Assembly (NCBI GenBank): GCA_002842095.1
Contig: PHCB01000004.1
Span: 1 to 64,000 of the forward strand
Direction: 5' to 3'
Length of the DNA stretch: 64,000 nucleotides
DNA from: a candidate division BRC1 bacterium HGW-BRC1-1
GTDB taxonomy: Bacteria; Sumerlaeota; Sumerlaeia; Sumerlaeales; Sumerlaeaceae
In this document: piece by piece, positions 1 to 64,000 of the stretch
Layout of the letters: each line of letters opens with the position of its first letter
Position numbering within the stretch: the stretch's first letter is position 1
Translations under genes and position numbers: made by a program
Notes under the pieces: generated by a model
What the model saw: the letters and a program-made list of their open reading frames with translations, nothing else
The model's database searches: none
Told to the model about the DNA's origin: nothing

Positions 1-2
1 CC

Positions 3-71
3 GCCGCTGGTATTCTGGCGGGACTGGGTGCCTATCGCCGAGGCGAAACCGGCCCGGCACGCAACGGTTGA
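3..71 (+). CDS. C-terminal end of an upstream gene (partial)
   Basis: Frame 3 is open from the window edge to a TGA at 69-71 and encodes a short tail that starts hydrophobic and ends in basic and polar residues (ending ...YRRGETGPARNG). The TGA overlaps the TTG start of the next gene in a TTGA arrangement, the overlap style used repeatedly in this window. That is the main support for it being a real gene end. Only about 22 residues are visible, so no function can be given. Frame 1 is also open to a TAA at 112-114 and cannot be excluded. Confidence 0.35.
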   Translation, partial: AAGILAGLGAYRRGETGPARNG

Positions 72-2590
72 CTATCCGCCCCCGCCGCAAGTCATCTCTG
101 AACGCCGTGGCTAAACAAAACAAACGTCATTCGATCCCCTCTCGGGCTAAAGAATTGCATCCCGTGGGTGAAATCACTGCACCCCGCGATCTTCCCAGCC
201 CTTGGGCAATCGGACTTTGTCTCGTCTGGGGGTGGCTGCTCTTCCTGCCATCCCTCTCACATCTCGGCAGCGAATACATCGGCAGTACCTCCACCGATAT
301 GGCGCGGCAATATCGCCACTATTTTGCTTTCTTCCTTCGTTCTATTGACCAGGGAATCTGGCCCTCATGGAATCCTTTTAATTTCTGCGGCACCCCTTTT
401 CTCCCCGGCACGGGCTGCGCAGCTTACGATCCCTTCTCTTTCCTTCTGTATCTTTTCGGTGCCCCCCTCGGCGTGAATCTCTCCCTGCTTTTTCACGGGA
501 TGGTTTTGTCAGCCGGAATGTTTTTCTGGTCACGACTGCGCGGATGTTCGAATATCGCGAGCCTTCTGGCTTCCATCGCCGCAACCGGCAGCACGGTTTT
601 TCTCTCCAGATTTTATGCCGGACACTACACCATTGCCACCACCTTGGCGTGGGCTCCCCTCGTTTTTGCTGCGCAGGAGATTGTCTTTCGCCGCGGACTC
701 TCTGCCGCCCCGATCCTGGGCCTTGCCGGTGCGCTCATGTTCTCCGGCGGTCATTCACAATACGTTTATTATGCCGCCCTCCTGCTCAGTCTTGGTGTCG
801 CTGTCCGCTTCATCCTCTTACCATCAACACAACGCGGTGGATGGATCATCCGGACGTTGGGTGCCCATGCCCTTGCGGCCATCATCGCAGCCGGGCTATC
901 CGCCGTCGAACTTCTGCCTCTGCTCGACACAGTCAGATTCTCAGCGCGACGCGCCATTGAAACGCCGGGCTGGATGCGGTTCTTCTCTCTCCCTCCCGAA
1001 AATCTCCTTACGCTTTTTGCGCCCAATCTTTTCGGCAATCCCGAGAACTACTGGGGACGTTGGTTCTGGTGGGAGACTTCCCTCTATATCGGCTTGATCC
1101 CACTCCTGCTTGCAATCGCCGGACTTCGCTCGCGCTTCCGGCGTCCGGCCCTCGACCCAATTCCCGTGCTCGTTATCGGCGCACTCTTCCTCGCCATCGC
1201 CGGCTATATTCCCATAATCAGCCAACTCATTGCCTGGATTCCCGGATGGGCTCTCTTTCGCGGACATGCAAAGATCGCTGCCTTTGCGTTGCTGATGCTC
1301 AGCGTTCTCGCCGCCCACGGACTTGACGAGGTTCGGAAAAATCCATCCGCTTCACCGGCACGAACCGCGCTCAAGTCAGCTCTCACATTGATGGTCGTGC
1401 TGTTTTTGGGCAACGTTCTTGTGAACATCGACAGATTCGCATTTTCCAGTCACGCCATGGCCGCATGGTTATCTTTGCCCACACAGGCTGCTGAACGCTT
1501 AAACCTGCTACCCCTCGACACCACCGCCAAAATTGTCCGTCAGGCCACGCTGGAATCCGACAGGGTATCCGTGGCACTGGGAATTGCCCTGTTGCTCTCA
1601 GGCCTGGCTGCAGGCCTGTTTCACCTCTCGGCTTCGACCTCCCTCGCTCGAAAAACACAATTCGCAATTCCCTGCCTGGCCGCCCTTGAATTGATCTTTC
1701 TTTCCTGGTCCTCTCTCAATGTCAGTTTCGCGCCCGACCACGCAATGCCTCCCGCCGGGGTGCAGGCGAGATTCCGCGAACTCAGCCAAAAGGGCCGCAT
1801 GGAGTTTGTGCCCGGAGGCTTCATCAACGCAGGCATGTCAATGGCCGTCCCGATGGTCGGCGGCAATGATGTCAACGTCCCCCGGTTCTATAATACTTAT
1901 GTGAACGCCCTTTTTGGCACCCCCGATGGGACACCGAACCTCGATGTCTCCGTGCGAGACAACACTCCTTTGCTGGATGCCGCTGCCCTGAAATTTATCG
2001 TCATGCCAAACAGAGCCCAGGCCGCGGCCATTCCCGACATGACTCTCTTTGAGACCACCCCGGAAATAAACATCTACGAACGCACCTCGGCCCTCCCCCC
2101 GGCCAGCGTGGTGTCTCGCGCGCGAAACATTGGGAACACAGAAAAGGAAATTCTGGCAGCCCTCAAGCAACCCGTGAACTTCCAGCATGAGGTTCTTCTG
2201 AGCGGCGCTCCACCCCAGCCCATCGAATCCACCGCACCAGCAGAAAGCGCAACGCCAGCCCCCATTGAACACCCTGGCACCAACGAGATTCAAGTAACCG
2301 CGCCCCGCCCCGGTTGGTTGGTTCTGGCCAACTCCTACTATCCCCACTGGAAGGCGACCAGCGACAACCAGGCCGTTCCGCTATATCGAGCCAACGGCGC
2401 ATTCATGGCCGTGAAAGCAGATCGTGCCAACCAACAATTTGTCTTTCGCTATCACAACCCGTTTGTCACCGCCGGGCGCTGGATAAGCCTGGTTTCCGCT
2501 CTGACCTTAATAGTGGCCGGTTTGTGGTATTGGTTCCTGCGCCGTCGGAAAGCACAATTAACACCCACACCCCCCCACGCCCCCAACTAA
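68..2590 (+). CDS. YfhO-family polytopic membrane protein
   Basis: This 840-residue protein has many hydrophobic segments from about residue 48 to 540, then a soluble region of about 270 residues and a last membrane segment near residues 805-825 followed by an RRRK cytoplasmic tail. This layout and length fit the YfhO family (GT-C-like membrane proteins linked to glycosylation of envelope polymers). The early loop containing STDMARQYRHYF and the late NSYYPHWKA segment, close to the usual 'YYPGW' motif, are typical of the family. The start is TTG at 68, overlapping the upstream stop; a GTG near 107 is the other choice, because the first in-frame ATG falls after the first membrane segment. The sugar substrate cannot be inferred. 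Confidence 0.8.
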   Translation: MTIRPRRKSSLNAVAKQNKRHSIPSRAKELHPVGEITAPRDLPSPWAIGLCLVWGWLLFLPSLSHLGSEYIGSTSTDMARQYRHYFAFFLRSIDQGIWPSWNPFNFCGTPFLPGTGCAAYDPFSFLLYLFGAPLGVNLSLLFHGMVLSAGMFFWSRLRGCSNIASLLASIAATGSTVFLSRFYAGHYTIATTLAWAPLVFAAQEIVFRRGLSAAPILGLAGALMFSGGHSQYVYYAALLLSLGVAVRFILLPSTQRGGWIIRTLGAHALAAIIAAGLSAVELLPLLDTVRFSARRAIETPGWMRFFSLPPENLLTLFAPNLFGNPENYWGRWFWWETSLYIGLIPLLLAIAGLRSRFRRPALDPIPVLVIGALFLAIAGYIPIISQLIAWIPGWALFRGHAKIAAFALLMLSVLAAHGLDEVRKNPSASPARTALKSALTLMVVLFLGNVLVNIDRFAFSSHAMAAWLSLPTQAAERLNLLPLDTTAKIVRQATLESDRVSVALGIALLLSGLAAGLFHLSASTSLARKTQFAIPCLAALELIFLSWSSLNVSFAPDHAMPPAGVQARFRELSQKGRMEFVPGGFINAGMSMAVPMVGGNDVNVPRFYNTYVNALFGTPDGTPNLDVSVRDNTPLLDAAALKFIVMPNRAQAAAIPDMTLFETTPEINIYERTSALPPASVVSRARNIGNTEKEILAALKQPVNFQHEVLLSGAPPQPIESTAPAESATPAPIEHPGTNEIQVTAPRPGWLVLANSYYPHWKATSDNQAVPLYRANGAFMAVKADRANQQFVFRYHNPFVTAGRWISLVSALTLIVAGLWYWFLRRRKAQLTPTPPHAPN

Positions 2591-2702
2591 TGCTTGCCCT
2601 CAACCCTCAGGGCATGAACAGGCTTGACTCGACGAGACTGGCATTTCCAGATACGGCGGTCTTTGCGAACAAAATCAATCTCCCAGCGGCAGGAAAACAG
2701 CT

Positions 2703-3581
2703 ATGGCACGTATGACACGGCAGGAACTGAAGCACGACGAAATGGAAGACCTCGGCCACAAGATGAACGAGTGGTTCGAGCGCAATTCCAACTGGCTCTC
2801 GATCCTGATCATTGTCACAGCCTTGGGATTTGTCGGCTACAAGGGATATGGGTGGTGGCAGCAAAAGGAACATTCGGAAGCAGCCGCTGACCTTCGCTCA
2901 GTTTATACGAACATGAGCGGTGCCCTGAATGCGAAAGAGGAAAAGGATCGCACCGAAGCTTTCACTAAAGCCGTCAGCGAAGCCGAACGCGTTGCTGCAA
3001 CCCGCTCAAGCTCCCCGGTGGGACGCGCCGCCCAACTCGCCCTTGGCAACATTCATTACCAACGCGCAACCAGCTTCGGCATCGCCTCCGCCGATGATTT
3101 CCGCAAGGAACTGAAGAGCGCCGAGGATGCCTTCCAACGTTACATCAGCATGGCCCAAACCGCAGAGGAAAAAGCCGTCGGTCAACTCGCCCTGGGCAAC
3201 GTTCTCGAAAACCAACTGCTCGTGGCCGATGATCCCAAGTCGCTCTCATCCGACGCTGAAAAGGCCTACAAGGAAGCCGCCGACCTTTCACCCGGAACCT
3301 ACGTGGGCAGCGAAGCCGTCCTCGCGCGCGCACGCCTGATTGCCAATCAAGCCGGACGCACCGAGGAAGCCCGCCAGCTTCTCGACGGCATCGCCAAAGC
3401 CCGCAAGCTGCCCGAGGTGAAGCCTGACGACATGCCCCGCCCGGTGAAGACTGCCCAAGGCGGCGAGATTTCCTCCGAAGAGCTGAACAACATCCGCACC
3501 TTCGCAGATTTCAGCATCGCCCACGAAGCCGAGCGCCTGTCCAAAATGCTCAACGCCCTCCCCGGAATTCCACAGAAGTAG
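2703..3581 (+). CDS. Membrane-anchored TPR-like protein (YfgM/TPR_21-like)
   Basis: This 292-residue protein has a basic and acidic cytoplasmic N-terminus, one membrane segment at about residues 36-53, and a long helical region whose repeated Ala/Leu spacing (for example AAQLALGNIHYQRA and AVGQLALGNVLENQ) matches tetratricopeptide repeats. Topology and length resemble the YfgM-type TPR proteins that work near the Sec translocon and outer-membrane chaperones. An AGGA ribosome site lies about 8 bases before the ATG. It follows the YfhO gene by 112 bases on the same strand and may be co-transcribed. The partner protein is unknown. Confidence 0.7.
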   Translation: MARMTRQELKHDEMEDLGHKMNEWFERNSNWLSILIIVTALGFVGYKGYGWWQQKEHSEAAADLRSVYTNMSGALNAKEEKDRTEAFTKAVSEAERVAATRSSSPVGRAAQLALGNIHYQRATSFGIASADDFRKELKSAEDAFQRYISMAQTAEEKAVGQLALGNVLENQLLVADDPKSLSSDAEKAYKEAADLSPGTYVGSEAVLARARLIANQAGRTEEARQLLDGIAKARKLPEVKPDDMPRPVKTAQGGEISSEELNNIRTFADFSIAHEAERLSKMLNALPGIPQK

Positions 3582-3801
3582 TTTTTTTAGCCGGGGCCAC
3601 ATAGGCCTAATCCAAACCGCCGCACCGGTATGGACGATCCGACAGCGCCGCTTTGAATGTGGGACCAGCGCCCCCGCCCGTCGCCGCAATACGCCTGCGC
3701 CCACCACCCGGTTTTTCAGGCAGATGCTTACCGCCGAGAGCGTCAATCTCCCGGTGAACCCTTTTAACAGTCCAGGCAGCATCTGCTATTTGGACTCGCA
3801 C

Positions 3802-3835
3802 CGGCGTGCAACCGGTGTGCAACCGGTGTGCAAGC
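3802..3835. repeat. 11-bp tandem repeat (three units), first copy of a dispersed 34-bp element
   Basis: The unit ACCGGTGTGCA (first copy ACCGGCGTGCA) occurs three times head to tail and is followed by AGC. The same 34-bp block, differing at one base, recurs 43 kb away at 47085-47118. The flanks at the two sites do not match, so the repeat itself is the mobile or conserved unit. Each unit contains the palindrome ACCGGT. Its function is unknown. Confidence 0.75.
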
Positions 3836-3906
3836 ACCCAAAACCCACCATCGGACCCCACCTTGATACTGAATTCCCCGACAATTACCGGGGCTGGGTC
3901 TTATGC

Positions 3907-4043
3907 GGAAACGATATAAAACACCGTTTTTCGATTCGTTTTTCCATGGACCTCTGATTTAAAAAAGGTTCTATTTTTGAATCGTTCGGCTTGTTATGCT
4001 GACGCAAGATCAAGTTTCCGGATTTATTGGGAAACGATCTAAA
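3907..4043 (+). promoter_or_regulatory. Duplicated GGAAACGAT[A/C]TAAA boxes upstream of the methyltransferase
   Basis: The 14-bp sequence GGAAACGATATAAA at 3907-3920 recurs with one change, GGAAACGATCTAAA, at 4030-4043, 123 bp away. The second box ends 52 bases before the methyltransferase start. Partial inverted forms (ATTCGTTTT, AATCGTTC) lie between them in AT-rich DNA. The layout suggests an operator bound at two sites, as often used to time expression of restriction-modification genes. This is inferred from the repeat alone. Confidence 0.35.
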
Positions 4044-4095
4044 CAAGTGTTAGCTCGAAATGAAGTCAAGGAAACCCAAGGAAGCCAATTGCGTC

Positions 4096-5340
4096 ATGGC
4101 AAGAAAATCGCTGAACCAAGGCCTCGGTGCCGCTAAGGCAGCCAAACAGGATGAGTTCTACACCCAATACATCGACATCCAGAAAGAGGTTGAGGCCTAC
4201 CTCGAGTTCGACCCCGACACCTTCCGCGGCAAGATCGTCTACTGCAACTGCGACGACCCCTTCGAAAGCAATTTCTTCAAGTACTTCGCCGCCAACTTCA
4301 ACAAGCTCAGCCTCAAAAGGCTCATCACCACCAGCTACGACGGCTCCCCCATCGCCGGCCAGGGCACCTTGTTCCCCGAATACAACGAGGGGAATGGAAA
4401 GCGCCAGCAGCCCAAGGCGCTCGCTGTCATCGTCGACCATGTAAAAGACGAGGACGGAGATGGTGCTGTGAACATAGATGACGTGAAACTCTTCCTCAAG
4501 CGCAACAAGGCAGCACGGATCGCCTTGAAAGGAGACGGCGAGTACCCCGGGGGCGACTTCCGCAGCGCCGAGTGCATCGCACTCCTGAAAGATGCGGACA
4601 TCGTCGTAACCAACCCGCCCTTCTCCCTCTTCCGAGAATACGTAGCCCAGCTCGTGGAGTGCAAGACCAAGTTCCTGATCATCGGGAACCAGAACGCGAT
4701 CACCTATAAGGAGATCTTCCCACTCATCAAGGACAACAAGCTGTGGCTCGGGGTTCACAACGGTGGAACGAAATGGTTCCAAGTGCAGGAGGACTACGAC
4801 ATCAAGACTGAGTCCCGCAAGAAGATCGTGGACGGCACAAAGTATTTCAGCATGGGAAGCATCATGTGGTTCACGAACCTGGACCATGGCCGCCGCCACC
4901 AGCAGCTGCCCCTCATGACCATGGCCGAGAATTTGAAGTTCAGCAAGAACCTGAATGGCAAGACCGCTTACGACCGGTACGACAACTACGACGCGATCGA
5001 GGTGGGCACCTACAAGGAAATCCCCAGCGACTACGACGGAATGATGGGTGTGCCCATCACCTTTCTCGACAAGTACAACCCCGACCAGTTCGAGATAATC
5101 GGAATCACGAAGACATGGCACGGCGGTGCTAGCAAAACGTACCCAAAGCAAATACAAATAGGAAAGGACGGAACGAAATCCGAGGTAACAAAGCTAAACG
5201 ACGGCCCCGTGCTAAAAGTCTTAAAACCACCGGTCCGTCTAACGTACTACACGGTGGGCGGCATCTTTTACATTCAACTATACGCTAGGGTCCTTATCCG
5301 CCGCCGTCATGCCCAGCTTGGAAAAGGAACGAAAAAGTGA
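4096..5340 (+). CDS. EcoRI-type adenine-specific DNA methyltransferase
   Basis: The 414-residue product resembles the EcoRI-methylase family (N6-adenine DNA methyltransferases). The N-terminal region carries KQDEFYTQ and [15 protein letters not shown], the cofactor-pocket region of this family. The catalytic motif NPPF is at residues 173-176, preceded by DADIVVT. The end, with LYARVLIRR, also fits. ATG 4096 is preferred because AAGGAAG lies about 10 bases upstream; an in-frame ATG at 4060 lacks a ribosome site. The stop overlaps the GTG of the nuclease gene by four bases (GTGA), so the two are translationally coupled. The last 70 codons use CTA, ATA and TTA, which are scarce in the first 340 codons, suggesting a mosaic or transferred gene. 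The recognition sequence cannot be read from the protein. Confidence 0.88.
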
Positions 5341-6494
5341 AAACCACGCTTAGAACTGACATCACTGTCGCTGGTATTTGCGACGGATTTGTTTTCAACC
5401 AATCGGAGTGGAAGGGGCTTTTCGGGCTGGGCGGAAAGCTCACCATCCAGCCGGAGTATCAGCGGGCCTATATTTACGAGGGCAATAGGGAATCGGCGGT
5501 CATCGAGTCTCTACTGAAGGGTTATCCACTTGGGCTGATCTACTTCAATACGGTCGGCGAAGACAAGTTCGAGGTATTGGACGGACAGCAACGGATCACC
5601 AGTATCGGACGGTTCGTTACGAACAAGTTCGCGATCATGGATAAGGACAATCCGCAATACTTTGATAGCCTGCCCGCCGATCAACAATCCAAGATTCGGG
5701 GCTCGAAATTGCTGATCTACGAGTGCGAGGGCACGGAAACCGAGATCAAGCAGTGGTTCGAAACCATCAACATAGCAGGTGTGCCTCTCAGACCCCAGGA
5801 GCTTTTGAACGCCATCTACTCCGGGCCGTTCGTGACGCTTGCGAAGGCTGAGTTCAGCAACACCCAAAACGCGAACATCCAGAAGTGGAAGGCATACATC
5901 AAGGGCAGCGCCAACCGGCAGGAGTATCTGGAACGGGCGCTGGACTGGGTGAGCAAGGGCGACATCGGCAGCTACATGAGCGCTCATCGCAACGACAGCA
6001 GCATCAAGGAGTTGAAAACCTACTTCAATAGCGTAATCGACTGGGTTTCTACCGTGTTTGTTGAAACTCCGACAGAAATGAAGGGATTGGAGTGGGGCAG
6101 GCTGTACGAGGAGCATCACGGCAAGTCCTACGATCCGAAGAAGATGTCGGTCGATGTGAGAAAACTCTCCGCCGATGACTACGTGAAGAGCCGAAAGGGA
6201 GTTTTCGAGTATCTATTAGGCGGCTCGGTCGATACGAAGTTGCTGGACGTTCGGGTGTTCGAGGCTGCGGTAAAGCGGGCCACATACGCTAAGCAGACAC
6301 AAACGGCCGAGGGCAAGGGCGAGTCCAACTGTCCCCATTGTGTGATCGGGCACAGCGCGAACAAGAACAGAATCTATAATTTCGACGAAATGGAGGCCGA
6401 CCACGTTTCCGCATGGAGCAAGGGCGGCGAAAGCTCGGCCAAGAACTGCCAGATGCTCTGCACTTCCCACAATCGGTCCAAAGGCAATCGATAA
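5337..6494 (+). CDS. DUF262-HNH nuclease, partner of the methyltransferase
   Basis: This 385-residue protein has an N-terminal DUF262 (GmrS/ParB-like) domain with the diagnostic DGQQR motif at residues 82-86, after PEYQR near residue 40. A helical middle follows, then a C-terminal HNH endonuclease. The HNH metal site reads ADH (H356), N370 and H378, with zinc-ribbon cysteines C332/C335 and C371/C375. DUF262 proteins such as GmrSD are nucleotide-dependent nucleases attacking foreign or modified DNA. Overlap with the methyltransferase gene suggests a two-gene defence module in which the methylase protects self DNA. It could instead be a modification-dependent nuclease. GTG is the start. No specificity subunit is nearby. 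Confidence 0.85.
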
Positions 6495-6588
6495 ATTCGC
6501 CGTACCAATGCCCGGCGCGGAAGCCGAGTGAATCGAGTGTCAGGCTACGCGTTAGCCAACTCAACCCAGAACCCCGGAAGGATTTATC

Positions 6589-7314
6589 GTGGAACCCTAT
6601 GTGACGGCCGATAACATCGAGGCCAAATCCCTGGAGTGGTTGAAGCAGATCCGTCCCTACAATCAGCACAAAATGCAGCTCAACGCCAAGGCGAGCGCCC
6701 TGCTGGTGGTTGACATGCAGCGGTTCTTTCTCGATGCGGAATCTCCCACGTTCACGTGTGGTGGGATGGCGATCATCCCCACGGTGAAGCGCCTCATCGA
6801 TGCCTTTCGCCGGGCGAACCGTCCTGTGATTTTCACCCGGCACGTTCACCATCCCAACGATCTCGACAGCGGCATCATGGGATGGTGGTGGGAAGGCAAG
6901 TGCATCGAAGGCAGCCCGGAGAGCGAGATCCATCCCGAGCTGACTCCGTTGCCGGGCGATAAAGTCATCTTCAAGCACCGCTACTCTGCCTTCTATAACA
7001 CGGACCTCGAGACCGTGCTGCGCTGCCTGAAGGTGGAGGACATCGTTGTTTCGGGCATCATGACCAACATGTGCTGCGAGTCGACGGCGCGGGACGCATA
7101 TCACCGCGACTACCGGGTGTTCCTGCCGGCAGACGGAACGGGATCGGTCAAAGAGGAGATGCACCTCGCGAGCCTGCTGAACCTCGCGTTCGGTTTTGCT
7201 TACGTGACAACCGGCGACGCAATTGCGGCTCAGTTAACCAGCGAGTTAGCCTCTGACATAGGCACTCAGTTGGATGCATCCGCGCCACCATCACCGCCAT
7301 CCTTCACACGTTAA
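6589..7314 (+). CDS. Isochorismatase-family cysteine hydrolase
   Basis: The 241-residue protein has the cysteine hydrolase triad of the isochorismatase superfamily: D42 in LLVVDMQ, K129 in FKHRYSAF and C162 in SGIMTNMCCESTARDA. Family members hydrolyse small amides or vinyl ethers such as nicotinamide, N-carbamoyl compounds and isochorismate; the substrate is not evident here. The residue after the catalytic cysteine is another Cys where many relatives have Val. GTG 6589 is the start, with GGAAGGA about 7 bases upstream. It lies 94 bases after the nuclease gene and converges with the O-antigen-ligase-like gene. Its C-terminus is a low-complexity Ser/Pro tail. Confidence 0.85.
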   Translation: MEPYVTADNIEAKSLEWLKQIRPYNQHKMQLNAKASALLVVDMQRFFLDAESPTFTCGGMAIIPTVKRLIDAFRRANRPVIFTRHVHHPNDLDSGIMGWWWEGKCIEGSPESEIHPELTPLPGDKVIFKHRYSAFYNTDLETVLRCLKVEDIVVSGIMTNMCCESTARDAYHRDYRVFLPADGTGSVKEEMHLASLLNLAFGFAYVTTGDAIAAQLTSELASDIGTQLDASAPPSPPSFTR

Positions 7315-7369
7315 AAACGATTCGTCTTCTCTCTGATTCACACTCTGCAAAATATCACATCCGCAGCGA

Positions 7370-9544
7370 CTATATCCCCGTGGTGCCTGACGCCTCTGCG
7401 GTTGTGGATGTTTCTCCCGCCGCTTTCACCGGCGTGGCCTTAGTGCCCCGTGTTATTTCTCGCGGCCGGGCCTTTTGTTGGGCCACTATCAACTGGCGGC
7501 GGATAAACCACACCTGCTTATCCACGCCCGCAGTCCGGCCCTCGTGGGCCAGATACCAATTCGCCACTTCCAGACCATTGTCCCAGTTCTTTGACTCTCT
7601 GGCCGACTCCATCATAGGAACAACCGCGGGTCGCGCGGTTTCCTGGTCTATGGTAAAGGCCTTCCAGAGCGCAGGAAATGCCCGGGCATGCTCGCCCTTT
7701 GCATGATGAAGCAACCCTTCGTTCATCCACGCTTGAATGTTATTGGGCGAAAGGCGCTGCGCGTTTTGAAACTGCGTGACCGCCTCTTCATACACACCCT
7801 TTTGGGCCAGCACGCTCCCCAGCATATTATACGCAGAAGATAAACTCGGGTCAAACTGCAACCATCGCCGGATTATCGCCTCCGCTTCCTGCGTGCGATT
7901 CACCGACACGAGAAATGTGGAAAGCATCTCCAGCACGTCGCGATCATTCGGGAATGCCACCGCCGCTCGGCTCAGGAATTCGAACTCGCGGGCAGGGTCG
8001 CGCAACTGTTTCGCTTCCCACGCTTGTCTGAGCAACGCCTTCGAAACCAGATTCTTCTGCCAGAGGAAAGACGTTGCCGTGGTGGCGGCCAGCGCTGTGA
8101 GAACCGCCAGGGCCATCCCCATATTTCGAATGAACCGCCCCGCTGGTTGCGCAACCCAACCCATGGCACCCAACGGTGGCGCCCCTCCCGAGGTGGCGAT
8201 TGCCAAACCCGCAAGGCTCCATATCAAGGGGGCCGTGGCCGGAGTATGCAGCGGAAAATCGACAAACGTCATCACACCGCCAGAAATGAGAGCCCCCGCA
8301 ATCCCCCTTTCCAAGGCGCTCCCATAAATCAGTTTTCCGCAGCTCCACAAAACAACTCCGCTCACCATAAGCAGAAGTACCAATCCCACCACACCCGTCT
8401 CGGCGGCCGTATCCAGCCACTCATTGTGGGCACGGTTGACCCGTTCATTGCCCTCAATATTCTGCTGCGCAACGAGCAGCCCGCGGCCCTGGGTGAGAGG
8501 GATCGCAATGTCAAAATTCCCGTAGCCGAAACCCGTCACCGGCCTCTGGAGCACCAGTTTGGCGGAATCACGATAGATGTTTTTGCGATATGTCGTGCTG
8601 ACCCACTGGGCTGATCCCGGACGCAAAACGAATCGATCCATCAAACCGGACTGATAGGCTCCCGCCGCGAGAATGCCCGCAAGAATTACCGAGGCCAGAG
8701 CCCAACGGCCGATCTGCTTCCAATCACGCCTCGGACTCCTGATCAGATGGCGCGCGGCCACCGCCACGCCCACAATCAAAAGCGCCGCCACAAACCCGAG
8801 GGCACCGGCGCGTCCCTGCGTGGCGATCAGGCAGGCCACGCCCACAGATGCGCTGACCAAAATAAAAACGCGCCGCATCCCCTGCCACGCAAACGCGCCA
8901 AACAATAACAGAGGGGCTGCCACAGCCATATATTGCGCGGTGAAAACACCGTTACCAAAGGTCGAAACCACAAACTTTCCCTGATACTTCGTCGCCTCAC
9001 TGCTCAGTCCGACCAACGACAACAGTTGAAAACCCATCCGCTGCACCAGACCGTAGGTTCCCGCCAAAGCCGTTACCACCGCTACCACCACGACCACTTT
9101 GCGGGTGAAAACCAACGCATCCATTTTGAGTCGCAACAAACCGATACAAAATAAACCCGCGCACCCGGCCAGAAACGCCACCCACTTCAGCCCCAGCTCA
9201 CGGTTATAAGCCCACGTTTGGGAAAATAAAGCCCAGACCGCAAATAACAGGAGGGCCCAAAGCGCCAGCGACCCTCGACGGTGAAATAGCGCCGAGGGCC
9301 TCGCCAACGCAATAGCCACCGCCGGCACCATCCCCAGTCCCGCCGCTCCCAAAGCGACCACCGGAAACTTCACGTCGCCGAAAGCGTTCAAGACCTTCAC
9401 CGAAAACAGCAGAGGGGCCACACCCAGAACCAGAAGCACCAACGTGTCGGCAAAGCGCCCAAACGTTCCGCGTCCCCAGCCATTATGAAGCTCCTGCTCC
9501 GGGGTCACTCTTGAGTTTGCGGAAGTTCTGTGGTAAAATTTCAT
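7370..9544 (-). CDS. O-antigen ligase/polymerase-like membrane protein with C-terminal TPR
   Basis: From the ATG at 9544 the protein is about 724 residues. The first 500 hold around a dozen hydrophobic segments with a large loop containing GFGYGNFD and NRAHNEWLDTAAETGVVGL, the hallmark of the Wzy_C domain of O-antigen ligases and polymerases. After the last membrane segment come TPR-like repeats (for example AYNMLGSVLAQKGVYEEAVTQFQNAQ). Such proteins ligate or polymerise lipid-linked glycans at the periplasmic face of the inner membrane. The frame stays open another 64 codons upstream, but that stretch is unlike the family and has no membrane segment. The tail is a Thr/Ala-rich low-complexity stretch. 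Confidence 0.85.
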   Translation of the reverse strand: MKFYHRTSANSRVTPEQELHNGWGRGTFGRFADTLVLLVLGVAPLLFSVKVLNAFGDVKFPVVALGAAGLGMVPAVAIALARPSALFHRRGSLALWALLLFAVWALFSQTWAYNRELGLKWVAFLAGCAGLFCIGLLRLKMDALVFTRKVVVVVAVVTALAGTYGLVQRMGFQLLSLVGLSSEATKYQGKFVVSTFGNGVFTAQYMAVAAPLLLFGAFAWQGMRRVFILVSASVGVACLIATQGRAGALGFVAALLIVGVAVAARHLIRSPRRDWKQIGRWALASVILAGILAAGAYQSGLMDRFVLRPGSAQWVSTTYRKNIYRDSAKLVLQRPVTGFGYGNFDIAIPLTQGRGLLVAQQNIEGNERVNRAHNEWLDTAAETGVVGLVLLLMVSGVVLWSCGKLIYGSALERGIAGALISGGVMTFVDFPLHTPATAPLIWSLAGLAIATSGGAPPLGAMGWVAQPAGRFIRNMGMALAVLTALAATTATSFLWQKNLVSKALLRQAWEAKQLRDPAREFEFLSRAAVAFPNDRDVLEMLSTFLVSVNRTQEAEAIIRRWLQFDPSLSSAYNMLGSVLAQKGVYEEAVTQFQNAQRLSPNNIQAWMNEGLLHHAKGEHARAFPALWKAFTIDQETARPAVVPMMESARESKNWDNGLEVANWYLAHEGRTAGVDKQVWFIRRQLIVAQQKARPREITRGTKATPVKAAGETSTTAEASGTTGI

Positions 9545-9854
9545 ATCAACCCACGTTGTGCGTTCGCATGAATCTCGCAATGATAAAGGTTCACAACACT
9601 GCCCTGAAACAGGGCACCGCCAAGGTCCCCAGCGTTTCTTCCCAAGCCAAAGACTGCTGAAGTTGCCAACCTTGCGGCCTTTTGAAACAGGACCAAAATT
9701 CTCAATCTCTCCAAAGACAAATTTTCCTCTTGTCATTACTGTTAGTGAATAGCGGAACCTATGTTCCAGCCGGTCAACGCCGTTTCTAATTTATTTTTGG
9801 CGGTGTGATATCGGAACGAATTCTACTGCGACAGCCGCGGCGGAGGTGACCAAC
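9545..9854. other. Intergenic region between divergent genes
   Basis: This stretch holds the start signals of the leftward ligase-like gene and the rightward ferredoxin gene. The part nearest the ferredoxin is AT-rich (about 9720-9830) and probably contains its promoter, though no strong -35/-10 pair is obvious. A leftward frame open across 9545-9736 is treated as upstream read-through of the ligase frame, not as coding. Confidence 0.5.
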
Positions 9855-10091
9855 ATGGCTGATAAAACCCAGAAGTACCCGGATAATGCCGAGGGCAAGT
9901 TCTACGTCGATAATACCTGCATCGACTGCGACGCTTGCCGCCAGATCGCTCCGGATAACTTTCAACGAAACGAAGACGCTGGTTACACATTCGTCTCAAA
10001 GCAACCTGAGAACGAGCAAGAGGCAGAACTTTGCCAGGAAGCTCTTGAGGGATGCCCCGTCGAATCCATTGGTAACGACGGCGACGAATAA
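9855..10091 (+). CDS. Small single-cluster [4Fe-4S] ferredoxin
   Basis: The 78-residue acidic protein has cysteines C22, C25 and C28 (CIDCDAC) and C67 followed by Pro (GCPVESI). This is the pattern of monocluster bacterial ferredoxins of the Thermotoga/Bacillus type. It would carry electrons in the cytoplasm, plausibly to the ferredoxin-dependent nitrite/sulfite reductase or the radical SAM enzymes in this window (inference). The ATG at 9855 is fixed by the strong ribosome site GGAGGTGA at 9842-9849; the in-frame GTG at 9846 lies inside that site. A terminator-like hairpin follows at 10155. Confidence 0.9.
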   Translation: MADKTQKYPDNAEGKFYVDNTCIDCDACRQIAPDNFQRNEDAGYTFVSKQPENEQEAELCQEALEGCPVESIGNDGDE

Positions 10092-10154
10092 TCGCAACTC
10101 TCGTTTGACGCATCTATGATGGGCGCCTAACCACGCCCCTCATAATGAAAGAAT

Positions 10155-10190
10155 GACGCCCTGCCCTTTTACCCGGCGGGGCGTCTTGCT
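10155..10190 (+). terminator. Hairpin after the ferredoxin gene
   Basis: GACGCCCTGCC pairs with GGCGGGGCGTC (11 base pairs with one wobble) around an 8-base loop at 10155-10185. It is followed by a T-containing but not pure T run (TTGCTTTCC). It sits 63 bases after the ferredoxin stop and would end that single-gene transcript. Confidence 0.6.
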
Positions 10191-10258
10191 TTCCCCCTCT
10201 TCTCCCCCATCAAAAACGACTGGGGAACTTCCTGCATGGAAAGTGGTACTAACAGGAC

Positions 10259-11083
10259 ATGAAGACTTCCCCGAACCTCCCGCTTTTTTTGATGCTCGCC
10301 TGGGCCTTTGCGTTTTTCACACCGCTCACCGCTTCCAGCGCACCCGGAGGTGAGTCGAGTAAGCCGACAACCACCGCGACAGAATCAACTTCAGCGGAAC
10401 CCTATAATCCGGAAATGCAACCGACACCGAAATCCGGACCCATTCAACCCATTGAAAAGGGAACAAAGCTGGCGGACGTTCAGGCGGATATGAATGCGAA
10501 GCTGGCGGGAGTCACCACCTTCCAGGCCGACGTCCAGATGTTAAAAAAGCGCGACAAGAAATCTCCCGGTGGGGCCATCTGGAGAATATGGGAAGGGCCA
10601 CTGGCACTGACCCGCAACGTGGGTGGTCATGTCACTCTCACACGCAAGGGCGAGACCGAGGAGTACACCGCCAACCGTCAGGTGATCTGGAGCTACGATG
10701 CCCCCCACAAAGAGGCCCGCTTCATCCCCACCTCAACGCCCGTCATCGGCACTTTCGTGGAAGAAGCCATGCGCCTGAACGTCTTCTTTTCAGCCGATCC
10801 GGAAACCATTAAACTGCGAGCTTCGCAAGAAACCGAGGGGGAGGATTGCTGGGTGCTGGAAGGCAAAAGCCCCGCCCGCCTCAAGATGGTGGGCGTGCCG
10901 GAAAATCGCATCCGTGTGTGGGTCGCCAAACGCGACGGTCTGCCGCGCAAAATCCAACTGCCCGACAATGACAATTTCACCATCATCATGCGCAACATCC
11001 GCGTGAACGAAAACATCCCCGCATCACGCTATCAGTTCACTCCACCGGAAGGGGTAAAGACCAAAAACATTTTTGGTTTATGA
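10259..11083 (+). CDS. LolA-like exported lipoprotein-carrier domain protein
   Basis: The 274-residue protein starts with a signal peptide (hydrophobic core about residues 8-24, ending near TASSA). A Ser/Thr/Pro-rich linker to about residue 65 leads into a LolA/LolB-like domain. Features of that fold include the early LAGVTTFQADVQM strand, VIWSYDAPHKEARFIP and the late PENRIRVWVAKRDGLPRKIQ segment. LolA proteins ferry lipoproteins through the periplasm; distant paralogues such as this one may instead bind lipids. Its stop overlaps the trmD start by four bases (ATGA), so both genes are probably on one transcript. Confidence 0.72.
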   Translation: MKTSPNLPLFLMLAWAFAFFTPLTASSAPGGESSKPTTTATESTSAEPYNPEMQPTPKSGPIQPIEKGTKLADVQADMNAKLAGVTTFQADVQMLKKRDKKSPGGAIWRIWEGPLALTRNVGGHVTLTRKGETEEYTANRQVIWSYDAPHKEARFIPTSTPVIGTFVEEAMRLNVFFSADPETIKLRASQETEGEDCWVLEGKSPARLKMVGVPENRIRVWVAKRDGLPRKIQLPDNDNFTIIMRNIRVNENIPASRYQFTPPEGVKTKNIFGL

Positions 11084-11907
11084 CTCGAACCTCGATGATC
11101 ATCGAAATCCTGACCCTCTTCCCGGAGATGTTTCCCGGCGTGCTGGAGTCCAGCATCATTGGGCGCGCACAAACATCCGAGTTGCTGCATATCCGAGTTC
11201 GCAACATTCGGGACTACACAACCGACAAACATCACGTAGCCGATGACGCACCCTACGGTGGCGGCCCCGGCATGGTCATGAAACCCGAACCTCTGGCCGC
11301 TGCCCTCGACGCCGTTGCCCTCGACCATCCCCAAACTGCGCTCACACGAGTTTATCTCACACCCGAGGGAGAAGTCTGGAACCAGACCCTCGCCGAGGAA
11401 TTTGCCCGATTGCCCGGCATCGTTCTTGTCTGTGGCCATTACGAAGGAATCGACGAACGCATCCGGACCACCTGCATCGATCGCGAAGTAAGCGCGGGCG
11501 ACTACGTCCTGACCGGCGGTGAATTGCCCGCCATGATGATTGCCGATTCAGTGGCCAGACTTATTCCCGGTGTGGTGGGCAACGAGCAGAGTATCGTTCA
11601 GGAATCCTTCGGACACCACGGGCTGCTTGATCATCCCCACTACACACGCCCCGAAAAATTTCGGGGCATGGGCCTCCCTGAAATGTTGCTGAGTGGTCAC
11701 CACAAAAACATCGACGCCTGGAGGCGCGAGCAAAGTCTTCGCCGCACCTTCGAACGTCGTCCCGATCTCGTGATCGCCGCGTGGGAAACGCTCTCGCGCA
11801 AGGAGCAGGCACTGGTTCAATCATGGCGAGACAGCGAAGAGGAAGGCTCCGAGGACACTTGTCCAACAGGGCAAAAAAAAGTCAGCGATCCCGACACTTT
11901 AACTTGA
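11080..11907 (+). CDS. trmD: tRNA (guanine-N1-)-methyltransferase TrmD
   Basis: TrmD methylates G37 next to the anticodon of tRNAs reading CUN, CCN and CGG codons and prevents +1 frameshifting. The 275-residue protein has the trefoil-knot S-adenosylmethionine site in GHYEGIDERI and YVLTGGELPAM, and the N-terminal ILTLFPEMF and DAPYGGGPGMVMKPEP segments. The C-terminus runs about 25 residues past the usual end with an acidic tail. It is coupled to an upstream LolA-like gene instead of the common rpsP-rimM-trmD-rplS cluster, none of which is in this window. A second start (MIIEILTLF) six codons in is also possible. Confidence 0.95.
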   Translation: MTRTSMIIEILTLFPEMFPGVLESSIIGRAQTSELLHIRVRNIRDYTTDKHHVADDAPYGGGPGMVMKPEPLAAALDAVALDHPQTALTRVYLTPEGEVWNQTLAEEFARLPGIVLVCGHYEGIDERIRTTCIDREVSAGDYVLTGGELPAMMIADSVARLIPGVVGNEQSIVQESFGHHGLLDHPHYTRPEKFRGMGLPEMLLSGHHKNIDAWRREQSLRRTFERRPDLVIAAWETLSRKEQALVQSWRDSEEEGSEDTCPTGQKKVSDPDTLT

Positions 11908-12466
11908 CATTAGGAATCTCAATTCCATGATGCCTCTCGGAGGCTGAAAGTTGGTTCACTCCGAAGTAAAGGGGTAAAACCACCAACTCTTTGTCGACTG
12001 TAGGTAATACCGCCCGATTCTCGCGTCGGCCCGGTTCTGGGGGTTGCGACGCCAAAGGAAATGGAAGGGACACAAGTCGCGGGAAAGCGAAGCCCCGACC
12101 CCTTCTCTTGTGTGGTGGCATTCTGACGCGGGGGCGCGCAAGTGCTCTCCTTGGTTTGGATCGGCCAGAATCCAGAAAGAACGTTTAATCGGTCGGTCCG
12201 GGGGATTCATTTGGTGCCCTCGTGTCTTGCTTCTGTTGAGCTTATACGAATCCAGTTTACCGCATGTTGGCCACCCTCGACTGACATGCGTCCCGGGGTC
12301 AGATGCTCGTTAGTTTGTCGCTGCGGCTTATGTCGGACTCCCCCCCGAAATCCGATATACTCTCTGCGCGCAAGAGCATCTGGCCCCTTTTTTTCTGCGC
12401 ATCGGTCGCCAACCAACAATTTCTCTTCCCGTTGATGCATTCGACGGGCAACGGGTATCCATTGTC
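11908..12466. other. Long non-coding region with structured segments
   Basis: No frame here looks like protein. Two segments look structured: about 12020-12115, with nested pairings GCGTCG/CGACGC and CACAAG/CTTGTG around CGGG/CCCG; and 12295-12394, a long stem closed by a T run (listed separately). I do not find the conserved motifs of tRNA, SRP RNA, RNase P RNA or tmRNA. A promoter for the radical SAM gene at 12467 must lie near the right end. Confidence 0.5.
12295..12394 (+). ncRNA. Candidate structured small RNA or leader ending in a terminator
   Basis: GGGGTCAGATGCTC (12295-12308) pairs with GAGCATCTGGCCCC (12374-12387), 14 base pairs with one G-T wobble, and is followed at once by seven Ts (12388-12394), as in an intrinsic terminator. 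Inside lies a second stem, ATGTCGGA (12330-12337) with TCCGATAT (12351-12358), whose loop holds seven Cs and GAAA. The T run sits on the plus-strand side. It ends 72 bases before the radical SAM gene, so it may be an independent RNA or a leader attenuator. The class is not recognised. Confidence 0.45.
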
Positions 12467-13387
12467 ATGACACAGACTGTCCCCACGCGCTGTTATACGC
12501 ATTTAACCACCGGCTTGCACGAGCGCTTTGGAGAGGATCCGGGCAACCTTCTTATCGATGCCGGCTTCACCTGCCCCAACCGCGATGGAAAAAAAGCCCG
12601 GGGAGGATGCACATTCTGCGATCTGGATCCTGCCCGAACCCAGCGACAGGCTGAACCCGAAAACGCGATTCGTGAACAAGTGCGGCGTCAGATTGAAGCC
12701 TCCGATCTGCAACCCAACGCCCCCCGCAACTTTATCGCCAGCTTTCAGCCCTTCAGCAACACCTACGCCCCCCTCGAAATCCTTCGCCAAAGCTACGAAG
12801 CGGTGCTCGATGAGCCTCGCATTGCCGCCCTTATGGTGTCCACACGCAGCGATTGCGTGACCCGGTCCGTCTGCAATCTCCTCGCGTCCTACCGCTCCCG
12901 CGTACCCGTCTGGTTGGAGCTCGGCCTGCACACTACCAATCAGGCAACCCTCGACCGCATGAACCGCCACGAGCGGGTTGAAGACTTTGCCGAGGCCTGC
13001 GGAGATGCCCGCGAAGTCGGCCTGAACGTCACCGCTCACATTCTCTTCGGGTTACCCGAAGACGACCGCGAAACCAACTTGCGCACGGTGGCATATGCGG
13101 TGGTTTGCGGAGCAACCGATCTGAAGATTCATAACCGGTTGCTCGACCGTAGCGCGTCGGACGCTCCGTTACCCCGCGAGATCGAGATGGCATCGCCCGA
13201 TTACAAACAGTGCATTTCGCGGATATGCGATGCCCTTGAAATCATTCCGGCGGAAATCACCATCCATCCCTTTTCCGAACATTCATCCTCCAACGACGAC
13301 GCTGTCATGGTGGAGCATCATGTTGTGGCTGAGATGCAGCGCCGGGGAAGTGTTCAGGGGTGCAAGGCGATGATCGAATGCGGTTAA
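12467..13387 (+). CDS. Radical SAM protein of the YhcC/TIGR01212 type
   Basis: The 306-residue protein carries the spaced cysteine motif of this family, FTCPNRDGKKARGGCTFC, in which the cysteines bind a [4Fe-4S] cluster used to cleave S-adenosylmethionine. FIASFQPFSNTYAP, WLELGLHTTNQATLDRMNR and HILFGLPED segments, in this order, also match. The reaction catalysed by the YhcC family is not established as far as I know. ATG 12467 follows the structured non-coding region. It stands alone on its transcript or leads into the next gene 102 bases downstream. Confidence 0.85.
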   Translation: MTQTVPTRCYTHLTTGLHERFGEDPGNLLIDAGFTCPNRDGKKARGGCTFCDLDPARTQRQAEPENAIREQVRRQIEASDLQPNAPRNFIASFQPFSNTYAPLEILRQSYEAVLDEPRIAALMVSTRSDCVTRSVCNLLASYRSRVPVWLELGLHTTNQATLDRMNRHERVEDFAEACGDAREVGLNVTAHILFGLPEDDRETNLRTVAYAVVCGATDLKIHNRLLDRSASDAPLPREIEMASPDYKQCISRICDALEIIPAEITIHPFSEHSSSNDDAVMVEHHVVAEMQRRGSVQGCKAMIECG

Positions 13388-13489
13388 GGCGCTCCATCCC
13401 GCCTCCTCATTGAAAACAGGTTGCAATCCACTCCTGCCCCGTTGAACCAACAAACAATTCTAAACACCCCTACCACGACAGGCCTTTTC

Positions 13490-15211
13490 ATGAAACTGAA
13501 ACGCTCCATCACTGAACTTTCCAACGATCTCACCGCCAACATCGACATCGCCTCTTCCGAGGGAATGGTTCGCTATTTTCGACAGGCAGACTCACAGATT
13601 TTTAACGGATTCCTCGATTTTCCCGGATTGTACGACACATCCACACTGGAAACGCTGCATTTCCTCGCAAAGCGCGCCGCTCAAACCCTTGACTCCCCCA
13701 CAGGCGTAGTGGTGCTTGCAGGCGCCGGCACCAGCGGACGACTGGCCATGCTTGCGGTCCGCACTTTAAACACCGTCTTTGCCCCTATTACGGGCCGCGC
13801 ACCCTTCAAATATCTCATGGCCGGTGGCGACGCCGCCCTCGTTCAACCACAGGAAGACGCCGAGGACGACTCCATACAGTCCGTTCGCAACCTAAAGAAC
13901 GCCATCGCCGGTGCAGAGGATGTCTTTTATGTCGGCATCACCTGCGGCATGAGCGCTCCTTACATTGCAGGTCAACTCGAAGCACTCAAAGACAATCCCG
14001 AAGCCCACTCCGTCCTTATGGGCTTCAACCCCCTCGAGCTTTCCCGCGACGTGCCAATCGAAGGCTACCACACGACTTTTAAACAGATTGCCATCGCAAC
14101 CGATGCCTCCCCCAACGGCACTTTACTTAATCCGATCGTTGGCCCCGAGCCAATCACCGGCTCCACTCGCATGAAGAGCGGTAGTGCCACAAAGATCCTT
14201 CTTGAAGTCCTCTTTCATGCCGCTCGCCTCGTCCTCGAAGAAAATTATGATATCCCAACTGCCATCGTGATCATGTTGCGTGCCTATGAGGATGCAGTGC
14301 GCGACACTTATCTACAGATCGATTCCATCGCTGAGTTAGTGGAAGCAGGCGGAAACGCCCTTCGCAAAAAGGGGCACATCTATTATATCGGCGCGGTCGG
14401 AGAGAATCCCGAGGGATGTTTCCAACTCCCCCCCGACGTTGGCGTTCTCGGCCTCATCGACGCATCCGAATGCCCACCGACCTACGGGGCAAGCTTTGAA
14501 GACGTGCGTGGCTTCGTAAACGAAGGATGGACCTCTCTCGTTGGATATATGCCCGACTTCGTATCCCGGGGCACCCATTATCAATTCTCCTTCGATGATT
14601 TCCGCGCCCAGAAACTGGACTCGCTTTCCTCCCATGATCTGGTTGTCTTCCTCGGCGACTTCGAGAAACGTGCCGGTTTAATGAAAGAGGTCGCTGCCAA
14701 AGGGGCTCAAACTGCCTCGATCATGTGGCATGAGCCGGATCAGTCCCCCCCCACCTGCGACTCTCTGGCAATCTCCCTGCCGATCCCCCATGATGATCTC
14801 CTCGGCTGGGGGCCGACCCAGCTTGGTGTCAAACTCGTCATCAATGCCCTTACCACCGGTGCCCACATTATTGCGGGCAAGGTTTACAGCAACCGCATGG
14901 TGGACCTGGGTATTTCCAACAACAAACTCTTCTTCCGCACGGTCGGCATAATCTCTGATCTGATTGGCGTGAACGAAGAACAGGCCACCGATGCCTTGCT
15001 GAAATCGATTTTTGAAACAGATACTTTGACCGATAGTCATCGCGAGGCGGCCATTAGTGCCTGCATTGAGCGAGCAAGGTCCGTAAACAAAGTCGTCCCA
15101 AAGGCACTCCTCCTTGCCACCGGTCGCGTCACCCTGGCCGAAGCCACCGCAGCTTTGCAGCGCGACCCCATCGTGCGCACAGCCCTTGGACATTACGTTC
15201 AAAACCAATAA
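13490..15211 (+). CDS. Bacterial glucokinase-regulatory-protein (GKRP)/MurQ-like double-SIS protein
   Basis: The 573-residue protein is twice the length of MurQ (N-acetylmuramic acid 6-phosphate etherase) and has two sugar isomerase (SIS) domains. Half 1 (about residues 40-270) has GAGTSGRLAML and the MurQ signature PITGSTRMKSGSATK. Half 2 (about 285-470) has GLIDASECPPTYGASFEDVRGF and GKVYSNRMVDLGISNNKLF. A helical lid follows. MurQ motifs are thus split between the halves, and segment order matches vertebrate GKRP. GKRP is held to derive from a duplicated bacterial MurQ. The etherase glutamate is kept in half 2 (ASEC), so activity on muramic acid 6-phosphate or regulation of a sugar kinase are both possible. 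ATG 13490 fits the domain start; TTG 13421 is unlikely. Confidence 0.85.
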   Translation: MKLKRSITELSNDLTANIDIASSEGMVRYFRQADSQIFNGFLDFPGLYDTSTLETLHFLAKRAAQTLDSPTGVVVLAGAGTSGRLAMLAVRTLNTVFAPITGRAPFKYLMAGGDAALVQPQEDAEDDSIQSVRNLKNAIAGAEDVFYVGITCGMSAPYIAGQLEALKDNPEAHSVLMGFNPLELSRDVPIEGYHTTFKQIAIATDASPNGTLLNPIVGPEPITGSTRMKSGSATKILLEVLFHAARLVLEENYDIPTAIVIMLRAYEDAVRDTYLQIDSIAELVEAGGNALRKKGHIYYIGAVGENPEGCFQLPPDVGVLGLIDASECPPTYGASFEDVRGFVNEGWTSLVGYMPDFVSRGTHYQFSFDDFRAQKLDSLSSHDLVVFLGDFEKRAGLMKEVAAKGAQTASIMWHEPDQSPPTCDSLAISLPIPHDDLLGWGPTQLGVKLVINALTTGAHIIAGKVYSNRMVDLGISNNKLFFRTVGIISDLIGVNEEQATDALLKSIFETDTLTDSHREAAISACIERARSVNKVVPKALLLATGRVTLAEATAALQRDPIVRTALGHYVQNQ

Positions 15212-15285
15212 CGGTTCGGTGAAGGGTTTCATAAACCCGCTGTAGGTTTCATTAACTATAGTCTACAAAATAAGTAGGGGTTCTT

Positions 15286-16893
15286 ATGGCGCCGCGCATA
15301 GATATCGAAAGTGTGAAGAAACGCAAAGACGGACTCGCTGTCATTCGCGACATCGAACGTTATGCGGCGTCACCCGACTTGCCGCAGGACCCGGAGGACA
15401 TCGCCCTTTATCGCTGGTATGGCATTTACCAGCAGCGGCCCAAAGATGGTTACCACATGCTGCGCATCAAGGTGCCCAATGGTCAGTTGAACGGCAATCA
15501 ACTGCGAGCCATCGGCGGTATCGCCAATGATTTCGGACGCGGTCTGGCCGACATCACCACTCGCCAGAATTTCCAGTATCACTGGATAGAATTGCGCCAC
15601 GTGCCCGAAATTCTCAGCCGTCTGGCGGGCGTTGGCATTTCCACCGTGGGAGCCTGCGGCGACATCACCCGAAATGTGGTGGGTTGCCCGGTTGCCGGAA
15701 TCGACGCCGATGAGTTCATCGATGGCTCTATACTGGCCCACGAACTGGCAAACTATTACTCGGGAAACCCCCACTTTTCCAACCTACCCCGTAAGTACAA
15801 GATCTCCGTTTGCGGATGCCGCCTCCATTGCGCCCAGCCTGATATCAACGACGTGGGCCTGTACGGTGCGGAATTCGAACTGGACGGAAAACTGCAACGC
15901 GGATACGGCCTGATGGTGGGCGGAGGGCTTTCGACCAAGCCATTATTCGCGGTGGACATGAACACCTTCCTGCTGCCCCACGAGGTGTTTGAAGTGGTGA
16001 AGGCGGTTACGGAAATCTTTCGCGACTCAGAAATTCTCCGTGCCGACCGCAGCAAGGCCCGACTCAAGTTTCTGCTGAGCGATCCGAAAATCGGCGTGGG
16101 AGGCGACCGCTTCCGCGCCATGATCGAGGAGCGCATCGGACATCCTCTGCGCCATGCGACACCTTTCCGTCGCCCTCTGGACACGGAAACAGACCATCTG
16201 GGCATTCACCCCCAGAAGCAACCCGGTCTGTATTACGTGGGCGTCGGAGTGACCGTGGGACGTCTCAGCGGCGATGATCTCATTCGTCTCGCCGACATCG
16301 CCGACGAGTTCAGCACGCAGTCCAGCATCCGCAACACGAACAAGCAGAACTTCATCATCAGCCACATCCCCGAGGAGAAACTTTCCCAACTGCGGGGTGC
16401 CCTTAAAGCCGCGGGATTTGATGACATGCCCTCTGTGTTTAAGCGTTCGGTTGTCTCCTGCACCGGCATCGAGTTCTGCAACCTTGCCATCACGGAGACG
16501 AAGGAACTGGGCCGCCGCGTGGCCGACGAACTGGAAGAGCGCTTCCCCGAAGCATCCAAACAACTCCGCATTCACTTCAGCGGATGCCCCAACAATTGCG
16601 GTCAAAACGCCATCGGCGACGTTGGCCTGCGGGGCGGCTTGACCAAGGTGAACGGCGAAATGGTGCAGGCCTTCGACATTCTGCTGGGCGGTACTACCGG
16701 CGAAAATCGCGCCTTTGCCGAAACGGTGAGCAAGAAGATTCCCGCCACGTTTATCACGGACGCCATCGCGAATCTCTACCGCACCTACCTCGGCTGGTGC
16801 TCAAACGGTGAGACGTTCAACGCCTTCGTAAAGGCCCACACGGCGGAGCAGCTCGACGCAGTGGTTCGCGAGGGAATGCCACCGAAAGAGTAA
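15286..16893 (+). CDS. Ferredoxin-dependent nitrite/sulfite reductase (siroheme)
   Basis: The 535-residue protein has two reductase half-domains of the nitrite/sulfite reductase family. The [4Fe-4S]-siroheme ligands are CTGIEFC (C392, C398) and CPNNC (C434, C438). TTRQNFQYHWIEL near residue 87 and a matching half-domain segment, NTNKQNF, carry the anion-binding basic residues. It reduces nitrite to ammonia or sulfite to sulfide with six electrons from ferredoxin in the cytoplasm. Nitrite versus sulfite cannot be decided from motifs alone. TAGGGG precedes ATG 15286. No NADPH-binding subunit adjoins; the small ferredoxin at 9855 is a possible donor. Confidence 0.9.
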   Translation: MAPRIDIESVKKRKDGLAVIRDIERYAASPDLPQDPEDIALYRWYGIYQQRPKDGYHMLRIKVPNGQLNGNQLRAIGGIANDFGRGLADITTRQNFQYHWIELRHVPEILSRLAGVGISTVGACGDITRNVVGCPVAGIDADEFIDGSILAHELANYYSGNPHFSNLPRKYKISVCGCRLHCAQPDINDVGLYGAEFELDGKLQRGYGLMVGGGLSTKPLFAVDMNTFLLPHEVFEVVKAVTEIFRDSEILRADRSKARLKFLLSDPKIGVGGDRFRAMIEERIGHPLRHATPFRRPLDTETDHLGIHPQKQPGLYYVGVGVTVGRLSGDDLIRLADIADEFSTQSSIRNTNKQNFIISHIPEEKLSQLRGALKAAGFDDMPSVFKRSVVSCTGIEFCNLAITETKELGRRVADELEERFPEASKQLRIHFSGCPNNCGQNAIGDVGLRGGLTKVNGEMVQAFDILLGGTTGENRAFAETVSKKIPATFITDAIANLYRTYLGWCSNGETFNAFVKAHTAEQLDAVVREGMPPKE

Positions 16894-16908
16894 CTGCGGC
16901 GTGCGCGA

Positions 16909-18057
16909 TCAGGCGGCCGAATCGTAAACCCGCAGGTGCTGGTACAGTGTATCGCGCTCAACTGGCGTGCGACCGGCCTCGCGAAGCATCCGCACGATCG
17001 ACTCAACAGTCATACCCGTGGGCGTGACGGCCCCGGCCTCGTGAAACACCGTCTCCTCAAGCGTGGTGCCGTCCACGTCGTCAGCGCCATAGGCCAGGGC
17101 AATCTGGCTGATGGGCGCCGACATCATGATCCAATACGCTTTCACGTGATCAAAGTTATCGAGCATCAACCGCCCCACAGCGATGTTGCGCAAATCATCA
17201 AACGCCGATGGCGCAGGAAGATGACTCAACTCCGTGTTGGCCGGATGGAAAGCGAGAGGAATGAAAGTCTGAAAACCGCCGGTTTCATCCTGCAGAGCAC
17301 GCAGTTTTTCGATGTGCTCGATGCGCTCTGCCGCCGTTTCGATGTGACCATAAAGCATGGTGGCAGTGCTGCGCAGGCCGCATTGATGCACCATCTTCTG
17401 AAGCTCAAGCCACTGGGCCGGCCCGATTTTTATGCGGAACAGTTCGCGATGAACGCGCTCGTTGAGCACCTCCGCCCCACCGCCCGGGCATGACTGCAAG
17501 CCCGCATCCATCAGTGCCCGCACCGTCCCCTCGGGCCCCAGTCCGCTGATCTTGATCATCTGCGCAATCTCGACCATCGTGAAAGCCTTGATGTGGATAT
17601 CCGGCCTCACCTCGCGGACCCATCCCAAAAGATCGATGTAATAACTGAACGGCAGCCTCGGGTGGATGCCGCCAATGATGTGCACTTCCGTCACATGAAC
17701 ATCGTCATACTGATGCAAGCGGGCGTGGATATCCTCGCGCTGCAGCACGTAGCCACCCGGTTCGCCGGGCAGGCGGTCGAAGGCGCAAAACAGACACTGC
17801 TTGTTACAGACGTTCGTGTAGTCGATGCGAAGGTTGCGGTTGAAGTAAGCGAAGTTGCCACTTTTGCGCTCGCGCACGATGTTCGCCAGCGCCCCCACCG
17901 CTTGCAGATCGGGGGTCTCATATAACCGCAAGCCGTCGGCGCCGCTGAGTCGCTCGCCCGCCTGAACTTTGTCAAAGATATCCGCTAATCCTGCCCGGGT
18001 ATAGCGAGCCTGCAATGAAACTTGAGAGACAGCGGTGGACTGAGGGGCTACCGACAC
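16909..18057 (-). CDS. mqnE: Aminodeoxyfutalosine synthase MqnE (radical SAM)
   Basis: MqnE joins SAM-derived adenosyl and 3-[(1-carboxyvinyl)oxy]benzoate to make aminofutalosine, an early step of the futalosine route to menaquinone. The 382-residue protein has the CxxxCxxC cluster motif in TNVCNKQCLFCAF near residue 81, HIIGGIHPRLPFSYY, and the late LAYGADDVDGT segment typical of MqnE/MqnC; EETVFHEAGA favours MqnE. GTG 18057 is the start, with AAGGAG about 10 bases upstream. It converges with the nitrite/sulfite reductase gene across a 15-base gap. Other futalosine genes are not in the window. Confidence 0.93.
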   Translation of the reverse strand: MSVAPQSTAVSQVSLQARYTRAGLADIFDKVQAGERLSGADGLRLYETPDLQAVGALANIVRERKSGNFAYFNRNLRIDYTNVCNKQCLFCAFDRLPGEPGGYVLQREDIHARLHQYDDVHVTEVHIIGGIHPRLPFSYYIDLLGWVREVRPDIHIKAFTMVEIAQMIKISGLGPEGTVRALMDAGLQSCPGGGAEVLNERVHRELFRIKIGPAQWLELQKMVHQCGLRSTATMLYGHIETAAERIEHIEKLRALQDETGGFQTFIPLAFHPANTELSHLPAPSAFDDLRNIAVGRLMLDNFDHVKAYWIMMSAPISQIALAYGADDVDGTTLEETVFHEAGAVTPTGMTVESIVRMLREAGRTPVERDTLYQHLRVYDSAA

Positions 18058-18127
18058 AGTGGCAAGACTCCTTGGTTCAGTGAAGTGACGCAGATGCGGC
18101 CGTTGAAAAAGATACTTCCCGAGGGGT

Positions 18128-18562
18128 TTAATCCTTCACCCCAACGGCGGGAGCTGAAGGTGGCTCGCCAGAAAGGACGACCCGCCCAAAGCCCGCCCGG
18201 GAGCAGGCCTCCAGCACCTCATTAAGTTGCGCGGGGGCAAGGCCCGCTGTGTAGCTCAGCGTCAACTCAGAGTCGGCCGGCGATTTCCCACTGAGGCGAA
18301 ATTGAAGATCGGACACCGTGCTGACCGGCTCTCCATCCACGCGGAAATCTTGCGTGCCACGAACCTCGACCAACACCTGCCGGGTACCAACCGTGGCCGA
18401 GGTGCCCAGTAGCAGCGATGGCTTGTCGGAATGAGTTTGGAGCAACACGATGACAAGCACCAGAACCGCGATGGTCAACGCCACCACGGGCATTCCCAGC
18501 CCGGGCTGTTGCCACAAAGGATGCCGCCGGCCCAGCGTCAAGGCGCGTCTCCCACGGCCCAT
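18128..18562 (-). CDS. ExbD/TolR-like membrane protein
   Basis: The 144-residue protein has a basic N-terminus, one membrane segment at about residues 24-42 and a C-terminal periplasmic domain, the topology of ExbD/TolR. It overlaps by 25 bases the gene of an ExbB/TolQ/MotA-type channel. Together they would form a proton-driven complex energising an outer-membrane process. The membrane helix (MPVVALTIAVLVLVIVLL) lacks the aspartate that in ExbD and TolR couples proton flow, so coupling may differ or the protein may be a divergent relative. No TonB-like gene adjoins. Confidence 0.6.
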   Translation of the reverse strand: MGRGRRALTLGRRHPLWQQPGLGMPVVALTIAVLVLVIVLLQTHSDKPSLLLGTSATVGTRQVLVEVRGTQDFRVDGEPVSTVSDLQFRLSGKSPADSELTLSYTAGLAPAQLNEVLEACSRAGFGRVVLSGEPPSAPAVGVKD

Positions 18563-19146
18563 TCGTCCGCTGCACTCTTACGCGGGGCGCGGCGGAGATC
18601 GGCAGCGAGAGAGCCCACCAGGTCGCGGGTCGCCGCCTCCACTGCGGGTCTGAGTTCATCGGCCTCCACCGCCCACATCCGTGCGCGAAAAACCGCATAC
18701 CCGAGAAAAGCGAACACTCCGACACCCAGTCCCCATCCGATGGAAACCAACGCAGAATGAACCACGCCGGCCAGTGCCGCCCCGTCTTTCATGGAGCCAA
18801 CGGCCGACGGTACAGGCAATAAGGCGATGACTGCCCCGATGAGACCAACCATCGGTGCTGCGATAAAGATGAAATAAAGAGGTTGGAGAAGCGCCGCAAA
18901 CTCCAACATTTCGCGGTCGACCTCCTCGCGAATGTCCTGCGCGGTCACAGTGCTGTGCGCCTCTTTCAACGACCGGAGCCGCGCCACAACTTCAGCAGCC
19001 GCGCCGTCGGTCAGGTTCGTCACGGCGGATGACCGCAGCATCACCGCAGCGCGCAACATGGCCGCCAAAGCCACCACCGATGCAGGCACCAACAGCACCA
19101 TCACCCAACCGGCGGAGATCACATAGGTTTGCAAAAAAGTGTTCAT
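18538..19146 (-). CDS. MotA/TolQ/ExbB-family proton channel protein
   Basis: The 202-residue protein has three membrane segments (about residues 12-34, 88-110 and 126-150), and its second and third segments match the MotA/TolQ/ExbB domain (PLYFIFIAAPMVGLIGAVIALL and AGVVHSALVSIGWGLGVGVFAFLGYAVF). A 50-residue cytoplasmic helical region follows segment 1 as in ExbB. It is the first gene of a two-gene unit with the ExbD-like gene. It is divergent from the amidohydrolase gene at 19263. Confidence 0.75.
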   Translation of the reverse strand: MNTFLQTYVISAGWVMVLLVPASVVALAAMLRAAVMLRSSAVTNLTDGAAAEVVARLRSLKEAHSTVTAQDIREEVDREMLEFAALLQPLYFIFIAAPMVGLIGAVIALLPVPSAVGSMKDGAALAGVVHSALVSIGWGLGVGVFAFLGYAVFRARMWAVEADELRPAVEAATRDLVGSLAADLRRAPRKSAADEWAVGDAP

Positions 19147-19262
19147 GGACGATGAACATCATCAACGATGGGGCAAACTGAATGCAAGGCTCACATCATG
19201 CGAAATCGCTCCGGACGCAATCGCCTCTTGAGAAAACCCAACGTTTGTTGATCCCTTTAGCC

Positions 19263-20576
19263 ATGAATCTGCTTCTGACAAATGCGACCCTCGTGGATCT
19301 CGACCCAATTCGTGTGCGGGAGGGTTGGTTACGAGTGGAAGGTGACACGATCGCCGAAACCGGCGAAGGGCCCGCGCCTGAAGATTTTTCCGGGGATCGA
19401 CTCGATTGTCAGGGTCGCCTGCTGATGCCCGGACTCGTACTCGGTCACACTCACCTGTACTCGGCCCTGGCCGCCGGAATGCCGCCCCCGGCCCGCACAC
19501 CGGAAAATTTCCGAGAAATACTTGAACTGATCTGGTGGAAACTCGACGAAGTTCTGGATGCCGAATCCGTGCGACTCAGCGCGGTGGCCGCCGGTTGCCG
19601 TGCGGCCCTTTGCGGCGTGACGACCATCATCGACCATCATGCCTCTCCCAATGCAATCGCCGGGAGCCTCGATGAAGTTCGCGCCGGACTCGACGCAGTG
19701 GGCCAACGAGGCGTGCTTTGCTATGAGGTTACCGACCGCCACGGCTCCGCCGGGCGCGATGCCGGTCTGGCGGAATCCCGCCGATTCCTGCAATCGTGTT
19801 CAACCGTCATAGACAACAGTGTAGCCGCTCTCGTGGGGGGCCACGCCTCCTTCACGCTTTCGGATGAAGCGCTCTCCTCCATGGCCCGCCTTTGCGACGA
19901 ATTCTCCTGCGGCGCTCACATTCATTGCGCCGAGGCTCCGGCGGATGACGAGGAAAGCCTTCGCCTGTTCGGGCACACCGCGCTCGACCGCCTCCAACGC
20001 CACGGCTTGGTACGCTCCGGCACGATCCTGGCCCATTGCACGCATCTGTCCGCAGAAAGCATCCGTCAGGTGCAGGAAGCCGGAGCCGTCATCGCCCACA
20101 ACCCTCGATCCAACATGAACAATCAGGTCGGCTATGCAAACACCTCGGTTATGCGCAAAGGACCGGTCGTATTGGGCACCGATGGAATCGACGGCGATCT
20201 CTTCGCCGAATCTGCCACCGCGTTCTTCCAAGCCCGCGACCACCAGTCCTCAGCCAACATGGCCGATGTGCTGACGTGGATTACGGAATCCGCCCGCTTC
20301 GCCTCGCGCAGCCTCGGGGTCACCCTCGGCCGCCTCACCCCGGGTGCCGCTGCCGACATCGTGCTTCTCGACTACACACCGGCCCAGCCCGTCGAAACCG
20401 GTAATCTTCTCGGCCACTGGTTTTTCGGAGTCGGAAGCCGCCATGTGGAATCCGTCATGGCTCGCGGACGCTGGATTGTTCGCGACCGCGAGATCGTTTC
20501 TTCCGAAGCGCATCGCCAATTGGAAATGCTCCCAACAGTTTCCCGCCAGGTCTGGAGCAAGTTCAGCCGGCGTTAA
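19263..20576 (+). CDS. Amidohydrolase-family deaminase/hydrolase, SsnA-like
   Basis: The 437-residue protein has the metal-dependent amidohydrolase layout: an N-terminal beta sandwich, then GHTHLYS near residue 60 (two metal histidines), HIHCAE, LAHCTHLS, VLGTDGIDGD with the catalytic aspartate, and a C-terminal return to the sandwich (PGAAADIVLLDY). The closest named type I can suggest is SsnA, a putative aminohydrolase related to guanine and cytosine deaminases. The substrate is unproven. ATG 19263 aligns with the usual N-terminus (MNLLLTNATLV). A frame open further upstream is not used. Confidence 0.8.
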   Translation: MNLLLTNATLVDLDPIRVREGWLRVEGDTIAETGEGPAPEDFSGDRLDCQGRLLMPGLVLGHTHLYSALAAGMPPPARTPENFREILELIWWKLDEVLDAESVRLSAVAAGCRAALCGVTTIIDHHASPNAIAGSLDEVRAGLDAVGQRGVLCYEVTDRHGSAGRDAGLAESRRFLQSCSTVIDNSVAALVGGHASFTLSDEALSSMARLCDEFSCGAHIHCAEAPADDEESLRLFGHTALDRLQRHGLVRSGTILAHCTHLSAESIRQVQEAGAVIAHNPRSNMNNQVGYANTSVMRKGPVVLGTDGIDGDLFAESATAFFQARDHQSSANMADVLTWITESARFASRSLGVTLGRLTPGAAADIVLLDYTPAQPVETGNLLGHWFFGVGSRHVESVMARGRWIVRDREIVSSEAHRQLEMLPTVSRQVWSKFSRR

Positions 20577-20643
20577 GCCCTCCCTCCATAAATGAAAAAT
20601 GCCTTTGCGTTGAGGCGCAAGGTCTCGTAGGTCATTACACCAC

Positions 20644-21552
20644 ATGAATCAGGACGGATTTTCAACCTGCCCCCAATGCGGGCACGAAACAACCAACCTT
20701 GTCTTTTGCGACAAGTGCGGGTCTGTGCTTACCCAAGCCCCGGAACCGCCGCCACCTCCGACTCCGCCCATCCCGGCCATGGAGGAGGGCGACGCTTCTC
20801 CCACTTCTCCCACTCCACCGCCACCTGCCCCACCAGTTCCACCAGCGCCCCGTGGTTGGGATGAGGAAGCGCGCCCCACTCACTCCCCGCTGCGAACCTC
20901 CCCGAAGACTCAACCGACCAGCCCGGTCACCCGAATCCTTTTTCTCATTCTTGCAGTTATAGGTCTCGCCGGTGCCATCTGGTATTGGATCGATTCCGGA
21001 CGCACTCCAGAGCCGGTCGTCAGACGCCAGACTGCCCCGCGGGACGCCGACGGCGTTCCCATCGATCCAGACGAAACTTCCCCCGGCACCACCCAGGCTG
21101 CTGCCGGGTTGACCTCGGGCAGCAAAGATGGCGACACTTCCACTTCTGTCGAGGAATCTCCCATTGTAGCCGCTGCTCGCAAGCAGGCTGAAATCCTCCA
21201 GATGCGCACCTCCCTCGCCGAGGGCAACGCTGTGGAATTAACAGTGGACGTGTACGAAGAAGAAATCGAGACCACCGATGAGTTGTGGGTTTTGGATTTC
21301 TACGCCAACTGGAACCCCGCAAGCCGGGAGTTCTCCAGACGCATGAAAGACCTTCCGGGCCGCTACAAGGGGAAAGTGTTTTTCGGTCGGGTGGACGTTG
21401 ACAAAGAAAGCCCTCTGGCTGCCCGTTACGGAGTTTCCACCACACCGATGGTGACTCTGGTGCGACGTGGAGAAGCACTCAGCCGACTGCCCCGCCCCAC
21501 GATTGAATCCCTCGAGGAGTTGCTGGCTTCTCCTCCTCCCTCGAAAAACTGA
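20644..21552 (+). CDS. Zinc-ribbon / membrane / thioredoxin-fold protein lacking the CxxC
   Basis: The 302-residue protein begins with a zinc ribbon (C9, C12, C22, C25), followed by a long Pro-rich linker, a membrane helix at about residues 98-115, a second linker and a thioredoxin-like domain at about residues 195-295. The position of the thioredoxin active site reads FYANWNPASREF, with no cysteine where WCGPC would stand, while the cis-proline region STTPMVTLV is kept. It therefore looks like a redox-inactive, periplasm-facing thioredoxin fold used for binding. It precedes the helicase gene by 29 bases. Confidence 0.8.
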   Translation: MNQDGFSTCPQCGHETTNLVFCDKCGSVLTQAPEPPPPPTPPIPAMEEGDASPTSPTPPPPAPPVPPAPRGWDEEARPTHSPLRTSPKTQPTSPVTRILFLILAVIGLAGAIWYWIDSGRTPEPVVRRQTAPRDADGVPIDPDETSPGTTQAAAGLTSGSKDGDTSTSVEESPIVAAARKQAEILQMRTSLAEGNAVELTVDVYEEEIETTDELWVLDFYANWNPASREFSRRMKDLPGRYKGKVFFGRVDVDKESPLAARYGVSTTPMVTLVRRGEALSRLPRPTIESLEELLASPPPSKN

Positions 21553-21581
21553 GGTCGGCTCAGGAAGGGCTCCATCAAACC

Positions 21582-24290
21582 ATGCGATTTGAGCATCTTG
21601 TAGCCCACGGACTTTCCCGCCGCCTCATTGCCGCCTGGGAGAAGGCCCATGGAGAAACTCTCCTTCCCCTGCAAGAGCGCGCCGTGGTGGAAACATCGCT
21701 TCTCCGCGGCGGGAATCTGGTCGTCTTCGCGCCCACGTCCTCGGGAAAAACTCTTCTGGCCGAACTGGCTGCGATGGCTCGCGTGGAGAAAGGGCAGAAG
21801 GCCGTTTTCCTGACACCAACCAAGGCCCTGGCCGAGGAACAATACGCCCAGTTGCGCCATAAATATCTCCCCCTTGGAACGCGAGTCGTCATCGCAACCC
21901 GCGAGCGCACCCGATTCGACGGAGACATCCTCGAAGGACGCTTCGACATCGCCGTCATGGTGTACGAGAAATTTAAGGCTCTCCTCACGGTGGCGCCCCA
22001 GATGTTATCGCACACCGGCGTTGTGGTGGTGGACGAGCTTCAGCTTCTGGGCGATCCCGAGCGCGGGGCGCTGGTCGACCTGCTGATGGCCAAACTCATT
22101 TCGAGCCCGCATCCGGTGCAGATCGTGGCGCTCTCGGCCGTACTGGGCGAGAGCGCACGGATCGCATCGTGGTTGGGTGGAGATTTCCTGCTCTCGCGTG
22201 ACCGCCCGGTGGAGTTGCGCGAGGGAGTGCTGCGTCTCACCGACGGCATCTTTCAATTTCGCGAAGCCACCAGCGGGGATGAAGGCGAGGAACAACTGCT
22301 GCCGGCGGAACCCCACCCGCAGCACGACGGGTCGGATTTCCATCTGGAAGCGATTCACAAGCTCGCCCGCGCCCTGGTTGCGACTGGCGAGCAATTGCTG
22401 ATCTTCGTACCCACGCGCCATCTCAGTCGCCAGTGGGCATGGCAGTTCTCCCATGACGACGACTTCCCCACTCTGCCGAGCACCGCCACAGCGCGCCAGG
22501 AGTTGATGGACAGCCTCGCGCTCCATGAAGAAAGTCACTCGCGCGAAATCCTCTCACAATGCTGCGCGAAGGGCGTCGGAATTCACAATGCCGATGTACC
22601 TGCCGAGCTCCGCCGGTTGGTGGAGGATGCCTTCCGTTCCGGCGGCTTGCGGGTGCTTGTGGCCACATCCACCCTGGCGCAGGGCGTGAACCTCCTGTGC
22701 CGCAACGTCATTAATGTTCCGGTCATGGTAGGCGCCGATGTCTGGACCGGTGCCCCGGCTTTCGTTCCGCTCACCCGTCGCCGGTTTCGAAACCAGGGCG
22801 GACGCGCCGGCAGATTTTCGGGTGGCGATGTATTCGGACGCTCCATCGTCATTGCCGAAGACGACAGCGAGGCAGAACAGTTCATGCGCGATCTCGTGCG
22901 GGGCGATCCGGAGCCTCTGGATGAACCAATCCGCGCGGGCGACATGGACAAACTGGTGCTGGATCTGCTTGCCTGCGGAATGGCAGCCACGCGCGACGAT
23001 CTGGTTAAAATCCTTATGCGGACCTACACCGCGCATGTTGCGTGGCCCGCCCAGGCTCCGGAGCCCGCACGCATGATCGAGGACGCACTCGCTCGCCTCT
23101 CTGAGGCTGGCCTCGTGCACATGCAGGCCGACAACAATCCGGCCCCCAGCGCGTTGGGCGAAGCGGCTGCAGCGTTTGGCATCGAACCAGCCACCGCGCA
23201 ATTTTTAGCCCAGTGGATTGCCGCGCGACTGACCGAGGACGACGCCTTTCCGCCGCCGTCCGCCTTCGAGATTCTGGTACTATGCGCATTTTCTCGCGAT
23301 GGAGAAATGTTCCCGATGCCCCTCACGGGCACGGAAAAACGAGAACATCATTATGCCCACGAATTAGCAGCGCGCGGCGACATCCGACTCGATGAACTTC
23401 CGCCCCCGCTTCATGACCTGCTGACGGTTTATGGCGGCATCGGTGAGAAGGGGCAGATGGCTTTGAAGAAAGCCTTCATCGCCGAGTTGTGGATTTCTGC
23501 CGCACCCACCGCCGACGTCGAAGAAGGCCACCGGACCTTTGCCGGCACCATTTCCAATCTGGCTGCCCATATGTCTTGGCTGGCACAATCTCTGGCGGCG
23601 TGTGCCGCCGCCATGGGCATGGCAACCGACTCCACACAAGATATCAGCCAACTGGCTGCCCGTCTGCCCGATGGTGTTTTGCCCCAGGGGCTTCCCCTTG
23701 CGCGTCTTGAGGTTTCCGGTCTTACGCGGTCCTTCATTGCAGACCTCATTCGAGCTGGATTCGAAAACCCTGCCGACGTGGCACATTCCACCGTGGAGGA
23801 GCTCTCGAAAATCACACCCCCGTCCCTCGCCCGCCGACTTCATTCGCTCGCAACTGACGAACAAAAGCGGCTCGCCGAGCGCCGAAAAGATCGCGGCATG
23901 TGGGCGTGGTACACACACCATAAGGAGCAGTCTGAGGTTGCCACAAAAAGCGGAAAAGATCCTTCGCTGAACGTCCTTTCTCTGTCGCCCCGATCGCCGG
24001 GGCAGGTCACCTTCCACGGGTTTGCAGTGCTACTGCCGCCCAAGACATTCGCATTATTATCGCTGCTCGCTCTCACGCCCGGTCGCGTGGTGAGCTATGC
24101 AAAAATCGACGAAACCCTCTGGCCCGATGAGAAAGTTGAACCTCAACAGGTTCTGGCCCATAAACGCTCTCTGATCCGCGCCCTCGAAAATGCATCGGGC
24201 GTTTCAACCACCGACCTCATTCACGTAGTGAAGGGGCACGGGTTGCTGCTCGACCTCTCCCCCACCAGTGTTACTCTCGAAACCGACTAA
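21582..24290 (+). CDS. Hel308-like DEAD/DEAH helicase fused to a winged-helix DNA-binding domain
   Basis: The 902-residue protein has superfamily 2 helicase motifs: APTSSGKT near residue 50 (motif I), DELQ near 150 (motif II), SAVLGE (motif III) and NQGGRAGR near 405 (motif VI). A winged-helix and ratchet-like region and a helix-hairpin-helix (GLTRSFIADLIRAGFENPADV) near 705-760 place it with Ski2-like helicases such as Hel308. The last 85 residues fit an OmpR-type winged helix (LLALTPGRVVSYAKIDETLW ... LIHVVKGHGLLL). This fusion is unusual. It could be a DNA-repair or replication-restart helicase targeted to specific DNA. A WYL regulator gene follows 102 bases downstream. Confidence 0.85.
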   Translation: MRFEHLVAHGLSRRLIAAWEKAHGETLLPLQERAVVETSLLRGGNLVVFAPTSSGKTLLAELAAMARVEKGQKAVFLTPTKALAEEQYAQLRHKYLPLGTRVVIATRERTRFDGDILEGRFDIAVMVYEKFKALLTVAPQMLSHTGVVVVDELQLLGDPERGALVDLLMAKLISSPHPVQIVALSAVLGESARIASWLGGDFLLSRDRPVELREGVLRLTDGIFQFREATSGDEGEEQLLPAEPHPQHDGSDFHLEAIHKLARALVATGEQLLIFVPTRHLSRQWAWQFSHDDDFPTLPSTATARQELMDSLALHEESHSREILSQCCAKGVGIHNADVPAELRRLVEDAFRSGGLRVLVATSTLAQGVNLLCRNVINVPVMVGADVWTGAPAFVPLTRRRFRNQGGRAGRFSGGDVFGRSIVIAEDDSEAEQFMRDLVRGDPEPLDEPIRAGDMDKLVLDLLACGMAATRDDLVKILMRTYTAHVAWPAQAPEPARMIEDALARLSEAGLVHMQADNNPAPSALGEAAAAFGIEPATAQFLAQWIAARLTEDDAFPPPSAFEILVLCAFSRDGEMFPMPLTGTEKREHHYAHELAARGDIRLDELPPPLHDLLTVYGGIGEKGQMALKKAFIAELWISAAPTADVEEGHRTFAGTISNLAAHMSWLAQSLAACAAAMGMATDSTQDISQLAARLPDGVLPQGLPLARLEVSGLTRSFIADLIRAGFENPADVAHSTVEELSKITPPSLARRLHSLATDEQKRLAERRKDRGMWAWYTHHKEQSEVATKSGKDPSLNVLSLSPRSPGQVTFHGFAVLLPPKTFALLSLLALTPGRVVSYAKIDETLWPDEKVEPQQVLAHKRSLIRALENASGVSTTDLIHVVKGHGLLLDLSPTSVTLETD

Positions 24291-24392
24291 TTTTTCTTCC
24301 GGCTTCATCCCCTGCTTGAACCCGGCATCTGATTGTGCGACCAACAATTTCAAATGCCGCCCAGCCTGGTGGTTTCCCGAAGGAGCAACGCC

Positions 24393-25403
24393 GTGCGCGA
24401 AGAGAAATATGCCCGACACTGGAAAATCCTGACCTTCATCCTCGACCACCAACGGGGAAAGCGAATCGATGAGATTGCCGATCAGGCCGAATGCAGCCAG
24501 CGCACCGTCCGCCGCGATCTATCCATGCTTCAGGAAGCCGGGTTTCCCATATTTAGTGAACAGGAAGCGCGCGGCACCGTCTGGAAACTCCTCGATTCAT
24601 TTAAGAATATTCCCCCCGTGCCCTTCACCGCCATGGATGCACTCACCCTCCTCCTTGCGCGAAATTTCATGGGCGATGCCCACCATCCCCTGCACCAGCG
24701 TCTGACCGATATCCTTGAACGGCTCAAAGCAAAACGCTCGCCGGAGTTCTGCAAGTCCCTCGACCAACTTGAGAGGAGCGTCCATTTCGTTCCGGCCAAA
24801 AAAACCAACGGGAAAGTGATCAGCGCCCCCAACAAGGGCATCCCCGGTGGCTATGATGACATCATTCAAGCAGTGACTGAGCACAAGGTTCTCGTCGTCG
24901 ATTACCGCAACGCCAAGGGTGAGGTAACCCTTGGTCGCCGCCTCGCCCCCCATCAACTTCAGAGAATCCAGAACGCGGTCTATCTCCACGCTTATTGTTT
25001 CCAACGGGAAAAAGTTCGCTGCTTTGCTCTGGACCGCTTCGAGCGAATCGAATGCACAGATGAGGAGTTCAAGCAGGATTGGGAGTATTCCCCCGACACC
25101 GACAGCACGGCCATGGGCGTTTTCGCCGTCAAGGAAGTCGAGGAGGTCGAACTGGAATTTGATCCCATCCTGAGGAACTATTTCAAACTACACCCACTTC
25201 ACCCCAGCCAGCAGATTTTCCAGGACGGCGATCAACTGGTGATTCGACTTATGGTTGGCATTAACGAGACACTACTCCACCAACTAACAGGCTTCGGAAA
25301 ACGTGTCCGCGTGACATCACCAGATCATCTCGCAGCCATGGTATCGTCGCGTCATGCTGAAGCCTTGCAGATTGTGGTTCCAGAAGCGCCCTGCACGCAC
25401 TGA
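24393..25403 (+). CDS. HTH-WYL transcriptional regulator
   Basis: The 336-residue protein has an N-terminal DeoR-like winged helix (RIDEIADQAECSQRTVRRDLSMLQEAGFPI) and a WYL ligand-binding domain (about residues 140-310, with LVVDYRN and RRLAPHQLQRIQNAVYLHAYC). A WCX-like extension follows. Such regulators sense nucleotides or nucleic acid and often control DNA-repair or defence genes. GTG 24393 is chosen because GAAGGAG lies 8 bases before it; TTG 24333 and ATG 24354 have no such site. The neighbouring helicase is its most likely target or partner (inference). Confidence 0.88.
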   Translation: MREEKYARHWKILTFILDHQRGKRIDEIADQAECSQRTVRRDLSMLQEAGFPIFSEQEARGTVWKLLDSFKNIPPVPFTAMDALTLLLARNFMGDAHHPLHQRLTDILERLKAKRSPEFCKSLDQLERSVHFVPAKKTNGKVISAPNKGIPGGYDDIIQAVTEHKVLVVDYRNAKGEVTLGRRLAPHQLQRIQNAVYLHAYCFQREKVRCFALDRFERIECTDEEFKQDWEYSPDTDSTAMGVFAVKEVEEVELEFDPILRNYFKLHPLHPSQQIFQDGDQLVIRLMVGINETLLHQLTGFGKRVRVTSPDHLAAMVSSRHAEALQIVVPEAPCTH

Positions 25404-25515
25404 AATCTGGATGCCGGGAAGACAATTGTCAAAATAAGCATGTCTCCCCGCCCCGGATTCTGCCCGCCATTTCTCTTGCGACTGAAGCATTCGCAATGCT
25501 GTTGATGCTTTCACC

Positions 25516-26559
25516 ATGTCCGTCCTACGCAAGGATCCCCTGAGTTACGGTTGGGTCATTTACCCTGAGAAACCGTTTGTACCTCCCCAACCTAGACAGG
25601 CTAAAGAGGCCCCCGATGGGGATGAACCCTGCCCCTTTTGTCCGGGGCATGAATTCATGACACCACAGGAGATCTCCGCATATCGCCCCCCCAACAACTC
25701 AACTCTCGCCGCATGGACGGTACGGACCGTGCCCAACCTTAAGGCCGTTCTGCACATAGAGGGCAAGGCAAACCGGCGTGGCGAGGGGCTCTATGACATG
25801 ATGAACGGCATCGGCGCCCATGAGGTGATCATCGAAACGCCCGAGCATGATGCGCGGTTCTTTGATTACAACCAGCAGAAGATCGAAGAGGTTGCCACCA
25901 TGTGGCGCGAGCGGGCCGCTGACCTCAGCAAGGATTCGCGTTTTCGCTACATCCAGATTTTTCGGAATTATGGCGAGAGCGCCGGCGGCCACCTGACCCA
26001 TCCACACTCGCAAATTATAGCTCTGCCGGTGGTTCCCCGCGTTGTGCGCGAGGAAATTGTTCACGCCCACGAGTATTGGATGAACAAGGAAAGATGCATT
26101 CTGTGCGACATGCTGTCGCAGGATAAAAAATCGCAACGGGTGATGTACGAGAACGATTATTTCGTCGTCTTCCAACCTTACGCTTCCCGCTCCCCCTTCG
26201 AAACTTGGATCGCGCCCCGCGAACACGCCTCGTCGTTTGCAACGGACTCCGTCGACCTCGAATCTTTCGCCCACGCTCTGAGAGTAACTTTGAAGGCTAT
26301 TGCCAGGGCTCTTGGAAACCCCGCCTACAATCTCATCGTCCATTCGGCCCCCACGGAAGTCGAGCGCCTGTTCAAAACTCCCCGGGTTAAAATCAGCGAC
26401 CTCTATCACTGGCACCTTGAAATTGTGCCACGCATCAAACGCATCGCGGGTTTTGAGTACGGTACCGGCATCTTTGTGAACCCCGTCCGGCCCGAGGATG
26501 CGGCGAAATATCTGCGAGAAATTCTGGAGACGCAAAACGCCGACGAAAGCGTTTTATAA
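25516..26559 (+). CDS. galT: Galactose-1-phosphate uridylyltransferase family protein
   Basis: The 347-residue protein has zinc cysteines C39/C42 (CPFC) and the active-site HPHSQ at residues 162-166, where H164 would carry the nucleotidyl group; GalT normally has HPHGQ. Other GalT segments are GAHEVIIETPEH, RYIQIFRNYGESAGG, PFETWIAPREH and YHWHLEIVPR. GalT swaps UDP between glucose-1-phosphate and galactose-1-phosphate (Leloir pathway) in the cytoplasm. The Ser in place of Gly is common in bacterial relatives whose sugar preference is broader. No galactokinase or epimerase gene adjoins. It is co-directional with the WYL regulator. Confidence 0.88.
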   Translation: MSVLRKDPLSYGWVIYPEKPFVPPQPRQAKEAPDGDEPCPFCPGHEFMTPQEISAYRPPNNSTLAAWTVRTVPNLKAVLHIEGKANRRGEGLYDMMNGIGAHEVIIETPEHDARFFDYNQQKIEEVATMWRERAADLSKDSRFRYIQIFRNYGESAGGHLTHPHSQIIALPVVPRVVREEIVHAHEYWMNKERCILCDMLSQDKKSQRVMYENDYFVVFQPYASRSPFETWIAPREHASSFATDSVDLESFAHALRVTLKAIARALGNPAYNLIVHSAPTEVERLFKTPRVKISDLYHWHLEIVPRIKRIAGFEYGTGIFVNPVRPEDAAKYLREILETQNADESVL

Positions 26560-27123
26560 GCACACTCCCGTTTTGCGCAATCTGATCCGAACAATAGCAC
26601 CCCCCACGATTCGCCGCTCCTGTTCTTGAGTGAGTTGAACCACCGCTATTTTCACTTCAGGTGTGGCAATGGCCCGAACGGATACAATCCTCGTTTCAGA
26701 ACGACTTTCCAGCATGTGCGTGGACAGCATTCTGTTGGAACTGCGAACTTGGGGTTGGAAGGCTTGGATTCGTGTCATAGTGCATGAGGTAGAGCAAGGC
26801 CTGTGCCTCCAACACCGGTATGACCTTGAAGCAGGAATCAGCCTGCCGTCGATGGCTGATATGGTTTGGGTTAATGGGCCGTTTCTTCGCACACCTTCGT
26901 TGACTCGCCGTTACCAGAGGTCATTCCTTCAGGCATATTTACGTGCAATTGTGCGCCCTACGGCTCATGTTGAGACACATATGCAAAGCCCCCCAAGGCT
27001 TTGGGCTGTCACTGCGAACAAACACCACCGACCCTCTCGCAATGCTTGACCTGCAGCCGTCCATATCTTTCGATAAGGCCAAGCTTCAGAACGCCATCGA
27101 CCAGGAACAAACAGAGTTAATCC
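26560..27123. other. Intergenic region, no convincing gene
   Basis: This region holds only short overlapping frames on both strands without recognisable protein patterns or good start signals. A small hairpin, AAAGCC/GGCTTT, lies near 26985-27002. Local base composition is lower in GC than the flanking genes, consistent with a promoter region for the transglutaminase-like gene or with decayed sequence. Confidence 0.5.
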
Positions 27124-28722
27124 ATGATCTCGAAAATTGTCGCCGCCGCGTGCCTTTTACTTTTTGTGACACCCGTCTTTGCTGCCATAGATCAAAAGCC
27201 CATCGACGAAGCCATCGCCTCCCGCGATCGCGGCGAGTTCGAAAAAGCCACACTGATGCTTCAGGATGTGTTGGAACAGTCGAGCGCCACAGCCACTGCC
27301 GACGAGCGACGACAAGTCGAATTTGAGATCGAGAAAATCCGCCGTATCCGGCAGGACTACACCGTATCACGCGAAGATCTGCTGAAAGCGTTACAAGAAA
27401 GAGTCCCGGATTTTACACCAGAAGAACTCGACGCCTACGAGCGTGACGGCAAGCTGGACGTGCTCAACATCGATGGCCGTAAATTGTATGTAAAATCCAG
27501 CCGCTCCAACCTGTTCAAACGCGAACAAGCTCTCTGGAAACGGTGGGCTGGCGCACCCAGCGACACGTCCCTTCAAATGCTTTATGCCCACATGGAGGAC
27601 GTGAAAAAGGCCGCTACGCAGACCAAGGATTATCTCGTTCTCCCCCAGGATTTCCGCGTCTCGTATTCTCTCGTGGTGAATGCCAACGCCGTGGCCGAGG
27701 GCCAAGTTGTTCGCGCCTGGCTCCCCTTCATGCGGGCAATTCCTTCCCAAAGCGACCTGAAGATTATTTCCGCCGAACCACCGGTCAAGCATCTCGCCCA
27801 ACCCCAGGCATCCCATCGCACCGCGTACTTTGAGCAAGCAGCGGTGAAGGACCAACCCACAACATTTCAGCTTTCATTCATTTACCGCTGTTGGGCGCGC
27901 GCGTACCCGCTTGATCCCGCAGCAGTGAAACCCTATCGCAAGGACGACCCGGATTATGCGCTGTTTACCGCGGAGCGAAAACCACACATCGATTTTTCCA
28001 ACGATGAGTTGAAAAAGATATCCGCCTCGTTGAAAGCCGATGGACAGGACAACCCCCTCATCATCGCCCGCCGCATCTACGATTGGGTTGCCGATAACTG
28101 CATCTATCAATATGCCCGCGAATACTCGACCATCGACAATTTGTCGGCCTACACCGCGGTGCGCCGCGCAGGCGACTGTGGTCAGCACGGCATGTTGTTC
28201 ATAGCACTGTGCCGCATGAACGGCATCCCTGCGCGCTGGACAACGGGGTGGGAAAGCTTCGAGGCCAATAACGGAAACAACATGCACGACTGGTCCGAGT
28301 TCTTCGTAGAACCCTACGGCTGGATACCAGCTGATGCCGACATGGCTGTGATTCTCAAACAGCATGGCCATGGCGAACTCGACACCACGCAAACAGCCGA
28401 ACTTGCGGGCTGGTTGTTCGGAAACATGGACCACTTCCGCCTGACGGTGAATGGCGATTTCGGTCGTGACCTTGATCCGCCGAAGAATGACTTCCGTAGT
28501 GAAACGGTGGATTTCCAACGTGGTGAAGTTGAAGCCGGAGGGCAAAATCTGTACTTCGACAAATGGTCCTACGACATGAGCATTAAACCCATTGCCCGCA
28601 CCGAAGCGGAAAAGATTCTGGCCATCCCGCTTCCCGCACCCGTGGCGGCAGCAGTTGCCCAGGAAACACCAACCACCGCCACAACCACGAATGCGGTGCA
28701 GACATCCGCCCCAACGCAGTAA
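27124..28722 (+). CDS. Secreted transglutaminase-like protein
   Basis: The 532-residue protein starts with a clear signal peptide (cleavage after about residue 20, PVFA). The C-terminal half holds a transglutaminase-like cysteine protease fold: catalytic Cys near residue 351 in AGDCGQHGMLFIALCR, His near 387 in MHDWSEFFVEPYGW, and Asp near 404 in PADADM. In bacteria such domains often cleave or modify peptides in the periplasm. The N-terminal third is helical with no clear domain. A low-complexity Thr/Ala tail ends the protein. It lies 76 bases before the PPIase gene and probably shares its transcript. Confidence 0.82.
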   Translation: MISKIVAAACLLLFVTPVFAAIDQKPIDEAIASRDRGEFEKATLMLQDVLEQSSATATADERRQVEFEIEKIRRIRQDYTVSREDLLKALQERVPDFTPEELDAYERDGKLDVLNIDGRKLYVKSSRSNLFKREQALWKRWAGAPSDTSLQMLYAHMEDVKKAATQTKDYLVLPQDFRVSYSLVVNANAVAEGQVVRAWLPFMRAIPSQSDLKIISAEPPVKHLAQPQASHRTAYFEQAAVKDQPTTFQLSFIYRCWARAYPLDPAAVKPYRKDDPDYALFTAERKPHIDFSNDELKKISASLKADGQDNPLIIARRIYDWVADNCIYQYAREYSTIDNLSAYTAVRRAGDCGQHGMLFIALCRMNGIPARWTTGWESFEANNGNNMHDWSEFFVEPYGWIPADADMAVILKQHGHGELDTTQTAELAGWLFGNMDHFRLTVNGDFGRDLDPPKNDFRSETVDFQRGEVEAGGQNLYFDKWSYDMSIKPIARTEAEKILAIPLPAPVAAAVAQETPTTATTTNAVQTSAPTQ

Positions 28723-28798
28723 TTGACCAGGTCGGCTCTTGCCGGCTTTGGCTCTGTCCCGCCAGATCGCGGGCGCAAAAGTATCTCAGGAGTTACAC

Positions 28799-30748
28799 GT
28801 GAACCGAATCATTCGTATCATGCTGGTCGCCGCAACTTTCGCGACGCAGGCGCATCTGCTGTCCGCCCAGGAAACATCTGCAACCACTACCATGCCCGAC
28901 TTGCGCAGTTCCTCCCCCGTGGTGCTTGCAACATGGAACAACGGCTCGTTCACAAATATCGATCTTTCCTCCACGCTGCATTTCCGCAAGCCGGCTTCCA
29001 TGCAGAATCTCGACGAAGACAGCATCTACACCATGCCCGTTGAGGATGTGAGAGAGGTGGTGCGCGATCTGGCTTACGAGCAACTGCTCTACCGGAAAGC
29101 ACTGGCTGATGGCGTCACCAGTTCTCTGCCCGACATAAAGGCGAGACTAAGAAACTTCGACGACCTGACCCTCGCCAAGATCTACTACGACGCGGTGTTC
29201 ATGCCCCGCATCAACAAGCTTCAGGAGGCCGACCTTCTGGCCATTTACGAAGCTGACAAAGCGACGCGCTACACCATTCCCGAGATTTTGAAAGTTCAGG
29301 AAATCTGGTTTTCAAACTACAAACCTCACACCGTGGCTGAGGGCGAAACCCTTGAATCCATCGCAAAGGAAATAAGCGGAAATGCCGAGGCCTCGAAACG
29401 CATTCTGCGCGATGACGTGTTGCACTATTACCGTCAGGCGCCAACGGCAGAGTCTGGAAAATCGCGCACGTTCCCGCTGAAAGCAGGCGAGGAATTGCTC
29501 GTACCCGTTAGCAAGGATGAAGAGACCAGTCAGAAAATCAAAGCAGACGAAACCCTGAAGAAGGTCCGGTCCGGTGAAGATTTCCTCGCCCTGGCGGGGA
29601 AGGTCTCGGATGCACCCGAAAAACGACGGGAAGAATCCTTCATGCCCGACATCGCCACCGTTGAAGCTCCATTGTCGGAATTCTTAAAGGCTGGGAAAAA
29701 AGGCGATGTATCCGAGGTTCTCGTCGGCACGCACGGACGCCACATCCTGAAGATTGCCGACAAGCTATCCACCACTGTTTTGCCCTTCGACGAGGTGAAA
29801 GGCAAAATTCTTATTCCCAGCGATAACCAGGAAAAACACGCCGCAACTATTCGCATACAGGTCATGAAGGAACTGAGCGAGAAGTACAAACTGGTGATTA
29901 ACTCCGATAATCTTAAGCGCAAATTCATACCCGGTGACAGGAGCCTCACCACCGGATCGGTCATAGCCAGCGCCCCGGATTTCAAATATACTCTGGCCGA
30001 GTTTATGCGCGACATCGAACCGACCATGAAATCTTACGACGAACTCTCTTTTGATGAGAGGTTGGAATGGGTGCAGAACGCTCCGGCAGTTGTGCGCTTC
30101 CTCATTCAGAAGGACGCCGAAGCTCGAAATCTCGACCAATCGCCCGAGTACCGCGACGCTGTGGCGAGCAAAGAACTGATGGAAATCGTGGGCGAGTACA
30201 TGAGACAGCAGCAAGCCAAAATCACCCCGGTTTCTGACGCAGAATTACGCGACTTCTATCAGAAAAACATCGACCGGTACACCCAATCGGGCAAGGTTAC
30301 CGTGCGCGAAATTACCAAACGGGTGAACCAGTCTCAGACTCCCGCTGCCCGCGCCAAAGCCACTGAGAAGGCCAAGGAAGAACTGATGGCTCTTCGCAAA
30401 AATATCAAAACCGCTGAAGACTTCGAGCAGGTTGCCCGCCGCGAAAGTCAGTCCATTGCAACGCGATCGCGAGGCGGGCTGATCGGCGAGGTTGCCCCGG
30501 ATTTCCGTGGCCCCAGTGTGCGCAATGTTATCGACCAATTGAAACCGGGTGAAATCAGCGCACCGTTTCTCTATGGAACCGAAGTCCAGATGTTGAAGAT
30601 GGACGCCCGGACTCCTTCCGTTGCGAAGCCTTTCGAAGAGGTCGCAAAACAAGTGCGCAACGATTACAACAAAAGCATTCCCGGACAGACAGAGGCCGCC
30701 AAGCGCGAAGCCATGTTGAAGGAAGAAGGGTTCACGCTGAAGTTCTGA
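28799..30748 (+). CDS. SurA-like periplasmic peptidyl-prolyl isomerase with an inserted LysM
   Basis: The 649-residue protein has a signal peptide (LVAATFATQAHLLSAQ) and two parvulin-type rotamase regions. The first begins with a strand (ILKVQEIWFSNY, about residue 165), is interrupted by a LysM-like module at about 177-240 (HTVAEGETLESIAKEI ... PLKAGEELLVPV), then resumes (KKVRSGEDFLALAGKVSD ... VLVGTHGRHILKIAD). The second spans about 498-610. Parvulin chaperones such as SurA assist outer-membrane protein folding; LysM binds peptidoglycan glycans. The start is GTG 28799, with AGGAG upstream; the longer frame from 28739 would lack a signal peptide. Confidence 0.82.
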   Translation: MNRIIRIMLVAATFATQAHLLSAQETSATTTMPDLRSSSPVVLATWNNGSFTNIDLSSTLHFRKPASMQNLDEDSIYTMPVEDVREVVRDLAYEQLLYRKALADGVTSSLPDIKARLRNFDDLTLAKIYYDAVFMPRINKLQEADLLAIYEADKATRYTIPEILKVQEIWFSNYKPHTVAEGETLESIAKEISGNAEASKRILRDDVLHYYRQAPTAESGKSRTFPLKAGEELLVPVSKDEETSQKIKADETLKKVRSGEDFLALAGKVSDAPEKRREESFMPDIATVEAPLSEFLKAGKKGDVSEVLVGTHGRHILKIADKLSTTVLPFDEVKGKILIPSDNQEKHAATIRIQVMKELSEKYKLVINSDNLKRKFIPGDRSLTTGSVIASAPDFKYTLAEFMRDIEPTMKSYDELSFDERLEWVQNAPAVVRFLIQKDAEARNLDQSPEYRDAVASKELMEIVGEYMRQQQAKITPVSDAELRDFYQKNIDRYTQSGKVTVREITKRVNQSQTPAARAKATEKAKEELMALRKNIKTAEDFEQVARRESQSIATRSRGGLIGEVAPDFRGPSVRNVIDQLKPGEISAPFLYGTEVQMLKMDARTPSVAKPFEEVAKQVRNDYNKSIPGQTEAAKREAMLKEEGFTLKF

Positions 30749-30914
30749 CCGAGGGCTAACCGATGAATTCCCCCAAGGTTTATACGAGGCTTCTGGTCGC
30801 GATGCGACCCCTCACAGTTACCTGATCCGACATGCCTTCGGTCCACTGCGAGGTCTCCACTTTCTACGTCCATCTGCGCAATCTGTGGATGATTAACAGT
30901 CCCCCAATAAAAAA

Positions 30915-30947
30915 GCCCGCGACCCTGATTATCTCAAAGTCGCGGGC
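30915..30947 (-). terminator. Bidirectional intrinsic terminator between convergent genes
   Basis: GCCCGCGAC (30915-30923) pairs perfectly with GTCGCGGGC (30939-30947) around a 15-base loop. Six As precede the stem on the plus strand, giving a T run on the minus strand, so it best ends the leftward-reading... PEGA gene side; the plus side has a weaker ATTTCAATTT run for the PPIase transcript. For strict orientation: the minus-strand gene at 30966-31928 reads towards it and ends 19 bases before it. Confidence 0.85.
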
Positions 30948-30965
30948 GCATTTCAATTTATCGGG

Positions 30966-31928
30966 TTATGGGCAGGGATCGAAAAAACCGATACTTCCAC
31001 CGGATTTCACGCCGGCCCTTTTGTCGCTCTTGCTGTAGCCGGGCTTGATTGGTGTTTGTTTCAGGAAGACGTCCATCTGCTTGGTTTCATTACCACCCAC
31101 GTAAGCGGTAACCTCGTAGGGGGTATAGCCTTCCTTGGTCAGAAGCACCGTGTGTTCGCCGATGGCGAGGCGGCGGATCGTCTGCGGAGTGCGCCCATAG
31201 TACTGACCATCGATGTAAATGCGTGCGTTGTTTGGCACGGTATCCACGTCGAGGTTTCCGTAGCGCGCCACTTTATAGTCGCGCGATTCACCCGTGCTCG
31301 TTCCCATCACCGTATACCGGGTACTGTCGCTGGCCCACCAATTCTCCCGCAACGCGGGACGGAGTGGCTCCATGCTGAGCGCAGACGGCTCCTTCCGGAA
31401 ACTTTCAACCCGGCGCACCAAACCTGCCGCTCCATCACGCGAAGCGGGATAAGGATCGTTCAGGGAGTAACGGTGAAACTGATCCAGGAAGGGGAAGTTC
31501 TCGCTGACCGCCACCATGGTAATCGTCTCATTACCCACCGGTGCGGTGATTTCCAGATCATAACCCCGGTCCGGAATAAAGTATGATTTGCCCGCCCGCA
31601 GGAAATTGGACTGGTCGTAATAATTGGGCAACACCTGGTGCGAAATACCAGCCGCATCGGTAACGAAGATGAATACATAGGAGTCGCGATTCACTCCAAA
31701 GGTCAGCTTGAGCTTATCGCCGATATGGTAACGCGGTTTGTCGGTACGGATACTCGCGAGTAAATTTCCACCCGTGGGGGGAGGAATGATGCGCACATTG
31801 CGCGTGATATCCGCCGGGGCGCTCTCGCCATTATAAGTCTGGTAGGTCCCCGCGTTCTCGACGCCGATGGTCCAAGCCGCAGAAACCTGCATCAGGCAGG
31901 CAACTGCCAGAGCCATCCACTTTCTCAT
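30966..31928 (-). CDS. Exported DUF4384-PEGA protein
   Basis: The 320-residue protein has a signal peptide (about residues 1-19), a DUF4384-like beta domain at about 55-150 (TDKPRYHIGDKLKLTFGVNRDSYVFIF ... is characteristic in spacing), a linker and a PEGA domain at about 222-290 (LDVDTVPNNARIYIDGQYYG and GEHTVLLTKEGY). PEGA and DUF4384 domains are found in surface or periplasmic proteins, often near Ser/Thr kinases and secretion systems; their function is poorly defined. AAGGA lies about 9 bases before the ATG. A strong terminator follows. Confidence 0.82.
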   Translation of the reverse strand: MRKWMALAVACLMQVSAAWTIGVENAGTYQTYNGESAPADITRNVRIIPPPTGGNLLASIRTDKPRYHIGDKLKLTFGVNRDSYVFIFVTDAAGISHQVLPNYYDQSNFLRAGKSYFIPDRGYDLEITAPVGNETITMVAVSENFPFLDQFHRYSLNDPYPASRDGAAGLVRRVESFRKEPSALSMEPLRPALRENWWASDSTRYTVMGTSTGESRDYKVARYGNLDVDTVPNNARIYIDGQYYGRTPQTIRRLAIGEHTVLLTKEGYTPYEVTAYVGGNETKQMDVFLKQTPIKPGYSKSDKRAGVKSGGSIGFFDPCP

Positions 31929-32361
31929 GATCCCGCAATCCTTCCCCTGCTCCCATTGCGCATACGCATGAGTAGCATGGTGTTAGCCTTTAAAAATGTG
32001 CCGAGACACCGGTAGAGAAATCTGATCCACGGCTTACGGATATTTTCCGTATCGCAAAACAGACTCTTCCGAACCGGTTCAAGGTTTGGTTGAGCACATT
32101 AAGAGTTCTCCACCCGCGTAATTTACAAGCAAAATGCTCGTGCTCCTTTTCAAGTTGCTTCCTCGTCTGAAAACCACGTTACTACTCCTTGAAATCAGAT
32201 TGAAACAGTTTCGCAGCTCTCAAAGGCCACAAAGCTTTTTCATCTGGATTTCACCCAACATCGATTCCGGAAAATGCGTCCATTCCCCACAGGCAGTCGG
32301 GGTCGGAATCACCGCTGACCAACGCGGACGCACGCTCGCAATTTCACGAGGTTAAACTGCC
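31929..32361. other. Divergent intergenic region
   Basis: No convincing gene lies here. The region is AT-richer than its surroundings and must hold the promoters of the leftward PEGA gene and the rightward LysM/M23 lipoprotein gene. A 73-codon frame at 32134-32355 has no ribosome site and no protein-like pattern. Confidence 0.5.
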
Positions 32362-33228
32362 ATGAAGTTTCATCAATGTTTCATGAAACACTTTACGATC
32401 TATTCGCTGCTTCCAATCGCCCTGATGCTTTCAGGCTGTGTCAGCCTCAAGCTCGACAAGCAGTCGTCGCTCCCGGCGGCCCGGTCCCAATCGGTCCTTC
32501 ACCGCGTGCGAGCCGGCGACACTTTGGAAAAAATTGCGGCCACTTACAACATTCCTCCCGCGGAACTCTCCTCCTATAATCGTCTTTCCAAGCCGGGGAG
32601 CCTTGTGCCGGGAAGCGTGTTACGTATTCCGTCGCACGTTGTGGCGGGGGCTCCCCCAAAGGAAACAAACCCATGGACGACATTACCCGGCGGCATCGGC
32701 ACGGGCTTTGCCGCAGCGGCTAAAGTTATCGGCAAACGTGGCGACCAGATCCGCACCGTTGCAGCATCGCCGGGGTGGTTAAGTTCACTGAAGCACGAAG
32801 CCTGCCCCCGTGATCCCTCCTCCAAGGAATATCAAGTTGATGCCCGCTCCAACAAAACAAGCAGTCAGGGCTTCAGTTGGCCGGTATCGGGGAATGTTTC
32901 ACGCGGGTACAGCAGCAGCGCCAACCATCGAGGATTGGACATCTGCACCGCCGAGGGAACCCCGCTTCGGGCCGCTGCTCCCGGCATGGTTATTTATACG
33001 GGAAACAAATTCAGCGGCTACGGCAACATCGTCATCATAGACCACGGCAACGACGTGGCCACCGTATATGGCCACAACAAAAACAATCTCGTGCAAATGG
33101 GCCAATCGGTAAATCGAGGCGAGGTCATTGCCACCGTGGGTCAAACGGGCAATGCGACAACTCCCCATGTTCACTTCGAAATCCGCCAGGCTTCCCAGGC
33201 AATCGACCCGCGTCCGTATCTTCCCTGA
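32362..33228 (+). CDS. LysM and M23 peptidase lipoprotein (NlpD/EnvC-like)
   Basis: The 288-residue protein has a lipoprotein signal (lipobox LMLSGC, Cys near residue 26), a LysM domain at about residues 47-90 (HRVRAGDTLEKIAATYNI ... GSVLRIP) and a C-terminal M23 domain. All zinc ligands are present: H189 and D193 in NHRGLDI and H271 in HVHFE, with H269 as the general catalytic histidine. It should therefore be an active endopeptidase cutting peptidoglycan cross-links, unlike E. coli NlpD and EnvC, which are inactive activators. GAGGT lies about 10 bases before the start; an internal ATG at 32383 also keeps the lipobox. Confidence 0.9.
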   Translation: MKFHQCFMKHFTIYSLLPIALMLSGCVSLKLDKQSSLPAARSQSVLHRVRAGDTLEKIAATYNIPPAELSSYNRLSKPGSLVPGSVLRIPSHVVAGAPPKETNPWTTLPGGIGTGFAAAAKVIGKRGDQIRTVAASPGWLSSLKHEACPRDPSSKEYQVDARSNKTSSQGFSWPVSGNVSRGYSSSANHRGLDICTAEGTPLRAAAPGMVIYTGNKFSGYGNIVIIDHGNDVATVYGHNKNNLVQMGQSVNRGEVIATVGQTGNATTPHVHFEIRQASQAIDPRPYLP

Positions 33229-33339
33229 TCTGTCCATGATTCCCGCCCGCCGTTAAATTGTTGACACACGGGTCCTCTTGCAAGCGCTGTATTAAAAGCA
33301 CGGTGGGATCTTCACGTTATTTCAGGAGAATGGGACTTC

Positions 33340-33903
33340 ATGCTACCGCTTAATCAAACGGCCGGCTACGCCGTGCTTGCTCTCGGGCTTATGCCCGATC
33401 CCGGCAACCAGCCGGTTCTTGTAAGAGACATCGCGGAAGCAGCCGAAATCCCCAAACCCTATTTGAGCAAATTGGTCCACCAGCTTGCGGCCCGGGGTCT
33501 CATCTATACACGACGTGGCTACAAGGGCGGAGTCACCCTGGCGCGTCCCGCAGCGGAAATCACATTAGTGGAAATAGTCGAAGCAGTGGGCGGCCACCCC
33601 ATCAAGTACCCCTGCGTGTTGGGTCTGTCCGAATGCAGCGAGGAACGCGCCTGCCCCCTCCATGATTTTTGGAGCCAGACAATCGAACGTGTTCATAAAA
33701 AACTCGCCGAGACAACACTGGCAGACACTGCGAAATTTCATTGTGAGCAACGCGCACTCGAACAGATGTTATTGCGGCCCAGCGATTGGAAGCCTTCATC
33801 CTCGGGGCGTCAGTGCGCCGGACCATCTGTGCCGGTAAAGACTGAGACCGCGCATATTTCCAGCTCTATGAACACGGCCCCCCAGAAGAGCAAAGTTAAA
33901 TAG
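33340..33903 (+). CDS. Rrf2-family Fe-S transcriptional regulator
   Basis: The 187-residue protein has the Rrf2 winged helix (LVRDIAEAAEIPKPYLSKLVHQLAARGLI ... RRGYKGGVTLARP, in order) and three cysteines, C92, C99 and C105, almost exactly where IscR and NsrR bind a [2Fe-2S] or [4Fe-4S] cluster. It would repress or activate promoters in response to cluster status, nitric oxide or iron. AGGAGAA lies 11 bases before ATG 33340. The tail of about 45 residues past the usual end is low complexity. It precedes hypA by 61 bases, so nickel or hydrogenase metabolism may be among its targets (inference). Confidence 0.9.
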   Translation: MLPLNQTAGYAVLALGLMPDPGNQPVLVRDIAEAAEIPKPYLSKLVHQLAARGLIYTRRGYKGGVTLARPAAEITLVEIVEAVGGHPIKYPCVLGLSECSEERACPLHDFWSQTIERVHKKLAETTLADTAKFHCEQRALEQMLLRPSDWKPSSSGRQCAGPSVPVKTETAHISSSMNTAPQKSKVK

Positions 33904-33964
33904 AACAGCTGTGTATTTCGCCGCCCATGCTGGTACCTGATCTCAAAATGGAGGGAGAATTTTC

Positions 33965-34333
33965 ATGCATGAATACTCATTAATGGACAGCGTGCTTGAG
34001 CACGTAACGGAGAAATTGGGCGACAGCATCACCGCTCCGATCCGAACGCTTCGGATGCGGATCGGCGCTCTGGAAATCCACTCACGCCCCTCGTTTGAGC
34101 AAGCCTTCGAGGCACGCAGTAAAGGGACAGTTCTGGAAGGAGCGACGCTGGAACTGGAGATCATTCCTGCGAAGATTGTTTGTGGCTCCTGTGGGCATCA
34201 AAGTCCCATCGGCGCCGGCGAGGCTGATGTCCACGATCCCGAACCCATGGTTGAGTGCCCCAAATGCGGCAAGGCCTGCCCGGTGGAAGGTGGCTACGGG
34301 GTTGGTCCCATCGAGGTGGATGTAGACGACTGA
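33965..34333 (+). CDS. hypA: Hydrogenase/urease nickel incorporation protein HypA
   Basis: HypA delivers nickel to [NiFe]-hydrogenase maturation. The 122-residue protein starts with MHEYSLM, whose first residues form the nickel site, and holds a zinc site of two CxxC pairs: C73/C76 and C98/C101. An additional C105 lies close by. GGAGGGAG precedes the ATG. No hydrogenase, hypB or urease gene is in the window, so its partner enzyme must be elsewhere. The upstream Rrf2 gene, 61 bases away on the same strand, may control it. Confidence 0.93.
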   Translation: MHEYSLMDSVLEHVTEKLGDSITAPIRTLRMRIGALEIHSRPSFEQAFEARSKGTVLEGATLELEIIPAKIVCGSCGHQSPIGAGEADVHDPEPMVECPKCGKACPVEGGYGVGPIEVDVDD

Positions 34334-34382
34334 TCAGGCTTCCATTGGTCCCGCAGGATCAAGCTGAACCTTCTCATCAAAT

Positions 34383-37300
34383 TCAAGTCGGCAGGGAACC
34401 CTGATCCTGAAAGCGGGTTGTTTCCAAAAGCGCGGCAGCCTGGGAAATCGGCGTGAGGGCCACAATCACCTCACGGGCAGCCGCGACTCGTTCCTCTTTG
34501 TCCTTAACCAGGCATCGCATTACAAGCTCGGCATATTCGCCGGGGGCATCGGATCTGACATCCCGTAAATCCGGAATAGTCCCATGCAAATGTTGCCCCA
34601 GGACGTTCTCGCCCGTGTAGGCCATGCTTCCGGCCATCATCTCATATAGAATGAGACCAAGCGCGTAAATGTCCGCCCGACCATCAACCGATTCGGCACG
34701 AATCTGCTCGGGCGACATGTACGCAAGAGTACCCGCTATAACACCCTCGCGGGTAAGATTCTGATCGTCCCCAAGATGAGCGAGTCCAAAGTCCACCATC
34801 TTCACGACAGACTCCTTGGCCGCGATCATGATGTTTTCAGGCTTAACATCTCGATGCACAATGCCCGCATCGTGGGCCACGGCCAGCGCTTCGGCAATCT
34901 GTATGCCGATGCGACAGGACTCTGCGGTTGATAACCGGCCCGTGCTCTTCAACTTCTGACGAAGCGTTTCGCCCTCAATGTACTCCATGGTAATATAGCA
35001 CTCGGAGGGGTCCGTAACGATGTCGTAAATGGCAACGATATGGGGATTGAACAACTGCGCCACCGCTCGTGCCTCCCGCAAAAGTCGCTGCTGGAACTCC
35101 GCGTCTCCAGAGAGGTGGCTGGGCAGAACTTTCCATGCCACCTGGCGATGAAGGCGTTCATCCATGGCCAGATACACCACCCCCATGCCTCCCTGTCCCA
35201 GCTTGCGAAGAATGCGATAACGCTCAAATCCCTCAGATTTATCGGCAGACTTGGGCTGCCCGCGAGAAACGGTCGTCGGTAAATCGATGTCGTCGAAAAC
35301 ATCTGGTTTGGCTATCAACGCCGACATCTCTTTTGATTGATTCAAACGCTCCTGAATGTCGCGGAAGTAATAGTCGATGGCCATAACCCGCCCGAAAACT
35401 TCCGCCGCCGCATCAAAGCGTTCGGCGGCTTCGTGAGCCAATCCGATGTCGTAAAACAAATCGATGTTCTCTCGCGCGGGCTTGTTACCCTCACCGATTG
35501 CTTCCTCGAAGCGGTTAATGGCCACGTCAGGCAAACCCTTTTGGAGGAAGCACTCACCCGTCAGACGCAACGCCTCGCGCTTGTACTGCTCGTTGTCCGT
35601 CAGCCGCTGCAACATGCGAATGGCGTCATCATTACGCCTCTCGGATGCGTAGAGATCCCCCAACTCAAAAATGGTTTCCATGTCATCGGGATGCAAAGCC
35701 AGCCATGCTTCAAAATTTCCGACAGCATTATCGACCTGGAGAGTGCGTTTAAAAAGGCTGGCGGCTTGCTTGAAATCGCCATGTTGCTCATGGAAATCTG
35801 CCGCCAGAATCAGATCGCCCAGCTTCTCATAAATCTCTGCGGCCTTCCTGGTATCGCCGGCGCGGCCATAGCATCGCGCTGCCAGCGAATCCTCTCCGGC
35901 TCCTTCATACAAGCGTGCCGCCTGTTCGTGACGACCGACCATTTCATAATGGCGCGCAGCCCGCACAACGTCGCCCGTTGCATACATGACCCGGGCCGCG
36001 TTTTCGAACTCACCCAACTGACGGAACAAATCATAAGCTTTATCGAACGCCTCGATCTGTTCATAAATTGCGGCAGCTTCCTTCAGCTTGCCCGCCCGGG
36101 TGTAGTAATCGGCTGCCTGCTCTTGGAAGGATTGGGGCTGCAACGCAACCAGATGCTTGTCGTCAAGGGCAGCCAGCATTTGCAGCCTGACCGGATCGCT
36201 GAACAAGGCCACGACCACACCAGACATCTCGATCTGGGAGAGTTGTTCCCCCGTCCAATCGAACACACCAATATTCTTTCCATAGGAAAGTGCCAGATAT
36301 GCGTTGCCCGGCAGACCCTCGAGATTGCGAACGGTGAAGGGGAAGCGTGCATCGTGGAGGACCTTCAGATCGCTGTCGAAAATAATGAAACGATTATCGC
36401 CCACAAGGGCCGCGATGCGCTTGCCCGAAAGATCGAACCGGACAGCCTGCACCCGATCTCCGAGATCCTTTGTAGCCTCAACCTTCCCCGAGGAGTTAAG
36501 CAGATATAATTTGCCTCCCAGGGTGCCCACGGCAGCGAGGTCTCCCGCTGGAGAAAGGTCCAGTGCCCTGGCCATAAAATCCACGGGGAAGCGCCACACC
36601 TCTTCACCTTCAAGAGAAACACAGACACACTCCCCTCCGGCCACGAAAACCAATGAGGTTTCATCGGGGGAAAAAAGAATCCGTCGAGGCACTTCGCTGC
36701 ACGGCATTTGAAAAACGGCACGTTTGTTCTCGTCGAGGAGCATCAACAGGGAACCGGCAGTTTCGCGCGAACCATCCGCCCCAATCGCCACCAGCTTGCC
36801 ATCGGGCGACAGCGCCACAGCAGCGGCTGTCATGTCGCCACTGAGGCGGTATTCGAAACGCAGCTTAAAACTGCGCGTCATTATCCGAACGATACGCGAC
36901 GCCAACCCCACAACAAGCGCATCGGCGGCTTGAGCAACAGCGCCGCACAAAGCAACCGAACCAAGGTCGTGAGTCTCACCGGATTCCAACACCACGAGTC
37001 GTGCAAACAAGTCTGCCGTTTCAGCCTCGTGTCCTCGAAGGTCCGCATAGGCCGCCGTGGCCAGATCGAGCCGCCCCATGGACTTCCGCACGTTACCAAG
37101 GCGCTCCAACTCTCCGGCACGCTCGTACATCTGAGCGGCCTGCTCGAGCACCTCGGCTTTTTCATAAGCCCTTGCAGCTTTGGCAAATTTCTCAGCGGTT
37201 TCAAACAAAACGCCAGCGGCGAGCCACTCCTCATGTTGCAGACATTCCTCGGCACCGACTTCCGGGTCTTCGCGGGCCAGATAAGCCGAGACCATTCGAT

Positions 37301-37748
37301 CGACGTCGCCGGCCTTGCGGAAGAGTTCAATGGCCTGGTTAAACTCCTTCGCTTCGAAGAAGAGTTTCGCCGCCTCGCCCCGCTGCCCCCTCTCTGCGTA
37401 AATTACTGCGGCTTCAATCTTCATCCCGTGCTCGATGCAAAACTTCACTGCACCCGGTTCGTCCCCCGCCTTCAAAAGACAATCCATTGCCCCGGCGTTA
37501 TCGCCCTGCACTTCGAGCAATTTGGCGGCTCGTGCAAAATCTCCTGCTTCGCGCGCCGCTTCCACAGCCTTGGGCAGGTTGCCGCATTTCTCATAAAACC
37601 GCAGCGCCAGACCAGGCAGCCCCGCGTGCATGTACATGTCGGCCGCTCGAGACTCTTCGTTGGCCTTGATGAACAGATTCGCGGCACCCTCAAAGTCACC
37701 CTTACGCGCGGCAGCCTCGGCCCGCATGGTCTGGATACTTTTTATCAT
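34383..37748 (-). CDS. Soluble Ser/Thr protein kinase fused to TPR and beta-propeller repeats
   Basis: The 1121-residue protein has no membrane segment. Residues 1-270 are helical TPR-like repeats; about 290-545 is a WD40/PQQ-like beta propeller (AVALSPDGKLVAIGADG and ILFSPDETSLVFVAGG repeats); about 545-830 is TPR again; and a full protein kinase domain follows at about 840-1110. The kinase has the glycine loop GQGGMG near 850, VAWK, the catalytic loop HRDVKPEN near 960, DFG near 985 and SPEQ. All key residues are present, so it should be active. Bacterial PknB-type kinases usually have the kinase first and a membrane anchor; here it is last and cytoplasmic. The PilB/GspE ATPase gene lies 33 bases upstream in the same direction. 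Confidence 0.9.
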   Translation of the reverse strand: MIKSIQTMRAEAAARKGDFEGAANLFIKANEESRAADMYMHAGLPGLALRFYEKCGNLPKAVEAAREAGDFARAAKLLEVQGDNAGAMDCLLKAGDEPGAVKFCIEHGMKIEAAVIYAERGQRGEAAKLFFEAKEFNQAIELFRKAGDVDRMVSAYLAREDPEVGAEECLQHEEWLAAGVLFETAEKFAKAARAYEKAEVLEQAAQMYERAGELERLGNVRKSMGRLDLATAAYADLRGHEAETADLFARLVVLESGETHDLGSVALCGAVAQAADALVVGLASRIVRIMTRSFKLRFEYRLSGDMTAAAVALSPDGKLVAIGADGSRETAGSLLMLLDENKRAVFQMPCSEVPRRILFSPDETSLVFVAGGECVCVSLEGEEVWRFPVDFMARALDLSPAGDLAAVGTLGGKLYLLNSSGKVEATKDLGDRVQAVRFDLSGKRIAALVGDNRFIIFDSDLKVLHDARFPFTVRNLEGLPGNAYLALSYGKNIGVFDWTGEQLSQIEMSGVVVALFSDPVRLQMLAALDDKHLVALQPQSFQEQAADYYTRAGKLKEAAAIYEQIEAFDKAYDLFRQLGEFENAARVMYATGDVVRAARHYEMVGRHEQAARLYEGAGEDSLAARCYGRAGDTRKAAEIYEKLGDLILAADFHEQHGDFKQAASLFKRTLQVDNAVGNFEAWLALHPDDMETIFELGDLYASERRNDDAIRMLQRLTDNEQYKREALRLTGECFLQKGLPDVAINRFEEAIGEGNKPARENIDLFYDIGLAHEAAERFDAAAEVFGRVMAIDYYFRDIQERLNQSKEMSALIAKPDVFDDIDLPTTVSRGQPKSADKSEGFERYRILRKLGQGGMGVVYLAMDERLHRQVAWKVLPSHLSGDAEFQQRLLREARAVAQLFNPHIVAIYDIVTDPSECYITMEYIEGETLRQKLKSTGRLSTAESCRIGIQIAEALAVAHDAGIVHRDVKPENIMIAAKESVVKMVDFGLAHLGDDQNLTREGVIAGTLAYMSPEQIRAESVDGRADIYALGLILYEMMAGSMAYTGENVLGQHLHGTIPDLRDVRSDAPGEYAELVMRCLVKDKEERVAAAREVIVALTPISQAAALLETTRFQDQGSLPT

Positions 37749-37781
37749 GGCAGCGCTTTCGAAGAGATCATCATTGGGTTC

Positions 37782-39767
37782 TTACTGTTTACGCTTCTCT
37801 TCCATCTGTTCGGGAAGGGTATTCCAAGCCTGAATGATTGCCGGCGACAGATTCATTTCTGAAGTCCCCTGCCGGTCACTGAAAGACAGAATTCCAATGA
37901 CCTCTTCCAGAGTGGCTGAACCATTGAGGGCCATCATGAAAGCGGCCTCCCGGAGGGGCAGGAACTTATCCGCCTCCTCAGCCACCCGGCGGACGCCCAG
38001 CGCATTGCAGTTTTCCAGGAAGGCCGCCCCCACGGCATCATCCACAGCCAGCATTTCAAACAAGCCAAGCCGTCCGATGAAGCCCAATTGGTTGCATCGT
38101 TCACAACCCCGCCCACGAAAGAATTCCAGCGAATCCGCGTCCATATCTTTCATCCGGAAGTAACGGAACAAACGCCGCGACGGAGTGTGGGGCGTGCGGC
38201 AATGGGGGCAAATCTGCCGGATCAACCGCTGAGAGAACGCCATGAGACCCGTGCTCGAAAGCAGATAAGTGCGCAGGCCCATATCAAGCAACCGCATGAC
38301 CGCACCGAACGAATCGTCCGCGTGAATCGTCGTCATAACCTTGTGACCGCTGAGGGCAGCATCCACCGCAGCCACCGCCGACGATTCATTGTTAACCTCG
38401 CCAAGTACAATCACGTCGGGATCCTGCCGCATCATGGCGCGCACGCGCTCGCTCATCACGTTGTCTTCGCCACCACGAACCTGACATTGCGTGATACCCT
38501 CGATGCTGAACTCCACGGGACTTTCCAGCGTGCAGATCTTCACTTCCCCCGTGTTGAGGTAATTCAGGCAGGCATACATGGAAGTGGTTTTCCCCGCGCC
38601 CGTTGGGCCGGAAAAGATTAACATGCCCGAAGGCGCATCGAGCGATTCGTGCACCATGCCCTGCACTCGTGGCAGCATGCCGATCTCGTGCAAATCCTTC
38701 AGACCCACCTCCCGTGTCAGCGCGCGGATGGTGATCGAGGTGCCAAGCACCGTCGGAAAAAAAGAAACCCGCATGTCGATCTGCTGGTTATCCAGAGAGA
38801 CGTAAATATTGCCATCGAAGGAATCCGCATTGTCGGTCACGTCCAACCCGGCCAGCACCTTGATTCGGCGCACAATGTTGTTCGACAAATGCGACGGCAG
38901 ATCGGTCTCGAAAAGCAGCTTGCCATCGATGCGATGCCGCACCCGAAGGCGGTTATACATGCTCTCAATATGAATGTCACTGGCGCGTTGTTGGATCGCA
39001 TTGCTCAGAAGATAATCGACGATGTTAACCACCTGATTGTCGGCGCCCACATCGGGCCGCACCTTCTGAAGCTCATACCGCTGAAAGGACGATGTGGCCT
39101 TTGTGTCAGTTTCGCCCTTTGTGCCGGTGCCCATGAGCACTTGCTCATCAAAGAGTTCCTTGATGGCCTTCTCAATGTGCGAGCGCGGAGCAACGGCAAT
39201 TTCATAACGCCCCCCCAGTTGCTGATCCAGCATCGCGATGGCCTGATCATCGAGGGGGTTGTGCATCAGGATCGTTATAATTTCCCCATCCTTCGAAAGC
39301 GGCAGCACGATATGCTGACGCAGAAACGGTTGGGGCAGCAACCGCAGAAGGCCGCGGTCGATGAAGCGCTTGTTCGGAATGATGCACGGATAATCCAGCT
39401 GACGACTGAGGGCGTTAGCCACCTGCTCTTCAGTGATAACCTTCGCATCGATCAGAACCTCGCATAACTGCCGCGAAGTTTCCTTGTTTACCTTAAGCGC
39501 AGCGTCGAGTTGCTCACGCGTAATGATCCCCGAATCAAAGAGGATGGACCCGATCGGCACACGGTGACTATACTTGCGGGCAACGTCGCGCAATTGGCGC
39601 CGGGTTACGTAATCAAGGTCCAGAAGGACATCGCCCAGGCGACGACGGTCGAGGTTGTCTTGCTGCACCTGCAAGGCGTGGCGCAACTGATTCTGGGTAA
39701 TGGCGCCCTCAAGAACCAATGCCTTGCCAAGCCGCATATTAGCGATTCTGCCGGATGCAGTGGACAT
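37782..39767 (-). CDS. Type IV pilus/type II secretion assembly ATPase (PilB/GspE)
   Basis: The 661-residue protein has two MshEN-like N-terminal regions (residues 1-60 and 65-150), then the secretion ATPase core: RASDIHIE, Walker A GPTGAGKTT, HADD (His box), and the zinc tetracysteine CPHC ... CERC near the C-terminus. It would power pilus extension or type II secretion at the cytoplasmic face. In the Walker B region the usual GEIRDxET reads GEVNNESS: the glutamate is kept, but the R-D pair is replaced by N-N. GGAG lies 9 bases before the ATG. The kinase gene follows 33 bases downstream in the same operon. The rest of the machine is not in the window. Confidence 0.92.
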   Translation of the reverse strand: MSTASGRIANMRLGKALVLEGAITQNQLRHALQVQQDNLDRRRLGDVLLDLDYVTRRQLRDVARKYSHRVPIGSILFDSGIITREQLDAALKVNKETSRQLCEVLIDAKVITEEQVANALSRQLDYPCIIPNKRFIDRGLLRLLPQPFLRQHIVLPLSKDGEIITILMHNPLDDQAIAMLDQQLGGRYEIAVAPRSHIEKAIKELFDEQVLMGTGTKGETDTKATSSFQRYELQKVRPDVGADNQVVNIVDYLLSNAIQQRASDIHIESMYNRLRVRHRIDGKLLFETDLPSHLSNNIVRRIKVLAGLDVTDNADSFDGNIYVSLDNQQIDMRVSFFPTVLGTSITIRALTREVGLKDLHEIGMLPRVQGMVHESLDAPSGMLIFSGPTGAGKTTSMYACLNYLNTGEVKICTLESPVEFSIEGITQCQVRGGEDNVMSERVRAMMRQDPDVIVLGEVNNESSAVAAVDAALSGHKVMTTIHADDSFGAVMRLLDMGLRTYLLSSTGLMAFSQRLIRQICPHCRTPHTPSRRLFRYFRMKDMDADSLEFFRGRGCERCNQLGFIGRLGLFEMLAVDDAVGAAFLENCNALGVRRVAEEADKFLPLREAAFMMALNGSATLEEVIGILSFSDRQGTSEMNLSPAIIQAWNTLPEQMEEKRKQ

Positions 39768-39915
39768 GAAACGAATCTCCTCCTCGTCGGCAATTGCGCC
39801 GACCCAAGTCCTTAAACCAAACCGATGTCAAAAACAAAGCCTTGCAAAAATTCCTGTCAAGTCACCATGTTTTATTAACGAATCAATCAGAGCGATCTTT
39901 TCAAACAGCTGTTTG

Positions 39916-40737
39916 TCAGGTCTGTCGTATCGCTTCCAACACTCTCGCGGTGATGTCCTCAATCAGCGACTCCATCTGGTCGGTGTCGGTCCGTTGATTC
40001 ACCACCGACTGCGAGGGGGGCACGCCCGTGGAACAGAGACACTCCCCCGCCTCCAAACGACGATCCACCACACCAAGCTTTTCGCGGAGTTGCAAAAGTT
40101 CCAACGCCTGCACTTCACTGATCTGCTGCCATCCTCCAAGGTTTGCCGCCAGTAGCAGAATGCGACAATATTGCTCCAGGGTCTCCATGCGATAGTAGCA
40201 TTCGAAGGGATCGCTTCCCACCGTCAGAGCCCCATGGTTCGTCAAAACGAACGCATTGTGATTCGCCAGAAACGGACGCAACGTGGCGGCAAACTCATCG
40301 GTGCCGGGGGTGGCATACGACGTCAGCGGAATTTCTCCCAGGAACAATTCAATCTCGGGCAGAATGCACTTCGGCAGCGGTTTGCGAGCCACCGCGAAGG
40401 CCGTGGCATGGGGCGGGTGAACATGGACCACAGCCCGAACATCCGGACGCACACGGTAAATTTCCAGATGCGCTTTCACTTCACTCGTCACGCGCAGCGG
40501 CCCTGACAATTGTTGTCCGTCCAGCGTAACCACGGGCAGCTCTTCGGGTTTCATGAAGCCTTTGCTGACCATGGTGGGTGTGGCCAGAATACGGTCGCCA
40601 TCCAATCGCACGGAAAAATTGCCGTCGTTGCTGGCAATGTACTCGCGCTTCCAGACGCGTCGCCCCACCTCGCAGAGAGCTTCGCGCATCTCCGCCTCAT
40701 ACCTCATCGGGTCAGTTTGCCCATGCGAGATGCTCAT
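39916..40737 (-). CDS. Class II aldolase/adducin-family protein
   Basis: The 273-residue protein has the zinc site of class II aldolases (HVHPPH near residue 105 and NHG near 167) and the glutamate in TSEVKAH, with the substrate-loop ASNDGNFSVR near 36. Relatives include L-fuculose-1-phosphate aldolase, ribulose-5-phosphate epimerase and tetronate-phosphate decarboxylases, so the exact reaction is open. About 55 residues past the usual end form an extra C-terminal helical tail. Its start overlaps the stop of the glycerate kinase gene by four bases, so the pair is coupled. Confidence 0.85.
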   Translation of the reverse strand: MSISHGQTDPMRYEAEMREALCEVGRRVWKREYIASNDGNFSVRLDGDRILATPTMVSKGFMKPEELPVVTLDGQQLSGPLRVTSEVKAHLEIYRVRPDVRAVVHVHPPHATAFAVARKPLPKCILPEIELFLGEIPLTSYATPGTDEFAATLRPFLANHNAFVLTNHGALTVGSDPFECYYRMETLEQYCRILLLAANLGGWQQISEVQALELLQLREKLGVVDRRLEAGECLCSTGVPPSQSVVNQRTDTDQMESLIEDITARVLEAIRQT

Positions 40738-41876
40738 GATGCTCGCCCCCGTCCGAGGTACGTCGTCAATTTTTGCGTCAGCATTTCCGGTGTCTTATCC
40801 CGCCTCTGCTCCACCGGCAATTCCTCACAACACGCGATCACTTCAACCCCTTGGTCCGCCGCCGCAGCCACGGCCTCGGCGGACGCACTTCCACATGCAA
40901 TAATCGCCCGCTTGCCACATCGGAGCGCCGCCTGCGCGGCCGCCCACGGAGCTTTACCATGGAGACTTGTCATATCGAAACGCCCCTCACTGGTTATCAC
41001 ACCATCGGCCTGTTCGAGCAGGGCCGGCAGCTTGATTTGATCAAGAAGCATCTCTGCCCCACTTTGAATCTCACCACCGAGGGCAGACAACATGAAACCC
41101 AATCCGCCTGCGGCCCCGGCTCCCGGCAACGTTCTTAACTGAGCATCAGCGTTGCGTCCGCTCTCCGCCAGCGCCTCCACTTCATCGGCAAACCTGCTCA
41201 TTGCACCGTCCAAAGCCACCGCCTGTTCGGCTGTAGCCCCCTTCTGCGGAGAGAAAACCATGGCCGCCCCCTGCGGACCCAAAAGCGGATTCCGCACATC
41301 CGTGCAAATCTTCGTTGTTGCGGGAAGCACGCTGGGAAGCGTCGCCAGCGAATACTTTTGGTCGACCAAATCCTGCGCGGTCCATCCGGCTTTCGGCGGA
41401 GCCTCACTCGCGCCGCTCAGGATTGATAATTGTCCCAACATCCCGAGCCCCCCTTCACACGTTGCCGATCCTCCCAGGCCAATCAGCAATGTTTCAGTTC
41501 CCATCTGATACGCAGCGAAAATCATGTCTCCCAGTCCTGCCGTGCCGGATGCCATGATGTCGCGTTTCGCGGGTTCAACGAGGGCCAAACCACAAGTTAA
41601 CGCCGCCTCAATAACACAGAGCCTCTTGGTCTCATCAAAGAGCATATCCGCAACCACGGGGTTTCCCAGAGGATCGCAGCACTCGACCCGCACCCGTCGA
41701 AGTTCACCCCCGAACGCATCCTCGCACGCCTCAAGAAACCCGTCACCACCGTCGCTCAGACAAAAGCCACGGAGAACTTCCGCACCGGCCTGAGCAACAG
41801 CATTTTCCAAGCACTGCCGTGCTGTGCGCACAGGCAGTGACTCCTTCATGGCGTGACCCAGGCAAAGATATCTCAT
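40734..41876 (-). CDS. Glycerate kinase (type 1, GarK/GlxK family)
   Basis: The 380-residue protein matches the glycerate kinase family: LSDGGDGFLEA near the N-terminus, LIGLGGSATCEGGLGML, ICTDVRNPLLGPQGAA and GAGAAGGLGFML. It phosphorylates D-glycerate to 2-phosphoglycerate, feeding glycolysis. It is the first gene of a two-gene unit with the class II aldolase. Together they suggest breakdown of a sugar acid or a C4-C6 phosphate that yields glycerate or a related acid (inference). Confidence 0.92.
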   Translation of the reverse strand: MRYLCLGHAMKESLPVRTARQCLENAVAQAGAEVLRGFCLSDGGDGFLEACEDAFGGELRRVRVECCDPLGNPVVADMLFDETKRLCVIEAALTCGLALVEPAKRDIMASGTAGLGDMIFAAYQMGTETLLIGLGGSATCEGGLGMLGQLSILSGASEAPPKAGWTAQDLVDQKYSLATLPSVLPATTKICTDVRNPLLGPQGAAMVFSPQKGATAEQAVALDGAMSRFADEVEALAESGRNADAQLRTLPGAGAAGGLGFMLSALGGEIQSGAEMLLDQIKLPALLEQADGVITSEGRFDMTSLHGKAPWAAAQAALRCGKRAIIACGSASAEAVAAAADQGVEVIACCEELPVEQRRDKTPEMLTQKLTTYLGRGRAS

Positions 41877-41951
41877 GGCCCGTTTAATGCCCGCGCGCTA
41901 ACTCAGCCGCAAGAAAAAGCGGTTATACATAGTGACGCTACCTTGCCGCTG

Positions 41952-43121
41952 CTAATTATCCCGCCCCTCCGTCAGTTCATATTCCGCCGAAACCGCCTTG
42001 CCTCCCCGATCGATGCTGAACGGCACCTTCGTCCCCACCGGTTGGGTCCACAAAAACAACTCCAGATCGCGAGCATCGCGCACGGATCTGATGCCTGCGT
42101 TCGTGATGATGTCGCCCACCCGCAGCCCCGCTTTTTCTCCGGGACCGCTCTTCACCAATTCTGAGATGAGTGCGCCGTTGGTGGCTTTCGAACCCAGCAT
42201 ACCCGCGATGCGGGGCGTCACATTCTGCACCGCAAAATCGACCATCCGCGAACGGATACGCTTGTACTTCACAACCTCGTCCACCGCCGCCTTTACACGG
42301 TTCACCGGGATGGCAAACCCGATCCCCTCCGACCCGCCGCTGCGCGACATGATGAACGTATTGATTCCCACCAGCTCGCCGTCGGAGTTGATCAGCGCAC
42401 CGCCGCTGTTACCCGGGTTGATGGCCGCGTCGGTTTGAATCATATCATTGTAAACCTTCCCCGAACCGGCAGCACTGCGGAAGGTCCGCTGCGTCGCGCT
42501 CACCACACCCAGCGTCACCGAAGGCTTTGGATCGCCTATCAGATTGCCAAACGGATTGCCCATGGCCAGCACCCATTCGCCCACCAGAATGTCGTTGCTG
42601 TCGCCCAACTTCACCGGCTGCAGGTCCTTCGCCTCCACCCGCAACACGGCCACATCCACCAGCGGATCCGCGTCCACCAGTTTCGCTGGCAGTTCCCGCC
42701 CGTCCATCAATGTCACAAAAATGTCGTCAACTTTATCCACCACGTGATAATTTGTCACAATGAGCCCATCGCCCGAAACCACCACACCCGATCCCAAATA
42801 AGGAATTCGCTCCTGATAGGGATAAATGAGATATCGCTGGAAGAAATCGGTGTTGGGATTGATGAACAGCGTCGTGCGGGAAGCGCCCACGCTGACGATC
42901 GACGGCGAAACGCGCTCCGCCGCCTCAACGATTTCGGTCCGGCGGTTCTGGGTGCGCGGCGCTGCGCGCTCTGTGGCCGAGGTCGCAAAGTCAGCCTGCG
43001 CAAAGGCGCTCCCCTCCACCACCCCAAGCGGGGAAACACCTCCCCGGCGATCCACAACCAGGGCCACAAGCAGCAACACGTTCAGCGCAACCAACACAAA
43101 CATCGCGTTTTTCAGTTTCAT
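41952..43121 (-). CDS. HtrA/DegP-like serine protease with one PDZ domain
   Basis: The 389-residue protein has an N-terminal membrane anchor (about residues 6-24), a trypsin-like protease domain with the triad near H126 (NYHVVDK), D156 (LVDVAVLRV) and S239 (NPGNSGGALIN), and one PDZ domain (about 290-380). This is the DegS/HtrA layout: a periplasmic, tethered protease for envelope stress or protein quality control. ATG 43121 is chosen over an upstream TTG because AAAGGA lies 9 bases before it. Its 3' neighbour, the glycerate kinase gene, starts 75 bases further on in the same direction. Confidence 0.93.
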   Translation of the reverse strand: MKLKNAMFVLVALNVLLLVALVVDRRGGVSPLGVVEGSAFAQADFATSATERAAPRTQNRRTEIVEAAERVSPSIVSVGASRTTLFINPNTDFFQRYLIYPYQERIPYLGSGVVVSGDGLIVTNYHVVDKVDDIFVTLMDGRELPAKLVDADPLVDVAVLRVEAKDLQPVKLGDSNDILVGEWVLAMGNPFGNLIGDPKPSVTLGVVSATQRTFRSAAGSGKVYNDMIQTDAAINPGNSGGALINSDGELVGINTFIMSRSGGSEGIGFAIPVNRVKAAVDEVVKYKRIRSRMVDFAVQNVTPRIAGMLGSKATNGALISELVKSGPGEKAGLRVGDIITNAGIRSVRDARDLELFLWTQPVGTKVPFSIDRGGKAVSAEYELTEGRDN

Positions 43122-43268
43122 AAAAGGCAATCCTTTCAAACCAGGGCGAAAATCGGGCTATCGCTTCATAAGCTATTACCGTGCCAAAACGCTGGTTTTT
43201 TTGTTGCGCCCGCGCCCCCGACAAGGCCAGCCTGCTCCTGTTTACAACCACCATCAAAGGAAGCATCC

Positions 43269-43730
43269 ATGAGCATCTCCCTGCGCGTCGCGGTTCGCCG
43301 CGCCTCTTTTGCGCTCACTGCGGCCATCTGCTGCGTCATCATTGCCGGTTGCTGCAATGGCAAAATGCCCAACAACTGGAAGCACAGTTTCGACCCGCCC
43401 ATGAACCACGAAGGGCGCGAAGAGATCTGCCTCTACAACCTCGAACGCATTCTGGACGCCAAGCAGGAATGGGCCCGCGACACCGGAGCCGGCGTCGGCC
43501 AGCTGTCCCCCTCCACCGAGGTTCTCGCCCACAAATACTTCCGCAAGTATGAGTACGGCCGCCGCGCCGACATGGACGACGACACCCAGAACCTCCCGAT
43601 CTTTCAACCCATCTGCCCCCGCGGCGGAGAATACATCATCGGCACCGTGGGCCAGCGCCCCAAATGCTCCGTGTGCGGCGATCTCCTTCGCGATTACGAC
43701 ACCAAAATCCGGATGACCCACACTCACTGA
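43269..43730 (+). CDS. Lipoprotein with pseudopilin-like C-terminal domain
   Basis: The 153-residue protein has a lipoprotein signal (IIAGC). After it comes an NLERILDAKQEWARDTG helix and a Cys-rich ending, CPRGGEYIIGTVGQRPKCSVCG. This ending matches the small pseudopilin-like globular domain common in Verrucomicrobia and Lentisphaerae, where the form is usually 'CP.GG.Y..G.....P.CS'. Here it is on a lipoprotein instead of a prepilin. The open frame begins far upstream, but ATG 43269 follows AAAGGA by 6 bases and aligns with the lipoprotein signal. Its role is unknown; purN starts 18 bases after it. Confidence 0.78.
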   Translation: MSISLRVAVRRASFALTAAICCVIIAGCCNGKMPNNWKHSFDPPMNHEGREEICLYNLERILDAKQEWARDTGAGVGQLSPSTEVLAHKYFRKYEYGRRADMDDDTQNLPIFQPICPRGGEYIIGTVGQRPKCSVCGDLLRDYDTKIRMTHTH

Positions 43731-43748
43731 TTCAACCGCAGGAAAACG

Positions 43749-44438
43749 ATGACTAACGCAGTTCAGCCCGACGCCACCTCTTCCCCGGTGCGCGTCGGGA
43801 TTCTATTGTCGGGTCGTGGCTCGAACCTCGAAGCACTGCTACGCCATGCCCGCGCCGGCACCTTTGCCCGAGCGCAATTCGCCGCCGCTCTCAGCGACAT
43901 TCCCACCGCCCCCGGCCTCGCCGCCGCCGCCCGCGCCGGGCTTCCCGCCTCCGCGCTGGAGCCGTCCGCTTTTCCCTCGCGCGTTGCCTACGAGACCGAA
44001 ATCGTCCGTCGTTTCGATGAACTCGGCATCGAATGGCTTTGCCTCGCCGGCTACATGCGGATCGTCGGCAAGACCCTCCTCGCCCGCTACCCCTCGCGCA
44101 TCCTCAACATACACCCCTCCCTGCTGCCCGCCTTCCCCGGCCTTCACGCCCAGCAACAGGCGCTCGACCACGGCGTTCGCGTGGCCGGATGCACGGTCCA
44201 TCTCGTTGATTCCGGCATGGACACCGGGCCCATCATTGCCCAGGCCACCGTGCCCGTCCTCGACAACGACACCGAGGAAACCCTCTCGGCGCGCATCCTC
44301 GTGCAGGAACACAAGCTGTACGCCGACGGCCTCAAGCGCATCACCGAACAGCCCTGGGAACTGCAAGGCCGCCGCCTCATATTTCTCCCAACCACCAACA
44401 GCTCCAGCCCCTCCCCGAAAGGAAACCCCATCCCATGA
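43749..44438 (+). CDS. purN: Phosphoribosylglycinamide formyltransferase PurN
   Basis: PurN transfers a formyl group from 10-formyltetrahydrofolate to glycinamide ribonucleotide, the third step of purine synthesis. The 229-residue protein has the phosphate loop SGRGSNLEALL, the catalytic region NIHPSLLPAFPG, and the catalytic Asp in DSGMDTGPI. AGGA lies 6 bases before the ATG. It overlaps purB by four bases (ATGA). The C-terminus is about 25 residues longer than usual, with a Ser/Pro-rich tail. Confidence 0.95.
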   Translation: MTNAVQPDATSSPVRVGILLSGRGSNLEALLRHARAGTFARAQFAAALSDIPTAPGLAAAARAGLPASALEPSAFPSRVAYETEIVRRFDELGIEWLCLAGYMRIVGKTLLARYPSRILNIHPSLLPAFPGLHAQQQALDHGVRVAGCTVHLVDSGMDTGPIIAQATVPVLDNDTEETLSARILVQEHKLYADGLKRITEQPWELQGRRLIFLPTTNSSSPSPKGNPIP

Positions 44439-45742
44439 TCGAACGTTACAGCACCCCCGAGATGCGCGAACTCTGGAGCGAGCAGGCGAAATTTCAAGCC
44501 TGGCTCGACGTGGAACTCGCCGCCTGCGACGTGTGGGCCGAGCACGACCGCATCCCGCCCGATGAACTGAACACCATCCACGAGCGCGCCCGGTTCGACA
44601 TCGCCCGCATCGACGAAATCGAAGCAACTGTCCACCACGATGTCATCGCCTTCACCACAAGCCTCGCCGAGAACATCGGCCCCGCCTCGCGCTTCGTTCA
44701 CATGGGCCTCACCAGCAACGATGTCGTCGATACTGCCAACGGCCTCCGCCTTAAACAAGCCGGCGCCCTCATCCTCGCCGAGCTTGAACGCCTCATCGAA
44801 GTCCTGCGCGCCTTCGCCGACACCCACAAGCGTCAGGTGATGGTCGGACGCACCCACGGCATCCACGCCGAGCCCATCACCCTCGGCCTCAAGTTCCTCG
44901 TCTATCATCAGGAAATGCTGCGCAACCGACGCCGTCTGGTGGAGGCCTTCGCGGGTGTTTCGGTCGGAAAGATTTCCGGCGCCGTGGGCACCTTCGCCCA
45001 CACCGGCCCCGATTTCGAAACCGCCGTTTGCGACAAACTGCAACTCGACCACGCCCCCGTTTCCACCCAGGTGCTCCAACGCGATCGCCACGCCGCGCTC
45101 ATCTGTGCCATCGCCGTGTGCGGCGGCGGCATCGAGAAAATCGCCACCGAGATTCGTCACCTCCAGCGCACCGAAGTTCGCGAATTGGAAGAGCCCTTTT
45201 CCAAGGGGCAAAAGGGTTCCAGCGCCATGCCCCACAAGCGCAACCCCGTGAAGTGCGAACAGCTCACCGGCCTCGCCCGCCTGCTTCGCGGCCACGTCGT
45301 CCCGGCGCTGGAGAACATCGCCCTCTGGCACGAACGCGACATCAGCCATTCCAGCACCGAGCGCGTGATTCTGCCCGACGCCACCACGCTGCTGCACTAC
45401 ATGCTGCGCATGACCACACGCATCGTGGACACCCTCCATATTTATCCCGACGCCATGCAGCGCAACCTCGACCACACCCGCGGCCTCATCTTTTCCCAGC
45501 GCGTGCTGCTCGCTCTCATCGACTCCGGCATGGTGCGCGAAGACGCCTACGATGTCGTCCAGTCCGCCGCCATGAAAACCTGGGGCGACCCCGCCTCAAC
45601 CCTGCGCGCCAACCTCCAGGCCGACGACCGTTTCACCGCGGTCATGTCTCCCGAAGCCCTCGATGCCGCAATGGATTCCAACGCTTTCCTTAATTACCTC
45701 GACGCCATATACGATCGCGCCAGTCGCGCGGAGAACCCATGA
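44435..45742 (+). CDS. purB: Adenylosuccinate lyase PurB
   Basis: PurB acts twice in purine synthesis, releasing fumarate from SAICAR and from adenylosuccinate. The 435-residue protein has the superfamily signature GSSAMPHKRNP, the TSNDVVDTA loop, and GRTHGIHAEP with the catalytic histidine. It is translationally coupled to purN upstream and to an M20 amidohydrolase downstream by ATGA overlaps. The codon use is strongly GC-rich, which creates long mirror frames on the other strand. Confidence 0.96.
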   Translation: MIERYSTPEMRELWSEQAKFQAWLDVELAACDVWAEHDRIPPDELNTIHERARFDIARIDEIEATVHHDVIAFTTSLAENIGPASRFVHMGLTSNDVVDTANGLRLKQAGALILAELERLIEVLRAFADTHKRQVMVGRTHGIHAEPITLGLKFLVYHQEMLRNRRRLVEAFAGVSVGKISGAVGTFAHTGPDFETAVCDKLQLDHAPVSTQVLQRDRHAALICAIAVCGGGIEKIATEIRHLQRTEVRELEEPFSKGQKGSSAMPHKRNPVKCEQLTGLARLLRGHVVPALENIALWHERDISHSSTERVILPDATTLLHYMLRMTTRIVDTLHIYPDAMQRNLDHTRGLIFSQRVLLALIDSGMVREDAYDVVQSAAMKTWGDPASTLRANLQADDRFTAVMSPEALDAAMDSNAFLNYLDAIYDRASRAENP

Positions 45743-46917
45743 CCCCCTTAACACCCGAAACTCAAACGCGCATTCTGGAGTTTGTCGACTCCCTGCGCGA
45801 CGAAATCCTCGCCTGCAGCCGCCACCTTCACGCGAACCCGGAACTGAGCGGTCAGGAGTTCAAAAGCGCCGCGCATCTGGCGGACATCGCCCGCCGCCAC
45901 GGCTTCGACGTGGAGATGGGTGTGGGCGGCCTCGCCACCGCCTTTGCCGCACACCACCCCGCCACCGCCACGCCCGGCCCGCGCTTCGCCTACCTCGCGG
46001 AATACGACGCTCTGCCCGTGGTCGGTCACGGCTGCGGACACAACCTCATCGGCACCGCCGGCACCTACGCCGCCATCGCGCTAGCCCACGCCGCCGCCTC
46101 GCTCCCCGGCGAAGTGCTTCTCTTCGGAACCCCCGAGGAGGAAACCATCGGTGGAAAAATTGTCATGCTCGATGCCGGCCTCTTCGATGAAGTCGACGCC
46201 GCCATGATGGTGCATCCCGGCAACGACACCGAGATCGCATACACCACCTCCGCGTGCCTCTGCCCGGTCATCGAGTTCCACGGCAAGTCCGCCCACGTCG
46301 CATCGGGCGCGTGGAAAGGGATCAACGCCCTCGATGCCATGGTGCAGCTTTTCGTCTCCCTCGACATCACCCGCAAACAGATGCCCCCCACCGTCCGCAT
46401 CCCCGGCATCATCACCCACGGCGGTGCCATGGCCAACATGGTGCCCGACTATACCCGCGCAGAATTCTCACTGCGCGCGAAGGACAAAGAGGAAGCCGAG
46501 TGGGCCATGGAGCGCCTGCTCGATTGCGCCCGCGCCGCCGCCCTCGCCACCGGAGCCCGCATGGAGTGGCACCCCACCGGGAACCCCTACCACGACATGC
46601 GCCCCGATCCCCGCCTTGCCGCCTTCTTCGAGCGCCACTGGCTGGCCTTGGGCGGCAGCCAGCCGCTGGATTACGTTAAACCCCACGGCTCCATCGACAT
46701 CGCCAACCTCAGCCACCGCTTCCCCTGCCTCCACGCCGCCTTCTCCATCACCGACGCCACCCACTTTGGCGTCCACACCCACGAATTCGCCGCCGCCGCC
46801 AATTCCCCCCGCGCCGAGGATGAGTTGATCCGCGTGATCAAAACCATGGCCCTCACCGGCGCGGAAGTGCTGAACAACGGACTGGATGCAGCGGGAGACC
46901 ACTCCACCCACGCATGA
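45739..46917 (+). CDS. M20-family amidohydrolase/peptidase
   Basis: The 392-residue protein has the M20D layout of AbgA/hippurate hydrolase-type enzymes: RHLHANPELSGQEF, EYDALPVVGHGCGHNL with metal ligands, FGTPEEET with catalytic and metal glutamates, the dimerisation domain around HGKSAHVASG, and a late metal histidine region. It would hydrolyse an N-acyl or p-aminobenzoyl amino acid bond with two zinc ions. It is the third gene of the purN-purB transcript with an ATGA overlap, a link to purine or folate turnover that is inferred only. Confidence 0.87.
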   Translation: MTPLTPETQTRILEFVDSLRDEILACSRHLHANPELSGQEFKSAAHLADIARRHGFDVEMGVGGLATAFAAHHPATATPGPRFAYLAEYDALPVVGHGCGHNLIGTAGTYAAIALAHAAASLPGEVLLFGTPEEETIGGKIVMLDAGLFDEVDAAMMVHPGNDTEIAYTTSACLCPVIEFHGKSAHVASGAWKGINALDAMVQLFVSLDITRKQMPPTVRIPGIITHGGAMANMVPDYTRAEFSLRAKDKEEAEWAMERLLDCARAAALATGARMEWHPTGNPYHDMRPDPRLAAFFERHWLALGGSQPLDYVKPHGSIDIANLSHRFPCLHAAFSITDATHFGVHTHEFAAAANSPRAEDELIRVIKTMALTGAEVLNNGLDAAGDHSTHA

Positions 46918-47228
46918 TGCGAGCCAATCACAAGCCCTGAAGGTGCGACCAAATGTGCGTCCGGCCACATCGTTTGCAGTTGTCAGGCGACATGAATGAA
47001 CTGTTTCCCCGTTTTCTTCTAAAATGTCGCCGAAGGTGCGGGAATGTGGAAAGGTCGGGGACGGTTTACCGCACTTTGCAAGAGCGGTGTGCAACCGGTG
47101 TGCAACCGGTGTGCAAGCTGCTTGCTCTAGCGCGCGTCAAGCCATCCGACCTGTCCGATCCGCTCAGACATGTCATCCACCAACGAAGTCCCACAGGGAC
47201 ACCCGACCCGCAGCGAACCACCGTCGGG
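46918..47228. other. Intergenic region between convergent genes, with repeat and hairpins
   Basis: No gene is seen. The region carries the second copy of the dispersed 34-bp repeat (47085-47118) and two adjacent hairpins at the right end, GTCCC/GGGAC (47188-47200) and ACCCGAC/GTCGGGT (47201-47229). The last overlaps the stop codon of the leftward GH18 gene and could stabilise or end that transcript, although no T run follows. Confidence 0.5.
47085..47118. repeat. Second copy of the dispersed 34-bp element (11-bp units)
   Basis: Three head-to-tail units of ACCGGTGTGCA-type sequence (the first lacks only the leading A) followed by AGC match 3802-3835 with a single base difference. The flanks differ. 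Both copies lie between genes and beside accessory modules: a methyltransferase/nuclease pair there and a secreted GH18 island here. Confidence 0.75.
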
Positions 47229-50200
47229 TTAGTAGAGTTCGAGGTGCGAGAGGTTCACCGGAACAGAGTCGAAGTTGATGGTCACATTGTCCAGCCAGGT
47301 TCCCTCGTTGGTGGCTGGTGCGCCGCTGTGGTTCTCGCGGAACCCGACTTGGAAAGACCCGCTTGTCGGTCCGCCAGCGGGGATCGGGCCGGAATACACC
47401 GTGACCCCGTTGATCTTCGCGAGGAGCCGGTCACCCGCAGCGGAGGGGTTGACCGAGAGACGGAAGTTGGTCCAGGTGCCGTTGGTCACGCCGACTTCCG
47501 CGAGGGTCTTGCTGGCGAGCAGGGTAACCGGGGTGGCATCCATGTTGTCGTTTGACGCATGGACGAACTCGAACACGCCCGGATGATCGGGGCGTCCGTC
47601 GTTGAGGCCGACACCCGCCGCGTTCTCGAAGATCAGCCAGTAACCGGACTCGTAACCGGAAGCCGCCGGCGTAGGGCTGAAGAAGGTGCTCCCCTGGCTG
47701 CCGCAGATCCCAACCCCGATTGCTTGAAGCGGATGGGCCGACGAGGTGGCGAAAATCTCGCCGGTGACATTATATCCGAAGCTGGCCGCCCCGAGCGACG
47801 GGCCGCCGAAGAACGCCTGAATCCCGCCGCCGCTTGTGTCAACGCAGCGGTAGACATTTCCGCCGCTTGGCGACGCGCCCACCTGCGACGCTGTAACGCC
47901 CAGGGTCTGGTAAGTCTGAACCGCGTCCGTTGGCGCGGATGTGAAATTCCATGTCACGGGAAAGGACGAGACCGCTCCGTTTGCCGTTCCGGGCGAGGCC
48001 ACCTGCGCCGAGAAATCGGCGGCATTCACCCATGTGTTAGCGCCGTCGGGGTAGCGGCCCAGCGCGTAGCCGTTGCCGCTGCTGTCGGTGCCGTTGCCCG
48101 CCCCGCCGACCCATGGATAACCGTTCTGGGTAACCAGCGGATCGTTGTTGCCGTCGAGCAAACCGGGCCCGCCGAACATCTTGTAAGCGACGGCATCGTA
48201 GATGGCACCCGCACCGGTGTCGTAGAGCTGGATCGCGTCTGGATCTCCGGCTTGCATCGTGCCGGAGGCAAAGGTCAGATCAACATTGGGGACGCCGCTC
48301 ACTCCGACGACAAAGTGTCCGAAACCGCCGCCGTCATTGGGGATCAACTGGCCGCCCAGATTCGTCGTCGAGTATGCCGCCCCGTTGCTTCCATCCACAA
48401 GCCGCAGTTGCATACCAGCGGGGAACGCGCCGGCCGGACCGTAGATCTCGACAAACTGGGTCGCGCCGGTCGCATAGCGCAGTTCGTTAATCACATAGTT
48501 CTTCGCCTGCGGGTTTACCTTCGTGAAGCGCAGCTCGTCGAGGTAGATATTGCCCGATCCCGCGGTACCGCCGCCCTCGATGAGGAAGCCGACACAGGCG
48601 ATATCGCGTGCGCCGCCGCCGGCCGTGTTGAGGACGCCGTTGCCATCGGTGAACTCGTTGAAGTTCGTGTTGTAGGCCGACACCCCCACGCTGGTGAGGT
48701 CCAGTTCGAATGTGCGCCAGCCCGCTGCGTTCAGCGAGTTCTGCGGCCCCATCTCCACCTGGCCGTTGCCGTCCATGATCATGAAACGCAGCGTGCGCCC
48801 TGCATACGCAGAGGCCGTGTAAACATCGACCGAGACCTTCGAGTTGATATCGAACAGCGCCTTCGCCGCAAGGCGGTCAGCTACGCTGGTCAGGTTAAAG
48901 TCGCCGAGGATTTCGTGGCGGAAAAAGATCTTGCTGCCGGCAGTCGAGGTGAAGTTGAAGGCGAGGTTTGCGCTGTTGTCGCTGTTGGCAGGCTTGCCAG
49001 CGCCGGCCGGGGTTGCCGCGATAACCACCGAGGAACCGTTGTTGCCCACATCGTCCGTCCCCTCGTCCGGGTCGCGCCAGCGCGGCTCGAGGATCTCGAA
49101 CTTGTCTATGTCGTAAGTGCGCGTTCCGGGCGGGGAGAAAATGTCCTGCACGGCCTGATAGATCTGCGGGTAGGTGCGGTGGCGCGACACCACGGCACCT
49201 GCCTCCATGTCGTATGCCTTGAAACCATCGAAGTAGTCGTCGCACATCCACATGAGCGACCAGAACGCCACACCGCGTAACTTGCGCCCGGTCTGCTCCG
49301 CACCCATCCAGCTGCGAATCGGCCGCATCTTCACCGCCAGCGAGAACTCGTCGTCATAATTATAGGTGTCATAGTCAACGCCGTTGGAATACGAGTACCA
49401 GAGCGAGTTGGACGCATCGTGATACTGACGGCTGCGCAGCGGCGAGCCGAGCGTGGTGTCGAATCGGGCCGTGGTGAATCCGACCGAGCCGATGTTTGCA
49501 TTCTTCGTTGCGCCATAGGCGGATGTTGCCGTTTCCATGGAGTAACCGTAGGTGGGCAGCGTCAGCACCATCTTCTCCGGCGGGCAGCCGGCCGCGAGGA
49601 AGTTATCCACCTGTCCGTCATAGCTGGCGTCGGGTGCGATGGCTGTGGCTGTCGAACTCCAGGACCCGGACCACGGGTAGCAACTGAAGTTCATAAAATC
49701 GAGATTCGCCGCCCAGGCACCGGGTGCGTCGTTTGATGCGTTATAGGTGGGGCCGACATACAAGGACAGCTCTTTGGGGGCGATGGCTGCCTTGAGCTCG
49801 GCGAGAAAGAGCGTGATACCGTCGCGGGTATCAGTGCCATAGGGCTGAGGTTCAAAGTCGAGATTCACGCCCGCGCAATTGCCGCCCCCCGCGGCGATCA
49901 GGTCGGTAATGGAGGTAACCAGCGCGGCGCGCAGGCTGGGGCTTTGAATAACGGTGCTGAGCGTGGATGCGGAGAATCCTCCGTTTCGAACGCACATGAG
50001 CACCTTCACGCCGTGCAGGTCGGCGGCACCGCCGGGTTTGAACTCGGGAGCGCGGTTGGTCCAGGTCGAGGGGTTCGTAATTGCGGCGCTCGCGTCGAAG
50101 TCGACAAACGGGCAGGCGACATGCGTGAGGGCGTGCCACGGGTAGCTGTCCGCGGGTACGGAGCTTTGCACATAACCCATCACGACAAACTCGTCGGACT

Positions 50201-50399
50201 TGACGGCGGGAGTGACCGCTCGTGTGCTCGGCCCGGGCGCAGTCAGAGTGGCCAGCTTCACTCCGGTCAGGCCAGTGACTGCTTCGGTGCCGAGTTCACG
50301 CATCTGGTCAGTATTGGGACCCGAAGCCGTTTGAGCGCCACCAATCGAAACAAGCGCCGCAAGAATGAGGATAGGTAATGTGAGCAAATGTTTTGGCAT
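47229..50399 (-). CDS. Large secreted GH18 glycoside hydrolase with lamin-tail-like and lectin-like domains
   Basis: The 1056-residue protein has a signal peptide (about residues 1-22) and a GH18 barrel at about residues 65-415, with the catalytic strand reading AGVNLDFEP near 173-182; the usual DGxDxDxE has Asn at its first Asp position, but the D-x-E pair is kept. A beta-sandwich (about 425-625), a lamin-tail-like domain starting KNYVINELRYATG near 632, and a C-terminal concanavalin-like domain (about 815-1045) follow. The protein ends VNLSHLELY. GH18 enzymes cut chitin or N-glycans. CGGAGG precedes the ATG. The C-terminal domains probably bind substrate or the cell surface. Confidence 0.85.
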   Translation of the reverse strand: MPKHLLTLPILILAALVSIGGAQTASGPNTDQMRELGTEAVTGLTGVKLATLTAPGPSTRAVTPAVKSDEFVVMGYVQSSVPADSYPWHALTHVACPFVDFDASAAITNPSTWTNRAPEFKPGGAADLHGVKVLMCVRNGGFSASTLSTVIQSPSLRAALVTSITDLIAAGGGNCAGVNLDFEPQPYGTDTRDGITLFLAELKAAIAPKELSLYVGPTYNASNDAPGAWAANLDFMNFSCYPWSGSWSSTATAIAPDASYDGQVDNFLAAGCPPEKMVLTLPTYGYSMETATSAYGATKNANIGSVGFTTARFDTTLGSPLRSRQYHDASNSLWYSYSNGVDYDTYNYDDEFSLAVKMRPIRSWMGAEQTGRKLRGVAFWSLMWMCDDYFDGFKAYDMEAGAVVSRHRTYPQIYQAVQDIFSPPGTRTYDIDKFEILEPRWRDPDEGTDDVGNNGSSVVIAATPAGAGKPANSDNSANLAFNFTSTAGSKIFFRHEILGDFNLTSVADRLAAKALFDINSKVSVDVYTASAYAGRTLRFMIMDGNGQVEMGPQNSLNAAGWRTFELDLTSVGVSAYNTNFNEFTDGNGVLNTAGGGARDIACVGFLIEGGGTAGSGNIYLDELRFTKVNPQAKNYVINELRYATGATQFVEIYGPAGAFPAGMQLRLVDGSNGAAYSTTNLGGQLIPNDGGGFGHFVVGVSGVPNVDLTFASGTMQAGDPDAIQLYDTGAGAIYDAVAYKMFGGPGLLDGNNDPLVTQNGYPWVGGAGNGTDSSGNGYALGRYPDGANTWVNAADFSAQVASPGTANGAVSSFPVTWNFTSAPTDAVQTYQTLGVTASQVGASPSGGNVYRCVDTSGGGIQAFFGGPSLGAASFGYNVTGEIFATSSAHPLQAIGVGICGSQGSTFFSPTPAASGYESGYWLIFENAAGVGLNDGRPDHPGVFEFVHASNDNMDATPVTLLASKTLAEVGVTNGTWTNFRLSVNPSAAGDRLLAKINGVTVYSGPIPAGGPTSGSFQVGFRENHSGAPATNEGTWLDNVTINFDSVPVNLSHLELY

Positions 50400-50728
50400 C
50401 TGAACCTCCGAGTTTGGTTTATTGCATTTTCGATGGATTGGGCTGGTTGCAAATGATGCCCGCCCGTTTTTCCTCGGAGCAAAGCTTCAGTTCAGGCATG
50501 GTCAGTTAATCGGACCATGGTTTTCCAGATGAAAATGGATCGTGCCAGTGGGCGCGAACACATAGGTTGGCCCCTACGATAGGTGCGGGGCCGAGCATGT
50601 GCCATGCAATACGTCTGTGGAGGCGGAACCGAAAGTCTCCAAAACCGGGTTTTACCCCTTGACACCTTTGGGCGATTGGGCATTGCTGATAAGAGCATGT
50701 AATACAAATCATACGGGAGACATAAATC
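50400..50728. other. Divergent promoter region of two exported-protein genes
   Basis: No gene is present. The region must hold promoters for the leftward GH18 gene and the rightward tagged protein. A TTGACA box at 50659-50664 lies 65 bases before the rightward start, but a TATAAT-like box at the right distance is not clear (TTGCTG follows after 18 bases). Confidence 0.4.
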
Positions 50729-51664
50729 ATGAAGAAACTTTTGCTTTGCGTAGCAGCTATGGGCATCGCCAGTGGCGCGCTTGCCCAGGTGACGCTGACC
50801 AACACCGCAGTGGATTTTGCGACTGACAACGTGGGCAGCGTTTACGCCGCGACCTATTCGATCAGCGCCAACAAGTTCTTGGCGTCTAATGCGGGAACCA
50901 CGATCCGAATTTACAACGGTGACACGGGTGCGTATGAAGGCGATATGAATATCACCGGCGTCAACCCCACCGGCAATGGCATTTTTGCGCTGACGGCCGG
51001 CACTGACGGCTCCATCTTTGGCATGGAATCGGGTGCTTCTACATTGTGGCAGTGGAGCAGCACCGCGAGCGCACCAGTGAATGCCATCGCATCCGGCGTA
51101 CCCTTCAGCCGTGCGGGCGCGGTCATCGGAACGGGCAACACCACCAAGGTAGCACTGACCGGTTCCGCCAACAACGGCCCGATCACGGTTTTCTCCACGA
51201 CGGACGATGTGACCTATACGCTTTTGGAGACAATCGCGGCCAATGCAAAGAGCACCCTGGCAATCAACAGCGCCATCACCAAGACTTGGGGGATGCCTGA
51301 CAGTAGTCAGCCGATCGCGAAGACCGTTAACACCGGCTCATGGGCTGCCGATGCCGGTTTCGTTCCGGACGTTCTGACCAACTCCTCCACGTCGATGGTT
51401 TTCGACGAGATTAACAACGTTCTGTTCTCCGTCCAGGCCAGTACCGTTTACGCTCTTAATGCCGACACGGGCGCGCTGCTCGGCTCAACTGCAATAACCA
51501 ACGGATTCAGCACGACCCCCGGCTACGCTGGTGGCATTTGCAGCCCCACCGCTGGCGCGGGAACCGTTTGGTTCGCCGGTCGCGGTGCCACCGCCACCAA
51601 CGCTTCGCTGCACAAACTGACCTACACGGTCACGGCGGCGGTTTCGGACTGGTCCATTTACTGA
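50729..51664 (+). CDS. Exported repeat protein with C-terminal DWSIY peptide (I)
   Basis: The 311-residue protein has a signal peptide (MKKLLLCVAAMGIASGALAQ) and a Gly/Ala/Thr/Ser-rich, beta-strand-rich body, compatible with a propeller or beta-solenoid (repeated TIRIYNGDTGAYEG-like and TVYALNADTGALLG-like segments). No catalytic motif is seen. It ends AAVSDWSIY. The last five residues are the same as in the protein encoded at 52248-53273, although their codons differ. GGGAGA precedes the ATG. A strong terminator follows, so it is a single-gene unit. Function unknown; a surface or extracellular role is likely. Confidence 0.8.
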   Translation: MKKLLLCVAAMGIASGALAQVTLTNTAVDFATDNVGSVYAATYSISANKFLASNAGTTIRIYNGDTGAYEGDMNITGVNPTGNGIFALTAGTDGSIFGMESGASTLWQWSSTASAPVNAIASGVPFSRAGAVIGTGNTTKVALTGSANNGPITVFSTTDDVTYTLLETIAANAKSTLAINSAITKTWGMPDSSQPIAKTVNTGSWAADAGFVPDVLTNSSTSMVFDEINNVLFSVQASTVYALNADTGALLGSTAITNGFSTTPGYAGGICSPTAGAGTVWFAGRGATATNASLHKLTYTVTAAVSDWSIY

Positions 51665-51691
51665 TCAACGCACCACAACTGAAATGTATTC

Positions 51692-51723
51692 GGGCGGGCG
51701 CCGACAAGGTGCCCGCCCTTTTT
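51692..51723 (+). terminator. Strong intrinsic terminator
   Basis: GGGCGGGCGCC (51692-51702) pairs with GGTGCCCGCCC (51708-51718) over 11 base pairs with a GACAA loop, followed by five Ts. It lies 28 bases after the stop of the exported-protein gene. Confidence 0.92.
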
Positions 51724-51819
51724 CTTTGGGGGAAGAGCCTGCGACAGATCAAGCTTTCCGCCCCCATTACAACCGCCCAACTCCTCCACCCCCATCCACA
51801 CCCTCACGACTGGCCATCT

Positions 51820-51873
51820 CGTCCATATCGTCCATTTAGTCCAGAACGTCCATAACGTCCATCTCGTTCATCC
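51820..51873. repeat. 9-bp tandem repeat, six units
   Basis: Six head-to-tail units of consensus CGTCCATNN start at 51820, 51829, 51838, 51847, 51856 and 51865 (third unit AGTCCAGAA, last CGTTCATCC). Read on the minus strand the repeat is ATGGACG-like. Units are too short and contiguous to be a CRISPR array. Confidence 0.8.
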
Positions 51874-52186
51874 CAACGTCAGGCCTCCCACCGCCGCCAA
51901 TCCCCGCGCCAAAACCCCGCCCCTATTCCGTATTTGCCCTCAGCGCGGGCGCGGCATGGTGCCGGGCGGTGGAGGGACCGCAGCGACCGGACCCCCCGGA
52001 ACCAGCCCAACAAGAATTCCCGCCCCAGCGGGACGGCGGGTCCGGCTCTCCATGTTTGCCATAACCAAACAATTCCATCCCTATCCGTGGTCTCAGGTTT
52101 GCCTCCTGATCACGCACCCGCTGTCTCCAACCTCATCCAACCGGTATGCCGTCCGGCCCGTGCTCAAAGCCTCACCAAATGAAAAA

Positions 52187-52216
52187 GCGGGGACAGGCCA
52201 CAAGGCCCATCCCCGC
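52187..52216 (-). terminator. Intrinsic terminator of the leftward tagged-protein gene
   Basis: GCGGGG pairs with CCCCGC and GGCC with GGCC in one two-part hairpin; five As on the plus strand (52182-52186) give the T run on the minus strand. It lies 31 bases after the stop of the gene at 52248-53273. Confidence 0.9.
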
Positions 52217-52247
52217 CATAAAACGCGGTCTTTGCAGACCAGATTGC

Positions 52248-53273
52248 TTAGTAGATGCTCCAGTCGGCAACCGAGGAGGCGCCGAGGCTGTAAACGTGCA
52301 CCTGGTTCGGGGCACCCGCGTCAGGCGAAGCCGAGTTAGCAACGAACAGGTAGTCTGTGCCACCGATGTTTGCCGTCACGACGCCACGGATGTTGCCGTT
52401 AAAGTTCGTCGTGTCTTCGAAGGAGAGATCGCTCACGCCCGTGGCCGTGTTAACGAATTTAATGCTGGGGTTGTTCGCTGCCGGGGTCGGGCCTACACTG
52501 CCTGTATTCACGAACAGCATCCAGCTCTCGGCACCGCGACTGAAAGGTGCAATGCCGATCGTGGCGGGTGAACCCTCGCTGAAATCGGGGCCATACCACT
52601 CAACAAAGGTGTACTGGGTCAGGTTGCCAGGCGTCGCTCCCGGTGTTACCTTTCCAAGCTTGTGACCAGCCGGGGCAGCCGTGGTGTTCGTGTTAGCATA
52701 ATAGATGATCCCGGTGCTGTCTACCTGGATCTTACGGATTGGAGCACGCCAACCAACAGAGGGCAGTACGGAATCCGACGCTTCATTTGTCAGGTCCGAC
52801 TTCTTGATGGTAATGAGCGTGCTCGAGTTCGACTTGCCTGCAACAAGGCTGTCGGAGTCGAGGGACGCGACGCAGACCAGACGCGTGGCAGCCAGATTGG
52901 TCTTCCGCAGTTCAGCACCAGCCGCGTTGTACACGCCAATGAAACCGTCTGTGCCGTTGTCGCCACTGACGTAGAATTCATTGTTGTCAAACATGATGCC
53001 CTGCGGACCACGTCCCGAGCCCCAAACGGTGGCGGCGGAAACGTCGGTGAACAGCGAAACGGCCTCGGTACCGGCTGGCGTGGTAACCTTGGCGACCTTT
53101 TTGTCGTTGAAGCCAAGCACGTACAGGTCGCCAGCGACGGCAATGACATCGACCGGGGCCTGACAAACCGTGCCCACATTGATATTCTTAACAAACGTAG
53201 GTGTCGGCGGAGCAGCAACAGCAACAGCTGCCAAAGCCGAAACTGCTAAAGTTGAAACTAATAGCTTCTTCAT
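52248..53273 (-). CDS. Exported propeller-like protein with C-terminal DWSIY peptide (II)
   Basis: The 341-residue protein has a signal peptide (MKKLLVSTLAVSALAAVAVA) and a body of repeated strands such as DVIAVAGDLYVLGFNDKKVA, GRGPQGIMFDNNEFYVSG and SLDSDSLVAGKSNSSTL, typical of a beta propeller. It ends SSVADWSIY, like the protein at 50729-51664 (SDWSIY). The two bodies share no obvious sequence, so the tail is the shared unit. GGGAGG lies about 11 bases before the ATG. Monocistronic, with its own terminator. Function unknown. Confidence 0.8.
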   Translation of the reverse strand: MKKLLVSTLAVSALAAVAVAAPPTPTFVKNINVGTVCQAPVDVIAVAGDLYVLGFNDKKVAKVTTPAGTEAVSLFTDVSAATVWGSGRGPQGIMFDNNEFYVSGDNGTDGFIGVYNAAGAELRKTNLAATRLVCVASLDSDSLVAGKSNSSTLITIKKSDLTNEASDSVLPSVGWRAPIRKIQVDSTGIIYYANTNTTAAPAGHKLGKVTPGATPGNLTQYTFVEWYGPDFSEGSPATIGIAPFSRGAESWMLFVNTGSVGPTPAANNPSIKFVNTATGVSDLSFEDTTNFNGNIRGVVTANIGGTDYLFVANSASPDAGAPNQVHVYSLGASSVADWSIY

Positions 53274-53620
53274 GGAGAAGAAAGCCTCCCGTAAAATAAA
53301 ATGATGAAACTTCGACTCAGAATCCCAATCGCCTCTGAGAGTTGACCTCGGAAGGCTGCATGACCCGAATCGATTGGATATTTATAGAGACAGCTTTGGG
53401 GGTTATGCAAGCAAAAAACACATTGAGATCGGACTCCCACAGTGTAAAAATGGGTTCACTTAAGAACAGGATCGCAGCCAATCAGACCCGCTCTCCCCGA
53501 GAATTAGCTTTGGTGCTGGCTTGGCGCATTAATAGTGCGCAAAATGTCGACTGTATTATTTTGTAGCAGGATAAAACCTTTTCAACCCACAACATTTTTT
53601 CACTCAAGGAATCTCATCTC
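53274..53620. other. Divergent intergenic region
   Basis: No supported gene is seen; a 74-codon frame at 53342-53566 lacks a ribosome site and protein-like pattern. The AT-rich right half (about 53520-53610) probably holds the promoter of the lipoprotein gene. Confidence 0.5.
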
Positions 53621-54826
53621 ATGCTTATTTCCCGGCTCCTCCAACACCTGCCTCCCCTATCCCTCGCACTCCTTCTCGTTGCATGTGACTCATCCAAGAA
53701 TGAAGTCGCAGACGTTCCGGTTGCCCCAGGCAAGCCCTCCGTGGAACAGTCTGTTTTTTTCACAGAAGGTACTCCCCTCAGCGTTAATGGGATCGCAGCC
53801 CAAGCCAGTCTGGCTTCAACCGATGAAATTCGCATCCGCGTGGCCGACCAGCAGGGACGCTCCATGCTACCCTATGTTCGCGCGGCAGCATTTGTGAACG
53901 GCCTCGAAGACGCCCCCCTCAGCGCCACGCGCAGTGCGAACGACAGATACCTCTCCATCCCCCTGCCGAAGTCCGTCGAAACTCCGTACTCCACGACCAT
54001 CGAGTTGGTGGACGCTCGTGTGCTTATATCTAATAAAATCCCCGTGACATTCGCCAGCATACAGCCCTCTGCCGACGATCTGAAGATGGAAGGTCTTGAG
54101 GTCACCACCACCACGGCGGGCCTGAAAACCGCCATGGACGCCTATCTGAAGCGGATGACCAACGCCGTCAACGGTGGCGATTACGAGTTGGCCGTCACCC
54201 TCTCACCCGACTTCGTGGAGAGCGTTCGTGCTTACGCTGCAACCGCGTCCGTGGAAACAACCGCCATCAAGATGCTTCTCACAAAGATTTCGGAATCCCC
54301 CGAAATCCTGCAAAAAGCCGCCAAAGCCATGGATGACGGGACAATGGGCACCACGATAGAATCCCTTCAATACGACCTGCTGCCCGCTCTGGAAAGCAAC
54401 GTCATGCAGGCGATGCAATCATCCCCCCACAAGACTCCCGAGAATTTCACCACTCCCCGGGCGACGGTTTATATCGACCTGAACAAGAAGTCCGGCGAAG
54501 GCTTCTCCCCCACTGCGCTGGAAGTTCCCATGAACGTGCCCTTCATGCTCATCGTGCGCATGCCCGAGCCCGCCGACCACGCCTTTCGCCTGGCGCGGGT
54601 GGGAGATTTTGAAACGCCCGATTTCACATCCGACGCATCTTCCACTTCCACCCTCGCAACAGGCATTTACACACTTCCCCAAGGGAAGCACACGCTGGCC
54701 TGCATGAAACACCCCGGCGAGAAGTTGGAGATTTACGCTGGCATTGCGATACCCCCGCCCGCCGCTAAAACACCCGCCACCGCTGCCACCCTTGCGGCAA
54801 CTTCGGAAACCACCGACTCGCAATAA
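53621..54826 (+). CDS. Lipoprotein with a C-terminal cupredoxin-like domain
   Basis: The 401-residue protein has a lipobox (LLVAC, Cys near residue 22). The N-terminal part is beta-rich to about 150 and the middle is helical (about 165-265). The C-terminal 120 residues look like a cupredoxin: H320 (DHAF), then C361 and H364 in LACMKHPGEKLEI, with Leu at the axial position where Met is usual. If real, it would bind type 1 copper near the membrane. AAGGA lies 11 bases before the start. It is single or leads into the carbamoyltransferase gene 84 bases on. I do not recognise the first two domains. Confidence 0.7.
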   Translation: MLISRLLQHLPPLSLALLLVACDSSKNEVADVPVAPGKPSVEQSVFFTEGTPLSVNGIAAQASLASTDEIRIRVADQQGRSMLPYVRAAAFVNGLEDAPLSATRSANDRYLSIPLPKSVETPYSTTIELVDARVLISNKIPVTFASIQPSADDLKMEGLEVTTTTAGLKTAMDAYLKRMTNAVNGGDYELAVTLSPDFVESVRAYAATASVETTAIKMLLTKISESPEILQKAAKAMDDGTMGTTIESLQYDLLPALESNVMQAMQSSPHKTPENFTTPRATVYIDLNKKSGEGFSPTALEVPMNVPFMLIVRMPEPADHAFRLARVGDFETPDFTSDASSTSTLATGIYTLPQGKHTLACMKHPGEKLEIYAGIAIPPPAAKTPATAATLAATSETTDSQ

Positions 54827-54910
54827 CGCGCCCGCATGCCGAATGTTTTGCTCTCCCCACCGGTTTGATTTGAAAACGCCTCAACCGGCAAGCCTTGTGG
54901 ACTCTACCCT

Positions 54911-56653
54911 ATGAACATTCTCGGCCTCAGCGCTTTTTATCATGACTCCGCCGCTGCCCTCGTGCAGGACGGACGCCTGATCGCGGCCGCCCAGGAGGAG
55001 CGTTTCTCGCGCAAGAAACACGACGAAGGCTTCCCCAAGCTGGCCGTGGAATATTGTCTGCGCGAGGCCGGCATCAGCTTGAGCGAGGTGGACCACGTCG
55101 TCTTTTACGACAAGCCCTTCACCAAGTTCGAGCGCCTGCTGCTCACCTACCTCGACCAGTTCCCGCGCGGGTTCCGGTCGTTCATGCAGGCCATCCCCAT
55201 CTGGATGAAGGACAAGCTCTGGATGCGATCCATCATCCGCCACGAGCTGAATTTCACCGGGCCGATCCTCTTCAACGATCACCACCTCTCCCACGCCGCC
55301 AGCGCGTTTCTGGTGTCGCCCTACGACGAAGCCGCACTGCTGACCGTGGACGGCGTGGGCGAATGGAGCACGTCGACCTGGGGCGTGGGGCGCGGCATCG
55401 ACATCGAACTGCGCGAGGAGACGCGCTTCCCCCATTCGCTGGGCCTCTTCTACAGCGCCTACACTTATTACCTCGGCTTCAAAGTGAACAGCGCCGAGTA
55501 CAAAGTAATGGGCCTCGCGCCCTACGGGAAGCCCACCTTCGTGGATCAGGTGAAGCAGACCATCGACTGGAAACCCGACGGCAGCTTCCGCCTGAACACC
55601 GATTATTTTGATTTCATGACCGGCCAGCGCATGACCAACGCGCGGTTCGATGCACTCTTTGGCGCACCGCCCCGGCAGGGCGAGACGCGACTGACGCAAC
55701 GCGAGTTCGACATAGCCGCAAGCGTGCAGAAGGTGACCGACGAGATCATGCTGGCGCTGGCCAGCCACATCCACCGCGAGACGGGCATGCGCCACCTCTG
55801 CCTGGCGGGGGGCGTGGCGCTGAACTGCGTGGCCAATGGGCGCATCCTGCGCGACGCCGGGTTCGACGACATCTGGATCCAGCCCGCAGCGGGCGACGCC
55901 GGCGGTGCGCTGGGCGCGGCGTTCTATCTGTGGAACAGCGTGCTGCGCAACCCGCGCACCTGGCGCATGGACCACGCCCAACACGGCCCCGGGTTCGACG
56001 AGGCCGAATGCCGCCGCCAGCTTGAAGCGGTTGGCGCGAAATTCACCCGCCTAGTCAATGCCGACCTGCCCCGCGAAACCGCGCGCCTCATCGCCGACAA
56101 CCACGTGGTCGGCTGGTTCCAGGGGCGCATGGAGTTCGGCCCCCGGGCCCTGGGTGGGCGCAGCATCCTCGGCGACGCCCGCGACCCGAAGATGAAAGAC
56201 ACGATCAACATGAAGATCAAATTTCGCGAGGGTTTCCGTCCGTTCGCGCCCAGCGTAACCCGCGAGGCCGCTGCCGAATATTTCGATCTCGACGCGCCCC
56301 GCGAAAGCCCCTTCATGCTTCTCACCGCCGAGGTGCGGCCCGACAGGCGCGTCATCCCCAGCGTGACCCACGTCGACGCCAGCGCCCGCCTGCAAACCGT
56401 CGATAAGGAAATCAACCCGCTGTACCACGCGGTCATCGAGGAGTTTGGGCGGCAGACCGGCGTTCCGGTGATTATCAACACGAGTTTCAACGTGCGCGGC
56501 GAGCCCATCGTCTGCACCCCGGCGGACGCATACCGCTGTTTCATGCGCACCAACATGGACGACCTCGTGGTTGGACCGTTCCTTATGGCGAAGAAAGATC
56601 AACCCGCCTGGAACGAAACCGGTGACTGGCGCGAAGAGTTTGCCCTCGATTGA
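54911..56653 (+). CDS. NodU/CmcH-family carbamoyltransferase
   Basis: The 580-residue protein has the Kae1-like N-terminal domain (NILGLSAFYHDSAAALV, QEERFSRKKHDEGFP, DHHLSHAASAF, SAEYKVMGLAPYG, LAGGVALNCVANG) and the C-terminal YrdC-like-linked region (GRMEFGPRALGGRSIL, INTSFNVRGEPIV). It would transfer a carbamoyl group from carbamoyl phosphate, via carbamoyl adenylate, to a hydroxyl on a sugar or a natural product. The acceptor is unknown; the length matches the family. ATG 54911 fits the first strand, but no clear ribosome site precedes it. Confidence 0.95.
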   Translation: MNILGLSAFYHDSAAALVQDGRLIAAAQEERFSRKKHDEGFPKLAVEYCLREAGISLSEVDHVVFYDKPFTKFERLLLTYLDQFPRGFRSFMQAIPIWMKDKLWMRSIIRHELNFTGPILFNDHHLSHAASAFLVSPYDEAALLTVDGVGEWSTSTWGVGRGIDIELREETRFPHSLGLFYSAYTYYLGFKVNSAEYKVMGLAPYGKPTFVDQVKQTIDWKPDGSFRLNTDYFDFMTGQRMTNARFDALFGAPPRQGETRLTQREFDIAASVQKVTDEIMLALASHIHRETGMRHLCLAGGVALNCVANGRILRDAGFDDIWIQPAAGDAGGALGAAFYLWNSVLRNPRTWRMDHAQHGPGFDEAECRRQLEAVGAKFTRLVNADLPRETARLIADNHVVGWFQGRMEFGPRALGGRSILGDARDPKMKDTINMKIKFREGFRPFAPSVTREAAAEYFDLDAPRESPFMLLTAEVRPDRRVIPSVTHVDASARLQTVDKEINPLYHAVIEEFGRQTGVPVIINTSFNVRGEPIVCTPADAYRCFMRTNMDDLVVGPFLMAKKDQPAWNETGDWREEFALD

Positions 56654-56784
56654 GGCCACCGAGACGACATTTTTACTTGTAACCACGCTCGGCACGATGA
56701 AGAACTCCAACACGCTTTGGTAGCAATCAATGGCTCCGCATAATCCGCCGGGCCATGCACCACCATCTGACGACGGAAGGAGGG

Positions 56785-57009
56785 ATGACAAAGATAATGG
56801 GAATGGTAACCGTTGAAGAGAACGAACCCATCGACAAGGTACTCAAGCGATTCAAAAAAGAGTGCCAGAAATCGGGAATTTTAGCCGAACTTCGTCGTCG
56901 CGAACACTTTGAAAAACCGAGCGTTCGCCGCCGCCGTAAGGTGGAAGCAGCCCGCCGCAAGGCCCGCCGCCGTGAGATGAAACTCCGCAGGAAGCTCGAT
57001 TCGTACTGA
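56785..57009 (+). CDS. rpsU: 30S ribosomal protein S21
   Basis: The small, highly basic product has the S21 sequence ([19 protein letters not shown], then [19 protein letters not shown] and a Lys/Arg-rich helix). The start is uncertain: ATGs at 56785, 56797 and 56803 are in frame, and the strong GGAGG at 56779-56783 sits only 1 base before the first but 13 and 19 before the others, so an unusual initiation is likely. S21 helps start translation on the small subunit. A terminator hairpin follows at 57045. Confidence 0.93.
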
Positions 57010-57044
57010 GCCCCCTCGGGTTAATCCGAACTAAAAAGCAATAT

Positions 57045-57078
57045 GGCCGGAACCGCCTCGCGCGGCTCCGGCCTTCTC
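57045..57078 (+). terminator. Intrinsic terminator after rpsU
   Basis: GGCCGG (57045-57050) pairs with CCGGCC (57068-57073), with an inner CCGC/GCGG stem, followed by TTCTC. It ends 26 bases before the next gene, so its T run is short but the stem is strong. Confidence 0.75.
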
Positions 57079-57098
57079 AATTTCAGGGAGGTGAAGTC

Positions 57099-57464
57099 AT
57101 GCGTATCGCCATCATCGGAGCTTCAAGCAACCGGGCCAAATACGGCAACAAAGCCGTCCGTTCCTACGTCAGCCAGGGCAACGAGGTATTCCCGATCAAC
57201 CCCACCGAAACCGAAATCGAGGGGCTCAAGGCCTACTCCTCGATTCTCGATGTGCCGGGGTCCATCGACCGCGTGGCGCTCTACGTCCCGCCGAAAGTGG
57301 GCGTGACCTTGTTGGAAGATATCGCCGCCAAGGGCGTGAAAGAAGTATTCGTAAACCCCGGAGCCGAGAGCGACGAACTCTTCGCCAAGGGCACCGAGTT
57401 GAACCTGGTCTTGGTTTATGCCTGCGCCATCGTAGAAATCGGCGACTCCCCTTCTCAGTACTAA
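57099..57464 (+). CDS. CoA-binding domain protein (YccU-like)
   Basis: The 121-residue protein is a single CoA-binding Rossmann domain: the nucleotide loop IIGASSNRAKYGNKAV, PINPTETEIEGL, and VFVNPGAESDEL. Stand-alone members of this family are conserved but poorly characterised and may bind acyl-CoA or CoA. GGGAGGTGA precedes ATG 57099 by a few bases. Its stop overlaps by 4 bases the stop of the convergent DUF1232 gene. Confidence 0.88.
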   Translation: MRIAIIGASSNRAKYGNKAVRSYVSQGNEVFPINPTETEIEGLKAYSSILDVPGSIDRVALYVPPKVGVTLLEDIAAKGVKEVFVNPGAESDELFAKGTELNLVLVYACAIVEIGDSPSQY

Positions 57465-57823
57465 TCAGCCGCTTTGGCCTCTTTGGTTTCTTCGCTGGGG
57501 GCGTTCGTGCCGGGCATCCAGCGCAGTGCCCACACCGCAAACTTCCGGACATTTCGAAATACTGACGGGCTTCCGCGCCAATGTTCCATGGCGATCTCTT
57601 CGTCGGGTCCGCCCACGAGTAATGTGGTCAGAAGCAGCAGCGCCAGTGAGTCGTCAATCTGGCCGAAGCCCACGACGAAATCCGGTACGATGTCGAAGGG
57701 GACCACGATATAAGCGGCAACCGCCAGCAGGCGCAGCTTGAACATTTTGGGCACCCGCGAATCGTTCAACGTGCGCCAGAAAAGACCCGCCAGATGGGGA
57801 AAGAACATCAGTAATTCATGCAT
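57461..57823 (-). CDS. DUF1232 (YkvA-like) membrane protein
   Basis: The 120-residue protein has the DUF1232 core, YIVVPFDIVPDFVVGFGQIDD, with hydrophobic segments on each side (about residues 30-45 and 60-70) and a charged C-terminal tail. The family's function is unknown. GGAGG lies 8 bases before the ATG. It converges tail to tail with the CoA-binding protein gene with a 4-base overlap. Confidence 0.82.
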   Translation of the reverse strand: MHELLMFFPHLAGLFWRTLNDSRVPKMFKLRLLAVAAYIVVPFDIVPDFVVGFGQIDDSLALLLLTTLLVGGPDEEIAMEHWRGSPSVFRNVRKFAVWALRWMPGTNAPSEETKEAKAAD

Positions 57824-58034
57824 GGAAAAAACCTCCGCCTACAGGATGAAAAGAGAGTCCGCCGGCATCCCTCCCCAATCGGAGAAGTCAGCCATATATC
57901 CTGTAAAGCGAATGATGTGCCGTGATAAAAAGGACGGAAACAGGCACACTCAGCGGTTTTTCGACCTCATCAACCCCACGCAGAATGGGTCAAAGCAACA
58001 CAACGTTTGAAAACCGAACAGTGCCGCAAGCGTG

Positions 58035-58856
58035 TCAGATGCGCTCCACGACACCCCGCACCAGACGCGTCAGGCGCGGTTCCGCATCGCCGGCGGCCTG
58101 CACGACGTCTTCAATGCTCACGGGATGCAGATTGTCCGGCAGGCATTCGTCCGTTACGGCGCTGATGCCCAGCACCCGCATCCCCCCATGAACCGCCACG
58201 AGCACCTCCGGTACCGTGGACATGGTAACAATGTCCGCGCCGAAGCGCTGAAACATGCGATACTCGGCAGCCGTTTCGAGGTTCGGTCCCGTGACGCTGA
58301 TCATGATTCCCGGATGCACATTGGGGATTTTTTCTTCGAGGGCAACGTTGCGAGCCAACGCAATCAGGTCGCGATCGTAGGGCTGGCTCATGTCCGGAAA
58401 GCGCGGCCCAAGCTCGTCGTCGTTCGGCCCGATGAGCGGGTTGTCGCCCATCAGGTTGATGTGGTCGCGCACCAGAACCAGCGATCCCTTCGGGATCAGT
58501 GAGTTCATGCTGCCCACGGCGTTCATCACGATGAGCGTGTTGCAACCCATCGCCCGCATCACACGCACCGGAAACGTGACCTGCTGCATGGAGTAACCTT
58601 CATAATAATGGAAGCGACCCTGCATCATGAAAACCGGCTTCCCCGCAAACGTGCCCAGGTGCAGCTTGCCCGCGTGGCTCTCCACGGTGCTGACCGGGAA
58701 GTGGGGTATTTCGCTGTAGTCGATGACAGCGTCGCCTTTCACCTCTTTCGCCAGGGCGCCCATACCCGTGCCGAGAATGATGCCGATCTCGGGTTTGATT
58801 TGAGTGCGAGAGCGGATAAATTCCGTTGCCTGACTAATTTGTTCGCGAAGTTCCAT
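58035..58856 (-). CDS. Purine nucleoside phosphorylase (trimeric type)
   Basis: The 273-residue protein matches the trimeric PNP/MTAP family: IILGTGMGALAKE (phosphate loop), SHAGKLHLG, GRFHYYEGY, VMNAVGSMN, and TGPNLETAAEYRMFQRFGADIVTMSTVPEVLVA. It cleaves guanosine or inosine to base and ribose-1-phosphate for purine salvage, complementing the de novo purN/purB genes. ATG 58856 is chosen because AAGGA lies 8 bases upstream; the longer TTG form adds 5 residues. It is transcribed with gatA just upstream (48-base gap). Confidence 0.94.
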   Translation of the reverse strand: MELREQISQATEFIRSRTQIKPEIGIILGTGMGALAKEVKGDAVIDYSEIPHFPVSTVESHAGKLHLGTFAGKPVFMMQGRFHYYEGYSMQQVTFPVRVMRAMGCNTLIVMNAVGSMNSLIPKGSLVLVRDHINLMGDNPLIGPNDDELGPRFPDMSQPYDRDLIALARNVALEEKIPNVHPGIMISVTGPNLETAAEYRMFQRFGADIVTMSTVPEVLVAVHGGMRVLGISAVTDECLPDNLHPVSIEDVVQAAGDAEPRLTRLVRGVVERI

Positions 58857-58904
58857 GGGTAAATCCTTCAAAGGTGTTATTGGGGGTGATGCCGGGCCGT
58901 CCCA

Positions 58905-60362
58905 TTAAAGCGACGGTTTACGTCGATGCCACTCGGTGCTTTGTTCGTAAGCGTGGGCGGCGGTGAAGAGGCGACCTTCTTCAAACGCCGGAGCGATCAT
59001 TTGCAAACCCACCGGCAACTTGCCGGAAGTGAACCCACAAGGCAGGCTGATGCCCGCGATGCCTGCCAGGTTGGTTGTAATGGTATAAATATCGTTCAGA
59101 TACATGGCCAGCGGGTTGTCGGTTTTTTCACCGAAACGGAACGCCGGCGTGGGCATCGTGGGCCCCATCAGCAGGTCGCACTTCTCGAAGGCCTGGTCGA
59201 AGTCGCGCTTGATCAATGTGCGCACCCGCAGCGCCTTCATGTAGTAGGCGTCGTAGTAACCCGCGCTCAGCGCATACGCCCCCAGCATGATGCGCCGTTT
59301 CACCTCGGGCCCGAAACATTGCGACCGGGTGCGGGTGTACATGTCGATGATGTTGTCGGCCTCGACCCGCGCACCGTAGCCCATGCCGATGTAGCGCGCC
59401 AGATTGGAACTGGCCTCGGCGGTGGCGCAGAGATAGTAAGTCGCGATCCCATAGGGCAGCGTGGGAAGCTCAACCTCCACCGCAACTGCACCTGATTTTT
59501 CGAGTTGCGCGATGGCACCGCGCACGAGGCCCGCAACTTCTTCGTCCAGACCCTCACCGAAGAATTCCTTCGGGATACCTATGCGCAAGCCCTTCACATC
59601 TTTGTTTAGGAAGGATGTATAATCCGGCGGCGCACCCGGCGAGCTGGTCGAATCCAGAGGGTCGTGACCCGCCAGCGCGTTCATCATGATGGCGGCATCC
59701 TCCACGTCTTTCGTGAGAGGGCCGACCTGATCAAGCGACGAAGCAAACGCCATAACCCCATAGCGGGACACGGCGCCATACGTCGGCTTCATACCGACCA
59801 CACCGCAACAGGCTGCAGGCTGGCGGATGGATCCACCTGTATCGGTTCCCACGGCGGCAATGCACATGTCGGCCGACACCGCAGCCGCGCTGCCACCGCT
59901 TGACCCACCGGGAATACGGCCCAAATCCCAGGGGTTGGCTGTCTTTTTGAACCCGGAATTTTCCGTGGAGGAACCCATGGCAAACTCGTCCATGTTGGTC
60001 TTACCAACAAAAACGCTTCCCGCCTCGCGAAGCTTTTTCGCCACAGTGGCATCATACGGAGGAACAAAATTGGCCAGAATCTTGGAAGCGCAGGTGGTCA
60101 ACGTGCCCCGCGTGCAGACGTTGTCCTTCAAAGCCAGAGGAATGCCCATGAGTGGAGACTGCGGTTCACCGGAAGCCAGCGCCTTGTCTGCGGCTTCTGC
60201 CGCGGCCAGAGCGTCATCACCCATGACCGTAATATAAGCCTCAACCTGCGGCTCCACGGCGGCAATGCGCGCCAGCACGTCGCGCGTAATTTCCACGCTC
60301 GAAACCTCTCGGCTGCGAAGCATGGCCGACAACTCATGAACTGTTTTTCCCGAAAGCTCCAT
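58905..60362 (-). CDS. gatA: Glutamyl/aspartyl-tRNA amidotransferase subunit A
   Basis: GatA supplies ammonia from glutamine to convert Glu-tRNA(Gln) and Asp-tRNA(Asn). The 485-residue amidase has the Ser-cisSer-Lys triad at the expected places: K79 (ALKDN), S154 (GGSSGGS) and S178 (TDTGGSIRQ). These equal the numbering known for other GatA proteins. GAGGT lies about 4 bases before the ATG. Neither gatB nor gatC is in the window; gatC is often just upstream but no frame here fits it. The PNP gene follows 48 bases downstream. Confidence 0.96.
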
Positions 60363-60613
60363 ACTACCTCACGCCGTCAAAAATGGACAAGATATTCGCG
60401 GGTGTCAGCCCATCCAAAAGGGATGGCACTGGCTGGTCACTCGCGTTCACTCACAGGCGATTTGTCCGGTGGGACCCGCACATTGCAACGCGGAAATGGT
60501 GCCCATGCCCCAAATGAAGGTTGCCAAGGGCCACACACAAAGCCATGCATCGGCATGGATTGAAAATCAGGCACGCCGACGACCCCTCGGTGGAGCCGGA
60601 GAGGGACGACCCC

Positions 60614-61627
60614 ATGCGACGAATTCTGGTGACCGGTGGCTGCGGTTTTATTGGTTCGGTTTTTGTGCGCCGCCACCTGAACCAACACCCCACGGACGAA
60701 GTGTGGAATCTGGACGCTCTCACCTATGCGGGCAATCTGAGCAGCCTTGCCGACGTGGCCGACAACCCACGGTACAGCTTCATCCACGGCAGCATCTGCG
60801 ATGGACCGCTTGTGGAGGAACTAATATCGAGCGCCCCGGTGGACGCCGTCGTGAACTTCGCCGCAGAGAGCCATGTGGATCGTTCCATCGAGGCCCCCGA
60901 CCTTTTCCTGCAAACAAACGTACTTGGAACCCAGACCCTCCTCGAAGCAGCCCGACGCAACGGCGTGCGGCGTTTCCTCCAAGTTTCCACCGATGAAGTT
61001 TATGGCTCTCTCGGCGCCGAGGGGAAGTTCTCCGAGACCACGGCACTTGCCCCTCGCAGCCCTTATTCTGCCAGCAAGGCATCGGCCGACCTGCTCTGCA
61101 GCGCGTACCACCACACCTTCGGCATGGACGTTGTTATCACCCGCTGCTGCAACAACTACGGGCCTTATCAGTTTCCTGAAAAGCTGATTCCTCTCATGAT
61201 CCTGAACGCCATGGGAGACCGCCCCCTGCCGGTTTACGGCGACGGACTTCAGGTGCGCGAGTGGCTCCATGTGGAGGATCACTGCGCGGGCATCGAGGCC
61301 GTGCTGGAGCGCGGCAAGGCCGGCGAAGTTTACAACCTTGGCTCAGGCGAGGAGATGACGAACCTCTCCCTGGTGCAACGTTTGCTCAAGCTGACGGGCA
61401 AGGATGAGTCGCTGATCAGCCACGTGACCGACCGTCTCGGCCACGACCGACGCTACGCCATCGACAGCTCCCGCGCGCAAAACCAACTCGGTTGGTCGGC
61501 GCAGGTTTCCTTCGAGAATGGCCTCGCGGCCACCGTGCAATGGTACCGCGACAACACCGACTGGTGGCAACCGATCCTGTCGGGCGAGTACCGCAACTAC
61601 TACCGCAAGATGTACGACGGCCGCTGA
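60614..61627 (+). CDS. rfbB: dTDP-glucose 4,6-dehydratase RfbB
   Basis: RfbB converts dTDP-glucose to dTDP-4-keto-6-deoxyglucose, a step towards rhamnose and other 6-deoxy sugars of cell-surface glycans. The 337-residue protein has the NAD loop GGCGFIGS (G8, G11, G14), STDEVYGSL with the catalytic Asp/Glu, YSASK with the catalytic Tyr and Lys, and CCNNYGPYQFPEKLIPL. GGAGAGG lies just upstream of ATG 60614; an upstream in-frame ATG at 60521 would add 31 unlikely residues. rfbA, C and D are not in the window. Confidence 0.95.
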   Translation: MRRILVTGGCGFIGSVFVRRHLNQHPTDEVWNLDALTYAGNLSSLADVADNPRYSFIHGSICDGPLVEELISSAPVDAVVNFAAESHVDRSIEAPDLFLQTNVLGTQTLLEAARRNGVRRFLQVSTDEVYGSLGAEGKFSETTALAPRSPYSASKASADLLCSAYHHTFGMDVVITRCCNNYGPYQFPEKLIPLMILNAMGDRPLPVYGDGLQVREWLHVEDHCAGIEAVLERGKAGEVYNLGSGEEMTNLSLVQRLLKLTGKDESLISHVTDRLGHDRRYAIDSSRAQNQLGWSAQVSFENGLAATVQWYRDNTDWWQPILSGEYRNYYRKMYDGR

Positions 61628-61645
61628 CCGGCGGCGACCGCGCCG

Positions 61646-64000
61646 TCAATCCGCCTGGGGCGGATCGACGACGCGCACTACCAGTTCGCTGCTGTTCGCC
61701 CGCAACGAAGGCGAATACATGGCGTAACCCTTCGTGGGCATGGTGTGGAACACACCGGGAGTTTCGGCCCGGCAGTTATACGTGATCGTGTGCTCACCCT
61801 GCGGCATGTGGGTGACGAAGAACGACACCATCTGGTCGCGCAGTTCCATGTTCGAGCAGAACCCGGCATAGACCGAGCCGCTCTGCAACGCCACCGGCTC
61901 CATGCCCGCGGGCTTCGCATCTTCGAACACCAGGTACTCGTAGTCGTTAAGCGATTTGATCTTCAAGGTCACGCGCAGTTCATCGCCAGAAACCACCGTG
62001 TCACCGTCGGCGACGGGCACATACGAATCCTCGGCCACAACACCCGTGGTCGCAGAGTCCTTGCGCACGAGTTTCTCGTATTTGCGTTCCACGAAAATCT
62101 CGTTGCCCGCAGACTTGATCCCCTCTTCCAGCGTGAAATACTCCGCGAAGATCGAGTGGAAGAACGTGCCGGTGCCCGTCCGCGTTATGCGCACCTTCAC
62201 ATCGCCTTCCGGAACCGCGTCGCCTTCCAGCGTGAAGGTGCCGTCGAAGTTCCAGAAGTTGTCTGCATCGAGGTGGAACTTGAGCGGAAGCAGATCCCCC
62301 ACCACCACCTCGAAATCGGCGTCAGCCGCTCGTTCGTTTTTGACCAGCATGTACTGGGTCAGCGCCAGCACCGATTGCGCGGTGTCCTTGGTCGACTTCC
62401 ACCGGGGCACGGCCCGATCCACCGACCACGAGCTTTCGCGATTGAGCGCCAGCCACTTCATGGCGCGCGGTGTCATGGGGTCGTCGGGTGCGACTTCGAG
62501 ATATGCCATCAAGCCCTGGGCCGTCGCCTCCACGGCGTCGTCCCACCAGTACCAACCGCGGCGCTCGTCGCCCCAATGAACCGTGTCATTCTCGGGAACG
62601 ACAACCGCGAAGTTGTGCAGGTTACGCATCACCACGGCAGCATCGTCGTCGCGTCCGGCGCGCTTCAACGAGCGCGCAAGCATGGCCAACGATTGCGGCG
62701 ACAGCTTGTCGCGGTGCGTCCAAAGCTCCTCAGCGGCCTCGGCGTTCGGCATGTCATTCAGTGCCAGCACCAACTGTTGCAGAGCCAGCGTGTTCAGCGC
62801 ATTCTGGCGCCAATACCAGGCGGGATCTGGTTTTTCTTTATAGTCGCGCACCTGCTTGCGCAGCGCCTCCAGGCCCTGCTGGAACATGGTATTATCCACC
62901 TCAAGACCCGCTTCGCGCGCGAGGGTCAGGCCGTGCATGGTCAGTGCGGTCATGTATGTATTGGCCGGTTCACCCTTCCACCAGCCCCAGCTACCATCGC
63001 CGTTCTGGAAGTCGGACAAGCGCGCGAGACCCGCCTTCGTTACCTCATCTATGCGCGCATCAAGCGAAGCATCTGCGGGCATGCCCAGCTTGCGGAATGC
63101 CGAGGCCGCCACCACTGCCGGCACAAACCGGTTCAGCGTTTGCTCCACGCAACCGTAAGGGTAATCAATCATGTAAGGCAGCGCCTGACGCACAATCGAC
63201 GCCAGCGAGGGGTTGATGATGACCGTGAGTTTCGATGTCGCCTCGACGCGCTCGAGCGGGACGGTGATCATCTGCTCGATCTCGACCCGGTCATTACTGC
63301 GCGTGACTTTGACCTGACTCGTGCCCTTGTCATCGCTGCTGCCCGTCCAGGCGACGAACTTATCGATGCCATGGGGCAGCACCGGGAAGCTCATCTCCAT
63401 GGCGTCGCTTTCCTCGTCGGTCAGGGCCGTGAGCTTGAGCATCGCCTCGCCCGGTGTGGTAACCTTCATGCGCCAATCGACGCGCTTCTCGCCACCCGCA
63501 GCTATCTCGACGACTGACTTCAACGAGGCGCTGGTCTCGGCCATTTCGAGACCCGAAACGTCGAGGGCCACCCGCACCGACTTTGTCGAATCGAGGTAAT
63601 TGTGGATCACGCCCGAGACAACAACCTCGTCGCGCTCGCGGAAGAATCGGGGGGCTTGCAACCGCGCAAGCAGCTTCTTCGTCACGGTGCGCCGGAGCTT
63701 GGTCTGACCCATAACCGAACCATTGCCCACACCGACCGCATCGGCCTGCCAGGTCGTGAGCGAATCCGGGAAAGTAACAGTAACAGAAGCCTTTCCATCC
63801 TCGCCGGTCATAATGGTTGGAGACCAGAACATGCTGTCCCGGAAATCCTTGCGCACGGTTACCGGCGCGTCCGGTGCAGGAAGGACCACCTCGTCAGACA
63901 TAAAGGCTTTATCCTCACTCGAAGCTTCTGCAAAGCTCCAAGCAAGATTCTCCGCGCTCGCTGCAGCAGGCGCGGCCATTCCCAAGGATCGTACAGCCAT
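61646..64000 (-). CDS. Alpha-2-macroglobulin family protein, C-terminal part (runs off the window)
   Basis: At least 784 residues of a bacterial alpha-2-macroglobulin: the end of the MG domains, the bait-following MG domains, and the thioester domain with YPYGCVEQT (thioester Cys and Gln) near 63140-63166. The C-terminal receptor-like domain ends at 61646. Such proteins trap invading proteases in the periplasm through the reactive thioester, and often pair with a peptidoglycan glycosyltransferase (PBP1C); that gene is not visible. It converges with rfbB across an 18-base gap. The first visible Met at 64000 is not necessarily the start; the signal peptide is likely beyond the edge. Confidence 0.9.
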   Translation of the reverse strand: MAVRSLGMAAPAAASAENLAWSFAEASSEDKAFMSDEVVLPAPDAPVTVRKDFRDSMFWSPTIMTGEDGKASVTVTFPDSLTTWQADAVGVGNGSVMGQTKLRRTVTKKLLARLQAPRFFRERDEVVVSGVIHNYLDSTKSVRVALDVSGLEMAETSASLKSVVEIAAGGEKRVDWRMKVTTPGEAMLKLTALTDEESDAMEMSFPVLPHGIDKFVAWTGSSDDKGTSQVKVTRSNDRVEIEQMITVPLERVEATSKLTVIINPSLASIVRQALPYMIDYPYGCVEQTLNRFVPAVVAASAFRKLGMPADASLDARIDEVTKAGLARLSDFQNGDGSWGWWKGEPANTYMTALTMHGLTLAREAGLEVDNTMFQQGLEALRKQVRDYKEKPDPAWYWRQNALNTLALQQLVLALNDMPNAEAAEELWTHRDKLSPQSLAMLARSLKRAGRDDDAAVVMRNLHNFAVVVPENDTVHWGDERRGWYWWDDAVEATAQGLMAYLEVAPDDPMTPRAMKWLALNRESSWSVDRAVPRWKSTKDTAQSVLALTQYMLVKNERAADADFEVVVGDLLPLKFHLDADNFWNFDGTFTLEGDAVPEGDVKVRITRTGTGTFFHSIFAEYFTLEEGIKSAGNEIFVERKYEKLVRKDSATTGVVAEDSYVPVADGDTVVSGDELRVTLKIKSLNDYEYLVFEDAKPAGMEPVALQSGSVYAGFCSNMELRDQMVSFFVTHMPQGEHTITYNCRAETPGVFHTMPTKGYAMYSPSLRANSSELVVRVVDPPQAD

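Follow-up and report, generated by a model that had tools for sequence, protein, structure and literature searches.

Dozens of unrelated exported proteins of the Sumerlaeota end in one of two short peptides, which give the appearance of an address label for use beyond the cytoplasm. Tag A has the form V-x-D-W-x-[ILVM]-[YF]-COOH, in short V-x-D-W-x-L-Y, and tag B the form P-V-x-[LV]-[ST/D]-x-F-x-x-[ED]-COOH, in short P-V-E-L-S-x-F-x-V-E. Judged from sequence, the two are probably alternative forms of an undescribed post-Sec C-terminal sorting signal on soluble exported proteins of this phylum. The first-pass annotation of the window (a 64,000-nucleotide stretch of contig PHCB01000004.1 from the bacterium HGW-BRC1-1) had pointed to a C-terminal peptide shared by three clustered exported proteins; that observation is confirmed, and the motif is more widespread than was noted.

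Tagged Genes in the Window

The two DWSIY tails reported on exported proteins are indeed the ends of their open reading frames (Table 1), and a signal peptide is predicted for each of the three clustered proteins, that of the 311-aa protein being MKKLLLCVAAMGIASGALA. The bodies of the two DWSIY proteins differ, as had been stated, and BLASTP aligns convincingly only the tail; the Ser and Ile codons of the two tails also differ (GACTGGTCCATTTAC vs. GACTGGAGCATCTAC). Where clean terminators or single-gene units had been described, a terminator-like hairpin follows directly on each DWSIY gene; none was found behind the GH18 gene.

Table 1. Coordinates of tag-bearing genes and associated features in the window.
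Feature	Position	Strand	Evidence or remark
Exported GH18 protein, 1056 aa, B-like tail PVNLSHLELY-stop	47229..50399	-	ORF; signal peptide
B-like tail P-V-N-L-S-H-L-E-L-Y of GH18 protein	47232..47261	-	Orthologue comparison
Conserved C-terminal domain of GH18 protein, last 227 residues	47232..47912	-	In 19/40 Sumerlaeota genomes
Exported propeller-like protein, 311 aa, tag A carrier	50729..51664	+	ORF; tail AAVSDWSIY-stop
Tag A V-S-D-W-S-I-Y, free C-terminus	51641..51661	+	GTTTCGGACTGGTCCATTTAC then TGA
Terminator-like hairpin, 11 pairs + T-run	51692..51718	+	Directly 3' of tag A gene 50729..51664
Terminator-like hairpin, 14 pairs + T-run	52186..52217	-	3' of tag A gene 52248..53273
Tag A V-A-D-W-S-I-Y, free C-terminus	52251..52271	-	End of ORF 52248..53273
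Exported propeller-like protein, 341 aa, tag A carrier	52248..53273	-	ORF; signal peptide; tail SSVADWSIY-stop

A profile search assigns the 311-aa protein to no Pfam or NCBIfam family. The 341-aa protein has a homologue in genome G004 that is 28.6% identical and retains the tag as VGDWSLY. The GH18 protein matches PF00704 over residues 73-382 (E 2.2e-23). Single-sequence AlphaFold models of the two propeller-like proteins are too poor to place the tail (mean pLDDT 32 and 38).

Tag A Is Conserved as a Peptide on Exported Proteins

The own genome of the window (G000) was covered by pattern searches and sampled stretches. Strict tag A, V-x-D-W-x-o-Y-stop, occurs there 20 times, whereas the reversed control gives 0 matches and unrelated genomes about 0.02 each. 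The shorter query D-W-x-[ILVMF]-Y-stop gives 22 matches vs. 2 for the reversed control, and all 22 are real ORF ends with Val at position -7, a residue absent from the query. The pattern initially proposed, [VL][AS]x[WL]x[IL]Y, matches just 8 of 25 tagged proteins, because position -6 is free and position -5 is Asp.

Restriction of the motif to exported proteins, by contrast, holds genome-wide and across the phylum. The enrichment suggested as a check was found in an unbiased sample of 556 kb: among 139 signal-peptide-like proteins, 6 end in D-W-x-[ILVM]-Y, compared with 0 among 255 others (p 0.0018), as scored with a home-made signal-peptide predictor and gene caller generous enough to class 35% of genes as signal-peptide-like. 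Both tags together give 9/139 vs. 0/255 (p 7e-5) in this sample. The 7-residue tag A motif occurs six times at the C-terminus and never internally in 165,907 residues.

Type I signal peptides are found in 24 of the 25 tagged proteins of the own genome, and a lipoprotein signal peptide in none; one tagged ORF of 173 aa (C21) is without a recognisable signal peptide. Their bodies represent about ten unrelated folds according to Pfam (including Exo_endo_phos, beta-helix, NAGPA+golvesin, GDPD+LamG, GSDH, M14, S8, M23, SGBP_B, and TIG), and an Ala/Pro-enriched linker precedes the tag. A hydrophobic stretch near the C-terminus is seen in one protein of the 25, marginally, and a basic residue within the last seven positions likewise in one. 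No model in the Pfam and NCBIfam libraries matches the tails of either type, and a full-text literature search returned no DWSLY/DWxLY-type tag, while its PVELS matches were unrelated.

The V, D, and Y codons of the 25 tag A proteins agree in 97, 95, and 48% of pairs at the first, second, and third position, respectively; therefore it is the peptide that is conserved and not the DNA. Homologues at 27-61% identity retain V, D/N, W, o, and Y, with -6 and -3 varying, and the exact length of seven residues at the protein end is common to unrelated genera.

Tag B and the Exchange of Tails

The GH18 tail falls outside tag A, and tag B was traced starting from it. The single pattern that had been drawn to join DWSIY with LSHLELY is thus not supported: two tags exist, and the tail of the GH18 protein is of the second, B-like motif class. 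Behind the conserved C-terminal domain of the GH18 protein, only the tail changes type between orthologues: some are A-like (VRGWELY, VSSWELY, VSGWELY, VGDWLQY) and others are tag B (PVELSGFMVD, PVELSVFSSE, PVSVSRFEIE). Furthermore, a pair of tandem paralogues with 78% identity across 1172 residues has VADWSIY at the end of one member and PVSLSAFEVE at the end of the other. Tails of types A and B are thereby shown to be swapped between close homologues, and the two are taken as interchangeable. Such tail swaps within protein families are the argument that was used for GlyGly-CTERM (PMC3237569).

Taxonomic Spread

The phylogenetic spread of the two tags is patchy yet coherent. At least two strict matches to A or B are present in 25 of 40 Sumerlaeota genomes, and outside the phylum in only three of about 346: two genomes of one family with tag A (G182 and G319), and one with both tags (G304). 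Neither tag is present twice in the other 15 phylum genomes, several of which are incomplete and some at least 92% complete (e.g., G016). In roughly 70-140 kb sampled from each of the untagged families f2, f6, f9, and f10, no other tail that could take the place of the tags is obvious.

Candidate Reader and Proposed Pathway

The dedicated export or anchoring machine that had been postulated gains no support from gene content, as the searches yielded no gene that co-occurs with the tags. The families that recur next to tagged genes are generic ones, with no receptor or translocase among them, and the prepilin genes beside two C8 loci look like a chance association. A secretin is present in 36 of 36 genomes, tagged and untagged alike; a weak T2SSK marker is found in 33 of 40, again irrespective of tagging, and was missed in the own genome. 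That genome does have a T2SS-type GspD, 56% identical to the GspD of a T2SS-like operon in G004. A type II-like secretin apparatus, which these genomes have, may be offered as the best guess for the reader, tentatively and as a rather doubtful one; a wholly novel machine is at least as likely.

The pathway itself can be sketched conditionally. An N-terminal signal peptide would take the protein through Sec and then be removed, after which a periplasmic receptor might read the free C-terminal peptide in the manner of a PDZ-type groove or by an added beta-strand. Such a receptor would contact a hydrophobic residue at -7, an aromatic one at -4, a hydrophobic one at -2, and a fixed end residue, and could then deliver the protein, already folded, to an apparatus for export or anchoring at the outer membrane. 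That a new outer-membrane export or surface-anchoring pathway of this kind, reading a free C-terminal peptide of 7-10 residues in two flavours and without a membrane-embedded tag, operates in the Sumerlaeota and in two or more further lineages is a possibility with somewhat less than an even chance.

Alternative Explanations

The tail could instead be structural, a strand that closes or caps a beta-fold common to the tagged proteins (propeller or jelly-roll), given that the two window proteins look propeller-like, many tagged bodies are beta-rich, and a motif of this kind might fold as a short strand. The narrower form of this idea, in which DWSIY is a propeller strand common to both bodies, is ruled out by the occurrence of the tag on about ten unrelated folds, Exo_endo_phos, GDPD, M14, S8, and M23 among them. 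The different tails on the tandem paralogues, the two tail types behind one GH18 domain, and the Ala/Pro-enriched linker between body and tail also make a structural role very unlikely. Recombination offers another account, that of functionless suffixes spread by duplication: several tagged proteins are paralogous (such as three NAGPA+golvesin proteins) and tails can move as modules. However, third codon positions that are near random beside fixed first and second ones, five positions that hold in distant homologues while -6 and -3 vary freely, and an exact length kept across unrelated genera leave this account scarcely credible.

Prc/Deg-type PDZ proteases such as DegS and Prc recognise hydrophobic residues at the C-terminus, and the free end of tag A, hydrophobic at -2 and aromatic at -1, appears similar to a PDZ ligand. 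By this analogy the tail would mark proteins for proteolysis or quality control in the periplasm and not for sorting. Why dozens of large secreted enzymes should be selected to carry a degradation tag is nevertheless difficult to see, tag B has a terminal Glu or Asp unlike PDZ ligands, and the tags are taxonomically patchy whereas these proteases are known to be near-universal; the proposal is accordingly judged improbable. A divergent signal of a known system (type IX, PEP-CTERM/exosortase, LPXTG/sortase, or GlyGly-/MYXO-CTERM) would follow the same logic of a signal peptide at the N-terminus, a modular tail, numerous substrates in one genome, and in-family tail swaps, and the own genome does carry an exosortase gene. 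Against this, of 21 genomes selected for carrying tag A, exosortase (PF09721) is found in only two, with 19 lacking it, and it is also found in the untagged G008. The Por secretion C-terminal domain TIGR04183 is at chance in the phylum (0 in G000, at most one in each of 39 relatives) and the SprA translocon TIGR04189 is absent from 40 of 40 phylum genomes, while the outgroup G040 serves as a positive with 82 TIGR04183 tails and SprA. With the marginal hydrophobic stretch, the near-absence of basic residues in the tag, and the lack of a matching profile model, this reading is highly improbable and largely refuted.

Significance of the Tags

C-terminal tags have previously revealed whole processing systems, with PEP-CTERM leading to exosortase and GlyGly-CTERM to rhombosortase (PMC3237569). 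The sorting signal favoured here differs from these in having no membrane helix, basic cluster, or folded domain. A well-defined tag with a patchy profile is suited to phylogenetic profiling for the reader gene, and the tandem paralogues provide a natural swap experiment. For a phylum studied largely through metagenomes, the tags also allow part of the secretome to be listed.

Comparison With Known Sorting Systems

The tags were described at the outset as unlike PEP-CTERM and the type IX tag, and they do differ from both in sequence and architecture. PEP-CTERM resembles them in pairing a signal peptide with a short C-terminal tag on many unrelated exported proteins of sporadic taxonomic spread; however, it has a PEP motif, a transmembrane helix, and a basic cluster, none of which occurs in tags A and B, and exosortase does not follow the distribution of the tags; it was rejected on both counts. 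Type IX secretion likewise relies on a signal at the C-terminus of proteins exported by Sec, most of them beta-rich and either secreted or at the surface, with two signal classes in one organism, but its signal is a domain of about 70 residues, compared with the 7-10 of tags A and B; the chance-level TIGR04183 tails and missing SprA exclude it in the phylum.

The GlyGly-CTERM and MYXO-CTERM tags consist of a motif, a transmembrane helix, and basic residues (PMC3237569, PMC11980579). Tail swapping within families and a many-to-one tag are points of likeness to GlyGly-CTERM/rhombosortase and MYXO-CTERM, but tags A and B have neither helix nor basic residues and no NCBIfam model matches the tails, so these systems were set aside. 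LPXTG/sortase is excluded because the tag architecture differs, with no LPXTG-type motif, transmembrane helix, and basic tail in tags A and B. The BAM beta-signal is also at the extreme C-terminus, with an aromatic last residue as in tag A, but tag B ends in Glu or Asp and the V(-7) W(-4) spacing of tag A is not the same; it was rejected since the tagged Pfam bodies are soluble enzyme or binding domains and not outer-membrane beta-barrels.

The T2SS (GspC/GspD) is similar in handling folded, Sec-exported substrates of unrelated folds, and the own genome combines proteins exported through Sec (type I signal peptides) with a T2SS-type gene, GspD. T2SS substrates elsewhere have no linear sequence in common and rely instead on composite loops (PMC7949064), whereas tags A and B are a linear C-terminal peptide. 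If the reader were a type II-like system, the tags would represent a linear secretion signal in a pathway thought to have none (PMC7949064).

Two C-terminal tags on exported proteins

HGW-BRC1-1 carries a previously undescribed C-terminal tag system that is real and has two forms, tag A (V-x-D-W-x-[ILVM]-[YF]-COOH) and tag B (P-V-x-[LV]-[SD]-x-F-x-x-[ED]-COOH). Tagged proteins combine a signal peptide with a modular C-terminal peptide under selection, in which the two forms are interchangeable. The genome assembly comprises 3.77 Mb in 34 contigs, with an estimated completeness of 94.8%, and PurB encoded in the window is 66% identical to that of the nearest Candidatus Sumerlaeota genome and 57% to the second.

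The first-pass annotation had described three clustered window genes sharing a possible sorting tag. Translation confirmed their ORFs and tails, and a strong terminator-like hairpin stands immediately behind each of the two DWSIY genes, as had been proposed. The sorting-tag idea was right in kind, but its exact pattern, [VL][AS]x[WL]x[IL]Y, covers just 8 of the 25 tagged proteins because positions −6 and −3 of tag A (the last residue being −1) are free. Neither DWSIY protein matches a Pfam family above cut-off, and their tails are the only convincing alignment between them (BLASTP). The untagged lipoprotein-like gene adjoining the tagged genes encodes a protein with a C-terminal region suggestive of a cupredoxin-type fold.

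Features discussed, by window position or, where a C-number is given, by contig of the same genome (L069 and L078 are stretches read from C8 and C21)
Feature	Position	Strand	C-terminus
GH18 protein	47229-50399	-	PVNLSHLELY
DWSIY protein 1	50729-51664	+	AAVSDWSIY
DWSIY protein 2	52248-53273	-	SSVADWSIY
Lipoprotein-like, 401 aa	53621-54826	+	untagged
NAGPA + golvesin	C8:103495-104835		VKNWEMY
NAGPA + golvesin	C21:34268-36091		VPDWSLY
NAGPA + golvesin	C25:125071-126852		VTDWCLY
173-aa ORF	C21:36337-36858 (L078:16337-16858)	+	VDDWTLY
Tandem golvesin paralogues (L069)	C8:322889-326407; 326700-330221		
102-aa ORF	C2:35176		tag B match
Exosortase (PF09721)	C23:29426-30151	-	
Secretin, 1404 aa	C31:125599-129813	-	
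PilMNOPQ-like cluster	C8:60-66 kb		
Lone GspD-like gene	C9		

Consensus, export and selection

A whole-genome search for D-W-x-[ILVMF]-Y-stop returned 22 matches versus 2 with the reversed pattern, and all 22 are ends of long ORFs with Val at −7, a residue that was not queried. With Val added (V-x-D-W-x-o-Y-stop, o being hydrophobic), 20 matches stand against 0 reversed. Across 26 tails of this genome the consensus is V (26/26), x, D (23/26), W (26/26), x, [ILVM] (26/26), Y (25/26), where D, W, −2 and Y, unlike Val, belonged to the query that gathered most of these tails. V/I/L-x-D-W-x-[ILVM]-Y occurs six times C-terminally and has no internal copy among 165,907 residues.

An unbiased sample of 556 kb (contig C8 plus the window's contig) yielded 394 genes with a simple gene caller. 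Of its 139 signal-peptide-like proteins, 6 end in D-W-x-[ILVM]-Y, versus 0 of 255 others, the kind of enrichment that the first-pass annotation had proposed as a check. Both tags combined give 9/139 versus 0/255 (Fisher p 7e-5); these fractions are approximate, as the signal-peptide predictor was home-made and generous. None of the 17 lipoprotein-like proteins in this sample is tagged, and 24 of 25 tagged proteins have a type I signal peptide. The 173-aa tagged ORF, with no recognisable signal peptide upstream in any frame, is possibly a truncated gene.

Such a tail could be the closing strand of a single fold, for which a propeller had been suggested, or a stretch of copied DNA. The former is ruled out by the unrelated Pfam bodies found among tagged proteins: Exo_endo_phos, beta-helix, NAGPA (phosphodiester glycosidase) with golvesin, GDPD with LamG, glucose/sorbosone dehydrogenase, M14, S8, M23, SGBP_B and TIG. 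Three proteins of the genome pair NAGPA with golvesin, each of them tagged. As to copying, pairwise base agreement in the V, D and Y codons is 97% and 95% at first and second positions versus 48% at third, so that selection acts on the peptide and not on the DNA, as had been claimed. The tag is retained among homologues with 27-61% body identity while its free positions vary, and the 13 residues preceding it are enriched in Pro and Ala.

The GH18 tail and tag B

The GH18 tail had been joined with DWSIY in one pattern; its homologues point instead to a second class, tag B. Counterparts of the protein's last 227 residues occur in 19 of the 40 phylum genomes, and tails behind them alternate between A-like (VRGWELY, VSSWELY, VSGWELY, VGDWLQY) and PV...[ED] types (PVSVSRFEIE, PVELSVFSSE, PVELSGFMVD, PVELDLFQVD); a paralogue within the genome ends in VAQWELY. 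P-V-x-[LV]-x-x-F-x-x-[ED]-stop has 7 matches in HGW-BRC1-1 versus 1 control, and 15, 10, 8 and 7 versus 0 in relatives G009, G032, G002 and G018; the matches traced back to their genes are mostly at the ends of long exported-type ORFs, and one of the 7, the 102-aa ORF, may be chance. The cleanest case of interchange, a natural tag-swap pair, is the tandem golvesin-domain paralogues on C8, 78% identical over 1172 residues, one ending in SSSVADWSIY and the other in YNVPVSLSAFEVE.

Strict tag A occurs at least once in 23, and tag B in 18, of 40 Sumerlaeota genomes; 25 have at least two matches to either. Background for strict tag A in 343 non-phylum genomes, three carriers left out, is 7 matches (~0.02/genome). 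Those carriers, the only genomes above chance outside the phylum, are G182 (8) and G319 (9) of family f158 and G304 (2), their tails nearly all on signal-peptide proteins. Since G304 (family f225; 9 matches) is also the sole outside genome with more than two tag B matches, this distribution suggests one system. Separate readers, each with its own destination, are the alternative; a single reader appears plausible because both tags share a hydrophobic −7, an aromatic −4 and a mostly hydrophobic −2.

Comparison with known machines

In the most likely mechanism, the tagged protein would first be exported by Sec, its free C-terminus then read in the periplasm, and the protein passed on to an apparatus that exports or anchors it at the outer membrane. 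Tails were unrecognised by any Pfam or NCBIfam model, and DWxLY-type tags were not found in the text of open papers. T9SS tails and SprA were absent from the phylum's 40 genomes except for isolated weak tail matches (outgroup G040 was positive). Sortase-, rhombosortase- and myxosortase-type tags (PMC3237569; PMC11980579) do not fit because the tails of the 25 tagged proteins have no transmembrane helix or basic cluster. Of 21 genomes selected for carrying tag A, 2 have an exosortase, and the enzyme is present in untagged genomes too; HGW-BRC1-1 has one such gene, most tag-bearing relatives none.

Secretins are universal across the genomes searched. HGW-BRC1-1 has three secretin systems: one on the window's own contig, adjoining PilM-like genes, the PilMNOPQ-like cluster and the lone GspD-like gene. 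A T2SS-like route is possible, given a T2SS-like operon in the relative G004 (from gene order and sequence) whose GspD has an orthologue here (56% identity). T2SS substrates elsewhere reportedly have no common linear signal (PMC7949064).
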